NCBI GenBank assembly: GCA_021234155.1
Contig: JAJEKV010000028.1
Coordinates: forward strand, 248,001-312,000
Direction of reading: 5' to 3'
From: Isoetes taiwanensis
Taxonomy: Eukaryota > Streptophyta > Lycopodiopsida > Isoetales > Isoetaceae
DNA length: 64,000 bases
Part shown: in pieces, positions 1 to 64,000 of the stretch
Layout of the letters: each line of letters starts with the position of its first letter
Position numbering within the stretch: the stretch's first letter is position 1
Translations under genes and position numbers: made by a program
The notes under the pieces: generated by a model
What the model was told of the DNA's origin: nothing
Seen by the model: only the letters and a program-made list of their open reading frames with translations
Database searches by the model: none

Positions 1-733
1 GCCCAAGTTTCGGTGAAGCAGAGTATATCTTGGTGTCTCCAGATTTCCATAGTTGCATTTATCTTGGCCTGGGTTAGTCCATGTGTATTCCATAGACTGA
101 CTCTCAAGGCCCTTACTTCCTGTTTGTGTCTTCTGTTTGTGACAATAGCCTTTCCATTCTGATCAAGGTAAACAACTAAACCCTTGTCTCGAGCTTCCTT
201 CACTCTAGCCCATTCCTGTTTGCGTACTTCTAGCTGGCCTGGAGTTAAATCCCGGTCCAGCCATATCCTTTCTCCTTTTAGAGCACTTCTGTTGAGGAGC
301 ACCCGGTCCCTGGCTTCTTTTGTGTGAAATTTCACTAGTATTGGGCGGGCATATGAACCCGGTTTTCCCAATCTACGTGAAGAAACATGTAATGGATCAT
401 GAAGGTGCATTGTGTCTGAAAAGAATCTTCTTACCGTGTTTGTCAGGTCTTCTCCTTCAATCTCTGGTAATCCGGATATCTTCAGATTTTTGGTACGAAT
501 TTCTTGGTCCATTTGTTTAGATGATACCTCAGCTTGGTGAATTCTCATTTGTTCTTTGGTGGTTTCAGCCATCAAAGAAGCTAACTTGTGTTCTAGCTCT
601 GTAATCTGTGCCCTAAGATCAGTAGACGGTTTTCGCAATGTGGAAGTCAATTCTACAGTTTGGTCTTTGTTAGAGATGTGTGAGGTTCTGCCAAAGCTGT
701 TTCCTCGTACTGAATAAAAGGTCCTATCCTGGC
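1..733 (-). mobile_element. L1-type LINE, ORF1 C-terminal domain running into start of endonuclease domain (partial)
   Basis: Read on the minus strand, a frame is open from about position 740 to the window edge. It encodes a coiled-coil-like stretch, then a nucleic-acid-binding domain of the L1 ORF1 (transposase_22/RRM-like) type with motifs such as ISGLPEIEGEDL, ARPILVKFHTKEARDRVL and GERIWLDRDLTPGQ. It then continues without a stop into the beginning of an apurinic-like endonuclease (LRVSLWNTHGLTQAKIN, then DILCFTETWA, with the acidic residue of the FTET motif). In the family these proteins bind the element RNA and nick the target DNA. The element is cut by the window edge, so reverse transcriptase is not visible. 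The 5' boundary is unclear; it abuts the MKP1-like fragment near 724. The frame looks young because about 240 codons are open. Confidence 0.8.
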
Positions 734-792
734 CATTTCATGCCTACGTACTCCCAACATATAAATGGATCAGGTCCAATGGATGGAAGAAC

Positions 793-1159
793 CAGTGTTG
801 CAAAAATACGCGTATTTTTTGAAAAGGATCCATCCCGTACCGTACTTGTACGTACGTACGTATTTTTTAAAAATACTCCTGACGTTTTTTAAAAAAAATA
901 CTACTTGTTTTTCACAAAACAGTAAACTTGCACTTACCAGGAATTGAACCTGGGCCTCCTAGATAGCAAACTAACATGCTAACCAACTTCCCCTACATCA
1001 ATTTTATGTTTTATTTCACTGTTTTATTCTATTTAAACACTGTTTTTTGATTTTTAAAAAATACTCCAAACGTACGTAAGGTACGTATGGCTGAAAAAAC
1101 GTATTTTTTAAAAAATACGTACAGTACGTACGGTACGGTACGCGTACGGGACAACACTG
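793..1159. mobile_element. hAT-type MITE with 8-bp target-site duplication
   Basis: The element starts CAGTGTTG and ends CAACACTG, which are inverted repeats. It is flanked on both sides by the identical octamer GGAAGAAC (785-792 and 1160-1167). An 8-bp duplication and CAGTGTTG-like ends fit the hAT superfamily. At 367 bp with no coding capacity it is non-autonomous. Both subterminal regions are rich in ACGTACGT and AAAAATACG motifs in inverted orientation. The middle carries a tRNA-related segment. Confidence 0.85.
931..1003 (-). other. tRNA-related segment (SINE head or captured tRNA relic)
   Basis: On the minus strand there is a T-arm-like hairpin, CCAGG-TTCAATT-CCTGG, containing the B-box GGTTCAATTCC. 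About 45 nt upstream of it is an A-box/D-arm-like stretch, AAGTTGGTTAGCA. A matching acceptor stem cannot be formed with the flanking bases, so it is probably not a functional tRNA. It lies entirely within the hAT-type MITE. Confidence 0.5.
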
Positions 1160-1604
1160 GGAAGAACTGAACTATCAGAGCAAACATTGTTATATGCTTC
1201 ATAGTCTTTATCATATTCTGAAACAAGCCTCAGCCCTGATCTGCACCCCTTTAGAGTTCCAGGAGAATAATTTTGTTTTAAAAGGGCAGCAAGAAACAGA
1301 GGAGGCTCCCTGCATTCAGTCACACTCACAATTGGGGCTTGGGCATTCTCATAACGGACCAATTGAAAGGCTACACGATCAACAGCTGCCAGCATATTCT
1401 TATCACAATTCCTCCCACGCCAAACAAACAATCTATTTACAAGCCGCACAATGTCAACCCCTCGTGAATCTAAAGCATCAAAATTGCTAGAAATTGTGGC
1501 TTTTGGCACAAGCAGGGTTGCATCATATGCTGATTGAGGTGATAGTTGATAGACACAGGGCATCTGCTTGATAGATTGTCTAAGAAACCTGTTCTACCAT
1601 TGCA

Positions 1605-2613
1605 TCACAGGCAATAGGATTTTCTGTTCGGATTCGGAGGCAAATACACCTTCTGCCCTCTTACAAATGTAGATATAACACGACCAAAAAGAGCATTTCC
1701 GCGTGACCTGTAATATGAATTTTAAGTTGTAAGTTGCGTGACCTGTAAGTTACCAATTAGCATACAGGAAGAAGTAATGTCATGATATTCCAAATAACAT
1801 ATAGTCTAAGAGAAGAATACAATGGAAGGTTATGCATGATAGCTCATAAAATTGCAACTAAATTTCATAACAAGAAATACGTTTCAATGTTGACAAATAT
1901 GCAAGTTGGACGAATAACCAATGGTTAACTGAGTCAGATTGCATCTTACTAACCATACATCAAATGATTTCTTTTTGTTAAACTGTACTAAACTGCAAGG
2001 AGAATAAAATGTCTTGCTACTAATCTTATGCTTATGAAAAATGCTGAAATTCTCATCAACAATAAATGATGATTCTGGGTCCCAAACATTCTCAGGCTCA
2101 ATTGATCTCTACAAAAATTACCAAGCAAAAAAAAGACCTTTAGTGCTTAAAAAGTTTCTTGTCTCTTGTTATTTCTACCACAAAGAAACAAGGAAAAACA
2201 TTACTTTTTTTTGAAGGTTAGCCAATAAAGCAGAATTTACTGTCCACCATGTGGAGATCTGCTCCAATGATATGCCACGTTCCTTTGCCATTGTCCATGT
2301 CGCATGAAGGCTTAGCTGATTCAGAAAAACAATATGTTGGTCCAATTGTAGTTGATCATATGGGGATCACTTTTACATCTATTTGCAGAAAACTATATAT
2401 CTGTTATAATAACAGATACGAGAACCCATAGAAACTTTTCAACACTGCTGATCTAAATCAGTTATTATAACACAAAATTCATTGAACTGCCAGAAGTAGT
2501 ACTTGAAGGGATGAAATTCCACCCCATGCGTTCAAGAAGTCTCCTTCGTCTAATAATTTCAATGTTGGAGGTGCTGGAGAATGGTCAGACCTCAGCATGC
2601 TAATGGCACCCTC
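1605..2613 (-). pseudogene. ALN: Allantoinase C-terminal exons (5'-truncated gene fragment)
   Basis: Four consecutive minus-strand exons with GT-AG borders match the C-terminal third of plant allantoinase, the ER amidohydrolase that opens allantoin to allantoate in ureide breakdown. Exon 2503-2613 carries [13 protein letters not shown] with the family's metal/catalytic Asp in SDHSP, then [15 protein letters not shown]. Exon 2205-2315 carries TMAKERGISLEQISTWW. Exon about 2021-2108 carries VWDPESSFIVDENFSIFHKHK. Exon 1605-1707 carries ALFGRVISTFVRGQKVY and ends in TGA. I found no exons for the N-terminal two thirds upstream. The conserved G-x-DAD stretch before VWDP is missing, and the phases of the last two exons do not join cleanly at the visible donor. 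I therefore call it a decayed fragment. Exon identity is strong; functional state is inferred. Confidence 0.75.
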
Positions 2614-5600
2614 CTGTAAAATACAATCGATGTGTGAATTGTAACTGCTTCATTCGTACAGAGCAGAGTAATAACAGAGTACAACTAAGAGAATGTAAGA
2701 GAGTTTAAGGCCCTAGAACAGCAAATTCGGAGCTCCAAATAAGGCAGTAAATGGGCCAGAGAGGTCAGGAGAGAAGACACAAGCAGAGAGAACTTATAAA
2801 GGTAAAGTAGTGAAACCTGGCAAAATACATAGCCAAGATAGAATACCAAAATAATTTGCCAACTATGTGTTCCCACTATCCACTTCAATCTCCCTCAAGT
2901 CAGCTATGACATCATTGTATTTTTGCAACAGAAACAACAAATTAGCTTCCTAGGAAGATGATGCTGAACTGGAGATCATCATGGTAAGCACTACTTTTTG
3001 AAGTGATTTGGAACAGTACAGAGAATCCACATGCTTCAGCAACATGGAGTATTGTGTTTAATTGACCAAGTGCAAGCTTATAATGATCCCTATCATTGTA
3101 TGGCTGGATACTCGAAGAAGATTAAGAAATTCGATACAGAAACAACTGCACCTTTAGTTCTTACCCGAAGTTGGCAATAAGGTAAATCAAGTGGAGCAAG
3201 TTATGGAGCATCATTTCAAGATGAAGAGAAACTGGAGTTATGATATTGTAGCTTTGCCCTTAGAACTATTTATACCGTTTTCGTAGTATGAAATTAAGGA
3301 AAGAGTAAACCGATTCATTACAGCATAAAAAAATCAAAGCAAGTCTTGCGACAGCTAAAGAGCTTGAACCTTTACAAGTTTTTGCTGTTACCTCATGGCT
3401 GCCGCAAATGCTCTCACCTCCATAACCTCAGATTCTTAAAGAGTTAAGCCCTGCAGCTTCTTTATCAGACCATAAAATTTTAGAAAAAGAAGAAGAAGCT
3501 TTGCCTTACCTTGCATGATCGCTCCAGTGGAAATAGTGATTTTGCAATCGAAATATTAAAGCAAACCAAGTGGCTCGTCCATGCATATTCTGTGTAAGAT
3601 CCACAGCCAAGTAAAAAATAGCGTGGCTCTGCAATCATTTTTCTACCTTCTTAATAGCAAAAACAAAATCCGAACTTAAAGAATGGTCCGAGACCTTCAG
3701 ACCTTGCAGCAGCTCTGAGAATGTCACAAACTCCAGCTCCATTTCTATGGATCAGAGCTGGATTTTCGAACTTGGGAGTTTGGATTTCTCTACGAAATAA
3801 TCTCTGCTTTGTCGAATGATCTTTGGTGATCGTCACAGAAAAAACGCACGGGAGGAAAACGCTCAAACATAATGAAAAATCAATAAAAAGCACCGATTAC
3901 ATACATTCCGATGCCCTTGGAGCTCCAGACTCCATTTGAAAGCTCCAGCTCCAAGGTGCAAGTGAAAGCTCCAGCATATACAATTTTGTCCTCTTATAAG
4001 TCTAAAATCATAAGAGTTACTGTGCAAATCGGCCATAACAGCTTCCAAAGCCAATTCTACCCCCGAAACTTGCAAAAACCTGAAAATGTCCAAGTAATTT
4101 TAAGCTCTATGAATGAGTTCTTCGTTCTAATATGCTAAAAATTTGATCTTCCAGGCTGCAAAGCTCTTGAAATTCCGATTCTGGCTGCTTTGGCTACTGC
4201 ATCATGCCGGTTAGGCGGTTCGAACAGCATCAATCGGCAACAGAGCTGACCGCCAGTGGCAACAGCCAGTTTGGAGCAGTCAAAAGCATATCCTAGGCAT
4301 ATGCCGGTATATACTTGGATATGCCACAAACCCACATAAACGAGGGTTTGCCCCCCTAGGGGCAACCCAAAAAATATGATAGCCGACATTTTACAAAATC
4401 AACAAGATCTTAGCAGTTTCATGCTACTACACATGAGCTAGGAGCACTCATGAATTTTGTACTTGCCACTCTTTCAACAACATACTGTTTCAAATATGTA
4501 ACTTTCCTGCTTAATTCTAAAGTTTTCACATGTTTTTATGAACTATTAGTCAACAATATATTTTCACATTTCAGACACTCCACAAATCCATATCACAAGA
4601 ACATGTTCGATGCAGATGAAGATGTTCATTGCCAATTCGATCAAAATCTCCAATAGAATGACATTGTTAGAAAAATTAGTCATTTGATGACATTGATATC
4701 GGGAACTTCATATTACAAATAACAGAAACTTCATATTACAAATAACAGAGGCAAAAAGAGCATTATAAGAAATGTTAACTAGATCCATTAAGTTTACCCA
4801 ATCCGTTTGGTATTGCGAAAGGGCCTCTCTCGCATGGTTTGGACTATGATTCCTATCATGTATGGTATGTCAAACCGTATGTTTTGCAGGGTTAGAGCAG
4901 CTTATTTTGATTTAGTGGTCATATTTCCTTTTTAGGTTCTTAGAATGTATTTTTTTTTTTGCAGTAAGGGGCCGTTTTCCTAGGGAATAGATAAGAGTGC
5001 ACGCCCCTTTCTTTTTTTAGAGCTCTGGTTCAATTCCTCCGTCTTTTCTTGCAGGGGATTCTGCGTGTTTTACTTGTTACAGGGCATCAAAACAGATAGC
5101 GGGCCTGGGAGCATCAAATCGATGCAACATCAGAGGCCAAGGAATAAATTTTGCAGCGGCCATTAGAGCAGAGCAAGGTAGCGGACTGTGCAGAGGAGTG
5201 TAGGGGTCCGGTGGTCTCGTTAGATGATCTGTCTCGTTCCTTCTCATCTGTCTTTCTATGTTATGTGAATGCAAAGCAGCCTGGATTTATATTGGCGGGA
5301 TCAAGATTAAATTTGGCAGCTTATATTTCTTCGGGTTTGACCTTATGTCGGATTAAAGATCTGCTTGCATTGCATCTATGGCGGATTAATCAGTCTTGAA
5401 TAGACCTCTGGAGGATTGATCCAAGCTTGGAATATATGGGTTGATGCATGCTTGCAAAACAAAGGATTAAACCCTGCCCGTTTCTTTGTGACCATCCAGC
5501 CCGCCCTGTTCATTCCGGATGAACCGGTCTCTCTCCCCCTTTTTTTTTATTTGCGCTTCAGTGGTTTTGCATTTTTTCCCTTTGTCTGGCACCATTGGTC

Positions 5601-6162
5601 TATTTTGCACCATTGAAAGTGGCAGCGAGGTTTTTGATCAAAAATTTAATGGCCTTTGATCTGGCATAAAGCACGGAATATCCGCCACATCAATGGTCAA
5701 AATTGAAACCATAAAGCATCCCATAAATACATAAATACATTATATACGTAAAGAAAAAGAGAGAGAGAGATAAAGAAAAATTGCTGTTGAAGAACAACGG
5801 AACAAACTGCCGTGATCTCCGACGTCGGCCTCAACCTTGCTTGGCAGAGGTAAATAAAACATCATTGCTCCTCTATTTTGTGTTATTTGTGAAAATGCCC
5901 TTATATTTTGAGATATTGTCAAAATGCCCCTTATATGGCTACGAAACTACTAGAGATAAGAAGAATGACCGGAATGAGTTTTGAGGAACGAATGGCTTTG
6001 GCATAGGGTGAGACCACTATGAGAAGATGACCCTGGAGTGATAAATTGGAGCTGATAATTTGGGCTTCTGATCAGATATGGAAACGATGAAGATCCGATT
6101 ATGGAGCTTGCAAAGTTTCCAGTTTTAAGCAGGGCTAGAAGCAAGAGGCCGAGAAAACTCAC
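2614..6162. other. Non-coding interval, no supported gene
   Basis: About 3.5 kb of AT-rich sequence. I looked for upstream allantoinase exons on the minus strand (CPHYL, KCAPPIRD and HVVHLS motifs) and saw none. Small open frames here have no recognisable motif. An isolated B-box-like GGTTCAATTCC occurs near 5028, without a convincing tRNA fold. Short AATGCCCTT-rich stretches near 5890-5930 resemble decayed ends of the Mutator-type MITEs found at 17.5 and 28.2 kb. Confidence 0.5.
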
Positions 6163-6405
6163 AAGATCTTGAGCCCACTGCAATTTTTCTTGCTGTGAAA
6201 TTCTTCCCTTCTTGTACAAATCACTAGCAAAATCCATTATAATAGTGCTTTGAACTTTCGATTGATTGCCGGATATATGAAACCTAGAAGCAACTCGCAT
6301 GCATGCCATGATTACCTTCGGAAAAACAATGAAGGAAAGCTCTGTGGGCCTGCCACAATTATCTTCAAAAAAAATGCTGGAGGAAGGCTCTGCAGCCCTG
6401 GGCAT
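6163..6405 (-). CDS. Unidentified exon-like ORF
   Basis: The minus strand has an open frame whose last 60 codons look like a conserved exon: a helix-friendly stretch containing MACMRVASRFHISGNQSK, followed by TIIMDFASDLYKKGRISQQ and EKLQWAQDL. It then meets a consensus splice donor (GTGAGT, minus strand, at 6157-6162). I do not recognise the family. No matching neighbouring exons were found, so it may be a single stranded exon or a captured fragment. The composition is clearly more protein-like than that of the surrounding ORFs. Confidence 0.3.
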
Positions 6406-7639
6406 ATTTTTGTCTAGTTCTGGATCACTCTGCTCTTATTTTAAAGCATAGACTGCAAATTCGCAGGGCAGAAAGGTCCGACATTGCATCAGTGGACATC
6501 AATATTAACCATTTTTTGTGAAAATCTCCAAATTTTGAGTTGCTACTGGTAGATTGTTTGTTAGATTCAGAGCCAGCGCTGCCGTGATCGTATACCTCAA
6601 AACAAAGGGGTAAGTATTTTTAAAATTTTCCCTTAGTTTTTTATGCTGTAGATGGATGTATTTTTCAAGTGGAATATTTTTAATCATCAGACTTCCGGAA
6701 CTCGTTCTCCTTTGTTTTGGCGGATTGCTGTTACTAGGTAAACAGGTACATCTTCGTTTCCAGAGAAGTAAACTTTGCAATCTTTGTAAACTTCGTTTCC
6801 AGATCTGCCGCTGAACTGTTCACCAGGTGAGTTAAGTCATGCCGCTCTTCCATTTCTCTTACTAATAAGGATAACTAAGCATAATCATACGAACTTTTCT
6901 TGGAAAATTTCAGAAAATAGACTGCCCATGCATTGTCTCTTGCTATTTCTGTTATAACAAAAGAACATAAGACAGAGCAGAGATTTAAGTTCTAACCTGA
7001 TGAAATCCCGGTTCTTCTATAACAAGAACACCTAATTCGGCCATACCCTGTTTGTACGATCTATCCTAATAGGCTACACATAATTGTATCAGAAATCTAA
7101 GGTCTGAATTAATATGGCACTTTGGTTCTGTTGTATATATGTATTTTCTTGAAGTTGCGATACTTCCATGTCTTTTATACTTTGGAAATTAGACAAGGGC
7201 CAACCTCAATTGGCCTTCTAAGACCAGCCTTGGCCAACCTCGGTTAACAGGTTGGCACAGTTGGAAGGTTGCCCCAATACTGGTACTAAGTTGTTTACTG
7301 TCCTTGTGATTCCCAAAAATGCACATTATTAACAGAAAAAAAAGTAAATAATTTCTGCACGAGGATTTATCTTGCTTTTAAATCCATGCAGAAAGACACT
7401 TGTCTAATGACCCTTGTGTTGGAAATAAGGAATTGCTGCACATTTATGATCTGCAAACCTGGTAAGCAGCGTCAATAAAACTGCATAGGCACCTTCTCTT
7501 CAGAATCAATACAAGAAATCTGTGTAGCTGTGCTAATTTATCTGAAACAGACATGATATCTTCAAGTTGGTGTCAGTTGGACTGGGGTCCATTTGGCCTC
7601 ATGGTGGATAGTACTGAAAGATGAAATATTGTCAATGAT

Positions 7640-7905
7640 ACTCCTGACAATGACATAGCTTTCAACAAGATTAAATGAATAGCTCTCTTTCCTTGTGCAG
7701 GAAGCCCGTAAGTTACAACGCTACAAGCTTTCAAGTTGCATTTAAATGTGACAACATTAGAGGATATATATATCTGTTCAAAACATTGCAGTGCTTCTTG
7801 AGCAGAACCATGCTCAATGTGCCCTGCAGGTCCATGACACAATATTTTGACTTGGAAACTTGTCAAATACATCCTGCGCCTCCTAAAATGAATGAGCTCT
7901 GCCAT
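7640..7905 (-). pseudogene. PPR (PLS-class) protein relic
   Basis: The minus strand encodes pieces of pentatricopeptide repeats. In one frame it reads EAQDVFDKFPSQNIVSWT. After a frame change it reads EHGSAQEALQCFEQ, then NVVTFKCNLKAC, followed by a GKRAIHLILLKA-like helix. These match the A and B helices of PLS-type PPR motifs, whose proteins bind organelle RNA for editing and processing. The frameshift and an in-frame stop just upstream (in the SF*EAQD stretch) show that it is decayed, and only about two repeats remain. PPR genes with VTF-x-C-x-LKAC signatures are abundant in seed-free plants. Confidence 0.7.
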
Positions 7906-9950
7906 TATTTTCTATCTGCCAACGTTTTAAGATTTGTTCCAGATTGTCAAAAAGTTTTTCCAGGTAATCTTCCTATGTGTACAAATGTAGTTCTCTATTT
8001 TATCTAGTCTATTCTTCGCAGTAGCTTTGATTGCATGTGCTCCCTTATCTTGCGGTTCTTGCATGCTTAGTCTCAGGTCTAGATATCGACTACTTTCATA
8101 AGTAGAGCATCAATTTGTTACTAATCTAAATGATAATAACAATGAGCTTGCCTTATAAAGATAGTGCAATCAGGGATTCTTGAGTTCTTTGAAGTGCAGA
8201 AGCATGGGTAAAACCCTGTGGATGTTACATTCACCTTACTATGAATTCACAAGTTAATGAGGGGCCTACATTGCAGTGCAAGGAATTTTCAATGGATTAC
8301 TTCTTCAAGCAATCCTGTGCATTCATTTCCATTCTGCAAATAATAGTAAGGTGTTCAGATCTGCAATTAATCTTCTTAACCTTTTTTATTCTTCTTTATG
8401 GCAATCTGTGGGTCATAAAGGATATCAAGTTTTTCAAATGCATTATTTACATACTGCCCAGATTCCTACCATGTATGCAGCTTTGAATTGCTCATTTTCA
8501 GTTTTTTTTTTTTTTTTTTTTCTTTCTCTCTCAATGTTATGTGGAGAGAGTTCAGACACACACAAGGATATGCATGCAATAACTTGCTAAGCTCGATGAT
8601 GTTTAGATCATTTTTTCCATAAAAGCAATGATTGACATGTATCCAAACAAAGACAGGAGTTGTTAATGCATAGTTGTTAATGCATACTTACACCTACCAT
8701 TGGATGTTTTCTAGAAAATGACATGAATAGTAGTTATAATATATTAATTTGATGTGGATCAAGTATTTCGATTTTGTCAAAATCATTTATGTTTTTGCAA
8801 ACCAGTGAATCTAGTCGGATATGCAATATGTTGGTCATTAATTTTGATACTTTGTCTTATTAGCTTCATGTTTTAGATCTGTATAAAGCTAATTATGTGA
8901 TTTATTAATATCACCTTGATTTATTCCTGTCAGAATAACTGTTATGCATGATGCTTGTACAATGGCAAGGCGTCTATTTACACTCTTAAATGTGTTTAGC
9001 AGGCTTGTTGAATTTGAGATACAAAGTTTGCTTGAATTATGCTTGTCCACATGCCTACCACATCGTGCCAAAATGACGGGGCATAATTGCCCTTAGATTT
9101 TATTTCTTTTTCGCAAATGAACAGATTTCATATTTTTGTATCCTATGGCCATGGAATCTAGAATCCCTTGAAATTTGCGTACACCACCATAGACCATGTC
9201 GACCATGGATCCATCTCTATTCTTTATGGTAATGGGTTTCCGAGGTGGTGCATATAGAGATATGTAGCTTCTCACCTAAGAAATGTCACGAAGATATATA
9301 CTTGGGGCTTCAGCCTGTATTGGAAAAAACTTTCTACGCATGTTTATCTAATTTTGCATATTGTTACTAGATTCTCAACGTCCCAATGGTTGGGGGTTGC
9401 TTCTCTGGTGGAATAGCCTTTTGTTCTGCATAGGCTTATGGCAACATATATCATCTGTTGGGTATAACTTTATTTCCAGGACTAGGAAATGTGTATTGGG
9501 ATTTCATATGTTTAGGTAGGATATAAGGCAGACATTAAGTTTAGCACGCATTCAACTTTTATGATGGCGGGATTTGTTTTGATTCAATAGCTGTCCTCTT
9601 TTTGCACAAAAGATTAGGTGCCGAATTCACATTTTTCAAAACATGATAAACTTGGTCCATGTCGTAAACCATTAGAATTCATCCTTGCTCCTTCGTGGAA
9701 TAAAATGCATCTTATATAATAAAAAGAACTTCATTTTTCGTACTTGGAGTAATTAATGATGCTCACAGAGGCCATAATTGCAATATAAAAGACCCATAAG
9801 GTATCTACTTCCATCTATCCAATTCTAACTAGTCCTTTGCATATGGTTGCTAACCTGTAAAGCACTAAGGCACACCCTCAAATATGACAATCTTGAACTA
9901 GTTGTGCTTATGATGGATCTATGCTCAACAAATGCCACCTGATTTTTACG
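7906..9950. other. Non-coding interval
   Basis: AT-rich sequence with a long T-run near 8502-8521 followed by a CT-rich tail and a short CA run. No supported gene on either strand. Confidence 0.5.
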
Positions 9951-9954
9951 CGTA

Positions 9955-10340
9955 ACATGAGAAACATAAGAATAAGTCATCTGCACTGTAGGATATATTC
10001 AAAAGCAACGTGTGCTGTAGGATCTTGGGCTAATGTTCCAGACCGCATTCGTGACCTCGCATAATACAACAGATGTAAGAACAAGCTATCTGCATCGTAG
10101 AATATATCTAAAAGCAACATGTACCGTAGGATCATGGACCAACGTTCAATATCACATTTATCCAAAAGCAGCATGTGCCACAGCCATCTCGGGCTAATGT
10201 TCGAGACTCCATTCGTGAGCTCGCGCAACAAGGCAAATATAAGAGCAAGCTATCTACACCGTTATCCAAAAGCAACATGTACCGTAGGAACTTGGACCAA
10301 TGTTCAACATCGCCTCGTGTAACATGACAAACATAAGAAC
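9955..10340. repeat. Degenerate tandem repeat with alternating subunits
   Basis: The motif CAAAAGCAACATGTACCGTAG recurs four times in variant form. Every second copy is followed by a TTGGGCTAATGTTC-type stretch and an ATTCGTGACCTCGC-type stretch. The others are followed by GGACCAAtGTTCAA. This gives an A-B-A-B arrangement of about two 190-200 bp composite units. It lies about 130 bp upstream of the duplicated DNAAF6 start exon. No coding capacity. Confidence 0.65.
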
Positions 10341-10467
10341 ATATATAGATCGTATATTATGCAGGTATTGTTAGAAGTTTAGATGACTTAGTAGTTGGTA
10401 CTTCTCCATGTTCTGCATTTATAGATATGAGTGGACTTCGATGGTAAAGGCATATCTATGTTTAAAT

Positions 10468-10634
10468 ATTTTTGTTGAGAATGCAGGTTTGTAAAAAATG
10501 TGGGAGTCAATTGATATTCTTGCACTTGAACAATTGTTCTCTAAAGGGAATTATTTTTGTTGGGAAAGCAGGTTTATAAAAAATGTGGGAGCCAAGTGAT
10601 ATTCTTGCTCTTGATCAATTGCTCTCTAAAGGGA
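10468..10634 (+). repeat. 85-bp tandem duplication of the DNAAF6 start exon
   Basis: Two adjacent copies (10468-10549 and 10553-10634, offset 85 bp) each contain an intron-end-like AG, a short A-rich leader, ATGTGGGAG and the first codons of the DNAAF6 frame. The first copy's ATG (10498) opens a 33-codon frame that ends in TGA at 10597-10599, overlapping the second ATG at 10583. The second copy leads into a normal splice donor and is taken as the true start exon. Confidence 0.75.
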
Positions 10635-11827
10635 GCAAGTCTGAGGTATTGCATTTATAACATTATATTATGCATAAAATCAATAGCATAGTAGGGATGC
10701 GTCATTGGAAAATTTTGTAGCTAAATTATATTATCCAAAAAAAAAAAGATGGAGTAAGAGGTAGCAATATGAATCGATATAATAACATGATGAATAGAAT
10801 AGACATCAGTGTTTGTCATTGATGCCTTTGTGAAACTTTTATAAGTTTACTATATCATCCAAATAAGATTGCCATGTTTAGACCTCATGACCTTTACCCA
10901 AGGGTATGAATTATTCTTTTTGCAAAAAAAGCTTATTTTTGCTCTCAAATGGTTGATAGGATAAAGACTTCGAAACTAAGAAAATAAAAGATGCTGCTAC
11001 CCCAGGATCAATTGGTCCTCAATATAATTATGATCCAGGTACTTAGACATAGTGTCTTTGTTTTTCCATATTGAATAAATTAGTGATTCTATCTTCTAAA
11101 TGATTATAAGCTAATTATGTTGCAGATAAAAGAAAATTAAAACTTGAAAGCAACTTTGCTACATATGAGCTAGATAGTCGCTTGCGCCCAGAGTAAGTAA
11201 CTCGAAACATTCGTAGCATTGAATATATGCATTCTGAATCATACGTCATAAAGGATGCTAAGGGATGTAGTATGACGTTAAAACTACTAATTTATACACC
11301 AGAGAATATGTGTTGTTCAAATATAAGTTTAAAACTACTAATTAATCTGTTCGCGAATTTATGTTATTCAGATATGAGTTTATTTACAAACAAGCCGTGA
11401 CACCAAATGACATATATCTTCAAATGGTAGGTACATTACAACTAGAGTTTGTCACCTCTTCCACTTTACGAGTTCTATGGGTGCAATGTGTAGGGAGATA
11501 AGAATCCATCAACCACATCTTGTGAGGACTTGCTTATGAAGATCCATCTTCCATATACAGAATCAGCAAGTGATCTTAAACTAGATGTGCAATCCACATA
11601 CATAAAATTATCCTCACCAATCTAGTAAGTTGGAGTTCAACTTTTATGGCCCTTATAATAACATATAAATAAATTTGCTCATCTGATGCATTGTTTTTTG
11701 TAGCATATTGGCATTACACCTTCCACATAAAGTTGATGTAGAGAGAAGCTCTGCAAAGTGGGATTCGGATATAAATACTCTCATAGTGAGCATGCCTATA
11801 GTAGAAAGAGATCTTCTGAGTTTATAA
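10583..11827 (+). CDS. DNAAF6: DNAAF6/PIH1D3-like axonemal dynein assembly factor, six exons
   Basis: Exons with GT-AG borders and consistent phases are 10583-10645, 10960-11038, 11126-11192, 11372-11426, 11494-11624 and 11704-11827, giving about 172 residues. The order of motifs matches the PIH1D3/DNAAF6 family: an N-terminal helix (ILALDQLLS), TPGSIGPQYNYDP, the EYEFIYKQAVTPNDIYLQM segment equivalent to the family's RPEYEI...DIFL core, then a CS-like beta domain (EDLLMKIHLPYT, LKLDVQSTYIKL, LALHLPHKVDV, SDINTLIVSMPIV). In animals and green algae this cytoplasmic HSP90 co-chaperone helps preassemble inner and outer dynein arms. Here it would serve sperm flagella. It is somewhat shorter than the roughly 210-residue animal protein, mainly at the N terminus. 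I see no disabling change. The exons are too small to appear as one ORF. Confidence 0.82.
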
Positions 11828-14800
11828 TCAAGCATCATATGGGTTGAGTTACCTTCTATGGAGATAAATTGCTCCTGACTTGCACCTCTTAGTGCTAGGA
11901 GTTCAAAGAAACTTTGCAAAAATACGTCCTCTATTTTTACTTGAAAAAGATTCAAAAATGAAGATGATATCTGGAAACTGAAGATTAATTCACCGAGTAG
12001 GAAAATAACTTGCAAAGTCAAAAGTAGGAATATAACCTACAAATTATCCGCGAAAAGAAGTTGTTGTTGTTGGTGCTGCTGCTGCTGCAGCTGTTGCATT
12101 TTCTTTTTGTTTAATATAACAAATGAATGATCAAATATTTGAAATATGTGAACATAGTTTTGTCCCTATGAGCTTATGAACCAATCCATGCGTACCTGTA
12201 AGGGTATTATCTAATGGAATTTTGAACTTCGCTCTAAGAAAATGTAGAACTTGGCATGAATTTGCAAATTAGAAGAATCAGATCTGGATTTCTTTCTTCT
12301 TGAAATTTTCAACTAAGCACATCATTCTAACTACGGAGGGATATATCGCAATGCTAAGACGAGCACAAACATTTATATTGCTCTTCAAGACTGCCAGCAT
12401 TCAATGGGCCTTTCGTATTAAATGCATCCACATAGATGGCTGTACTAAAGTCAAGTTATTTTCCAGTTGATATTAATGTTACATGTTCGGGTTCGGGACT
12501 TTCCCAATTTATTAAAGTCTGGCATCAGTTCAAGGCACGGTTCTCTTCAAGGCTGCTAATTAACTTCTTAAAATTGACTTTAATATATTGGTCTCACGGC
12601 ATAGTAATGGCTAATATGTTTGTAATGTATGTATCTTTATACTATACTACATATATAACACCTTATGGGGGTATAGCTCATATGTAAGAATGAGGTTGTC
12701 TTCAATGTCTTGATTTCTAATAGCTCAATTGCTACAATAAACATCAAGATTTAAAATCTAACAAAGTGTTGGCTTAATCAATTGATGGAATGTTACTCGC
12801 GGATAACATATAGTAGTAGTGTTGATACTCAAATGCCATTATTTACTAATGAAAAGCGAGTACGTTTCTCAAAATTTTCATTGGGATGACTTCAAAAATT
12901 GCAATCATTCTTCTTAAGGTCATTACCTGTTCTTGTGATTCTCAATTCTATAATGATATTCTACTCCATGTTTTGTCATTTCAATCAGATATTGATGCAA
13001 GATATGAATGAGGCACATGAATCTTCAGAGAATAATCCAATTTCTCTTTGGTTGCAACTATCTTATAAGGCTCTAACAATATTGTCATACTTATCCACTC
13101 AGCCAAATGCTTCTCAAGCTGCTTAAAAGTAAATGCACCATCAGAGTCAAAATACATGCATGACATACTATGTTGTTGTTGACGATGGCTCATTTCTATG
13201 TCATAATTAGTAGAATCTTTTATTGTACTCAAAATGCTCATTCCTATTAATTACACAAAGTAAAAAAGCCGTGACAGTATAAAAGTTATCTTCTATTAAA
13301 ATTAACCTTCTTCTACGTTGCAAGTTATGGAACTTTACATCTTGAGTTCGATGAACATTCAATAATTATAATGTGGGTATGCATCATCATCAAACGAATT
13401 ATATTATCATGTCCTGCAAGTGTGATTTGTCTTAAAGGAAGCCTGATAAAAATAAAAATGGTAGATTTGTTAAGTTCTCAAACAGGCTGATCGAGGTGGT
13501 TGATTGGGGAAAGAATTTTATTCCAATACTTTATCCTCAGTTTAGGGACCACTTCCACTTTCTGGACACCTACAATTTCTGATCCCTGCTTCATCTGTCC
13601 ATAACTTGGTTTTTTGTGTAGATTTTTGGCTCAAGGAATCTACAGGAAATGTATTTGGCTGCATCAGAAAAAAGTTACAAGACCTTGCTCCTTTTGAAAG
13701 TGTTCCTATCTTCGACATCTACATCCTTATTATGTTGCAACACTTTATGCTTTCGTCTATTTCAAGTACTCTACATATTGCTGCTACTATTTACATGGAC
13801 TTCATCAAGTCCAAAAAAATATTTCCTTATGTTACATATTGCTGACTCCTCAGTCATGCAATTCTCTATTTTTGTACTTATTCTCCATAATTATTGATTA
13901 AAAAGCTTCATTCCTTCAAAAAAAAAAAAAAAAAGATTTGTTAAGTTCCATATTATGAACTTACAAGGATAATTAATGGTTCAAATACTATTGTAGTGAG
14001 CGCTAAAAAGCTTGTTGGGTGGGTGAAAGCCATGTTAAGTACTGGAGGAATTGAGGACAATGTTTTTGAGGATTAGAACATCTAGAATGTAGTCTCTATG
14101 TTGTTTGCATGTGAATCACATGACAAAGGACTATAAGCATATAGTAGGTCAATTTTTCCTATTTTGTTTACTCTCAGTTCTTATTTTCTAACAAAATAAT
14201 TCTATACTTAGTTTTCGCAGTTATGATAAAACAATATACCTTTAAAACACGTGTGCCCTTTCCACTGCCTCGACGGTTGAGAAAGTTGTGTATCCACTTC
14301 TTAAAAGATCATAGGAACCGTTCATTTGAGTCTCTTTTGAGAAAACCCAAGCCACAAATTGTGCCATAGAAGAAGCTAACCAATCCGTTCAACCAGAGAA
14401 GGAAGCGCTTAAGAAGGTTGATGAGTTCGGCTTTTATGTAGTGTGGTAAGGCACAAGTTCTATTTGATTCGAAGCACTTTGACTTTTCAAGCTAGTTTAG
14501 CTTCTATTTCAAAGTATCTTTGCTCTATTCCTGAGGGAGATTCAAAGAGATGGTATAGTTGAATAAGGATTTGGACACTCTTGTAGAAACTTCTTCTATG
14601 TTCGACGTGCTTTGAGTTTGATGGAGTTGACAATATATTAGGTGGTACTCCGAGAACTGGTGCATTGCAATTGTACAAAAGAAGAAGGATGCAGAGGGGG
14701 TGGGAGGAGGAGGAGGAGAAATTTTCACTTGCCACATTGGCAGCATCTGATTGGATATATGATGCACACACCACACCAACATTACAAATAATGAAGAACC

Positions 14801-15300
14801 AGAATCCTCATGATTGTCTCCATTTTTTATGTTCTTTTTCCTTTTAAAGACGCATTTCTTACTTATTCTTTCATATTTTTCACTTTTGCTATTAGTAGGA
14901 TTCAAACTCAGTAGATCAAAGGTGGTAACTTATAATCTTATGTTTCTTTAAAACTGCAAAGTAAAAAATACAAGTTACTAGTCTGGTTCTCTCCAGGTTC
15001 CAGATGGTTTTTTAATGAGCTTAAGAATTTTGTGTGTGATCGTTTTTCTACTTCTTTGATGCCCATACCCGTCCTTTCAATAAGACCTTCAAGAGGCATA
15101 CTTAAAAAGGTTCATCCTATTGTTTTCGATGAGCGGAAGGCTAGTTTGAAAGTTGAGATCATTTCACTGATTTAATGGATGCTATCTTTCTTATGAATCA
15201 AGGCAGGTGACCTAGAATTGATGGTATCCATGTGGGGCTTTTTGGTAAGTGTTGGTATTGATATTGGCTTGATGATGATGTGTATAATGCCTTGACTCAG
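11828..15300. other. Non-coding interval downstream of DNAAF6
   Basis: AT-rich sequence with a TTG/CTG trinucleotide run near 12060-12095 and an A-run near 13919-13934. Short ORFs occur on both strands, but none carries motifs I can defend. No RNA gene seen. Confidence 0.45.
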
Positions 15301-15312
15301 GTTGCATCTCTG

Positions 15313-15313
<1 letters not shown>

Positions 15314-15404
<91 letters not shown>
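15314..15404. repeat. (GATA)n microsatellite
   Basis: An almost perfect run of about 22 GATA/TAGA units. It produces spurious YLSI-repeat reading frames on the minus strand, which I do not annotate. Confidence 0.95.
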
Positions 15405-15536
15405 TCAAAGTTTATCACACAATGAGAAGATCTACTTAATATTAAAACAACATAAAACATTAAAGAAAATTAAATACCAGCCCCTAAGGCCAAAGCTCAC
15501 CACTAACCGCTAAGCAAAAAAGATCAAGAGTGCATT

Positions 15537-15871
15537 TGTAATGGGCCCATGGGGGTTGAGTATTTGATCTTTGAATGTGCCTGTCGGGGCATTTCCAAGA
15601 CACCAGTATAAATAGATAAATGTGACTACTTGTAAACGTTTAGACAGTTTTGCCCAGTTGATGAGGGGCATGTTTGGTAGAAACGCTATATTTGATATCA
15701 GAGCAGGTCTTGAGTTCGAGTCTCCATGGGTATGGTAATTTGCACGATCTTGGCAATCACAATGTCACTGGTATACATGGTTAAATGAGAGTCTTAGATG
15801 CTCGAGGACGAGCATAATTCTAGTGGGAGAGATTGTAATGGGTGGGCCTATGGGAGACCGCTCGAGTATTC
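15537..15871 (+). mobile_element. TRIM (miniature LTR retrotransposon), copy 1, 3' LTR truncated
   Basis: The left LTR (15537-15690, about 154 bp) begins TGTAATGGGCCC and holds a TATAAATAG-like box. A primer binding site for initiator-methionine tRNA, TTGATATCAGAGC, follows immediately. The internal domain is only about 143 bp and ends in a purine-rich tract, AGTGGGAGAGA. The right LTR restarts TGTAATGGG at 15834 but is recognisable only for about 40 bp. There is no coding capacity, so mobilisation would need enzymes from another element. It shares LTR and internal sequence with the copy at 47.4-47.9 kb. Confidence 0.8.
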
Positions 15872-16211
15872 TTGGAATTTGCTTAATAACTGCCTCAAAA
15901 TCTAAAAATGCATGGTAATTTTTTGCAAGCTTCATTCGGAATGAGCCATAAAACAATATCCAATAGCGCAATCCTGTATTAATCAGCAGGTAGGATATGA
16001 AAGCCTACCAAACCCGGCCGAAAAATTGATGTTTTAGCATAGATAACTTAATCAAACATATCCATATCATACACTATTAAAAAGATCTCGGAGAGAGCTT
16101 TCCAACGCAATAAACATCATCTGAAACAGAGCTCTGGATCAAAAGTTATGATAAGAAATGTGTTGCCGGCGGGGAAACTGCACTATATGCGTCCTTCAAG
16201 CCCTTCATGTG

Positions 16212-16390
16212 CCCATTATGCACCACACACACAAAACGAGGGCTTTTGTTGTGAGCCATTGGTTGTTGACCATTATGCACCACATGCACAAAAAAGGGGC
16301 TTTTGTTGTGAGCCATTGGTTGTTGACCATTATGCACCACACGCACAAAAAAAAGGGCTTTTGTTGTGAGCCATTGGTTGTTGACCATTG
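16212..16390. repeat. Three-copy tandem repeat, ~59-bp unit
   Basis: Three head-to-tail copies contain ATTATGCACCACA-C-CACAAAA, then GGGCTTTTGTTGTGAGCC and ATTGGTTGTTGACC. Copies differ mainly in the length of the A/G run. Repetitive reading frames on both strands across this block are by-products. Confidence 0.9.
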
Positions 16391-16547
16391 AAAAAAAAAG
16401 GCTAAAATCAATGGCTCAGAAATGGTGCAGATGTACGCATTAGTACATCCATTTGAATACATCACGAAATCATAGGAAAATCTTAGTGAAAAGCGTACAA
16501 AAACACAAAGAAAACCCCCTGTTATTATGCTATATATTGTTTTTCTC

Positions 16548-16720
16548 ACAGCACATTAGTATTTAGCACACATTAGTATTTAACAATTGTTTTTATACTA
16601 GCACACATTAGTATTAGCAGACATTAGCATTTTTATATTAGGACAGCTTAATTAGCACACATTAGTATTTTATACTACCACAATTTCATAATACACGCAT
16701 TAGCATACTAGCACACGGTC
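16548..16720. repeat. Short interspersed AGCACACATTAGTATT repeats
   Basis: At least five imperfect copies of a 14-16 bp motif, AGCACACATTAGTATT, spaced 20-45 bp apart in AT-rich DNA. Variants include GCAGACATTAGCATT and CACGCATTAGCATAC. No further structure is evident. Confidence 0.6.
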
Positions 16721-17461
16721 CATACAAAGCAATATATAGTTATATAATATAGTATAGCATACTAGCACATGGTCCATGGAAAGCACATCATTTCCTTTGA
16801 AATAAAGTGAACTAATTTAAAGTGTACTATAATCTTGTATAAGCCAACTTTTTATCTTAGACATAAGAATTATATGCCTAGCACCTCTAAGGTCAACATA
16901 AGGTGTAAAATATGATTATACAAGCACACATATAAACACAACCATGCTATTAAAAAGGAAATTTGAAATTAAAAAGGAAGCGGGGGGATTTTGTATATAC
17001 CTTTGAAAAAGAAGAGATTTAGGACAATGTCCTAAAGGTTCAAACTATATCATCTGGTTGGCTAGCCACTATATCATCTGGCTGGCTGGCCGACTGGCTC
17101 CAGTCCCCACAGGGCCCCAAGTGATAGAATATGTAGAAGCACCTCCTGCCAATGTACATATAAAGTTAAACACCCTCATATTATATGAAGTTAAATACTT
17201 TCCCTTTTTTCTATAGTTTTTTTTAATATATTATTGCATCTTGTAATACCCCTTTTTTTAACTTAGATTTTTTAATATATTATCATCTTATTAAATAAAT
17301 ATTCCATGGGCTAACAAAGATTCACCTATAAGGTCAAAATAATGTGGGACATGTGAACGTACCAGCACACATATTGCAACTTGAGAGAGATTTGGTAGAC
17401 GTATAAAAAGACATATTACCTAGCCAGTTCGAAAATAATTTTTTTAATATATTATTTTTAT

Positions 17462-17856
17462 GGGAAAATTCCAAATATACCCCTCAAGTTTGTGAAAATT
17501 CCAAAAATACCCTCCAAATGAAGAGCAGTTTTGGAAAAAAGGTAATAGAGTGTTTGTTGCTCCTCAAATGCAAAAGTTGTCTTCACAAACATTATAGAGT
17601 TGAAATTCACAAGTTATGCTCCTTTACGTCATTTTTTATAGCGCTTACTTAAAACACTATAACTTGAAGATTTCAACTCCGTTTTTGACGATTCTACTGC
17701 TATTGGATATTGCTCACTCATATCTATAAGATTTGTGAAGGACACTTTTTTAGTTGATTGATCACAAAAAAGTTATTACCATTTGAGCTAAACACCCTAT
17801 TTCTAGGGATATTTTTGGAATATTTGAAACTTGAGGGGTATATTTAGAATTTTCCC
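17462..17856. mobile_element. Mutator-type MITE with 9-bp target-site duplication
   Basis: The ends are inverted repeats of about 30 bp: GGGAAAATTCCAAATATACC on the left and its near-complement ending in GAATTTTCCC on the right, extending through CCCTCAAGTTT. The element is flanked by identical nonamers TATTTTTAT (17453-17461 and 17857-17865). Nine-base duplications are typical of the Mutator superfamily. At 395 bp there is no coding capacity. Confidence 0.85.
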
Positions 17857-17865
17857 TATTTTTAT

Positions 17866-20040
17866 TTATCACTGTACCCCGCCTTGTTTTTCCCGCCCAT
17901 GCTTGAAATTTGAAATTTGGTACATACCTTTTGGGCCTTTTCATTTTGGGCATGGTTTTGGGCATGGCTGTATGCTTCTGCTGTAACACCTCACCTCCAT
18001 CTCTGTAATTCTCCGCATCCATCGCTGTAATCCGGATTCAAATCTTCCCTATGTTAGTGCAAATCCGAAGCTCTCTGCATCGATACAAATACACTTCTTG
18101 AATTTCAACTAGAGAGAAAATATATTACCAGGTAACACGAGACATAACAGGGGATCCAAGCTGAAGGGGATTTACAAGACATAACAGGGGATCCAAGCTG
18201 AAGGGGATTTACAGAGCTGCTTCCAGCTCCGGCCACAAATGCTGCATGTGTTTCGCATTGCGCTAAAGATTAGGCACCATGCATGATCTGGCGAGTAAAA
18301 AAGATCGGAGTATATAAAATAGAAAAACCTACTGGAATTGAGCTGAATCTTGGAAGAAACAGAGCGTTTGGCGGAGATTGAAGAACTTTGTCAATCCAAT
18401 CCCGAGGGGGTAGCCGATCTTTAGGGCGGTCATTGTGGCCATGCCTCTGCAGATCGAAAACTGAAATTAGCTTGATTTTGAAGGAAGATGTAGTATTAGG
18501 GTGGAGCTTCTTACCTTCAAAGCTTCTAAGCCGGTGGACATCCAAAGCTTTTTTTGGAGTCTTTCAGATCGGAAGGCTTAGCCCTGCCGCCGTGGTGAAG
18601 CGCCATCCCAGCGTCATCAAAGAAGCATAAAGGAGCACCCAATGTTTTGGGCTTCAAGCCCTTGGCGTGCAAAACGATGCAGGAGCAAGATGCCGGATTT
18701 CCAAGATGCTTACAGGGATGACGGATTTGCCTTAAAAAAAAGGGTCGAATCCTAGCTTGCAGCCGGATATGGAGGGCTAAGCCGCCCAATGCCGGATCAA
18801 CAAGGCCAGGACTGCACAAGAAAGCAATCATAGAAGATTTTTGAAGAAAGCAGACCCGAAGCTGACGGATGATCAGAGCCGAAGTTGGGAGATTTTTTTT
18901 TTTCTACGGTTCCTTCCTAGCGGAGCTGCGGCGATGTTTCTTGGCGGCTATGGCGCTCAAAAATGGTGCTTGTAGCCCTTTTTGGAACCATTTTTTCCTA
19001 TGGCAGTAAGAATCGGCGGAGCAAGGTGTTTTTGGAACCATTTTTTCCTTTTTGGAGGTATTTGCATCGCCATTCCCTGATAACTACATTTGTTTGAAAA
19101 CTTAGGCAAACTCAAGCTGGCGGGGAGGATTTTGTAGCATACAAAGTTAGGGCACATGCTTTTGCGAGAGAGAAAGGATGCCGAGATTTTGGTCGCTAAG
19201 GATCCGGTCATTTCTTTGCTCAAGACTTAGCATTGAAGGTATGGTATAAAACTGTTCTTTGAAGCAATATTGTGTGGACGTTAAAATTGCACATTAATAT
19301 TCCAGGAAGCACAGAGACAAGCTCAAAGTGCAACGATTCTTGCAGGGTTGAAATCTGCAGAGATGATGGAGCAGAAGAGCAGAAAAAGCCCTTCAGAGTC
19401 CTTTTTGTCCGTCTTCTTCTTAGGCATACTCGGCACCGGCCTTTCGTTTTACTCGATAGTCCCAAGATCGCCCTTCTTCCTTCTACTCCAAAGATACAAG
19501 CTTGAGAACCGTCTAATTTTTGTGTGCTCTTACTATGTTTTTTCTTCTTGCTTCTTATCTATGCAAAGCGATGCAAAAGAAACAGGGCAGAGGTATTAAT
19601 GTGGAGCATAAGAGCAGTCTACCCATTATAGCTTTGGAGGTGCCGCGATACCTCCGAAGACCCGATATGAATGTGATGCGGACCTCATGCGGAAGAATGA
19701 ATTTGCCCACAAGCTAAGGAATGAGGCGGCCGGATGCGGACAATCGTTGTTGTTGTAGACCAAAATATGGGATGCAGGACACTGCTGTTGTTGTAGACCA
19801 AAATATGACACTGGGTATGCTGCTGCTGCTGTAGACCAAATATGACACTGGGAAACCGCTTGAATAAGGCACTTGCATCATCAGTTGACGGATTTGCCAG
19901 ATTTCCAAGATGCCCACAGGGGGATGACGGATTTTCGGCTCTAGAGCTCCACCTAAACGGGTCAGAGGTTTATTCTAGGTCATGGGATAGGATAATGAAG
20001 TTTTTGGGAGCACAGAAGGGATGAATCCTCAATCCTGCCC
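17866..20040. other. Non-coding interval with small local repeats
   Basis: Contains a two-copy 37-bp tandem duplication at 18140-18213 (GACATAACAGGGGATCCAAG...). It also has a roughly 50-bp motif repeated three times at 19745-19856 (GTTGTTGTAGACCAAAATATG...). The stretch from 18.3 to 19.9 kb is somewhat GC-richer than its surroundings and could include untranslated or promoter sequence, but I cannot support an exon there. Confidence 0.45.
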
Positions 20041-20041
20041 A

Positions 20042-20063
20042 TTCTCGCCTCGTGAGGCGAGAA
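20042..20063. repeat. Short perfect inverted repeat
   Basis: TTCTCGCCTC and its exact complement GAGGCGAGAA are separated by GT. It could form a 10-bp hairpin and is followed by a very AT-rich tract (TTAATTAA motifs). Function unknown. Confidence 0.7.
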
Positions 20064-20164
20064 AAAACTCACCATTCTAATTAATTATTTATTTATTGTT
20101 TAATTAAATTATTAATTAATTATATTATTTAAGTTATCTACTTAATCTTTTTAGTTTTTCGAAT

Positions 20165-20320
20165 GGTTGTTCCCCTTCCTCCCCTTCCCCTCCCCTCCCC
20201 ATTTGCTCGGCCCCTCCTCTTTGCCCTTTTGCCCTCTCGTGCTCCTTTGCCTTTCCCCTCCCTCCCTCCTGTCTCCCCTTCCTTCCTACTCTTCTTTCTC
20301 CACCACCCCCCTTCATTTTC
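20165..20320. repeat. Polypyrimidine tract
   Basis: About 155 bp almost entirely of C and T on the plus strand (CCCCTTCCTCCCCTTCCCCT and similar). It could adopt triplex (H-DNA) structure or be a promoter CT-tract. The long reading frames across it are compositional. Confidence 0.75.
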
Positions 20321-20467
20321 TCGGATTGTCGTGTGTAAATGCTATTCTTATTTTATCAAGGAAAAATATAATAATGATTCAATGGCAACTTACTTCTTTC
20401 TTGCATGAGTCCCATTTTCAGTCCGAGTCCCAAAATTCGAGATTTGTCCCACTTTAATTAAATACGA

Positions 20468-20520
20468 CTTGAATGTGCCTGTGGGGCGTTTTCGAGACAC
20501 CGATATACATGGATAGAAGA
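20468..20520 (+). mobile_element. TRIM LTR fragment
   Basis: The sequence GAATGTGCCTGTGGGGCG followed by TTTTCGAGACACCGATATA matches the middle of the TRIM LTRs at 15.5 and 47.5 kb. It is a third, short relic of the same family. Confidence 0.65.
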
Positions 20521-21429
20521 ACATATTTCATGAAGACTTGGAAGATGCTGGATAATAACTAGGAACATCTTGAGTACCAAAGGAGCAAGGATGTAGAAAT
20601 GCAGAAAGAGGACGATTTGAATCACAATAAGCGCTCCAATTACCGTTATATGGAGATCAAGGAGCCTTTGCCAAAAAGTAAAGGTAAAGGCAAAGATATT
20701 ACAATCTTTTATTAAGGTTATATACGCAACTCAACAGTTCAAGTCTTAATTCCACACAACTATCTCATTCTTGCTTTTTGAACTATTCCCTCGGGCACCA
20801 TCATATCTCTTCCTCACCTTCCCTATATTCAACATCCTCGATCACAGAATTACATGGCAAATTAACATAACCAAATCCATAGTTACAACCCTAGTTGAGT
20901 CCACAATTAAACATAAGTCAGGCCCTTAAAGTTCGCACTTTTGTTCACGTCCAGCCCGTAAGGCTAAAATGTTTATGAAAATGATATACTTACTAATACC
21001 AATTATTATGCCTCAGTCATAATGGCTGTTTCAAAATGCTCTTCATTGTAGGTTTAATAGTATAGATGGGTCAAATAAAAATAAATGCCTCACAATTTCT
21101 ATCAAAGAGATATTACATGAGGTAGCCAAAGCTATGCCTTAGATTTTGACCTTCATCTACACAAGTTTTGCTATGAAACTTACGACATGGTAGTTCATCA
21201 TGCACATAGATCCTTAAATTGTTAATCATATAGTATAACATTAAAGAAGTTACCTTGACATGGCAATATCATATCATATTTCACTCGACTCCCCTGTAAG
21301 ATGTGGGTTTCTTGATTTCACCAGGTAATAAGTCATAAAACTCCTCTATTAGCCTTGCTATTGCTTGGGCATTTTGCTTAGAGCTTTCTTTTCGAGCTGT
21401 CATTAGAGTCGGGGTCTACTAAGATGTAA

Positions 21430-21930
21430 GCTACCTCTTCTTTTCCTTATGCATTTAAATAATTTCTTACGAAATACGCATTGCATTATCGAGTTAACTT
21501 TTTTACCTTTGATCTCGACTTGCTTGCTTTGAGTGGTTTTACTATGATCTTCTAGTTGATCGATCAAAGCTTTTGCCTGCACTATCCACCATCTCAACAA
21601 TGAGATCATACCTTTCGATGTTCATCGCCTCAGCTCCCATTCCAACCAAGATGCTAGATAGCTCTATGTTGAGGTTCAACCTCCTGCCATCTGTGTTGCA
21701 AATAGCTCTCCTTGCCATCACAATGGGTCTAGAGATACACTTCAATGTCTTGTCCTTTATCATCTCAATCGTTCTTGGTGAGGCTTAAGGGTACTACCCG
21801 TATTGATTAGGATAACAATGTCAATAGGCTTGTTAGCTATTTGGCCAACTTTAGCGAGTATGATGTACTGATTCTCTGTGATGTCAAACTCTATAGCGGC
21901 AAATATATAGCATTCACCTTCAATTTAGTC
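21430..21930 (-). pseudogene. Decayed unidentified coding region
   Basis: The minus strand shows protein-like segments in shifting frames: YIILAKVGQIANKPIDIV near 21.9 kb, then RRLNLNIELSSILVGMGAEA with ERYDLIVEMVDSAGK, then a frame change into DQLEDHSKTTQSKQVEIKGK and a KR-rich end. I do not recognise the family; a transposon origin is possible. Frameshifts and stops indicate a relic. Confidence 0.3.
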
Positions 21931-22640
21931 ACAAAGGATGTCATCATCTTATTCTTCCCATTCCATTTCCATCATGGCAACACCCATGATAAAGGGGAAG
22001 TCGTATGGAAGAGCCAAATCACGGTTCCAGATAGAGGAGCTTGCCCTCAGTCGCCAGGGCCTTCGGGAGAGGACTTTTGGGGCAAGCTGCTTAGGGGTTT
22101 TAGGGGGGCCCTGGCCTAGACACCCCCACTTCCAAGACGCGGCGCAAGGTCCTGGCCGAATCTGACAAGGATAGGGCCTCCGAAACATAAACCTTATTCC
22201 TTCCTTTCTTCCTTCCTATGATCTTGGAGGGCTTGCGTTTTGGGGGCCGAGTTTTGGTCCTTTGCACTTGGGACCTGGCCGAGAGGCTGCACTTGGGAAT
22301 GCGAAGCAAATAACGAAAATTGGCATGTCTACTGAATTTGAGATAACTTACTAGATTAGGCAAGAATGTATTCACCCCTATCAAATATTCCATCACAAAT
22401 TTATGCATAAACGAACATATGGCAGGGCCACCATCATTTTGAACAGGCCTTCTAGAAATTCGCACAACATATGAGGTTGTGAAGCTGAAATTATCGTGTC
22501 TAAGCGATTCCAAAAACCTACATTCAAAGTTTGTTGTGATTATATGACAACAACAAAATGCAACGAGCAAGCACTAACCTCTGAATATACCTATTTCTGC
22601 CGTGCAAGCACGTGCTATCAAAGTGATATATTCCTGGTCT

Positions 22641-22700
22641 ACTAAGGTTTTTCCCTCGAAAAACCCTTCAGGTTAAGGGTTTTAAATCCTGGATAGTAGT
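22641..22700 (+). mobile_element. Non-LTR (SINE/LINE) 3'-end fragment
   Basis: ACTAAGGTTTTTCCCTCGAA followed by ACCCTTCAGG and TTTTAAATCCTGG matches the body of the two tailed repeats at 34.2 and 34.7 kb. It lacks the ATTCT tail. Confidence 0.55.
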
Positions 22701-23020
22701 AGGTCATTCTATTCCATTTGCCCTTTTTATATACCAAGGGCATATTCTTGCCCTTCACAATTGCTTCTTCCTTGGGGTGTGCAAGAGCATCTGAGCTATA
22801 GTCGATGATTCTTAAAAAAGAATATTTTCAGCATACTTGCAGCAAAACAACAGCCATTGCAAATATTCTAGGGATATTCACCCATCCAGCACACTAATGC
22901 CCTTTGCCATTGGAAGAAAAGAATACGAAACCCTACAAAATGATAGGCTAGTTGAATCTTTTGCAAACCTTTTTAGGCTGCGTCCATTCCAAGAATTTTG
23001 GCCAATCTTGTAACTTGAAA

Positions 23021-23041
23021 CACGTCAGGAAAGCTGACGTG
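23021..23041. promoter_or_regulatory. Inverted pair of UPRE-like (TGACGTG) motifs upstream of HRD3
   Basis: CACGTCA and its exact complement TGACGTG are separated by 7 bp and lie about 135-155 bp upstream of the HRD3 start codon. The right copy extends to TGACGTGG. TGACGTGG is the core of the unfolded protein response element bound by bZIP60/bZIP28-type factors. A CCAAT box lies at 23002-23006, but its 14-nt gap to CACG does not match the canonical ERSE spacing. Induction by ER stress is inferred. Confidence 0.6.
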
Positions 23042-23175
23042 GTACCGAGTGCCGGGAAGTCGAAATCGCAAGGGAGTTGGGTTATGGATTTTGGCCTAGA
23101 TAGGTCCTCCGTGCCAGGAACTTATCCTTCTTCAGAGTCCTAGGGTTTTGGCATAGCTCAATTGAATGTGGAGGA

Positions 23176-26100
23176 ATGGCGAGAACAAACATATCATTAG
23201 TTTTTCTGTTACTCTTTTGTTCTTTCGTCCAGATCTCGTCTGCTAAGAGATTCGTGCTTGTTCTTGACGATGAAGATGGCACTGATGAAAATCAGGATCG
23301 TCCAGCGTTGGATGATTTGTCTGTGGTTGAGAAGGGGGATGAAATCCCAGCTCCTTCTGAGGGTCAGGAGGTACCAGATTCTGAGGGATTTATTGATCCT
23401 GATGACAGCGAGCATCCCTACTTGTATTCCAGTTCCTCGTGGCAGGATATTCTGGAAGGCGCAGGAACTGAAGAAAAGTTTGGAGAAACATACACAGATG
23501 CAGTAAAAAGAATGTTTGGTGCTATTAGTGAAGGAGATCCGGACAATTTAGCAGATGCAATCAAGGATATCAAAGGAGCAGCAGATTTAGGGCATCCACA
23601 TGCCCAATCCACGTTTGGCTTCCTTCATGGGAGCGGTTATGGTATGGAGCAGAATGAATTGAAATCCTTTCTATATCATAGTTTCGCTGCAAATGGAGGT
23701 GATTACCAGTCCAAAATGGCTCTAGCATACAGTTACTTTAGACAGCAGGTACTTCACGTCATGTTTTTTCATAGCTAACATAAGGAACCAATGGGCAGAG
23801 TACTTGCTCTCTTGCTTATGTTGTGATCGTCGCCCCAATTTTGCTTTTAACTGTCCTGCAACCAGTTCTGAAGCTTAAGCAACACCTAGGTCTTGTATTT
23901 GGAAGATAGTAGTAGGGTACTAGGACAGGGTTATATTGCTTAGTAAGCATGTTTTTTATTTGAAAAGTTGCTAAATGTTTTTAAAGCATTCAACAATTTT
24001 ACATTGACATATTGGGATATTGCCAGATTCTTGCATTGCTATGTCATCTAACTTTAAGCAGCTTGGCATTGCATTATGTACCATTGCTGTTCAGTTTGTT
24101 GGGACAGTACTATTATTATGCAAAGCAAGGCTGCATGTCTGTCTCCAAATTACAGTCTTAAGTCAATTGTGAAATGACTTTTTGGGCACAAGTTCAAGAA
24201 GTAATTATTCTATAAAGAGCATCTCTACCTCATAGTCGTCATTGAAGGGATCTTCAGATTTGCTGGGGTGAGGAGTAAGGGGCGGTTATTCTTATGGGGA
24301 AGGCCACCCATAATTGACATACACCATGCAAGAAGCAGTTCTCGGTGTTATTGTATGTTGTGCCAAAAGGTTTGGTGCTTGTAGTTGGTAATTATTGTTA
24401 CTCCCCTGGGATACTAGGTACCTGGTCCATCATTTTCCATGTTCTCCATCCATGTTCTGGTTCTTGTTGTGGAAGTATCCAGAGGAATTAATGTCCGCAT
24501 AATGGAGTGTTTGAGAATATTAAGTTTCCTTTGTGAGGGCTTTTCAGTCCTTGCCTTAATTAGATGCAGATTTGTTAGTCCTTCCTTACCAACCGGAAAC
24601 TATGCAGATGTACGACAAGTCAGTGGATTTGTATGCGGAGCTTGCAACTACAGCTGTGGCGAGTTTTATGACTTCTAAAGACAGCCCCCTGATGGAGGCA
24701 GTCCGTCTTAACATTGGCGCTGAAGAAAATAAGGACGCTCTTAAGAAATTTCGTGGTGAAGAAGACGATGACTTCCAGTTTTTGGAGTATCAGGCACAGA
24801 AGGGTCACTCAAAAGCAATGTACAAAATTGGGCTTTTATACTACTTTGGTTTAAGAGGTCTAAGACGGGATCATGCAAAAGCATTATCATGGTTTCTTAA
24901 AGCTACGGAGAAAGGCGACGTGGTTTCTCTTGAATTTCTAGGGGAAATATATGCTTGGGGTTATGGCGTCGAGAGGAACTACACAAAGGCATACGAATAC
25001 TTCCGGAAGGCTCTACGCGAAAAAATATTCTCCGCATACAACGGACTTGGCTACCTTTATTTGAAGGGACTTGGAGTCGACAAGCAGAATTTTACAATGG
25101 TAACTTCTTAGGTTGTTTCTCTGTAAAGCGTTTACCTGATATAATTATAAATGGACACTTTAAAAATAAGATCATCATAACTGGCATCCATCTCTTCTGA
25201 TGGTTGCAATCCCATCAAACATTATTGTTGGTTATGGAATTCTCCTTGATTGTGAGATCATTGTTTACAATGTTGTCACAGGCAAAGGTGATAAACACTT
25301 GGCTTTACAACAATGAAGTACGATAAGAACATACTTGGTTGAAGTGCTTGCTGCAGAGGATATGGATTAGCTAAGCTTTTAATTTGATCTAAGATTTAAC
25401 AGATGTAAAAAAAGGCTCAATAACACTTTTAGTATGATATTAAACAGACAAGAAAAGAATAGCATTTGTGTATTTTGTTTTAACATTTGATATTGTTTAC
25501 AATTTCTTTCAGGCAAAAGAGTTCTTTAAGAAGGCCAAAGAGCATGATGACCCAAATGGCATCTATAATTTGGGGGTGCTTTCATTAAAGGGGATTGGTG
25601 TAAAAAAAAACATTAAACTGGCAAGCAGGCACTTCCTCATTGCTGCTAACGCAGGGCATACGAAGGCATATTATCAACTTGCACAAATGGCGCAGAAAGG
25701 TGTTGGACTGAAAAAGAACCTAGCAGTGGTAATGTTACTAGACACAGGAGCCTTAATTATTGAGATGATGCATCAGAGTTTATTTTGGTTGTGAACGCTG
25801 TTGATTGTGCATCCTTACTAAAGAAGGAATTGAAAGGAGTTGTGATCTTTCTTTCATCAATCCTGCTAGAGCTGGAATAGATCACGTTATAAAACTATGG
25901 GCTTTCTTTCATCAATCCTGCTGGAGCGGAATAGTACGTAATTGGCTGAACTTATAAAGGTCTAAGAGAAGGTTGATCTAATTATTTATTGTGAAGAACT
26001 GTGTCGGAAGAGAGTAGAATTTGCTTTTTAGTTAGGCCAAGAGCAGTAAGTAGATAATTGATTGCTGATTGATATATACAGTTTCCAAGTTCAAGCCCCT

Positions 26101-27294
26101 GTATGGTAGAGAGGCTGAAAACTCTTCACACTTAAACTTGTTATTGGTGTGCTGCATATAGTTGGGTGCTAATCAGAAGCTGTTTTAACAAGAACCCAGC
26201 ATAGTTTTTTAGATAACCTTTCTGAATAAAATCTGTATACCTTCAGTTTTGTTTTTCGAAGTTTTGAGAAGAGTTCTATTCTAACGTGTGCATTCCCAAT
26301 TGTAGGCAGCACAGCTATATAAGATTGTAGCAGAAAGGGGTCCATGGGGTTCATTATTGCGATGGGGCTTGGAGTATTACTTGAAAGGTGACTATGCTTC
26401 GTCACTTTTGCTATATTCGAGTGCTGCAGAACTAGGATATGAAGTAGCACAGAGTAATGCAGCCTGGATTTTAGACAAGTACAAAGATGAAGCCACTTGC
26501 ATAGGGCAGTCAGGCTTTTGCACAGACACTGAGAGGTATCAGCGTGCTCACAAATTTTGGCGGCATGCATCAGAGCAGGGTAATGAGTATGCTGCCCTCC
26601 TTATTGGAGATGCATATTATTATGGTCAGGTATGCGTCTGAAGCAAACCACGAGAAGTTTGTGTTTATTGTAAAGAAACAAATCAATCATTTGATGTTTC
26701 AAACTATTGGCTTCATTTTTCTTCTGTGTTTGCAGGGTATTGGGAAGGATTTGGAACGAGCTGCTGAAGCTTATGCTCGTGCTCGTTTGCAACAAAATGC
26801 TCAGGCCATGTTTAACTTGGGATACATGTATGAGCATGGGCTTGGTCTCCCTGTAGATTATCATTTAGCCAAACGGTATTATGATGAAGCTGTTGAGACA
26901 GATCCAGCTGCGGGAGTGCCAGTTTCCTTAGCTCTAATGGGTCTTTGGCTGCGTCAGCATTACCAAAATAGTTCTTTGGTAAATATACCCCCGTCTTACA
27001 TTATGATTTAAGTGTTTGGAAATGTTTTGCACCTTAGACGCTAAAATCAAGGTCATGCATTGTGTTTTAGTAAATAATTTGAATATTGTTGCCCGTGTCT
27101 TTGAACAGGTAAAAGCTATTGACATGCTTCCCGAGTGGACATCAAAGAGCAGAAGCTGGTTACAAAACATTTCAATGGGAGAAGGCAATGCTACACTGTT
27201 CACGCTGATTGTCTGCTTATTCACAGTTTTATACTTTCGTCAACGACACAGGCGCATTGCTGTACAAGCCATTCAACAAAATAGAGTTGAATGA
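23176..27294 (+). CDS. HRD3: HRD3/SEL1L homologue, ER-associated degradation receptor, six exons
   Basis: The six exons are 23176-23748, 24608-25099, 25513-25728, 26306-26629, 26736-26978 and 27109-27294. All have GT-AG borders and phase-0 junctions, and they encode 677 residues, the usual length for plant HRD3A. Residues 1-23 form a signal peptide ([17 protein letters not shown]). An acidic region follows, then many Sel1-like repeats from about residue 95 to 600 (motifs such as [23 protein letters not shown], shortened here, and [13 protein letters not shown]). A single membrane span lies near residues 643-659 before a basic RQRHRR tail. This gives a type I ER membrane protein with a lumenal repeat domain. 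In the family it partners the HRD1 ubiquitin ligase and recruits misfolded glycoproteins for ERAD. No defect is visible. The start ATG directly precedes the signal peptide. Confidence 0.96.
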
Positions 27295-28227
27295 TGGAAG
27301 CTTTAGAGTTGTGTAAATATAATGCAAGAGAGTTACGAGCCCAAGTCTAAAATGTACACTGAGTTCGCTTTGTTACCATACAAATCCATTAGTGAAATTC
27401 CACTATAATAGCAATTTGAGGATTTAGTAAGGGGCCAATATTTTGATGGGTCTTCCAGAAATTCATCAGCTATGGTGTAAGAGGTCTTGCCCATGGAACA
27501 TTTCAATTAATAGGTAAACAGATTAACACGGTTTGAGCACGTTTTTCTTGATAGTTTTGTTGCGCAATGGTGATGTATCTAGATTCTAGTGTAAAGTGAT
27601 GTATCTAGATTATAGTGTAAAGTTAATTGGTAAGGAAGAAATTTATCTTTGTCCCACCACACCGCTAACCTTGATGTAGAATCAAATTTTACTTATTCTT
27701 AAACAATTGTCTATACCAATTTAGTCAATTCACAATATCAAGTTCAGGGCATTGTGTCTTACAATTCACCTTAAGCATAGAAAATGTGTGACCAATGGGG
27801 ACGCGACCTTGTACAGACTTTATGTGCGGCCAATGGGTAGGCAACCTAAAACATTCTTTTTCACCTCCAGGCCTGACTTGCTTTACCTAGGAGGTTCGGT
27901 GAGAGAGATACCTAGGAGGTTCGGTGTGAGAGAAATAATTATTAACACCCATTCTTGACTTGATTTGCTATCCAAAATTTGAGCTTTTTTCTATAAGTAC
28001 CTCGTCTCCTGTTCCTCGTCTTGTTGTCCCCTCCATGCATTACGCTCTTGGTTTTGCTCCATTTCCCAAGTTCATTTGGTAAGAACTTTTAATTACACCG
28101 TTGATTTTATTATGCTCCTCGAATATCTAATGCTATTATTGTAACTCGGTTTTGGATATGTCCATAGTTCATTTCGCTGCTTTTCAGGTGGTGATTATAG
28201 AGTTGAAAACGATTCAGGTTGCTTCAA
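27295..28227. other. HRD3 3' flank, no further gene
   Basis: AT-rich 3' untranslated and intergenic sequence. There is no canonical AATAAA close to the stop; AATATAATG-type variants occur within 30 nt. A short duplicated stretch at 27570-27620 repeats GTGATGTATCTAGATT. Confidence 0.4.
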
Positions 28228-28236
28228 TATTTTTAT

Positions 28237-29028
28237 GGGCAAATTATAAAAATGCCCTAGTATTTTACTTAAATTATAAAAACACCGCTGTATTCTCATA
28301 AATTATAGAAATGCCCTTGCCTGCCATTTGGTCCGTACCAGACCCAGCCCAAATTCTGTGGAACTTTCGCCAAAATCGTTGGCAGCCATGGATCGCTTTC
28401 TTTTAAGTTCAGGCTTTCTGCAACGGGCCATGAATCGTTTTTATATGAATGGAACGGAATTGCAGAATTGAATGCTTTGGATTCTGAAATGTTATTCTTT
28501 CAGATTTCATGCTTTGGATTGTGATTTGGATTGTGCCCAGCCATAGAAGCCCTTCAAATCGATATGACAGAGTCCCCAAATTGTGGTGAGAATGCAACCG
28601 AAACTACAGAAATGTTGCCCGAATCCATAATTGTATGATGACTTCAATGCTACACAATTTGCCAGTGATGCATTGCATCGTGGGTCTGCTGCAGCTTCTA
28701 CAGAGAAGCTTCTACACGAAAGCTTGCAGAGGGAATTCAACTGGCTGATAAATGAGATCTTTCTCAGGCACAATGAGCTTTTTACCAGCAGCTTTTGCTG
28801 CTAAAGGACATGGAAGATGCAAGGCAATGCTCTTTGAAAATACTTAAGCCTATATAAGCAAAGCAAAGCAAGCTCAAGCTTCTACGGCGAATCACAAATC
28901 CCTGGCTATGCGGTTCACTGTATTTTCGGGGATAGGAGCTCGACATAGGGGCATTTCTATAATTTATGAGGATACTGGGGTATTCTCATAATTTAGATAA
29001 AATAGAAGGGCATTTTTATAAATTGCTC
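28237..29028. mobile_element. Mutator-type MITE / possible Pack-MULE with 9-bp target-site duplication
   Basis: Long inverted termini (over 80 bp, imperfect) begin GGGCAAATTATAAAAATGCC on the left; the right end is the complement, finishing in ATAAATTGCTC. The flanks are identical nonamers TATTTTTAT (28228-28236 and 29029-29037), the same target sequence as the MITE at 17.5 kb. The 792-bp element has about 600 bp of unrelated, non-AT-rich interior (28330-28930) with gene-like composition but no frame I can identify. It may have captured host sequence. Confidence 0.85.
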
Positions 29029-29037
29029 TATTTTTAT

Positions 29038-32000
29038 TGGTAGCTTCGTTACTCATTGCTGGGGCGAACAAAACTGACAATTCTATTTCATTTTTAATGA
29101 AAGATATGTAGATTACTGATACAATGGTTAATTTTTATGCATCTATAGATGGAAGCACAATGTAGTTAATAATATAATAGTTCTTGACGTACATTCGATG
29201 TGTGTTTTTGCTTTGCAATAAGTCTTGAATAAATGTCTCTGTGATACCAGATGATTGCATAGAGAAAACAATATATAAGTGTGAACTTTTGGAGCTCTAC
29301 TTATAATTTCATTACGTAATTTTATTATGAACATTTAAGCATCTTCCACGCTTCTTATTATGTGCATTTTATAGTTGTAGGATCCTAAGCTATCTATGCG
29401 TTACATCATTACTTTTCTGTCAGTTGTTTATCGAGTAAATGGAATTGTAGATGAGTAAACAATTAAAAAGAGTCGTGATTTGTTGGTATAGATTTATAAT
29501 GGATAGGTTATAAGTTCAAATTTGCATTTTTTAACAACCTCAAAATGGTGGCACAGTAGCCACAGTGCGAAATTGTCATCTCCATTTTAAATGGATGCAC
29601 GATGCATTGTATAGATGTGTTGCTAAGATTCTATGTTTATATTGAGCAAGTTGGAAGTTCAAATTTGTATTTTGCTACCAATCTCAAGACGGTGGCACAT
29701 AGCCACCCTAGGATTTTGGCAATGAATCATATAAATACAAATTAAAAACCCCCTTCGAACTTTGGTGCTCACTTTGAAGGTTCTTTGGGAACTTTGGCGC
29801 TCACTTTGAAGGTTCTTTGGGAAATCTTGCTTGATGGAATCCGTGAAGCTGAAGGCAGTTTTAAGGGAAATAGAGACAATGATATTCATGACTTATAGAC
29901 CGTCACTTGTCATAATTAGATTTAGCAGCTTCGGGGTAGGGTTTTTTTGTACAAGTCTGCAGGTTTAAAAATAGGGTTCGAATGAAAATTGGGAAGGCTT
30001 GGAGGGCCCGTAGCTGATCCCACCAAACCTCTAATGATAAAAGACTTAATTACAAAACCATTGTATATTATATACACCATTGATGTGGAAGCAATGTTCT
30101 AGGGAGCTCTTGCCCTCATCTATGCCTATTGGCATTTAGATCAATGACGCTACGTCATATAGCCTATATTCAATAAAAAAAACAACAAAATCTATAGCAT
30201 TTATTTGTGGATTTGGATCGATTTACCTGATTTGAGGCCTACCTCATGTTCACATTACAACAATCATCATGTAGCCTTGATTCTGGACTGTCAGCTCAAT
30301 CTTCACTGTCTTTATTTAGCTATACAAGAATCATCATGCAACCTTAATTCTTGCTTGAGATTGTTGGGTGAGTGATGATTCCTGTATAAGTAAATAAAGA
30401 CAAGACCAAATATCATCATACCGATTTTTCTCAACACCATATCTTCCATATTTCTTGTAATGTTTCTCTCCATATCTCAAGGAATTGCGTAATATACCCT
30501 AAATAAGAATCTTAATTCACATATCTCAAAATGAAAGAAGCCTCCTTGACAACGAATATTAATGCTCTTTACCACTATATGTGTTGCAGATTACCTGCTC
30601 AATTATATAATAATCATCATCACGTGATAAGAAGTTTTTCACAATCAGCTAACAAGAAATTTCATTGCATTTTGAGGAAATGGATTTCCTTTCAGGAATA
30701 TGGGAAGAACATGCAAGTTATAAGTGTAATACTTAGTAACTGTATTGATGAGAAATAATAAGGAAACACATACTTTATCTCATGAATAATGTAGGCCATA
30801 AAATACTTCTATTGCAAAAAATTGAGAGAATTCATATGAAAAGACCAGTCTTCTTTTACAAGCCCATGCACCAATAGTCATGTATGTAATCTTGTTTGCC
30901 GATTGTTTTGTATGAAATGAGGTTTTTGGTATTTATAATTCCTTTTCTATACAGAAAAACATAAAGTATACATGTAATAATCTCAAGTACTTGAATCACA
31001 TGTGCTGGAAGTATAATATTCTATAGATGTATATAGTATATATATGTATTCTTCTATACATACTATTTGCAATTTAACTCTTTGTGTTCAAATTTATAGG
31101 CTAAGCTTTAACAAAATTTTGTGGATGAGTACCAAATGCACAAGTTGGTATTAAATGTTTGAATACTTTAAGCCAGATTGCATAAAAAATTTGAAGGATA
31201 TTAAATGTCGAGCATGTAAAGAAGTTTAGGAAAGCTTGTAATTCTATGAGAAGCAAGCTTCACACTATTGTAGGTGCAATTGCGAGATATGTAGTGTAGT
31301 TCACACATATAGATGTTGTAACTTCAACACACTATGGAGAGAAATGGTTTGCCAGAAGCAAGTGGGGGAAGAGTGGCACACTCTTAAGTGCATTATAATG
31401 GGTAAACAAAGGACTCCCTAAAACCATCACCACCACTACCTCCTCCTCCAAAAGTGGACTGATCCAAATTATGAAATTGATGGTGTTACATGGTAGACAT
31501 ACTATTATATAGATTAGAAGTCAAAGAAGGACAGTTCGAGAAGACTTAAATTGCTAGCCACGTTGATAGATGCAGCCTTCATGCTAGACCATATTTGACC
31601 ACATGAAGAAATGTACATCGCAATTTAGATTTGGAAAATAAACCAAAATGCCCTTAATTGTTGGCTAATTCCCCAAAACCCCTTCATATTTTTTAAATTC
31701 TCGAAATGCCTTTAATTTTAAAGTATTCTTTCCAATAGCCCTTTGTACTTCGAAAATTATCAAAAAGCTTTGCAGAATTTCTAAATTATCCCTTTCCACT
31801 AATATCCGGCATATTTTCACAACAATTTGAAAAATAATGTTTGGAACATAAAATATGCGGTGGAAATGTCAAATAGGATTTTAGCAGCTGCATTCATTAT
31901 GACCGCCATTGCCACAATGTGTGCACTTATACACACACTTTTCTTTATCTACGTCTTCAGTCCTATCTCGTTTCCAGGCCTTGTTTTGGTTTACAGGCCT

Positions 32001-34244
32001 TGTTTCCAGGCTCTGATAGCCACTATGTGGGAAAAAGTGATGCTTTAGTGCAGACATTAGAGTCCGAGTTAGAGCCACAGAAGCAACATTATGTTAATGC
32101 AGGAGTGCAGACATTGAAAATGGAACATGTTGAGGCGAGAGCAACTCCATAATCCACAGTGGACGAAGAGTCAGTCTAGCAAACAGGAGCAGGCTGAGCA
32201 GGCTGCCTCAGTATTTGTTGCTCCCAAGACCCTGAACTTGCATATTATAGGGGTTTAAAGGCCGAGACTGATGCTCATGCAAATGTGGATGAGGCTTTGC
32301 ATTCAGAAAGATTGTTACAACTACTGTAAGAGGAAGAATAAATGCTGAACATGTTGATGGACCATAGCCCATGTTCAAAAATAAGATTAGATGTGACAAA
32401 CTATCTTATGATGAGAGAAAACTAGTGGTGGACTTTTGGAGATATAAGACAAGGGTTTTCCCATGTAAAAAGCATGTCATTAAGATTAATACCTCACCAG
32501 GAAAGAAGATCTTGCATGCACTAGTCACTTTCTTGAAGAGACCCAGATATTTCTTAAGCAAATTGTTATTCTTTGAATACATAAAGCTCTTTGAAACATC
32601 TTTCCAGATAAGTAAAATTCACCTGAAAAGGATCCCTGATCGCCGAGATACGATGCTCTAAAGTTCGACCAGAAAAACGCCCAAGAATTGCCTCTTTCCA
32701 AAAACCTTTATTGAAACTTATTCCCTTTGTTTTTATCATTAGCTTTGTATAACTTAGCACATACCATATATATAACATTGCTATAACACTCTAAAATACA
32801 TAATGCATAATATGACGACTAGGGATAGGTTCTATATGTCAATGTAAAAATATATTTTTTTGCAAAACAATACTGGAAGTATAAAACATATTTTTGGACG
32901 TTTTATACCTTGACAAAAAAATCCGGTGCGATCACGTCCCCAAAGCATGCGATCTAAATAAAAACATCTGTCACTCCTTGCGGTAGTGACATTTCGCAGC
33001 CGCGATCTATTCAATTCGAAGCTGCCAAGAATTAACACGGATGCTTCATTCTTTTAACCCAGAGACTTTACATGTTATCCTTGGTAGATGCAAGGTGCAG
33101 ATGCATTCAGTGACAATTGCAGTCGTTAGGTGCAGACACATTGTCCCCCCAACGCGGCCTCATAGTTGTTGTTCTCCCACCATTTTTTATATAAGATTTG
33201 CAGTCGCGCATTTTATTCTGCGCTCACTTTTGGATGAGCACCAGCTTGTTGTTCCCTTGCCTTGTCCTTTTACTAGTGTAGGGTTATAATTAGTGTCCAT
33301 TGGGTTGCATGGGTTGGCCTAGCATGGCTCCACCAAGATTTATTCTGGTGCGCCATCGAACGTAGGCTGCTTAACCATGTGAACTTAGTGGATTAGGGTC
33401 AGTGGCTTCCAGATTGACGACACACTGCCTTCCATTACCATGAGCTGATTTGGTAATATTTTATGGTGTGTGGACATCGCCTTGATGATGCTTCAAGAGC
33501 ACTTGTGGTATTATATACGAATGTCAAGGCTTAAATAAGGGGTTGGAGTATATGGCGGCAAGTACTCAAACAATATGTAAGCGAAAGGAAAGCCTATAGA
33601 CTACACTCATTTAGGAGTGTACATAGTTTCCCTTGATTTAGGATTCTCTCTTCATTTGATTTTCCTCTTTAATTGGTCTAGAATGCCTTCTGCTATAAGC
33701 TTGCTTGTCTCATTGCAGGTGTCATTTTAGATTCATCAAATAGGAATATCAAAAATAGACTAGGCCGTCTCCTTGCCTTCTAAAATAATTCATCTCTTTC
33801 TACCATATTACACAAATTGACACTTGAGTGTTTTGTGAACCATCGCTCTCATATTCATGCTTTTGAGAATTGTCACTGTTTGACTCCTTCTTGGACAAAG
33901 ATTCCGTTATCGTAAGATTCTTCAGCCCACAAAGGGTCAAGCGGTGATCGAGTTCAAGAGGGCAAATATGGAGTGATGATTCTTCGGACATTGATTAGAG
34001 TGGAGCTTCAATGCCGCCAGGACCTATGATCATCACCTCCTTTTCAATGCATTGTGTTGTCCACTACAAAGAAGGTTTCGATCATAGGTTCGATTGACAT
34101 TGGGATGTGCGTTTGTGCAAGCCTGTGACCAATATTTTAATCTAAGAAATCATCATTTGCATTTCCTTCATGGCTGCGTGCTTTGAAAGTCGACCTTCTC
34201 ATAGTATGCGTTTCAATGTTATCAGGACAGTGATCATAATCTTC
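29038..34244. other. Non-coding interval
   Basis: About 5 kb with no supported gene. It contains a perfect-register 32-bp tandem duplication at 29758-29822 (AACTTTGGYGCTCACTTTGA...). Stretches near 31640-31800 have repeated AAATGCC/AATTCTC motifs resembling eroded Mutator-type MITE ends. A weak coding-like frame lies at 32371-32661, but it has no recognised motif and no intact context. Confidence 0.4.
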
Positions 34245-34378
34245 TTTACTCCCTTGAAAACCTTTCGAGGCAGGGGTTTTTTAATCCTAGTAGTAATGAT
34301 TGTACTAGCCCATTGTATGGGTCCCATGACCTATTGGTCTCCGTGGACGTTAAAAAAACTATTCTATTCTATTCTATT
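34245..34378 (+). mobile_element. Non-LTR retrotransposon 3' end with (ATTCT)n tail
   Basis: The repeat body holds CTTTCGAGGCAGGGGTTTTT, TTAATCCTAGTAGTAATGAT, and GGTCCCATGACCTATTGGTC followed by TCCGTGGACG, ending in TTAAAAAAACTATTCTATTC. A pentanucleotide tail is typical of SINEs and some LINEs. A sister copy lies about 440 bp downstream. Confidence 0.65.
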
Positions 34379-34684
34379 CTTTGGACTCCATAGTCAGCGC
34401 TCCATATTGCCCCCTGTAATAAAGATTTAGACCATATGTTTTGACCACATTGAGAAGCAGGTCTACAATATTGTGGTTTATTCAATATGGTTCTTTGGTT
34501 TTTTTCCAACGAACGTAAAAAAATCTAGAGTTACATTACTCAAAACAAGTTTTAAACTTGAAATTGTTTATGCTGATGCTTACCTTGTACATGGAATTTG
34601 AAAAATGGCATCTACTTCCATATCCACATTTTTAATTTACAAAGAGACTAACTTGAAGATATAGGTCAGCATATTTAATTACTG

Positions 34685-34829
34685 CTAAGGTTTTTCCCTC
34701 GAAAACCCTTCGGGGCGGGGGTTTTTTAATCCTGTCAGTAATACGCTTGCTACTCTCTTTCTTGTTTGGGTCCCATAGGCCAATTGGTCTCCGTGGACGC
34801 TAAAAATCTATTCTATTCTATTCTATTCA
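34685..34829 (+). mobile_element. Non-LTR retrotransposon 3' end with (ATTCT)n tail, second copy
   Basis: Same family as the repeat at 34245: AAGGTTTTTCCCTCGAAAAC, CCTTCGGGGCGGGGGTTTTT, GTCCCATAGGCCAATTGGTC and CCGTGGACGCTAAAAATC, ending in repeated CTATT. It is better preserved than the first copy. Confidence 0.7.
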
Positions 34830-35592
34830 TAAACAAAACGGGGGGTATTGAAAGATAAACAACTTATATATACAAGAAACTTATAGCGGCGGCCAAGGCT
34901 GCCGCGAACTATTCTTTTTTCCAGATCATCATGGGGAATTTGTGTGTGAATTCAAAATCGGCGTGAAGAAGGATGGAGGCAAAGATACCTCCCCAAGTTT
35001 CCCTCGAGTTCCAAGATTCTCTGTCTATGGAAATGTGTTCGCTATGATTCTCTAACTATGGAAATGTGTTTTGTGAAAAAGGGTTATACATTTCGTGCAA
35101 GATAAAGTGTAGCTAATTTCCCATTGAGATAATGGTTTGTAAATGTCGGGAACTTATTAGAAGAGGCCAGAACAATATGATTCTAAATATTGAAAATATT
35201 AGATTTAGGCAAGGATAACTTGGCAAATGAAAAAGATGATAAAATATACTCATTTTTTGCCTGACAATATGGAACCATGGATCATATTATTTAAAGGTTG
35301 CAAAGGCCATCAAACTACGATTTAATAGGAAAGGATATTGAATAATCACTAGCAATGGTAAAGTAGTAGGCAATAATTTTAAAAGACTTATGGCCCGCGG
35401 CATTATGCTAGAAACAGAAGGGCGGTCGCGGCACTTCTCTGCCGTAAGTGGAGATGAATTCTTGATCTCCAGTGTGGATGCATTCCAGCAAAACATAAGA
35501 GGGCACAACATAATAGGCCTAGATTGCCTTTACCTTGCTTACTGAATCTGCATTTTCGCAAGTTGTCTCAAAGAAATAGAGTCTGAGTATGG

Positions 35593-36648
35593 GCCATTAG
35601 CCATTCTTGTCCCTATCTAAACTATATGTGCCAAGAATTTGACTAATGAACCCTAACTATGTATATTTAGGTTAGATTTATGTGATATTCTGTTATTTCG
35701 ATTCATATGGTTCTATAATGTATGATCTGTTCACATTCCTGTGTATTGGGAAGGGGGTAGAGACCCAAACCTTAGTAGATATGACCCTAGATTAGCCTCA
35801 TTAACTCCCAATTAATGCGGCCTGTGCATAAGAGCCCGCCTGCGCTGTGGGTGGAGGGGCCAAACCGGCTGACAAGGGGGAACTTGTCCGATGGCAGTTG
35901 ATCCCTCTGGTGTGTAAAGCCTACCGGAAAACATTGCGGACTAGGCCTAATACCTTATGCACTGCGTGTGACTCTGGTATGGGCTCGACACCTCTTGGGT
36001 GGTGAGGCCACCTTCAATGGGGTTGAAGTCATAGACAAGCAGTGGCTCTCTGACTGCCTATCATTGGCATGTGTCCTCTGGAGGAGAGAGTGATCCCCTC
36101 CTGCCTCATCGGGACTGAGGAGATGCAACCCTAGAGTAGCCCCTTTGGTTATGCCTCCAGCAGGCTACGGTCCAGTCCCAAAGCTTATCAGCTTATCTGC
36201 AAAGTATGCACAGGAGGGGCGGATGGAGTGGACTACCCAACGACCGTGCTCTACGCCAGCCAAATCCATTTGCCATGAATTCTATCTGCTTTGACCTCTG
36301 GAGACCCCAAGCCGTCAGTCAAACCTTGAGTCTGAGCCTTGGATAGGATGTGCCATTGCTGTCTATGTTATTATGATGATAGCTCATGTTGTTATGGTGA
36401 TCTCCACCCTTCGTGGTGGTTATATGTATTATTTGTTGTTATGTACTTATGTCACACGCTTCCACATTGCTAGATGATCCCAAGGGGGGCGGGGTAAATG
36501 ACACGTCCAGTCCTCCCACGTAGGATTCCCGCCCACCATCGGGAATCCCACGTTAGATGGGCAACCTCTCGATGGTAGCATAGCTAAAGAAGGGAAATCT
36601 CCAGTTTGTGTATGATGGGAGTATCATATATGAACGAGGGACATTACA
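35593..36648 (+). repeat. 5' LTR, truncated
   Basis: About 1056 bp collinear with 44679-46278 of the 3' LTR (outside the inserted MITE), from GCCATTAGCCATTCTTGTCC to the terminal ACATTACA. The first roughly 498 bp of the LTR are absent, so the U3 promoter is missing. Sequence upstream of 35593 shows no LTR similarity. Confidence 0.85.
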
Positions 36649-36649
36649 A

Positions 36650-36661
36650 TGATATCAGAGC
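36650..36661 (+). other. Primer binding site (initiator tRNA-Met)
   Basis: TGATATCAGAGC lies just inside the 5' LTR and differs by one base from TGGTATCAGAGC, the complement of the 3' end of plant initiator methionine tRNA. Confidence 0.8.
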
Positions 36662-36823
36662 AGTGATCTTGATTGACCAAGATCGATAGCACTAACTATT
36701 CTAGAATTCAGTCTTGGAGTTAAAAACCCAAGCAAGAACCTCGAAAATGGGGAGAAAATTTTTGCCCCACAATAGGAGTATTAGCTAGTTAGTTATAGTT
36801 AAAAGTTACCTAGAAACAACTTT

Positions 36824-36897
36824 CAGTAGTTCGAGAATGCGCTAGAGCACATTAGGATTATTCTAATACCCTTCTGGCGCACTTTCAAATTACTCAA
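36824..36897 (+). repeat. Palindromic ~75-bp element, copy 1 (upstream of H3-like gene)
   Basis: The left arm AGTAGTTCGAGAATGCGC is imperfectly complementary to the right arm GGCGCACTTTCAAATTACTC. The loop contains CATTAGGATTATTCTAAT and CCCTTCTG. It is one of four related elements in the retrotransposon, about 200 bp before copy 2. Confidence 0.75.
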
Positions 36898-37022
36898 CCC
36901 TAGTTGGCAATAAAACTTAAGTCCAAAGATAAAAAGAAGAATCAATTATAGCTTAAGATTAAGTTTGAAGCTAGGATATCACAGTAGAATTACCAATGGA
37001 TAAATATCTTAAACAAACCATC

Positions 37023-37098
37023 CAGTAATTTGAGAATGCACGAGGACACCATTAGGATTATCCTAATGCCCTTCTGGCGCATTTTCAAAGTACTCAAA
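37023..37098 (+). repeat. Palindromic ~75-bp element, copy 2 (upstream of H3-like gene)
   Basis: The arms AGTAATTTGAGAATGCAC and GGCGCATTTTCAAAGTACTC flank a loop with CATTAGGATTATCCTAAT and GCCCTTCTG. It lies about 110 bp upstream of the TATA box at 37207. Confidence 0.75.
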
Positions 37099-37206
37099 CC
37101 CAAAATGTCCTAAAGAATTAAGGTATTTGAAGCTACCAAACTCTAATTATTTAAGAAATTAGGTAATACCATTTTCCCATGCCAAACCCTAAAAATTTCC
37201 CAATCC

Positions 37207-37214
37207 TATAAATA
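37207..37214 (+). promoter_or_regulatory. TATA box of the H3-like gene
   Basis: TATAAATA lies 111 bp upstream of the ATG at 37318, in a pyrimidine-rich leader context. It is an internal promoter separate from that of the LTR. Confidence 0.6.
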
Positions 37215-37317
37215 GGGACCTCGACCTATCATAAGTTAGGGTTTCAACTTCAATTCTTGCTCTCCGCTCTTGAGGCGACTTTTAGGTGCCTGACCTCCGA
37301 TTCGAGAGATTCCGCAC

Positions 37318-38473
37318 ATGACCCGCACCAAACAGATGGCAAGGGAGATGACTCTTCTAGAATCTGCACGCGCCTAGGTCCACGCCTATGAGCAAAAGCT
37401 CGAGCGCTTTAAAGCAAAGAACAAAGACACCACCAACGGAGAAGAAGGCTAGACGTCTAAGAAACCTAGAGCGTGCAGAGAAGCAAGCAGTGAAAGAGAA
37501 AAAGGAGAGAGGAGAGACAAAAGAGGAAGGAAGAGAGGCATATGGAGCGAAGGACGAAAAACAGAGAGGAAATGAAGGGAAAAGGCAAGGAAGTAGAAGA
37601 GCACGAACAGGACGGACAAGCCTAGCCGCGCAGAAAGACTAAGACTATGCCGAAGAAATAGAAGATGTTGGGGAGGGGGGGAGATCATTATCATACAGCG
37701 GGAACCAAACAATGAAACCACCCCTCCAAAATCTGAGTTTGGCACAGATTTGAAGTTGAAAATCGCTCGTCGCCTATCCCATCGGAATTACATATAAGAG
37801 GGATCTTTGGGAGCGGGCAAGTCGTCCAGGGATCTTGAGGAAACCGACACGTCGGATGAAGAGCCCGAGAAACTAGAGGAACAACACATACCTGCACATG
37901 AGTCACTGGTCCCACCGTTCCCCGTGTGGAAGCCCATCCCCAACAAACAAAAGAAATCGCTAAAAACAGCGCGGGAGTCCTATGTTTTGTCCCATAGGGA
38001 ATACAGGAAGCAGCTAGCTGCTTATCAGGCCTCCATGAAGATGTATCAGGCCTATAAGAAGTACTATGATGCTCATAGGATACGATACATCGAGGAAGGC
38101 AAACCCGCGAAAGAGCAGGCCGTCTTGAAGCCTCCACCAGAGACACTACCTGAGGCACCGAAGAAGCCGATGAAGCGGAGAAGAGACTTAGTCTTCTCAA
38201 GGGCTGCTAAAGAAATTCGGCATTTTCAGCGAAGCTACGGCTTCCTAATACCACGAGCACCATTTGCGAGGCTTGTCAAGGAGATAATGGACGAGTTCGT
38301 CACAGAATTCAGAGTGACCAACGATATGCTGATGGGCAGCAAACACGGAGTTGGTACAGAACTTCGAAGACTCCTCGAGCCGATGCCGCATCTCCTCGAG
38401 CCGATGCCGCATCTGTGGTAGGGCAAAGCCTTTTGGGGCGCGTGTCGGAGATATGATTCAAGCCGGTCGATAA
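37318..38473 (+). pseudogene. Histone H3-like protein encoded by the retrotransposon (broken)
   Basis: The frame starting at 37318 opens with MTRTKQMAREMT, matching the canonical H3 tail at R2, T3, K4, Q5, A7, R8 and T11, with K9 replaced by E. A long charged, KE/KR-rich stretch follows, with stops at 37375, 37450, 37573, 37594 and 37795 and a possible frame change (an open lysine-rich frame +2 at 37388-37642). From 37807 the first frame is open again. It has a helical segment, a KKP motif at 38161-38169 like H3 K36-K37-P38, then KEIRHFQRS, FLIPRAPFARLVKEI and MDEFVTEFR. About 44 residues align to H3 47-90 without gaps, with 19 identities by my count. One extra G in the run at 38334-38336 shifts the frame; the second frame then carries ELVQNFED and a GDMIQAGR end, resembling H3 helices 2-3, to TAA at 38471. 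A 21-bp duplication lies within. Presumed role: chromatin or packaging. Confidence 0.85.
38371..38412 (+). repeat. 21-bp tandem duplication inside the H3-like gene
   Basis: CTCCTCGAGCCGATGCCGCA plus T is repeated exactly twice in the helix 2-3 region. Being a multiple of three it keeps the frame, adding seven codons between ELVQNFED and the C-terminal helix. Confidence 0.9.
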
Positions 38474-38850
38474 CTGGTAGTCCCTGGAAAACTTCCCCTA
38501 AGCTTGATTTTGTCTTCTAAAAGCTTATGAACAAGCATGGATGTGCTTGACTCACACCAACTCTAAGAGCTGATGGGTGGCAAGAAGTAAATCATATCTA
38601 TTCTACTCCGACTAATGTTATTTTTTGGCCTGTGCTCTACACGCAAAGAGGGTGACTCTAACGAACAAAGACTTAGCATTGTCGAGGTTCATCAAGAGAA
38701 CGAATAGATAATAGAATTAACAAGTCATGTAAGCAGAACCTTTTGATAAATATAAGTTATGATGTGTTATAATGTCTCTACAATTGTTAATTTGTACCTA
38801 GGTGTAATTTGTTTCCTACAAAACAAATAAATCTAGACCAAAACGATACC

Positions 38851-38922
38851 CAATAGTCCGAGAATGCACGACAACTACATTTGGATTGTCCAAATTGCCC
38901 TCTGCGCATTCTCAGACTACTC
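38851..38922 (+). repeat. Palindromic element, copy 3 (upstream of second ORF unit)
   Basis: The arms AATAGTCCGAGAATGCAC and TGCGCATTCTCAGACTACTC are strongly complementary. The loop contains CATTTGGATTGTCCAAATTG. Confidence 0.75.
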
Positions 38923-39054
38923 GCCCATAGTTTACCTAATTTTAAGTACCTAAACCATAAAGTAAGACCAGATTTGAGCACCACTACTCGAGCAGAGTAG
39001 AATTATGTTATCATATCACCAGTTTGTCGAAGTATCAAACCCAAAACAAGGTCC

Positions 39055-39128
39055 AAAAATCTGAAAATGTGCGAGAGCACCATTAGAAGGATCCAAATGC
39101 CCTCCTGTCGCATTCTCAGATTACTCAA
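39055..39128 (+). repeat. Palindromic element, copy 4 (upstream of second ORF unit)
   Basis: The arms AATCTGAAAATGTGCGAG and GTCGCATTCTCAGATTACTC flank a loop with CATTAGAAGGATCCAAATGC. Copy 3 to copy 4 spacing (about 205 bp) equals copy 1 to copy 2 spacing (about 200 bp). Confidence 0.75.
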
Positions 39129-39304
39129 ATTTCAAAGGCCAATAACTTGACCATACCAGTCCTAAATCACATGAAATTTGTTGCATTAGGACCTTTAGAC
39201 AGTCATCTACACATATAAAATATCAAACGGACATAGGAACAACCAAAGCAACCTAAATGGACCAAAGTGCCATAACCCTAAAATTTGAAAAATTAGGGTT
39301 TGTC

Positions 39305-39312
39305 TATAAATG
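39305..39312 (+). promoter_or_regulatory. TATA box of the second internal unit
   Basis: TATAAATG lies 129 bp upstream of an ATG at 39434. Its leader shares a GAGGCGCTTTTAGAT-like motif with the leader of the H3-like gene (GAGGCGACTTTTAGGT). Confidence 0.5.
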
Positions 39313-39433
39313 GAAGCATAATCCCCCCTCCCCCCCATATTTGCACTTCATCAATTGCTCCTGCTTCGAGGCAATTTTTCAGCTCCCAGAGGCGCTTTTA
39401 GATCTGTTCGACATCCCCAGCTTCAGCTCCAAC

Positions 39434-40206
39434 ATGGCTACTAAATCCTTCATCACTTGATATAGCGCCTCACCTCACGATGTTAACCTAGTTTTCAATG
39501 TATTCCAGAAAGAGTTTGATTTAGCGACCACTCTAGCAGCAAACCCTTTCTGTCAACAAAGCTTGCAAGAATTCCAGACCAAATTAGGACCCCACTTGCA
39601 AGAAGTCCCTCCGTGCATAGGATACTTTGTACCTAAGCTTGCCCTCGAGGAAGCACTGAGTCGTGTATCTAGCATCAAGGCCAAGCTGAACAATAGAGCT
39701 AAACGCTTTCCAGATTATATGACCATAACCTATAGGAGGAGAAGATACTTCTCCTATAATGCAAGCCTTGCATTATAGCTTCACTATAAGGCCGAAATAG
39801 TGTTGGGGGAACCCTCCATTCATCCATGAACGTAGAGCCTCTCGACTCTACCACAGAAGAGTGCATGCTCTTACAGTATGGCCAACCTCAGCAGTCGGAC
39901 GAAGAGGAGGAAGAACAAGAAGATGAAGAAGATGTCAAAGATCTAATACAGGAGGACCCAGAGGAGGATAGGTTAGAGGCCGAAGAGTGTGACCCTTCCT
40001 TCGACCGGGATCTTCAAATACAGAGAGTAGCACCACCTTTGGACCTTGGCATTACCAGCTTGGCCCCAATAATGGTGGAAGGACAGGAGTATCTCCTCTT
40101 GAATGATATCAAGAATTTTCAGAGTGTCGGGACAGGAAATACTGTACAGATGAACTCCTACAATTGCTTCAACAACAAGAAGACATTGACAACATCACGA
40201 CCGTGA
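39434..40206 (+). pseudogene. Second internal ORF unit of the chromovirus, possible diverged gag (broken)
   Basis: An ATG at 39434 (MATKSFIT, then a stop) continues in the same frame with a helix-rich segment, including FNVFQKEFDLATTLAANPF and LALEEALSRVSSIKAKLNNR, to a stop at 39776-39778. A shifted frame at 39826-40206 encodes a very acidic segment (QSDEEEEEQEDEEDV) and LDLGITSLAPIMVEGQEYLL. It sits where gag would normally precede pol, but there is no CCHC zinc knuckle. I do not recognise the product. Stops and a frame change show that it is decayed. It has its own TATA box and a pair of palindromic elements, like the H3-like gene. Confidence 0.45.
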
Positions 40207-40550
40207 AACCCAAGAATTCCCTGTCCACATTCGTGAAGCAAAGACGAATACAGGCAAAACAGTAACAAACATAGAAGCCAATAGCGCCATCAGAAGTATG
40301 ATTCCAGCCGAAGATCCAATAACAGATGAGGAGTTCGTAGCTCTTCAGGAATGAATGGAATCAGAGCCAAGACCACAAATGTCTTAATGCCAAGCTCTTC
40401 ATCGGCAACAGCAACGACTAGATATGTGGGACGGTCAGTCAGCTTGAATAGCAACCGATCACTCAGAACTGACTATGAGCACATGATGACCATACCAGTG
40501 GATGAATATGCATCCAGGCACAAGGAGACAATGGGTCCACGAACAGACAG

Positions 40551-43476
40551 GTGGCAAAGGGCATCTGCACTATAGAAACCACTAGTATAGACTCAAGCAA
40601 GGAAAAAGAAGATAAGACCTTGAGCAACTTACCTAAGTCAGTGGCTAAATTAATAAAGGAATTCCATGATATTTTTCCTGATGGGATCAAACAGCTCTCA
40701 CCCTATAGGGGAGTAGAGTGTGAAATAGCACTTGAACCAGGGACAAAGCCAACCAGTAAAGCCCCCTATAAAATGACAAGTCATGAGCTAACGGAGTTGA
40801 AGAAATAGTTACAAAAGCTTTTAGACATAGGGTTTACAAGACCTAGTGTCTCTCCATTCTGGGCACCAATACTATTTGTTAAAAAGAAAGATGGTAGTTT
40901 GAGAATGTGCATAGACTACTGTCAGTTGAACAAGCACACCATAAAAAATAAGTATGCCTTACCCAGAGCGGACGATTTAATGGACCAACTCCAAGGGGCG
41001 AAAGTCTTCTCCAAGATAGACCTCAGGCCAGGTTATCACCAGATTAGGATCAAGGAAGAAGACGTCCACAAGACTTTTCAGGACGAGGTATGGCCACTAT
41101 GAATTTACAGTCATGCCCTTCGGACTATCTAATGCCCCCACAACATTCATGAGACTCATAAATGATATATTCCGAGAGTTTCTCAATGAATTCGTTATCA
41201 TATTCTTCGATGACATTCTAATATACAGTAAAACTCTAGAAGAGCACATCAAACACTTGAGAAGAGCCTTAGAGAAGCTAAGAAGACATAGCTATACGCA
41301 AAGTTGAGTAAGTCTCTTTGCGACAACTAGAGTTGAGTATTTGGGGCATGTCATCTCAATGGAATGAATTTCAACAGATCCAACAAAGATTCAAGCAATA
41401 ATAGAATGGCCGACTCTGAAAAATGTGCATGAGATAAGAAGCTTCCTTGGCTTGGCAGGCTATTACAGAAAGTTTGTCAAGAACTTTGCCAAAGTAGTTG
41501 CACCATTGACGGGCCTTACAAGGGCAGGGACGATTAAAGACTGGGCAAAACATTGGCAAAATAAGGCGCAACACAGTTTTGACAAACAAAAGGAGGCTTT
41601 GACAACATCCCCAGTCTTAACATTGCCGGATCTACAAAAAGACAAGTTGGTAGCAACAGATGCAAGCAAAAGTGCGACCGGAGCCGTTTTAATGCAAGAA
41701 GACAGAGTAGTCGCATATGACTCTAAGAAAATGAACGATGCCGAGACATGCTACCCAACTCAGGACCAAGAGCTTCTAACTATTGTCAGAACCCTGAGGG
41801 TCTGGAGACACTATCTGTTGGGAAGAAGATTCCAATTAGATACAGACCATCAAAGTCTCTAGTACATTTTCACCAAAACATACCTCAATTTGAGGCAGAG
41901 AAGATGGATGGAGTTCCTGGAAGAGTATGATTTTGAAATCATGTACAAACTAGGTAAGCTTAACGTAGTTGCTGATGCTCTTTCAAGGCATCCCCTCACC
42001 AGAAGAGTCTATTGTAATGCCATATCAAAACTCACCATTGAGTTTGGCAAGAAGATTGAGGAGACCTTGCCGACAGATAAAGACTTCCAAGAAGTATGGG
42101 CAAGCCTCTCTAAGGAGGCAAAAATAGGTAAGGAGAGAGCGACCTTCAAGAATGATAAGAAAGAGGGTAATCTCCTATATCATAATTACAAGTTATGCGT
42201 ACCTGAGTCATCGGAGTTAGGAAGTTGATACTCCACGACACGCATAACAGTCCAATTGTCGGCCACGCAGGATTTATGAAGATATACTTCAAAATCAGAA
42301 GTAGCTATTATTGGCCAGGCATGAAGAAGCAAATTGCAAGGTACACGCGAGAGTGCCAGATATGTCAGCAAGCTAAAGCAGAGCAACTTCGAATTCCCAG
42401 AGTCTTGCAACCGTTGCCAGTTCCAAACGCCAAATGGGAAGTGGTAACCATGGACTTCATAACAGAGATGCCAAGAACACAACGAGGGCATGATGTCTTA
42501 ATGGTAGTAGTGGACAAGTTGTCCAAAATGGCTCACTTTGTGCCATGTAAAACTATCGATATAACTTTGGATACAGTAGCGCATTTTGCGAAGGAGATTT
42601 TCGGACACCATAGAATGCCAAGAGAGATCATCTTCGATAGGGACTCGAAGTTCACGACTGGCTTTTGGCAAAGACTTGTTCACCACGATCGGCACCAAGC
42701 TTTCCATGAGTTTGGCACATCATCCCCAAACGGATGGGCAGACGGAGCGCACCAATCGCATCTTGGAAGATATGTTGAAGACACATGTGTGGAATAAGCA
42801 GTCAAAATGGGGTGACTATCTCCACTTGGTTGAATTTGCTTAAAACAATACCAAGCAAGCATCATCACAGATGTCCCCCTTCATGATCAATTATAGTTAT
42901 CGGTGCCTCACTCCGGATACTTGGCACAACCCAGTGTTAAAAGTAGAAGTGTCTCAACAAATGTTGGCAGACATGCAAGAGTTGGTTGATGAAGTGCAGG
43001 TATCTTCTGGCTGCAAGAAGCCGTCAGAAGGTGCTAGCTGACAAGCACAGATCCGTCAGAGATTTCGAAGTGAACAACAATGTTTGGCTAAAAATAAAAG
43101 TCAAACAAGCAAGCTTCGCATCAGCACATGCAAGAAGCTTGCTCCAAGATGGGCAGACCATTTAAAATAATCAAAAGAGTAGGGGACCAAGCCTACAACT
43201 TGGAATTATCAGCCCGTCTCAAAATCCATAACATTTTCCACGTAAGTTTCTGAAGAAGCACACTCTGAATCCGGAGGAAGTATTGGACACTCCGATATTG
43301 TTGGAATTAATCGATAAACAATTTGAGATTGTCCCGGAAGTTCTTCTTCAAAGGGCATTTAAGAAGACAAGAATGTCTCAATTTACCCAATACTTGGTCA
43401 AGTAGACACATTTATCTGTGGAAGATGCTACATGGCTACTACAAACAGATCTGAGAAAGCAGTATCCACAATTCTG
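40551..43476 (+). pseudogene. pol: Chromovirus pol: reverse transcriptase, RNase H, integrase, chromodomain (broken)
   Basis: RT is seen from 40.6 kb: [63 protein letters not shown], and catalytic FFDD in [13 protein letters not shown]. RNase H follows ([37 protein letters not shown]). Integrase has an HHCC zinc region (GHAGFMKIYF, CQICQQAK), the DDE core (TMDFITEMP, FDRDSKFTTGFW, HPQTDGQTERTNR) and a C-terminal chromodomain at about 43331-43476 (VPEVLLQRAFKKTRMSQF, QYLVK, DATWLLQTDL). Lesions include a TAG at 40807, a single-base frameshift near 41081, a stop at 41860, frameshifts near 42220 and 42670, a stop at 42841, and a TAG at 43403 where the chromodomain has a conserved Trp. The order is typical of Ty3/gypsy chromoviruses. 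Confidence 0.92.
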
Positions 43477-44167
43477 AGAGCAATGCAAGGGATAGCTCGT
43501 CACCGAATTAGACGATACCGACACCATAGGTGGATGGAGGATAGATTAACAGTATACTTCCGATGCTACAAAAGTAGACAGCCTTGAGAGATAAGAGGTC
43601 ATATAGGATCATGCATGATAGGAAAGCACCCTAGTCTATGGCCATTATGGGGAATAAGCCACCCCTATGCCAAGGGTGACGAAAGGTGTAGGCATTAGAC
43701 ATCATCTGAGGCATGATAGGGTGTTGTCGCCACAGCCACGATGGAAGAATCATTCTCTTCCTGCGCGGGGAGATTAGTCATGCATACATTTAGTTAATAT
43801 AATTCCCTATAAACCAACCTCATTAGCTAACAAGTGTGACTTGAACTCGAGGAGTGGGCAAGGAGTCACACGACAAGACTTGTGACAAGTAATGATGTGT
43901 TCATAAGCCGCAAGGGAATAGTTAAGTCTACAACAAACTCTCGTGTGAAAAAAATTGTTATAATTATTATGTCCTAGTCGAAGACAATTAAAATGAATTG
44001 TTATTGATTTGATTACTATATCATTTGACAATTAGATTTGAAGTATGATATGATTAAGTAATAATCTCTAAATATTACTTAAAATGCATGCCTATGAATA
44101 TATTCTTGCAGGGACAATGCAAGGCTCAAGGGGAGGAGATCTATGATGCTGCGGACAACATGAATAC
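43477..44167 (+). other. Chromovirus 3' internal non-coding region
   Basis: About 690 bp between the end of pol and the polypurine tract. I see no coding capacity or repeat structure. Confidence 0.5.
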
Positions 44168-44180
44168 AAGGGGGGGAGAA
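44168..44180 (+). other. Polypurine tract
   Basis: AAGGGGGGGAGAA directly precedes the TGTGACG start of the 3' LTR. It would prime plus-strand synthesis. Confidence 0.85.
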
Positions 44181-46278
44181 TGTGACGTTCCAGGATAATA
44201 TATGGTATAACTACATATATTATACTCGCCACATCACTAGTACATGCCGTAGGTACGATATGTACACGTTAGCCAGTATAGATTCCCCATGGGGACGCAA
44301 CCCGTAGACCCCAATATATATTGCACATATTGCAACATGTGAATATATTAAACTGACTGCCACTTGGCACAACCCCATTGACTTGACCTTTCATTCCCAA
44401 CCCTAAATGAGTGCCCTAAAAAGTACCCTTTCTATAAAAGGGGCTACCATAAAGCGAGCCCTTTTTGGCTACTTCGTGATCAGTGCCCAGCATCAGCAGG
44501 TCGCCCTCCAGTAGCAGACATCTCAGCTACCTTGGGATTTGCGTCCAACAGGTCGCCTTCAGCAACCTCAAGTCTGCCAGCAGCCACTTCGATCACTACC
44601 ATGGACGCTCTCAGAGGAAGAATGCCCGGCAGCCAAGGATCTGGTAGGTGCCACCTACCTTGTTTAATTCTTAGACCAGCCATTAGCCATTCTTGTCCCT
44701 ATCTAAACCATAGATGCCAAGAATTGACTAATGAACCCTAACTATGTATATTTAGGTTAGATTTATGTGATATTCTATTATTTCAATTCATATGGTTCTA
44801 TAATTTATGATATGTTCACACTCTTGTGTATTGGGAAGGGGGGTAGAGACCCAAGCCTTAGTAGATATAATCCTAGATTAGCCTCATTAACTCCCAATCA
44901 ATGCGGCCTATGCATAAGAGCCCGCCTGCGCTGTGGATGGAGGGGCCAGAGTGGCTGACAAGGGGGTACTTCTCCGATGGTAGTTGATCCCTCTGGTGTG
45001 TAAAGCCTACTGGGGAACATTGCGGACTAGGCCTAATACCTTATGCACTGCATGTGGCTCTGGTATGGGCTCGACACCTCTTGGGTGATGAGGCCACCTT
45101 CAATGGGGTTGAAGTCGTAGACGAGCAGTGGCTCTCTAATCTGCCTGTCATTGGCATGTGTCCTCTAAAGAAGAGAGTGATCCCCTCCTGTCTCATCGGG
45201 ACTGGGGAGATGCAACCCAGGAGTAGCCCCCTTGGCTATGCTTCTGGCAGGCTACGGTCCGGTCCCAAAGCTTATCTGCCTATCTGCAAAGTATGCATAG
45301 GAGGGGCGGATGGAGTGGACTACACAACGACCATGTTCCACGCCAGCCAAATCCATTTGCCATGAATTCTGTCTGCTTTGACCTCTGGAGACCCTAAGCC
45401 GTCAGTCAAACCTTGAGTTTGGGTAGGATGTGTCATTGTTATCTATGTTATTATGATGATAGCTCATGTTGTTATGGTGATCTCCACCCTTCGGGGTGGT
45501 TATATGTATTATCATTAGGGATTTTTTGAGATCATAAAAGTGCCTTCTAAGAACTGCTGACTAAGTAATATAAACTACCAATCAGAAAACAGAACTGGTT
45601 ATCCAGTCAGCAAAACAGTTATAACTAACTCACCGGATCACATTTTCTAACATAAGTGTTGATAGAAAAGTCCAAATGAGCTTTTGTTTGGTGCAATAGA
45701 TAGATCTCATTGAGATCTTTCCAACCTTGGGTGATTTGCATATCTTTTAGCCCCGTAGGATAGTAAAAAAATGGTAAAAACCATATTTTTTGAAGTTTTG
45801 ACAATCATAAGTGGTTAAAATATGTGCAAAGCACCAAGGTTGGAAAGATCTCAACGAGATCTATCTATTGCACTAAACGAGAGATCATTTGGACTTTTCT
45901 ATCAACAGTTATGCTAGAAAATGTGATCCAGTGAGTTAGTTATAACAGTTTTGCTGACTGGACCCGTCAGGCTCTGATTTCTGATTGGTAGTTCATTTAT
46001 CTTCATTTGACTTAGTTGGCATGTTTTGAAGGCCCTTTTTTAATCTCAAAAAAACCCTAATGTTGTTGTTATGTACTTATGTCACACGCTTCCACATTAC
46101 TAGGTGATCCCCGGGGAGACGGGATAAATGACATGTCCAGTCCTTCCAAGTAGGATCCCTACCCACCATTGGGAATCCCACGTTAGATGGGCGGCCTCTC
46201 GATGGTAGCATAGCCAAAGAGGGGGAATCTCCAGTTCCTGTACGATGGGAGTATCGTATATGAACGGGGGACGTCACA
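44181..46278 (+). repeat. 3' LTR, complete but with a nested MITE
   Basis: It starts TGTGACGT and ends ACGTCACA (inverted termini). A U3 TATA box, TATAAAA, lies at 44433-44439. Without the MITE the LTR is about 1.55 kb. The part from 44679 matches the 5' LTR with scattered substitutions, so the insertion is not recent. Confidence 0.88.
45514..46061. mobile_element. Foldback MITE nested in the 3' LTR
   Basis: This 548-bp insertion is absent from the 5' LTR, where the sequence runs through GTATTATTTGTTGTTATG. Almost its whole length is an inverted repeat: the left end ATTAGGGATTTTTTGAGATC mirrors the right end TCTCAAAAAAACCCTAAT. Internal blocks such as TTGGAAAGATCTCAACGAGA also pair. The target-site duplication is not clear, so the superfamily is left open. 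A transcript through it would form a very long hairpin. Confidence 0.85.
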
Positions 46279-46359
46279 ACACCATATAGCAGGGCCAATG
46301 GCAGAGTGGAGGGAGGACCCTGCTGAGTGCAGCTACTGGATTTCCATAGAGGGTTAAGC

Positions 46360-46925
46360 CTATAGTTGGTCATTTGTGTAGGTTGGGTACGGGTCCAACA
46401 CTTGCTAGGTCAATGGTATCGCCCTGACTCTCAAGAGTTGTAGGTGTCGGCCTGGCTCTTGTTTTGGATACTTCAATCAGGTAAGGATGTATATCGCCAC
46501 CATCCTCTAGCCACCTATGGAGCCACTGTACTTTGGGAGGGGTGCAACCCTCCTACCTCATAGGACTGGGGGACATGCAACCCGGGGTAGTATCTTTGGG
46601 TGGGTGATACATGAGATTGCTCCTGCGACAGGTTACAGTCATGCCAGAGCCTGATTTAGCCTATCTGCAAAGTATGCATAGGGGGATGGATGGAGTGGAC
46701 AACCCTAGCCATTGTCTATTTCCAGCCTAAGTCGTTGCCATAACTCGATCTATTCTACCTAAAGACCTCTAGCTGTCAGTCGACTCCCCCTCTAATCCAA
46801 GCTGGGTAGGAGCCTCTATTGGATGTATTGATGTATTGTTGTTTTCGATGTGATGGATGGATGGATTATCACTACCCTTCGAGGTAGTTTTTTATTACTA
46901 TTGCTAGTGCTTATGTTGTTTTGTT
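46360..46925 (+). repeat. Diverged relative of the chromovirus LTR
   Basis: Blocks shared with the LTR at 45.1-45.5 kb recur here in order: GGGTGCAACCCTCCTACCTC, ACAGGTTACAGTCATG, CTATCTGCAAAGTATGCATA, GGATGGAGTGGAC and AAGACCTCTAGCTGTCAGTC. It is an older LTR fragment of a related family lying directly next to the younger 3' LTR. Confidence 0.65.
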
Positions 46926-46934
46926 GCTTCGGTT

Positions 46935-48035
46935 GATGTATGACTCCAATATAGAAAGTTCCTAAAGATGTTTTGTAATGAGTGTTTCAACTATTATAGA
47001 ATTGTATAGAATGTTCTAGATGTTCATGGGTAAACACCTCAGTCTTTAAATAGAAAGTTTCAGTATCTCAGTCTAAAAATAGAACGCTTTTAAAAATTGT
47101 TACAAAGTGGGTACTCCAGACAAATTAGAACGTTGTGGACTGCTCTAAAATGATCTAGCAGATTCTAGATGTTGATGGGTAAATCTGACAATAGAGTGTT
47201 AAAAAAAATGTTGCAAAAAATGTGCTCCAATTCAAAATAGAATGTTATGGAGTGTTCTAGAATATTCTAGATGCTCATGGAAAATGCTAATGGCTAAGTA
47301 CCTCAATCTAAAAATAGAAAGTTTTAAAAATGTGACAGAGTTCGTCTAGAATGTCCATTTTATATTAGAGATGTCTATGAGTAAGCACCTCCATCCAAAA
47401 GTAAAAAGTTTGGGCTCTAATCAAGGTAGAGTATGACGTTCCTAACCGACATGCCCTTAACCAACTGGACAAAACCGTCTAGACGTTTATGAGTAGTCGC
47501 TTCTACCCATTTATGCCAGTGTCTCAGGAGCGCCCCACAGGCACATTCAAGGATCGAATACTCAAGCGGTCTACCATGGGCCCATCACAGTCTCTCCTAC
47601 TAGAACTATGCTTGTCCTCGAGCATCCAAGGCTATACCATGTCAGAATGATTACCAAATCTTTGCAAATTACCCATGCATATAGGCACCCATGGAGACTC
47701 GAACTCGAGCCCTGCTCTGATACCAATTGCGACGTTCCTAACCGATATGCCCTTAACCAACTGGGCAAAACCGTCTAGACGTTTTTGAGTAGTCGCTTCT
47801 ACCCATTTATGCCGGTGTCTCAGGAGCGCCCCACAGGCACATTCAAGGATCGAATACTCGAGCGGTCTACCATGGGCCCGTTAAATAGAGTGTTGTAGTG
47901 TTCTAGACGCTCATGGGTAAACACTTCAATTCAAAAATAGAAAGTTTTCAAAAATATTATAAAGAGCATGCTTCAATCAAATAGAATGTTAGAGAGTGCT
48001 TTGAAGCTTTCAAGATGCTGAAATAAAGTGTTCTA
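46935..48035. repeat. Degenerate tandem array, ~110-120-bp unit
   Basis: Recurring blocks are TTCTAGATGYTCATGGGTAA, CACCTCARTCTAAAAATAGA, AAGTTTTAAAAATGTTAC and AGAATGTTRTGGAGTGTTCT. At least seven degenerate units are present. The array is interrupted by the TRIM at 47432-47885 and resumes in register after it. Confidence 0.65.
47432..47885 (-). mobile_element. TRIM copy 2, complete, with 5-bp target-site duplication
   Basis: Two 158-bp LTRs (47432-47589 and 47728-47885) flank a 138-bp interior. On the minus strand the primer binding site TTGGTATCAGAGC (initiator tRNA-Met) follows the upstream LTR, and a purine tract TAGTAGGAGAGA precedes the downstream LTR. Plus-strand TAGAG flanks both sides (47427-47431 and 47886-47890). 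The total of 454 bp is very small for an LTR element. There is no coding capacity. The interior just after the primer site contains GAGTTCGAGTCTCC, a B-box-like sequence. Confidence 0.88.
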
Positions 48036-48169
48036 TAACACCCTTGATGCCATAGAAGAGGCAAAACAGATTAAATGTGTTAGTATTTGAGCAAACTATA
48101 TTCTTAAATTAAATGTCTAGCAAGATTAATCATTAACAACTTGTCTTAGCAAGTAATAAGGGAGCCAAA

Positions 48170-49215
48170 ATATGGTCACTAATCCCTTATTCCACAGCAA
48201 TCATATTTTGAGCAATCTTTAACACTTTCTCAAACATTATGATATGCTAGACCAAATTGTCGCTGCTCCTTCAAGATATGTCTCTTCAGTCATAAGTAAT
48301 CATATTTATAACTGTTCTTGGTAGATCCGGCGGTTCAGGGGTGAATCAGCTTTCCAAATCAAGCCTCTTCAATTATCTACAAATATATCCCACAGGCGTA
48401 TGAAAATTGCCTCTGCAATATTGAAACCTAGCTAGGTTTCCACACGTATCTTTTTCACGCATATTTTATATGGCGAAAGGGTATATGGGCGCTGCTTGCG
48501 GAATACAGCTTTAAAATTTGATTCTGCGCGCCCCAAACGCAGGCAGCACCCCTTTTCACTTTTGATGCTCTTAACTTGCATTTCACTGCCACTGCTTCTC
48601 ATGAATGCTTGTATGACTTATAACCTACCGCCACTGCTTCTCATAGGCTAGATCTTGTAGAATTATTAGATGAGTTTCCATCAAACAATTATTACATGAT
48701 AACCACTTCATTCCCCCTTCATGTAATAATGAGATTTCAATTGCATTGTATTAAAGTTCTCAGCTGTAGAAACCTGTTCGATGTAAGTGCTTTAGTCAGG
48801 ATATCAGCTAGCTGATCATTTGTGCCAATATGTATCATTTGCAACAAGTTTTTCTTTACCATGTCTCTCCAAAAATGAAGCTCCATTTCGATGTGCTTTG
48901 TTCTTTCATGAAGAACAGGATTTTTTGACATGGCTATGCAGCTTGTATTATCACAGTAAATAACTGTAGGATTTTCTTGTTGAGTTTCCAATTCTGCTTC
49001 TTGTTGAGTTTCCAATTCTGCTAATAGCCTTCTTTCCTAAATTAATTCTTTCGCCACCAAACAAGCTGCACTGTATTCAGCTTCTGCACTTGACAAAGCT
49101 ATGCTAGATTGCTTTTTGCACTTCCAGGCTACAGGAGCTCCACCCAGAATTACTAAGTATCCTGAGGTAGATTTCCTTTGATCTAAGTCTCCCCCCCAAT
49201 CTGAATCACGGGTGA
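48170..49215 (-). pseudogene. Ty1/copia remnant: RNase H, polypurine tract and LTR start
   Basis: The minus strand encodes DSDWGGDLDQRKSTSGYLVI, ALSSAEAEYSAACLVAKELI, a stop, then VIYCDNTSCIAMSKNPVLH, RTKHIEMELHFWRD and NDQLADILTKAL. This is the C-terminal RNase H of Ty1/copia pol. A 24-bp direct duplication (48974-49021) repeats the ELETQQEA stretch. A polypurine tract, GAAGGGGGAA, and an LTR beginning TGAAGTGG follow from 48710 downward. A minus-strand TATAAAATA-type box lies near 48470. The distal LTR border is not defined (48170 is approximate). Upstream pol is missing beyond 49215. Confidence 0.85.
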
Positions 49216-49380
49216 AAGCATGTTGTAGTGGAACAAAAACGTGTTTTGGGTGCTAAGTGTGGTGGGAACTACCGAATTTGTAGTGGGAGAGGGAGTTATT
49301 TTTTCAAAAATACACATGATTACTTATTCAAAATTTTGTCCTTTCAGTCTTATTCAGGCTTATTCAGCAACGTACACGAT

Positions 49381-49508
49381 CATTTTCCCTCAAAAACTCT
49401 GATCACGCTCCCTTAATCCGGCAAGACCATTTCTGATTCTGAATTTTCATTTTCCCTCAAAAACTCTGATCACGCTCCCTTAATCCGGCAAGATCATTTC
49501 TGATTTCT
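49381..49508. repeat. Two-copy ~67-bp tandem duplication
   Basis: CATTTTCCCTCAAAAACTCT and the following GATCACGCTCCCTTAATCCG recur at an offset of 67 bp with two differences. It lies just upstream of the short ORF starting at 49530. Confidence 0.85.
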
Positions 49509-49529
49509 GGCAAGAAGATCGATCACAAA

Positions 49530-52500
49530 ATGGCTCTGATCATACCGGACTTGAATGCCACGGGATACACCTACAAGGAAATGTACAGGCAAGAAAAGCA
49601 TTACGCCACACAAGAAGAAATCGAGTCCGTTTGGGGGACCGAAAGTATTAGGAAAATCCACTTACGGTGGGTTGCATTCTAGATTGGGGGATGCCCATGA
49701 TTCTCTGTTGTTTAGAATATTGTTTTGTTTCATCATGCAAAGGTTGAAGAATATGAGCAAGGAGAGGTATAATGAATATATGTGCCTTTACAAAAAAATC
49801 ACAGGCGAGGAAGTGTGCACGGGGAGGCATGGCCTCTGAGACTATGGGCATTGCGTATTACCTTCACACAAAAGGAAAAGAAATAAATTGGTTGAGTTTC
49901 CGCAACAGAGTTAAGAGAAAAAGGGTCGAGAAGCCTCTCCGTCCCAATGTAAGAGGAAGCATGCAATCATTTCAAATAGTGAGGAAGCGAGCAACCCGCC
50001 ACAGATGATGCTTCCTCTCTTGAAATGACTAGGCCACAATTCAAGCCTCCTCAAGTCGTAAGAAGAAGAATCTCGGGGAAAAATCGAAAAAAATAGGTAC
50101 TTTTCAACCCTCTTCTTCCGGAACCACCATATGATGCAATTTAATATTGGGCTGTTATTTTCCAGCAAAGGTCTAGCAAGCTTGAACAATCGGGTACACC
50201 ACTTACTTCTTCATTTGGGTGTGTTGTAAGTTATGTGTAGGAAATTTGTCTTTGCTAGTTTCGAGTTGTGGTGGATAATTTCAGTTCCACGATGAGTATG
50301 TAGCTCCAAATGTGTTCTGGTGACAGTCATATGGTGCCGTTATATGTTAATAATGTAGTTTGTAGCATATGTAGTGTCACATATAGTACCAAACGTGGTA
50401 CCTTATCCGAATAGTGAATTGGCTTCCATATGTTTCTATACTTAGTGTCATATGTGATGTTAGATATGGTGATACTTGTGAATGGTGGATTGTCTGCCAT
50501 ATGTGGTGCCAACTGCTGCGCTAAATATTGCACCACGCTATCTGCCACATATGGGGTGGTGGATGCCCCGCCGGATGTGGTGCCTTACGTGCATTGTGGT
50601 GCCACATGTGGTGTCTAATGTGGCACCACTATGGATCCACATTTTGCACCACATGTGGTGTCTTTGACGCCATTTGTGGTGCGAAGTAATGGATTGCCAT
50701 ATGTGGTGCCTTGGGTGCATTTGTGGTGCCATATATGGTGTGGCATGTGGCACCAGTTTGGTGCCACATGCCACACCACATGTGGTGAATATGACGCCAT
50801 TTGTGGTGCAAAGTTTGTCATGATGGAATTTGTGGTGTGTAAAGTGGTGCCTGTTGTGTCATGTGGTACTAACCTTGGATTACTTTCCAGATGAATTCAA
50901 CAGACACCGGGAGAATGGATCAACTCTACAAGATCGAAGTGATTGATGTAAGGCAAGGTTGCAAACTTGTGATCAAAGCTGCGGTGTGCTACAAATGAAG
51001 GTTCAAAGCAACTTGAGTTCGGCCAGAAGATGAATAAAGATTTAAAAAATGGGAAGGAATGATTAAGGATAAACCAAGTCGTGCGCAGGCGGTATTCGGG
51101 CTATATGCCAAGATACGAGGTCGATTTGAAGGAACTATTACCAGAACTTGAGCAGACAAAAATCGAGGAGCTTAATCTGCTGTCAGCCAGGGAAGCAGAC
51201 ACAACAGCATTGAAAGTGCTGGAACCAAGGTTAGAGAGGTTTCTGTCTTGCAAGGACCGTCTTCCTTTATTTGTCTTGGATCCACTACTTCCGGACCTTG
51301 ATAAGGTGAAGATTATGGTAGTGGCTGTCCATTCCTGTGGCAAGATCCTCCAGTGGATGGGGAAACCACTACCAACTTTGATTCTTTGAATGCGATCCAC
51401 CAATACCATCTTCCATGTCCGCTTTCGGCCTCTTGAGGTACTTCATAACAAAATTCTGAAGTGCTTAGTATAATTGTATTCTCATTGACAAATTTGCGTT
51501 CACTTTGCGAGGATTTGTAATCACTGTTGCATTGAGAATTCTTTGTCATGAATTTTTCAAACATGGGTACAAGCCTTAGGTGTGAGTAGGGAGGATCAAA
51601 AGCAACTTCAAGCTACTTGAGGCACTTTGGTGAGCACTTATAGGTAGCTCGAAAAGAGAGTAAGCTCTGGCTTAGTCTCCTTCGTTTTTCGTTTATCGTA
51701 TCTAATTTGCCCCCTAGGATGACATCGCTCACTCGGTGGCTTAATTAGATATACCTCAACGAGAAACTTCGAAAAGGGAGTAAGTCCGACATAAAACAAG
51801 ATCTGGCTGGCTTAGTCTCTTTTGCTTCTCTGTTTTGTGTATCTAAAGTGCCCCACAGGATGAGATCGCTTCGCTCATTTTAGGGGACACTTTAGATATA
51901 TAAAGGAGGAACATAAAAGAGAGTAAAAAGTCCGGAACTTAGTTAAAAAACCAAAGCATAGTTACAATCAATTGTGATTCAATTCCGGGTTTGCGAGCAT
52001 GGTGCCATTTACTAATTCAGGTCTAATCGATTTCATCTTGGTGGCAATGACTATGTGAGTCCATCTAGCACACCAAAAGGGAATTATTTTCTACCCTCAA
52101 AGGTAACCAAGTCTTGTTTGATGCAATTGGGATATGTAGCTTACTTCTTCATCCCTACTTTGTAGATATAGATGTACAATGTGGTCGATTAGGGGACAAG
52201 ACACTCGCACCCCTTGAAAAGCATTAGAGACCTGAGATAGAAACTTCGGGCAAATCGGAAGATGCATCGGGGTTACGGGAAGTCCGGACAAATCAGTAGA
52301 TGTCAACAAATCGGTGGGTGCATCAAGTCAAGCTCGATGGGTGCTCCAACTGGACAAGAATCGCGGATCAACGGATGCATTAAGTCATGCTCCACACCAA
52401 TCGCCAAATCGCCAGATGCATCAGGTTATGATCGAACAAATCGTTTCGTGAATGTAAGTCACAAGGTAACTTCCAACCTTTTGTGCTGTCTTCTTCTTTT

Positions 52501-54244
52501 TAATTTGACCCATATAGTTACCGAATCTGTTAAATTTTGCGAAATTTGGAAGTGTCTCGGAGAGAAAAAGCAAGAGCAGAATTCCAAGCAAAAGACACCT
52601 CCAAGACATTCGGAAGCGAAGTTTCCATCCCCGCATGCGAATAGATCTTTGAAGGCGAAGTTTCCAGCCCGCACCAAGAAATCTTTGAGCGAAGTTTCCA
52701 GCCCGCACCAACTCTGTCCATGCTGAGAAGACTACAAGGTTAAGCCCAATCCACGCTTGTTTTTACTACAATGGAGTTCGGGTAGAAGCTATGACAAGAG
52801 TGAGTCCATACCCACCGCCAAAGAAGATGATGTTAAGTTGATCACACTTAATGAGAACCAAGCGGGTAGTAACTAGACCAGGTGGGCGAGTTCATAGATT
52901 GGTGCGGTCGGAATTTTCATATAGCACTTTGGTCGGCCTGCAGGAGCTCAAAACTTGAGAGTCATAGTTAAGGGAGCATTGATGAAACACAAGGACAAAT
53001 TCAAGTTCATATGGAGTCGGGGATCCTTTGTACCAACACAAATTTATTTAACAATAAAAGCCAATTTTTTTTGAAGCACACGAAAAAGGTCTACTTAATT
53101 TAATTTCCAGGTTTCACAAAAGAGAACGTGCTTCTCATTGATGTGGCCAGATACAAAGGGTACCTCAATGCGCCAAACACCATGATCTGTCCAAGCAATT
53201 TGGAGCCCCGACGAGTAGATGGCAATTTCCTCATGAATGATCTAAAGGTTTGGCTTGGGGTTCTTTGAAGGCGGGGAATGTGCAAAGTTATGTCGAAAGC
53301 AACAAAATGTTGAATATGTTTGACACCGAGAGTCAAATTTGTATTAATATGATGAAAAAATATAGAACTAAAGCCTAGAAATAGTATTATTGTGTATATG
53401 ATGTAACCTCTCTTGACTTTTTAATATAAACAAAGTTTTACTTCAATTGTTCATTTCTTGGCTATTTCAATGTTCCTCAAGGTTTTCAATGATCTTCCAT
53501 TTCTTTGAATGTAAACTTACACCACCCGGCCACGAGGACTGCGCAGTGTTAAGAGCGACATCCCACCGAACACTTGCCACTTGAAGTGTTTAAAGGATTT
53601 GCCAGGAGCCTCTTGTGCTTGATCAAGAGGCAATCGAGAATATTGGAGAAAAGTAGGGATTGGTTCGGTGGACGGGATAGTCCATTTCTTCATGAGGTTA
53701 GTAATTTAATATAAACAACTCAGATTTGAAGTCTTACATTTGTTTCTTAAATCATCTTGTTTTACCGGACCTTGGACTTTGGCGGTGTATGCACCAGTGC
53801 ATCAAGCATGACATGGAACAGAGGTTCCATTTCATGGATCCGCTCATTTACACATTCTTGTCGAACGAGCTTGCTTCAAAGGACAAACTGTTGCACCCTC
53901 AACTTGCAATTTGAATGTACCATGCGCCAAAGATGTTATCGCAACCTTTGGGCGGTGTATGTCATTGTAGGTCTTGGAGGTCACCCGGGTTAAATGTCGG
54001 CCCGTGTGTGTACCATTTTGTGACCTAGAAATGTACAAGGGCTCCAAGCTTTGTCATGAGTTTTGTTGAGGATGCAAACACAAAATTCCCAAGCACTATA
54101 AAGCTGCGCCACAAGAAAATTACAAGTTCCCCACTCGGTCGATTCTTTGGTCGTGGTGGTCCACGCTATATATGTGTCTTCGTGAAAGAAAGTTGTGGCT
54201 GCGAGAATCGCGAGACTTGGACATACTATCCCAATGCAAGGTGA
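49530..54244 (+). pseudogene. Decayed, unidentified coding-like region, possibly one transposon
   Basis: Several plus-strand segments have protein-like composition but no family I recognise. 49530-49682 encodes MALIIPDLNATGYTYKEMYR and EEIESVWGTESIRKIHLRW. 51081-51389 encodes VDLKELLPELEQTKIEELNL. 53110-53265 (after a splice-acceptor-like CAG) encodes NVLLIDVARYKGYLNAPNTM. 53743-53914 encodes LPDLGLWRCMHQCIKHDMEQ. 54053-54241 encodes KLRHKKITSSPLGRFFGRGG and ends at a donor-like GTGAGT. Stops and frame changes separate them. They could be exons of one gene or element, but I cannot link them. Confidence 0.25.
50425..50880. repeat. Degenerate GTGGTGCCAYATGTGG-type palindromic minisatellite
   Basis: Repeated TGTGGTGCC and CCACATGTGG units with variable 12-45 bp spacing, so many windows are self-complementary (for example CACCACATGTGGTG). 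Reading frames across it are compositional. Confidence 0.75.
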
Positions 54245-54599
54245 GTTCAGAATTTGAAGGTATTACTCATCCAATGTGAGGCCTGATATGTTTGTTGCTG
54301 GGGTGTACCAATTTCTAGTTCTTTTTTGTTGGACACGCGGAATGATGATTGATGTTGTGAAGCACGATTCTTTGTAGTAATGAAGTTTGAGGTTGACAGA
54401 TCAATAGATCTTTACTTGTAATCACATGTTTGTATTATTGTAACCAAAGAGGTTATTCTTGTAACCTATTCTTTCATTGACACTCTAATGTACATTGTTG
54501 TATACTATTGTATACAATAGACTTTTCTGGCTGACCAGAGCAACACTCTGGTGGAGTTCAAATCTCCAGAAGAAATTGATGTATTCAAAGATTCATGAC

Positions 54600-55418
54600 A
54601 ATGTGGTGTTACATGTCGTGATAGATGTGGTGATGCAAATGGTGCATGTGGTGAATCATGTGGTCCATTTGGTGAACCATGTGGTGAATCATGTGGTGAA
54701 TCGTAGGTGGCATGTTGGAGCTTACGTGGCATGTTTGACTTTCATTGACCAACATGTTTGGTGATGCAAATGGTGCATGTGGTGAATCATGAGGTGCATT
54801 TGGTGAATCATGTGGTGAATCATGTGGTGCATCGTAGGTGGCATGTTGGAGCTTACGTGGCATGTTTGAGCCACCTTGGCATGTTGGAGCCTAGGTGGCA
54901 TATTTGAGCCACCTTGGCATGCTTGAGCCTTTACATGACCTTTGTTACATGTTTGACTTTCATTGACCAACATGTTTGGTGATGCAAATGGTGCATGTGG
55001 TGAATCATGAGGTGCATTTGGTGAATCATGTGGTGAATCATGTGGTGCATCGTAGGTGGCATGTTGGAGCTTACGTGGCATGTTTGAGCCACCTTGGCAT
55101 GTTGGAGCCTAGGTGGCATATTTGAGCCACCTTGGCATGCTTGAGCCTTTACATGACCTTTGTTACATGTTTGACTTTCATTGACCAACATGTTTGGTGA
55201 TGCAAATGGTGCATGTGGTGAATCATGAGGTGCATTTGGTGAATCATGTGGTGAATCATGTGGTGCATCGTGAGGTGGCATGTTGGAGCTTACGTGGCAT
55301 GTTTGAGCCACCTTGGCATGTTGGAGCCTAGGTGGCATATTTGAGCCACCTTGGCATGCTTGAGCCTTTACATGACCTTGGTGAATCATGTGGTGCATCG
55401 TAGGTGGCATGTTGGAGC
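54600..55418. repeat. 218-bp tandem repeat (about 3.5 units) built of shorter GTGGTGAATCAT motifs
   Basis: The anchor ATGTTTGACTTTCATTGACC occurs at 54731, 54949 and 55167, exactly 218 bp apart. Each unit contains runs of GTGGTGAATCATG and GTGGCATGTTGGAGC-type submotifs with TTGAGCCACCTTGGCATG. The first unit lacks an internal ~100-bp segment, and the last is truncated before the TA microsatellite. The units are nearly identical, so the amplification is recent. Long minus-strand frames here are by-products. Confidence 0.92.
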
Positions 55419-55422
55419 TATT

Positions 55423-55571
<149 letters not shown>

Positions 55572-55624
55572 GTTATATATATACAATTACTTGAGCACCC
55601 CCCTTTCTGTGTAGAGATTGATCA

Positions 55625-55860
55625 CAACCGTCGATTGTGAAATCAACGATCCTAATGCAGCCACATCGTCATTATCTAAGCCCCCTTGTTATGTAGAGAT
55701 TGATCTCAACCGTTGAATGTGCGCAATTGACGGCCCAGATAGAGCCAACTTTATTTGGGGCTTTTGATTTGGGCCGTTGAATTTAGGTTTTCAATCTTGC
55801 CCGTTGATGAAAAGATCAGGTGGCACCGAAACTTATCTAGCCGTTGGATGTCAGTTCGTG
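55625..55860. promoter_or_regulatory. Cluster of CCGTTGA/AACGG motifs
   Basis: Five variants of CCGTTGRAT occur in about 230 bp: AACCGTCGATTG, AACCGTTGAATG, GGCCGTTGAATT, GCCCGTTGATG and AGCCGTTGGATG. The last, read in reverse, is TCCAACGGCTA and fits the mitosis-specific activator consensus YCYAACGGYYA bound by MYB3R factors. A partial ~85-bp duplication (TGTGTAGAGATTGATCACAA / TATGTAGAGATTGATCTCAA) explains two of the copies. A regulatory role is a guess. Confidence 0.3.
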
Positions 55861-56254
55861 AGGTGGCATTATGTGTAACCGCATTTATTACCTTCCCTAG
55901 GTAAGCGCTTGCGCTTTGGTTTCGGGGCGGGAACTCCGGATAGAGGCCGCGAATCCTGTATTGCCCCAAAAGGGCGGATTGATGCATCTGAAGCACCAGA
56001 CGACAGCCAGGCCGATTTGGCTATCCCGGAGCGATTTTTCTTTTTCCATCTTCGATCAGAGATGCCGCTTATAGGCTGGCTTCATTGGTTTTCTTGTGGG
56101 TTTTTTTTTGCTTCAGGTTAACAGCTAGCTCCGGCTATGTTAAAGAGTGCAGCACTCAAGAATTGTTAAATCTTGGAGTGACGAGTCGGTCTCTTTACTC
56201 TAGGCATTAATTTTCCTAATCTTGCCAGATACGGCGTGTAAATGCAGCTCATTC

Positions 56255-58437
56255 TCATGAATGAAGATTTACAATGAAATCCGACCTTGCCTGCTCAGCT
56301 CAGCCTTTCTATTAAGCTTCAGGTACGAAATTCTATCCATCTCCGTTAAATTTTGCTGAAGTTTTTACTACTTAAAGCTTTTTTGTATTGCATGCAGGCT
56401 CATTTTTGTGACAGAGCTTCTTATTGTTTGTTCGGCCGCTGTAGCAATTGCAATGCTGCATCTTAAATTATTCACAACCTGGTTTGTTCTCTTATGGTAA
56501 ATTCATCTGAAAAGACATTTTGCTGGGTGGTTTGTCTCATCAATAAGAAGCCTCTCAGACCAATTATATTGACCAGGATTTCTCTCAAGCCTTTTTTTGT
56601 AAGTTGGAGCTGGCTGCCACTGCGTTTTTGCCACAGTCCTGTGCTTTGATTGGTTTTTCGCTGTGATCAGCGTCCGTATGCCTTTTACATGGTTTCATGG
56701 CATTTTGTCGATTGCTTGCCATAGCTCCAGCGGCCTAGATAGAGGTCGTCCATTTTGTTCCTTTGAAGCTTCTTCTGCTCAATTTTTTCTTGCAATCTGG
56801 TGATGCATAGTGGATATGCGTTGATCGATAAAATGTTGTACTGTGCAGGCTTTATCGCCATCCATGACAAAAACATTGAATAGACTGCGGGCTTTTGAGG
56901 AATTTGAGGTATGCGTTGTTCAGTTTTTGTGGGTTCAGATTATTGTATGACTGCATTAACATAGAATGGCAACTTCTATGAATGCTACATTCAACGTTCT
57001 ATGCATTCATACTTTTATTTGAGTGCTAAAGTTAAGTAATCACGAGACTTTGCAATGGTTTACAAACACAATCAGTTCAATGAAGGCTTATTTAGCTCTT
57101 CACTAAGCCTGAGACAAATTTGCAGTTACCTGCCTTTAGACATGTAAAGAGTAGTGCCAGATGCTTGTGAGATTGTTACTTATAAAAATCTCTGCCAGAA
57201 GAACATACCATGCAGGCTGTATCTTAAAGTATTGTTCCATTTTGCCCCTGTGCTTTTCCTATTAAGTAAGCTCAAGCTAATATTTCAAAGCTGAAAGTGT
57301 TATCTGCCATCATACATTTTATTTTTCTCCGTTTCAGGGCATTTTAAAGCACTTAATGAGGGGTACACCATGGCTGAGTTCGAATTTGAAAAATATGTAA
57401 TAAATCAAGATCTGAACCTAAGTTGTTAAACTTGACGATTTATTGACCAGAGAATCTTATCATTCAGGTTTCTCAAGATGAATACAGATGGGTGATGGAT
57501 GTGGTAAAAGCAAGATTCTCTTCTGCCGGAAACATGTTGAACTAAGGGATGGAAAATCGATCGTTAGCTTGAATAACCGGATCCGTTGCAAACCTGGGTT
57601 CAAGGTGAGAGCATGTTCTTAATATTGTAATTCTGACTCTTCATGAAGCTCAAAACAACATTACAAGGGAATGCCAGTTGTAGTAACTTTTGATGGTTGG
57701 AGACTCTTGGACCAGGAGATGCCCAGATTTGATTCAGTTCTCCTCAAATTTGATTGCTTTAAGTTAAACTTCTAATAAATAAATCTGGTATTCTGACAAA
57801 CTTTGGCCCTTCAATAGGTTTAGAAATGCTGATCTTAAATGAAAATGAAGATTAAATAGAAAAAACTCTGCTGCCAGGAGAACAAAATTCTGATGGAAGC
57901 AAAGACAATTGTTTGGAATCTTTGAGTTTCGGTTAATAACGCAATGGATTTCAAAGAACTAGAATCAAGCCTGGTTATCCTGTTAAAAGGATGATCGAGC
58001 TATAAAGCTCACTTCAATTGAACGCCAAGAGATCATCCATTATGTCCCTAACATGGCCCTTGACTGCATCTTGTGTCTTTTTATATATCATTGTGATGTT
58101 AGTATCCAGAGTCCAAAGTCAAAGTGGAGTTGAATATGAAAAGGCCGCCCCTCTGCGGATATCAGGGAATTCAAAGCTTGAATAAATGGAGAGACATAAA
58201 CACAAATGCCCAGTGCTCATCCTTTGTATTATGGCATTCCTTAGTTAAATTTCGTCAATGGTCTTACTTCCCAATTCTATTTATTCAGGTGGATGGTGGC
58301 ATATATAAGTGGCTCAACTGGATGGCGAGCAATGTTTTTTCAGCGCGTTGTCGTATCTGAGGATTTTCAGCGTGTCCTATCTGAGGATAGGCTGGCGCAT
58401 GAGGAGCTCAGAAGTTCAAAAGAGGAGCTTCAAAGGT
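56255..58437 (+). CDS. Candidate exons of an unidentified gene
   Basis: Three plus-strand stretches look like exons. 56849-56908 sits between TGCAG and GTATGC and encodes ALSPSMTKTLNRLRAFEEFE. 57494-57604 encodes KSKILFCRKHVELRDGKSIV and SLNNRIRCKPGFK and ends at GTGAGA. 58293-58436 encodes YISGSTGWRAMFFQRVVVSE and LAHEELRSSKEELQ and ends at GTAAGA. A possible first exon begins with ATG near 56264 and ends at CAG/GTACGA. I could not chain them in one consistent phase and do not recognise the product. The GC-richer stretch at 55.9-56.05 kb could be a promoter or 5' UTR. Confidence 0.25.
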
Positions 58438-59103
58438 AAGATGGAAGCGATGATGCAAACAATGGTTATTTAATTTGCTTTGTATCCTAAACACAAAGTG
58501 CAAATGGGGAGACAACAAATGATTGAGTTTATATTTGCTGTATGGGACCTTCCACAGAAAGGTAAATACTATTCGTTAAAGTGACATGTTTGAAAACTGT
58601 TGCAATTTTGGCATTTATGCACTATTAATTCCACAGTTCAGGTTGAAATCTTCATACGTTTTTAGCATTATGCATTGTTAATACCACAAGTTAGATCTAG
58701 CTTTTTCTTTCTTGAACTATATTATTAAAGTTGTGATAGTGGTGCCAATAGAGAAGGCAACTGCTGCAAAGATGCATTGTAACTTCAGCTTTTGATAAGA
58801 CTGGGTATCATTGTTTGGTTAAGATTAATGTTCTGAAACAATCTGAGCTCTGGCATGTTTAAAAGCTTCACTAATGCGGTTATACTCTCTAGAGTGAAGC
58901 TATTCAAGGCATATCACATTGTATCTAGATTGTTGGCCTTTCAAAGTGGTCACGGATATTATAGTAATGGCCATATATAGGTGGCAATGCATTAGTTATA
59001 AGGTTATTCTTTTTAGTGAGGTGGCAATAGACAAGTGCATTATGTGAGGTTGCAATAATATTAATTATCTGAATAGTGAGATGGTAGGGGCAATGTCATT
59101 TGG

Positions 59104-59234
59104 TGCACAAGATTTTTTTACCCCTCACATTCACTCACATTCAAGCACTCAAGTTAATGAGGTTTTTAACTATGCACAAGATTTTTTTACCCCTCACATT
59201 CGAGCACTCAAGTTAATGAGGTTTTTAACTATGC
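59104..59234. repeat. Two-copy tandem duplication
   Basis: GCACAAGATTTTTTTACCCC, then TCACATTC, CAAGTTAATGAGGTTTTTAA and CTATG, occurs twice in direct orientation. The first copy has an extra ACTCACATTC. Confidence 0.85.
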
Positions 59235-60435
59235 GACACAATGCTTTGAACCAATTTACTAGCTCTGAAGAATGACTTCTCTAACTTAATTTTTGACATT
59301 TAACTTTAGACCTTCTTAAGCTTGGTAAAAAGATTTGGCCATTAGCCCAAGTATACTCTAATATTATGCCCACTATTTACTTGGATCTCTGACCATATGT
59401 ATAAACGTGTAAACATTTGCAACATCTTCACACGTCTATTTAACCTCGCTTCAAATACATTTGTGTTAACTACCCATTACATTTACACAGGTCGACAACA
59501 AAGTCTATTCAAAGTCTAATGAATAGATAAACTACCACCGTCTTAATGCAATAATAGTCTAAAGTTTACAGACTCCATTCTATTTAGAGCTAGATTCCAC
59601 TTCAGGAGTTAAGAAGCAGCCATTTAACTACCATTAATAGAGCTCTCCCCTCACATTATAAAACTTTCCTAACAAACTCTTGATTAAAGGATAGACAAGT
59701 CCTCCCATCCTTTACAACACTAATAGTTGGCATGATAGACCTCCTGTCGCGCATTGCATCTCTGGAAGCAATGCAAAATTATCAGGTCATACTCGGGTTT
59801 TAACTTCCTGCCCAATTTTGATTGCTGCAGTGGTATCTTGGGATGCTTGATATAAAAGAAGAAGGATGCAAGTTAAAGTTTCCTCGGCAACAATCTTTGG
59901 TTCTAACAAGTCAAACTATCTATGCATTCTATTTTCTTCCATTTTGTGGGTACACACACTTTCTGTAGTATCCTACTTTTTGTAAGGGCATTCAACAAAA
60001 ATCCTCGCATAAAGAAGGTTGTTCTCAGCCAGATTGCCTTGGGAGTTTGATCCAAGTTGGCTATGGTTGTTGACCAAGAATTTGACCATCTACATGTTCA
60101 ATATATGTTGATTGATTGGAACTAAGTATCCCTAGAGGTACATACCCATAGTTCCCAAGGTCTGTAATGTCCCTTGATACATGGGTTTTAGGTTAAAGGA
60201 TTTAATATTTACGATCATAGTAACTATTTAGTATTGGTTTAGGGTTAAGGGTTCAGGATCTTAGGGGTTACTCTCAGGTTTAGTATTTGGAGTTTATGTT
60301 ATTTAGGTTTCACGTGGTATAATTTCACGCTCAAAGAAATAGTAACAGGTTAATAAAGTCTTTGCAACCTATTGACTTTGCAAAGTCCCTCGTAGTACAA
60401 CCTCTTACAGTATAACCCCTCATAGTACAAAAACT

Positions 60436-60437
<2 letters not shown>

Positions 60438-60521
<84 letters not shown>
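60438..60521. repeat. (TA)n microsatellite, ~84 bp
   Basis: Uninterrupted TA dinucleotides. The preceding 80 bp carries three variants of TATAACCCCTCATAGTACAA. Confidence 0.95.
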
Positions 60522-60528
<7 letters not shown>

Positions 60529-60805
60529 CAGATGGATTTGACCAAGTATAAGCTTTACAGCTCAGATTGTAGACCAACTGGTCCACGGGACATGGAAAAT
60601 AATGACATGAACAGGCACATACATGGAGTAAACGGATGCACTAGAGGCATTGAGCATGTTTAGGCAAGTTGCATACATGGTGTTGCAGAAATATGCAAAA
60701 GATTTTCTCATGAGAAAATTGGCAAATTGGCAATGGCACTTTGCGAGAATATGCAAAAATGGCAAGTGCAAATCTACTTAGCAAAACAAGCTAAAGGTTC
60801 GAGAT

Positions 60806-61860
60806 GGACATACATGACTAAGGTTTGAGACGACAACCCTTTTAATTTTGAGCATTAATCCCATGGGAGGTTACAGGAGAATGCATGTAGGCTGTCCGCC
60901 ACTGGTCAGGGAAAAATGGCAAGAAGAACCATGTAAAATATGTTCTCATGAGAAAGTGGTGAAAGTGGCATGCATAAGACTTGATGCAGGCCATGATCGT
61001 TTAACCGAACCCATACGGTAACATAGACCTTAGCATGGTGACATTTGTCCATCTCTAGGATATTTGAACTGACATTTGACACAGGATAAGTCTCTTAATC
61101 TTTGTATTGGTTAACATGGACTGTTGACGAAGTCTACAAACCTTGTGACCACCTTCTAAACTGCAGAACTCATGGAACACAATTCAACGTGTAAGTGCTC
61201 ACTTATGTTTTTATTCAAGTACACATATGGCAATTAGTTTGTTGTTATATTGTGGCCATATGGGGCCTAAGAAAGTTTGGTGGATAAGTTCTCAGAAGAA
61301 AACATGGCTGGTGCACTTGAATATGTATGGAGCGGTCTTGCACAAGGTTGTTTGTTGCAGACCCAAGTAAGATATCTTCTCAAGGGAAAATGGTAAAGGA
61401 TTTTTGATATACCAAGAATATACCGTTTATGGTACCGTTTATGGTGGCAAGCCCAGATCTTTTGAGATAGGGGCAGCAGAATAAAATATAATATTGCACA
61501 GAAAAATCGTTTCGAAACATGGACACTTGGTATACATGGGTAAGCAATATATTCTTTCTTAAAATATTAAGCTAGGACCATGATCGGTCTTGAATATAAT
61601 AAATAACATCTTGCCTCTTGTAAAATGCTTAGTGGTAATGGTGGAATACCGAATTTGCTGAAAATATCGCCCAACTAATAAGCCTGGGCTATGATGGCCC
61701 CTAGTAATGAGATAACAATTTGGAAACAACAATTTCTTGTCCACAGTTCTAGAAAAATATGGAGTTGGTGGCATACATGGCTAAGTTTTGGGGTGACACC
61801 CCTTTAATTTTAATTTTGAGCACTAATCTTATGGGACCTACAGGGGAATGCATGTAGGCT
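60806..61860. repeat. Direct repeat pair ~960 bp apart
   Basis: Blocks at about 60806-60891 and 61768-61859 share ACATACATG-CTAAG, CCCTTTTAATTTTGAGCA, TAATC-TATGGGA and GAATGCATGTAGGCT. A GCAGACCCA-GAAAGAT/TTTTCTCATGGGAAAATGGT motif also recurs between and after them. This suggests an old tandem duplication of about 1 kb or two related non-coding elements. Confidence 0.6.
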
Positions 61861-64000
61861 ATACATGTTGCTTAACGGATAATACTCTGAACAGAATGAG
61901 ATATGGATAAATGCTTCGTTAGCAGTTGAAATGACGGCGTGTTGTCAAAACCTCAGGATTCATCATATTTTATAATTTAATTTGCATGATTGTCATGTTT
62001 AAACATAGAGTTTTATTGTTGCATGGTGGCAACGATATGATGAGATGCAGACACATGCGCACTGTTGCAGACCCATGAAAGATGTTTTCTCATGGGAAAA
62101 TGGTAAAGGGGCACATGTTCTCATATTGGAAAATGGCTAACAAGTAAGTGAATATCTGCCTACAACTGGAAAAATGTGTGAATTGTTTTATTAAATTAAA
62201 AAAAAAGGAGAACAAAGTGTCGAAAAACACTGTAGCAGAAACCCTTCTTCTAGGGTTGCACTTCCGGATCCGGATCCGGCGATCATGGCAGCTGCGATCA
62301 TGGGGATTGATGGCTGCTAGTCTGTGATCATGGCGAAGGATGGCCGCTAGTACACATGGATGCTCAAAGCATCATTTCGTCAAATGGACATGATGACAGA
62401 TTTCTGTGAAGCAGAGCAATAGTGTTGGCGATTCAGAAATCAAAGCAACATATTTAACAGCTGTGTTTAGGCGCCGAATCCTCCGCCTCAGGTTATGAGG
62501 AACAGGTTTAATAGGTAGTAGATGATAGCCCTGATCAAGAATGCAGAGATGGACCTTGTAGCTATGTGCTGGAAGCAGAATGTGGCATATGTTCAGTCTG
62601 GCAAACAGTTCTCAATCAAGACTTATTTGTCTTGTTGGTCTTAATCAAAGCGGTTCTTAACCGAGGCTTATTTGTCTTGTTTCTCGCATCGATAAGTGCC
62701 TCATTTGGAATCTCGGATCATGTTGCACAGGCGAGAATGTGCAAATAACACAAATGAGATCCGTGGCTCAACATAAGGAGGGTTTTACAGCCAAGAATGG
62801 TGGTGGAATGAGCAAGTTCCGATCACAAAAAGGATGATGTTGGACCGGCATTTGGTGGCGTGCTCCTTTACGCAAAGAACAACATGGAGAATCAATGGAG
62901 AACGACTCGATCCGGAGCTACAACTTAACCAAAGTTACCTTAGAGTAAATTTGTATTTGAATGATGCCGAATTCAAGAAGAAAATTTACGGCTTCCACAA
63001 TGCATTTCTATTTCTTGATTGTATTGTTTAGTCTTGTAAATTGATCTTGAAGTACATATTTGGTGAAGGGCGATGAGCCATGCAGGATTATTGCTTACCT
63101 GTTAACCCTCTCCCTATTACCGAGATTATCGCTAATATGGGTCTGTTTGGTTAGGGTAACCAATCTTGCATCTCCAAATCTCTTTATGGAATGATGTTTG
63201 GAAGATATTGAAGCATAAGGAATATTTTGCTGACTGCTGAAGGCCATGAGGCATTTTAGAGAAATTCTGTAACATGGGTTTTGTAGGCTTTCTGCAAAGC
63301 TTAAGGTAACATTCTCAATTACATAAAGATGAAGTTAATTCGTTTCATAAAGACATACTCCAGGTGATTTTATGGTCTGGACAGAACAAGTGTTTCACAT
63401 TGGCAGGAAAACATATAGTGAGTATTTTACTGGTCTAGAATTCATGGCTTCTGCCATAGTATGGTATTATTTCTGAAAACATGATACACCTACTTAAACT
63501 AAGCTTTTGTAAATAAATAATATATAGCAGAAGGTGGAATTGAAATTTGGGCTCTTTGTCTACTATGATAAGCTTTTTTATTGCAGCATGTATCATTAGG
63601 AATGCATTTGAATTTTTTGTTGAGTTATACATCATGTAAAAGCAAGAATGCAGTATATGAATGAATAGGAATGCATTTAATGCATTTAAAGAGAGATATG
63701 CTAGTACAGAAAAAATTAAGCAGAATAAACATTGAATAACAGTTTTAGAGCTTTGTTTGAGAAGAACATGGATATGTCTTCTTAGGGGTTTCAGGCGAGA
63801 AAATCTTGAAAATGATTAAAGCATTTGGCATGGGTCTATAATGCCTGGTGGATCAAATAAAAGGTTTAGTATAAGGACTTCCAAGGCTCCCCTGGACTAT
63901 GTCTAGGGACTGATAAGTTCCAGAGCCCATGGTCTGGAATGGCTTAGTCTTTTGGATAAGGCTAAGGCCAAGTTTATATATTCTGTGATTTCAGGATGCC
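61861..64000. other. Non-coding interval to window end
   Basis: No supported gene. A GGATCCGGATCCGG palindrome lies near 62266-62279, amid a short region of GATCATGG repeats (62279-62335). Short reading frames such as 62834-63031 have no recognised motif. Confidence 0.4.

What the first reader, a model, noticed from the sequence alone, without database searches (positions are those of the whole stretch)
37318..38473. A Ty3/gypsy chromovirus carrying a histone H3-like gene
The sequence shows an H3-type N-terminal tail start (MTRTKQMAREMT), a KKP motif, and a 44-residue stretch aligning to H3 residues 47-90 with no gap and about 19 identities (KEIRHFQRS, PFARLVKEI). After one inserted G, a second frame resembles H3 helices 2-3 and ends near the expected C terminus. 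All of this lies between the primer binding site and pol of an LTR retrotransposon. I know of no described plant retroelement family with its own H3. Possible roles are packaging of element DNA, marking the integration site, or competing with host H3.
Basis: partly seen in the sequence, partly recalled or inferred. Interest (0 to 1): 0.95.

Follow-up and report, generated by a model that had tools for sequence, protein, structure and literature searches.

The report
Retrotransposon family with its own histone
In a large plant-type genome, a big family of jumping genes carries its own version of histone H3, the protein that DNA is wound around, and natural selection has kept that gene working, which suggests that the elements may shape the host's chromatin with a histone of their own.

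Summary
The window holds a decayed chromovirus with an H3-like ORF between PBS and pol (37318-38711): Pfam Histone E=7e-11. Its C-terminal helix lies further on (38625-38708; E=4e-4), beyond a ~250-nt interruption. It is a family trait: in the 1.66-Gb host assembly 150 of 6459 first-look candidates were scored, and all 150 match at E<=1.3e-38. Twelve of 20 fetched copies are open to the C terminus, 388-431 aa: H3 tail start ARTKQTAR (exact in 9 of 12), a long charged insert, an H3 fold. Their profile matches H3 without gaps over 91 residues, E=4e-30. Layout: LTR-PBS-ORF1(H3)-ORF2(unknown)-gag-PR-pol with chromodomain. The fold is under purifying selection (median dN/dS 0.038, 22 pairs). One copy has both LTRs, PBS, PPT and matching 5-bp flanks. 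Five further ORFs carry an H3 fold 84-89% identical to host H3 behind another N-terminal domain; two of five were checked for element context, each with partial support. I infer that the protein enters nucleosomes; its benefit is unproven. Nine literature searches listed no described example.

The parts
35593..36648 (+). 5' LTR remnant (first ~500 nt lost)
   Evidence: 92% identical to 3' LTR, K2P 0.086 over 1049 sites; start point
36650..36661 (+). primer binding site, TGATATCAGAGC, one mismatch to the TGGTATCAGAGC seen in relatives
36821..37100 (+). upstream module of ORF1 with two palindromes of ~70 nt
   Evidence: local alignment of the upstream regions of ORF1 and ORF2 scores 80.5 against a maximum of 24 in 200 shuffles; palindromes; weak support as RNA structure, covariation term not favourable
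37207..37213 (+). TATA-box-like sequence at -111 from the ORF1 ATG
   Evidence: sequence; TATA at -109 to -112 in 10 of 11 relatives tested
37318..38711 (+). ORF1, decayed H3-like gene (stops, frameshifts, one interruption)
37318..37353 (+). H3 tail start MTRTKQMAREMT
38197..38377 (+). histone fold, aN to a2 (frame change within a2)
38378..38624 (+). interruption of unknown nature (old intron, insertion or rearrangement; holds a 21-nt tandem duplication)
   Evidence: absent from the open relatives
38625..38708 (+). histone fold, L2-a3 and C terminus
38848..39130 (+). upstream module of ORF2, homologous to that of ORF1
   Evidence: K2P 0.57 to the ORF1 module over 277 sites, against 0.086 for the LTRs
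39434..40542 (+). ORF2 remnant (unknown protein, ~540-aa open frame in relatives)
   Evidence: tblastn with ORF2 of L027/L018; no Pfam hit for the two window pieces
40506..42225 (+). pol: reverse transcriptase and RNase H pieces
   Evidence: PF00078, PF17919, PF17917
42207..43250 (+). pol: integrase pieces
   Evidence: PF17921, PF24626 over cut-off; PF00665 E=1e-4, below cut-off
43277..43474 (+). decayed chromodomain-like stretch
   Evidence: no Chromo hit in this copy's pieces; the homologue in L033 hits PF00385 E=2e-10
44168..44180 (+). polypurine tract
   Evidence: sequence; similar context in L031 and L032
44181..46278 (+). 3' LTR (ends TGTGACGT...ACGTCACA) with a ~550-nt insert at 45513-46062

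Best explanation
Shown: a large Ty3/gypsy chromovirus family carries, upstream of gag, an accessory ORF1 that encodes a divergent histone H3 with the start of the H3 tail, a long charged insert and a complete H3 fold, held by purifying selection. Inferred (about 0.65): the protein pairs with host H4 and is built into nucleosomes, because many residues kept across copies are nucleosome contacts. Inferred (about 0.35, the most likely single role): it is placed on the element's own DNA and, with its altered tail, weakens silencing of new copies.
For: 150 of 150 scored genome places at E<=1.3e-38. In 20 sampled loci, 13 have a PBS upstream, 17 an ORF2 and 14 a gag match downstream, and each of the 20 has at least one of these. 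Gag, weak zinc-knuckle and protease matches in L027, chromodomain in L033. LTR pair with matching 5-bp flanks ACATC in the L017 element, K2P 0.058. dN/dS: histone fold median 0.038 (22 pairs), whole ORF1 0.112 (17 pairs), against gag core 0.07 (3 pairs). A1, R2, K4, T6 and R8 of the tail are kept in 12 of 12 copies, each with two to four different codons; T3, Q5, A7 in 11 of 12; K9 in 9 of 12. K115, R116, V117, T118, C110, H113 and L126 are kept in 12 of 12, D123 and R83 in 11 of 12 (contact roles and choice of positions recalled). TATA at -109 to -112 in 10 of 11 copies.
Against: No expression, protein or chromatin data. Several contacts depart from H3: R63 is P or S and R129 is Y, F, S or H in 12 of 12; R72 is kept in 9, R49 in 10, R52 in 9 of 12. 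The dN/dS copies were chosen for open frames. Three of 20 loci (L021, L022, L026) gave neither ORF2 nor gag match with the queries used. The single-sequence model of the window piece is poor (pLDDT 56), and no structure of an open copy was made. All copies come from one genome. Nothing here tests silencing.
Confidence: 0.6

Rival explanations
1. Integration targeting: nucleosomes containing the element's H3 mark places in the genome, and the integrase chromodomain reads them (perhaps through K9), steering new copies there.
For: Chromodomain present in the one integrase end scanned whole; K9 kept in 9 of 12 copies and K4 in 12 of 12.
Against: K9 is replaced in 3 of 12 copies (L010, L012, L022); the listed places lie on many contigs with no obvious clustering (by eye, not tested).
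Confidence: 0.22
2. Packaging: the ORF1 protein compacts or protects element cDNA in the particle or pre-integration complex.
For: Highly charged, lysine-rich insert and conserved DNA-contact residues.
Against: Conservation of the H3-H3 and L2 contacts and of the tail start is more than a DNA packer needs; a gag with a weak zinc-knuckle match is present already.
Confidence: 0.15
3. Decoy or histone mimic: the ARTKQTAR tail titrates host readers and writers of H3K4/K9.
For: Tail residues conserved through synonymous change.
Against: The histone fold is more constrained than the insert, so more than the tail is under selection; the tail alone is too short for a dN/dS of its own.
Confidence: 0.1
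4. Single-copy accident: a host H3 gene or pseudogene landed in this one element.
For: Single decayed copy in the window.
Against: upstream modules (K2P 0.57) far older than the LTR pair (0.086).
Confidence: 0.01

Closest known systems
Plant chromoviruses (Ty3/gypsy with integrase chromodomain)
   Same: LTR, PBS, gag-PR-RT-RNaseH-IN-chromodomain
   Different: Two extra ORFs upstream of gag, the first a histone H3
Plant LTR elements with additional ORFs (PMC7264820, passages; PMC11963269, passages)
   Same: Conserved extra ORF in many copies
   Different: Those reviewed lie mostly between pol and 3' LTR; 'histone' occurs 0 times in the main text of both
Phalaenopsis Gypsy elements with an AlkB-type RNA demethylase (PMC9289625, abstract, section 12, passages)
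   Same: Host-derived functional domain fixed in a Gypsy lineage
   Different: Enzyme, not a histone; its screen of 121 angiosperm genomes kept 15 domains, and the text I read names nine of them, no histone among these; the figure with all 15 is not held
Histones of DNA viruses (PMC9145170, passages)
   Same: Viral genomes encoding core histones, some with long extra tails or N-terminal parts
   Different: DNA viruses; 'retro' occurs 0 times in the main text of that review
CENH3-guided integration in Arabidopsis (title seen in a reference list; paper not held)
   Same: Retroelement and H3-variant chromatin connected
   Different: By its title the H3 variant there is the host's

Membership tests
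Chromovirus (Ty3/gypsy) | Gag, PR, RT, RNase H, integrase of Ty3 type | tested here: met
   Pfam hits in the window pieces (RT, RNase H, integrase), L027 and L014 (gag, PR), L033 (integrase); not all in one copy
Chromovirus (Ty3/gypsy) | Chromodomain at the integrase C terminus | tested here: met
   PF00385 E=2.1e-10 in L033; the window's own pieces gave no hit
Chromovirus (Ty3/gypsy) | LTR pair, PBS, PPT, 5-bp target duplication | tested here: met
   L017 with L031. LTR pairs found in two of four attempts; the L009 pair has no matching flanks and extra LTR-like hits; no duplication in the window copy, its 5' LTR is truncated
Chromovirus (Ty3/gypsy) | RT phylogeny within a named clade (CRM, Tekay, Reina, Galadriel, Tcn1) | not tested
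   no reference set to hand
Histone H3 family | Core histone fold over the family cut-off | tested here: met
   PF00125 67-90 bits in 5 of 5 class I ORFs scanned, cut-off 26.4
Histone H3 family | H3 rather than H4/H2A/H2B: aN helix, tail ARTKQTAR, HAKRVT L2 | tested here: met
Histone H3 family | Assembly with H4 into nucleosomes | not testable with these tools
   contact residues partly kept
CENH3 (centromeric H3) | Lengthened loop 1 | tested here: not met
   gapless over loop 1 against H3; the recalled Arabidopsis CENH3 needs a 2-residue insert
CENH3 (centromeric H3) | Closer to CENH3 than to H3 | tested here: not met
   profile scores recalled H3 104 bits, recalled HTR12 85 bits; the best 60 of 175 PDB matches are H3. 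The decayed window piece alone had scored CENP-A homologues slightly above H3, 33.7 against 33.0 bits and less
Ogre/Tat type with ORF upstream of gag | Non-chromovirus integrase, without chromodomain | tested here: not met
   chromodomain present

The most novel reading that the evidence does not exclude
A whole chromovirus lineage has made itself a chromatin-coding parasite. It carries H3 genes acquired at least twice: class I with the ARTKQTAR tail and a diverged fold, class II with a near-canonical fold on a new N-terminal domain. It builds element-specific nucleosomes that mark its own copies, so the host genome carries a parasite-made histone variant system with possibly thousands of genes.
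Probability: 0.4. Interest if true: 0.98.

Novelty: new variant of a known kind. Interest (0 to 1): 0.94.

Why it matters
Core histones encoded by viruses have been described for DNA viruses; my searches listed no description for a retroelement. A retrotransposon family that maintains its own H3 under selection would be a direct handle on how transposons and host chromatin contend: whether an element can write its own nucleosomes, escape silencing or choose its landing sites with a histone variant. It also warns annotators that an 'H3 gene' in a large plant genome may belong to a transposon.

Tried and rejected
Chance similarity: rejected. Single-copy insertion: rejected. CENH3 capture: I first read the LIPxAPF motif as CENH3-like, and the window piece alone scored CENP-A homologues marginally best; loop-1 length and profile scores of the open copies speak for H3 instead. 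Intron reading of 38378-38627: no canonical splice sites seen by eye, and the open copies have no such stretch; left open. Protein database: no relative of ORF1 at E<=0.01 among 343 and 143 candidates; the integrase control gave 439 proteins at E<=1e-10, and the 120 listed are 41-52% identical, so that database seems to hold no close kin of this element and its silence says little. Viral contigs: no relative in three scans. AlphaFold of the window piece: weak; no fold search was made on it. Two of four LTR pairs were not found in the fetched tails; no LTR match between the two flanks of the class II locus L036. Genome-wide search with a class II protein: not answered.

Full report
WHAT IS IN THE WINDOW. 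The window is G000:C1032:248001-312000 of an unnamed 1.66-Gb assembly. At 35593-46278 lies an old, damaged Ty3/gypsy element: a truncated 5' LTR (35593-36648), a PBS at 36650, a polypurine tract at ~44168 and a 3' LTR at 44181-46278 carrying a ~550-nt insert. The LTRs differ by K2P 0.086 over 1049 sites, 71 transitions to 13 transversions. Between PBS and pol lies the H3-like gene.

THE H3 GENE. ORF 37807-38418 hits Pfam Histone at E=7.2e-11, above the curated cut-off, and solved H3/CENP-A chains at 4e-7 to 2e-6 (best 60 of 172). The start MTRTKQMAREMT has 8 of 12 identities to H3; of 2990 ATGs in the window the next best has 5. Across the aligned blocks 39 of 82 residues equal H3. The copy has three in-frame stops in 337 pooled codons; neutral decay since insertion predicts 1.2 (P of three or more 0.11), a shuffled sequence 16. 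Frameshifts come on top. So the gene was probably about intact when this copy inserted.

FAMILY TRAIT. A search of the window's own genome gave 6459 first-look candidates; 150 were scored and all 150 match at E<=1.3e-38. By my hand count of that table 34 places are reported with open frames of at least 400 aa (the tool's figure; in one of them, L015, my own reading found a stop inside). I fetched 20 of the 150 with flanks, chosen mostly for long open frames plus the window's nearest kin (L023-L025). In oriented loci, 13 of 20 have a PBS (at most two mismatches) within 1.4 kb upstream of ORF1, 17 of 20 an ORF2 match and 14 of 20 a gag match downstream; each of the 20 has at least one of the three, and L021, L022 and L026 have the PBS only. 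In L027 the frame after ORF2 holds Retrotrans_gag (E=7e-16), Ty3_capsid, protease and a weak zinc knuckle (E=0.02). The integrase end of the L017 element (L033) holds H2C2, rve, SH3_Tf2-1 and a chromodomain (PF00385, E=2e-10). The L017 element has both LTRs (K2P 0.058), PBS, PPT and matching 5-bp flanks ACATC. L009 also has an LTR pair (0.057) but no matching flanks and further LTR-like hits, so its site may be rearranged. For L027 and L014 no LTR match was found in the fetched tails. Thus, at least in L017, ORF1 moved as part of the element. The window copy matches ORF1 and ORF2 but not gag-PR.

THE PROTEIN. Twelve of the 20 are open from the tail start to the C terminus, 388-431 aa (L022 has ACG in place of ATG). 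Left out of the twelve: L015, L021 and L023-L028, whose frames are broken, start late or end early. Eleven were aligned (L019 left out). Layout: ARTKQTAR(K), a charged insert of roughly 290-330 aa ending in a conserved block with KPPPE and PPKKP motifs, then the H3 fold. The profile hits solved H3 at E=4e-30 with 91 residues aligned without a gap; the 60 best of 175 matches are H3, not CENP-A. Against the recalled H3 the profile scores 104 bits, against recalled Arabidopsis CENH3 85 bits with a 2-residue insert in loop 1. So it is an H3 rather than a CENH3.

SELECTION. Nei-Gojobori dN/dS over those of the 66 pairs with dS 0.03-1.0 in the region: whole ORF1 median 0.112 (17 pairs, 0.088-0.278), histone fold 0.038 (22 pairs, 0.02-0.27), insert 0.134 (15 pairs, 0.097-0.28). 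Comparators by the same method: ORF2 0.178 (3 pairs), gag core 0.07 (3 pairs). Choice of open copies biases this downward, but pairs with dS 0.6-0.95 and dN 0.02-0.03 in the fold are hard to get that way. Tail: A1, R2, K4, T6, R8 in 12 of 12; T3, Q5, A7 in 11 of 12; the eight residues are exact in 9 of 12; A1, R2, T3, A7 and R8 use three or four codons; K9 in 9 of 12. Fold, at 25 positions that I chose: R69, E94, E97, E105, D106, C110, H113, K115, R116, V117, T118, L126 as in H3 in 12 of 12; R83, D123 and K122 in 11; R49 in 10; R52 and R72 in 9; K64 is R in 12; R63 is P (11) or S (1); R129 is never R; K56 is R or Q; S86 and S87 differ in all. The contact roles of these residues are recalled from nucleosome structures.

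OWN CONTROL REGIONS. ORF1 and ORF2 are preceded by homologous modules with two palindromes each; as RNA structure the palindromes have little support (2 of 24 pairs with a double change, covariation term not favourable). In the window their divergence (K2P 0.57) is far above that of the LTRs, so the arrangement is older than the insertion. The two upstream regions align above all 100 shuffles in 11 of 11 relatives tested, and 10 of 11 have a TATA motif at -109 to -112 of the ORF1 start (L010 at -157). I read this as separate transcription of ORF1, inferred only. The leaders downstream of the modules are only weakly alike (7 of 1000 shuffles reach the score).

A SECOND CLASS. The Histone family search of the same genome gave 8705 first-look candidates; 150 were scored, all over the cut-off. 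The top 15 cover the profile from position 2; two fetched ones (L039, L040) are identical ordinary H3. Five of the others that I fetched (L034-L038) are open frames of 459-485 aa with an H3 fold at or near the C terminus, 82-85 of 97 residues identical to a typed H3 stretch and 73-77 of 87 to host H3, behind a different ~350-aa N-terminal part without Pfam match; L038 runs on ~25 residues past the H3 end. Context was looked at for two of the five. L036 has a PBS after an LTR-like CA end ~710 nt upstream of its ATG (L042), but no match to ORF2 or gag-PR of L027 in the 5 kb downstream (L041) and no LTR match between its flanks; its downstream frames resemble those of L043 by eye only. Downstream of L037 (L043) lie matches to ORF2 (E=5e-9) and gag-PR (33% identity, E=2e-58). 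So membership in the same kind of element is likely, not complete. dN/dS of the histone part is 0.05-0.08 in six pairs; the four pairs with L037 are saturated. In a small unrooted tree of 19 histone folds class I is split from the rest (97) and class II groups with host H3 (96). This suggests separate captures or re-capture; with 87 sites it is weak. What the other 130 scored places are is not tested.

MECHANISM. Shown: a selected, element-borne H3. Inferred: because the fold is constrained most, with many DNA, H3-H3 and L2 contacts kept, a nucleosomal role with host H4 is likelier than a pure decoy or packer. Its use may be to keep element chromatin open, to mark landing sites for the chromodomain integrase, or to protect cDNA; I rank them in that order with low confidence.

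NOVELTY. Nine full-text searches (listings only, and for only part of the matching papers was listed) listed no retroelement encoding a core histone. Seen further: passages of PMC7264820, PMC11963269, PMC6317226, PMC13317346, PMC8603533, PMC9145170; abstract, one section and passages of PMC9289625. The library's own description says that most subscription papers and bioRxiv preprints are not held, so priority is not proven.

Noticed in passing
L027:5250-6869; window 39434-40542: ORF2, a conserved ~500-aa protein between the H3 gene and gag, matches no Pfam family over its cut-off and no solved structure (best E 0.19); dN/dS ~0.18 over 3 pairs.
   Followed up: partly
L034-L038: ORFs with an H3 fold 84-89% identical to host H3 fused to a new ~350-aa N-terminal domain (MPRFKLTVDLKK... 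in three, variants in two); function unknown.
   Followed up: partly
window 36821-37100 and 38848-39130: Paired ~70-nt palindromes upstream of both ORF1 and ORF2; could be protein-binding sites.
   Followed up: partly
window 38378-38624: ~250-nt interruption inside the histone fold of this copy, with a 21-nt tandem duplication; absent from the open copies.
   Followed up: partly
window 23104-27011: Exons of a Sel1-repeat gene (Pfam Sel1 E=1e-20 at 24560-25108), resembling plant HRD3 by recall.
   Followed up: no
window 45513-46062: ~550-nt insert in the 3' LTR with long inverted arms by eye; looks like a small DNA transposon.
   Followed up: no
window 54730-55379: Three 218-nt tandem units at 99% next to a long AT microsatellite.
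   Followed up: no
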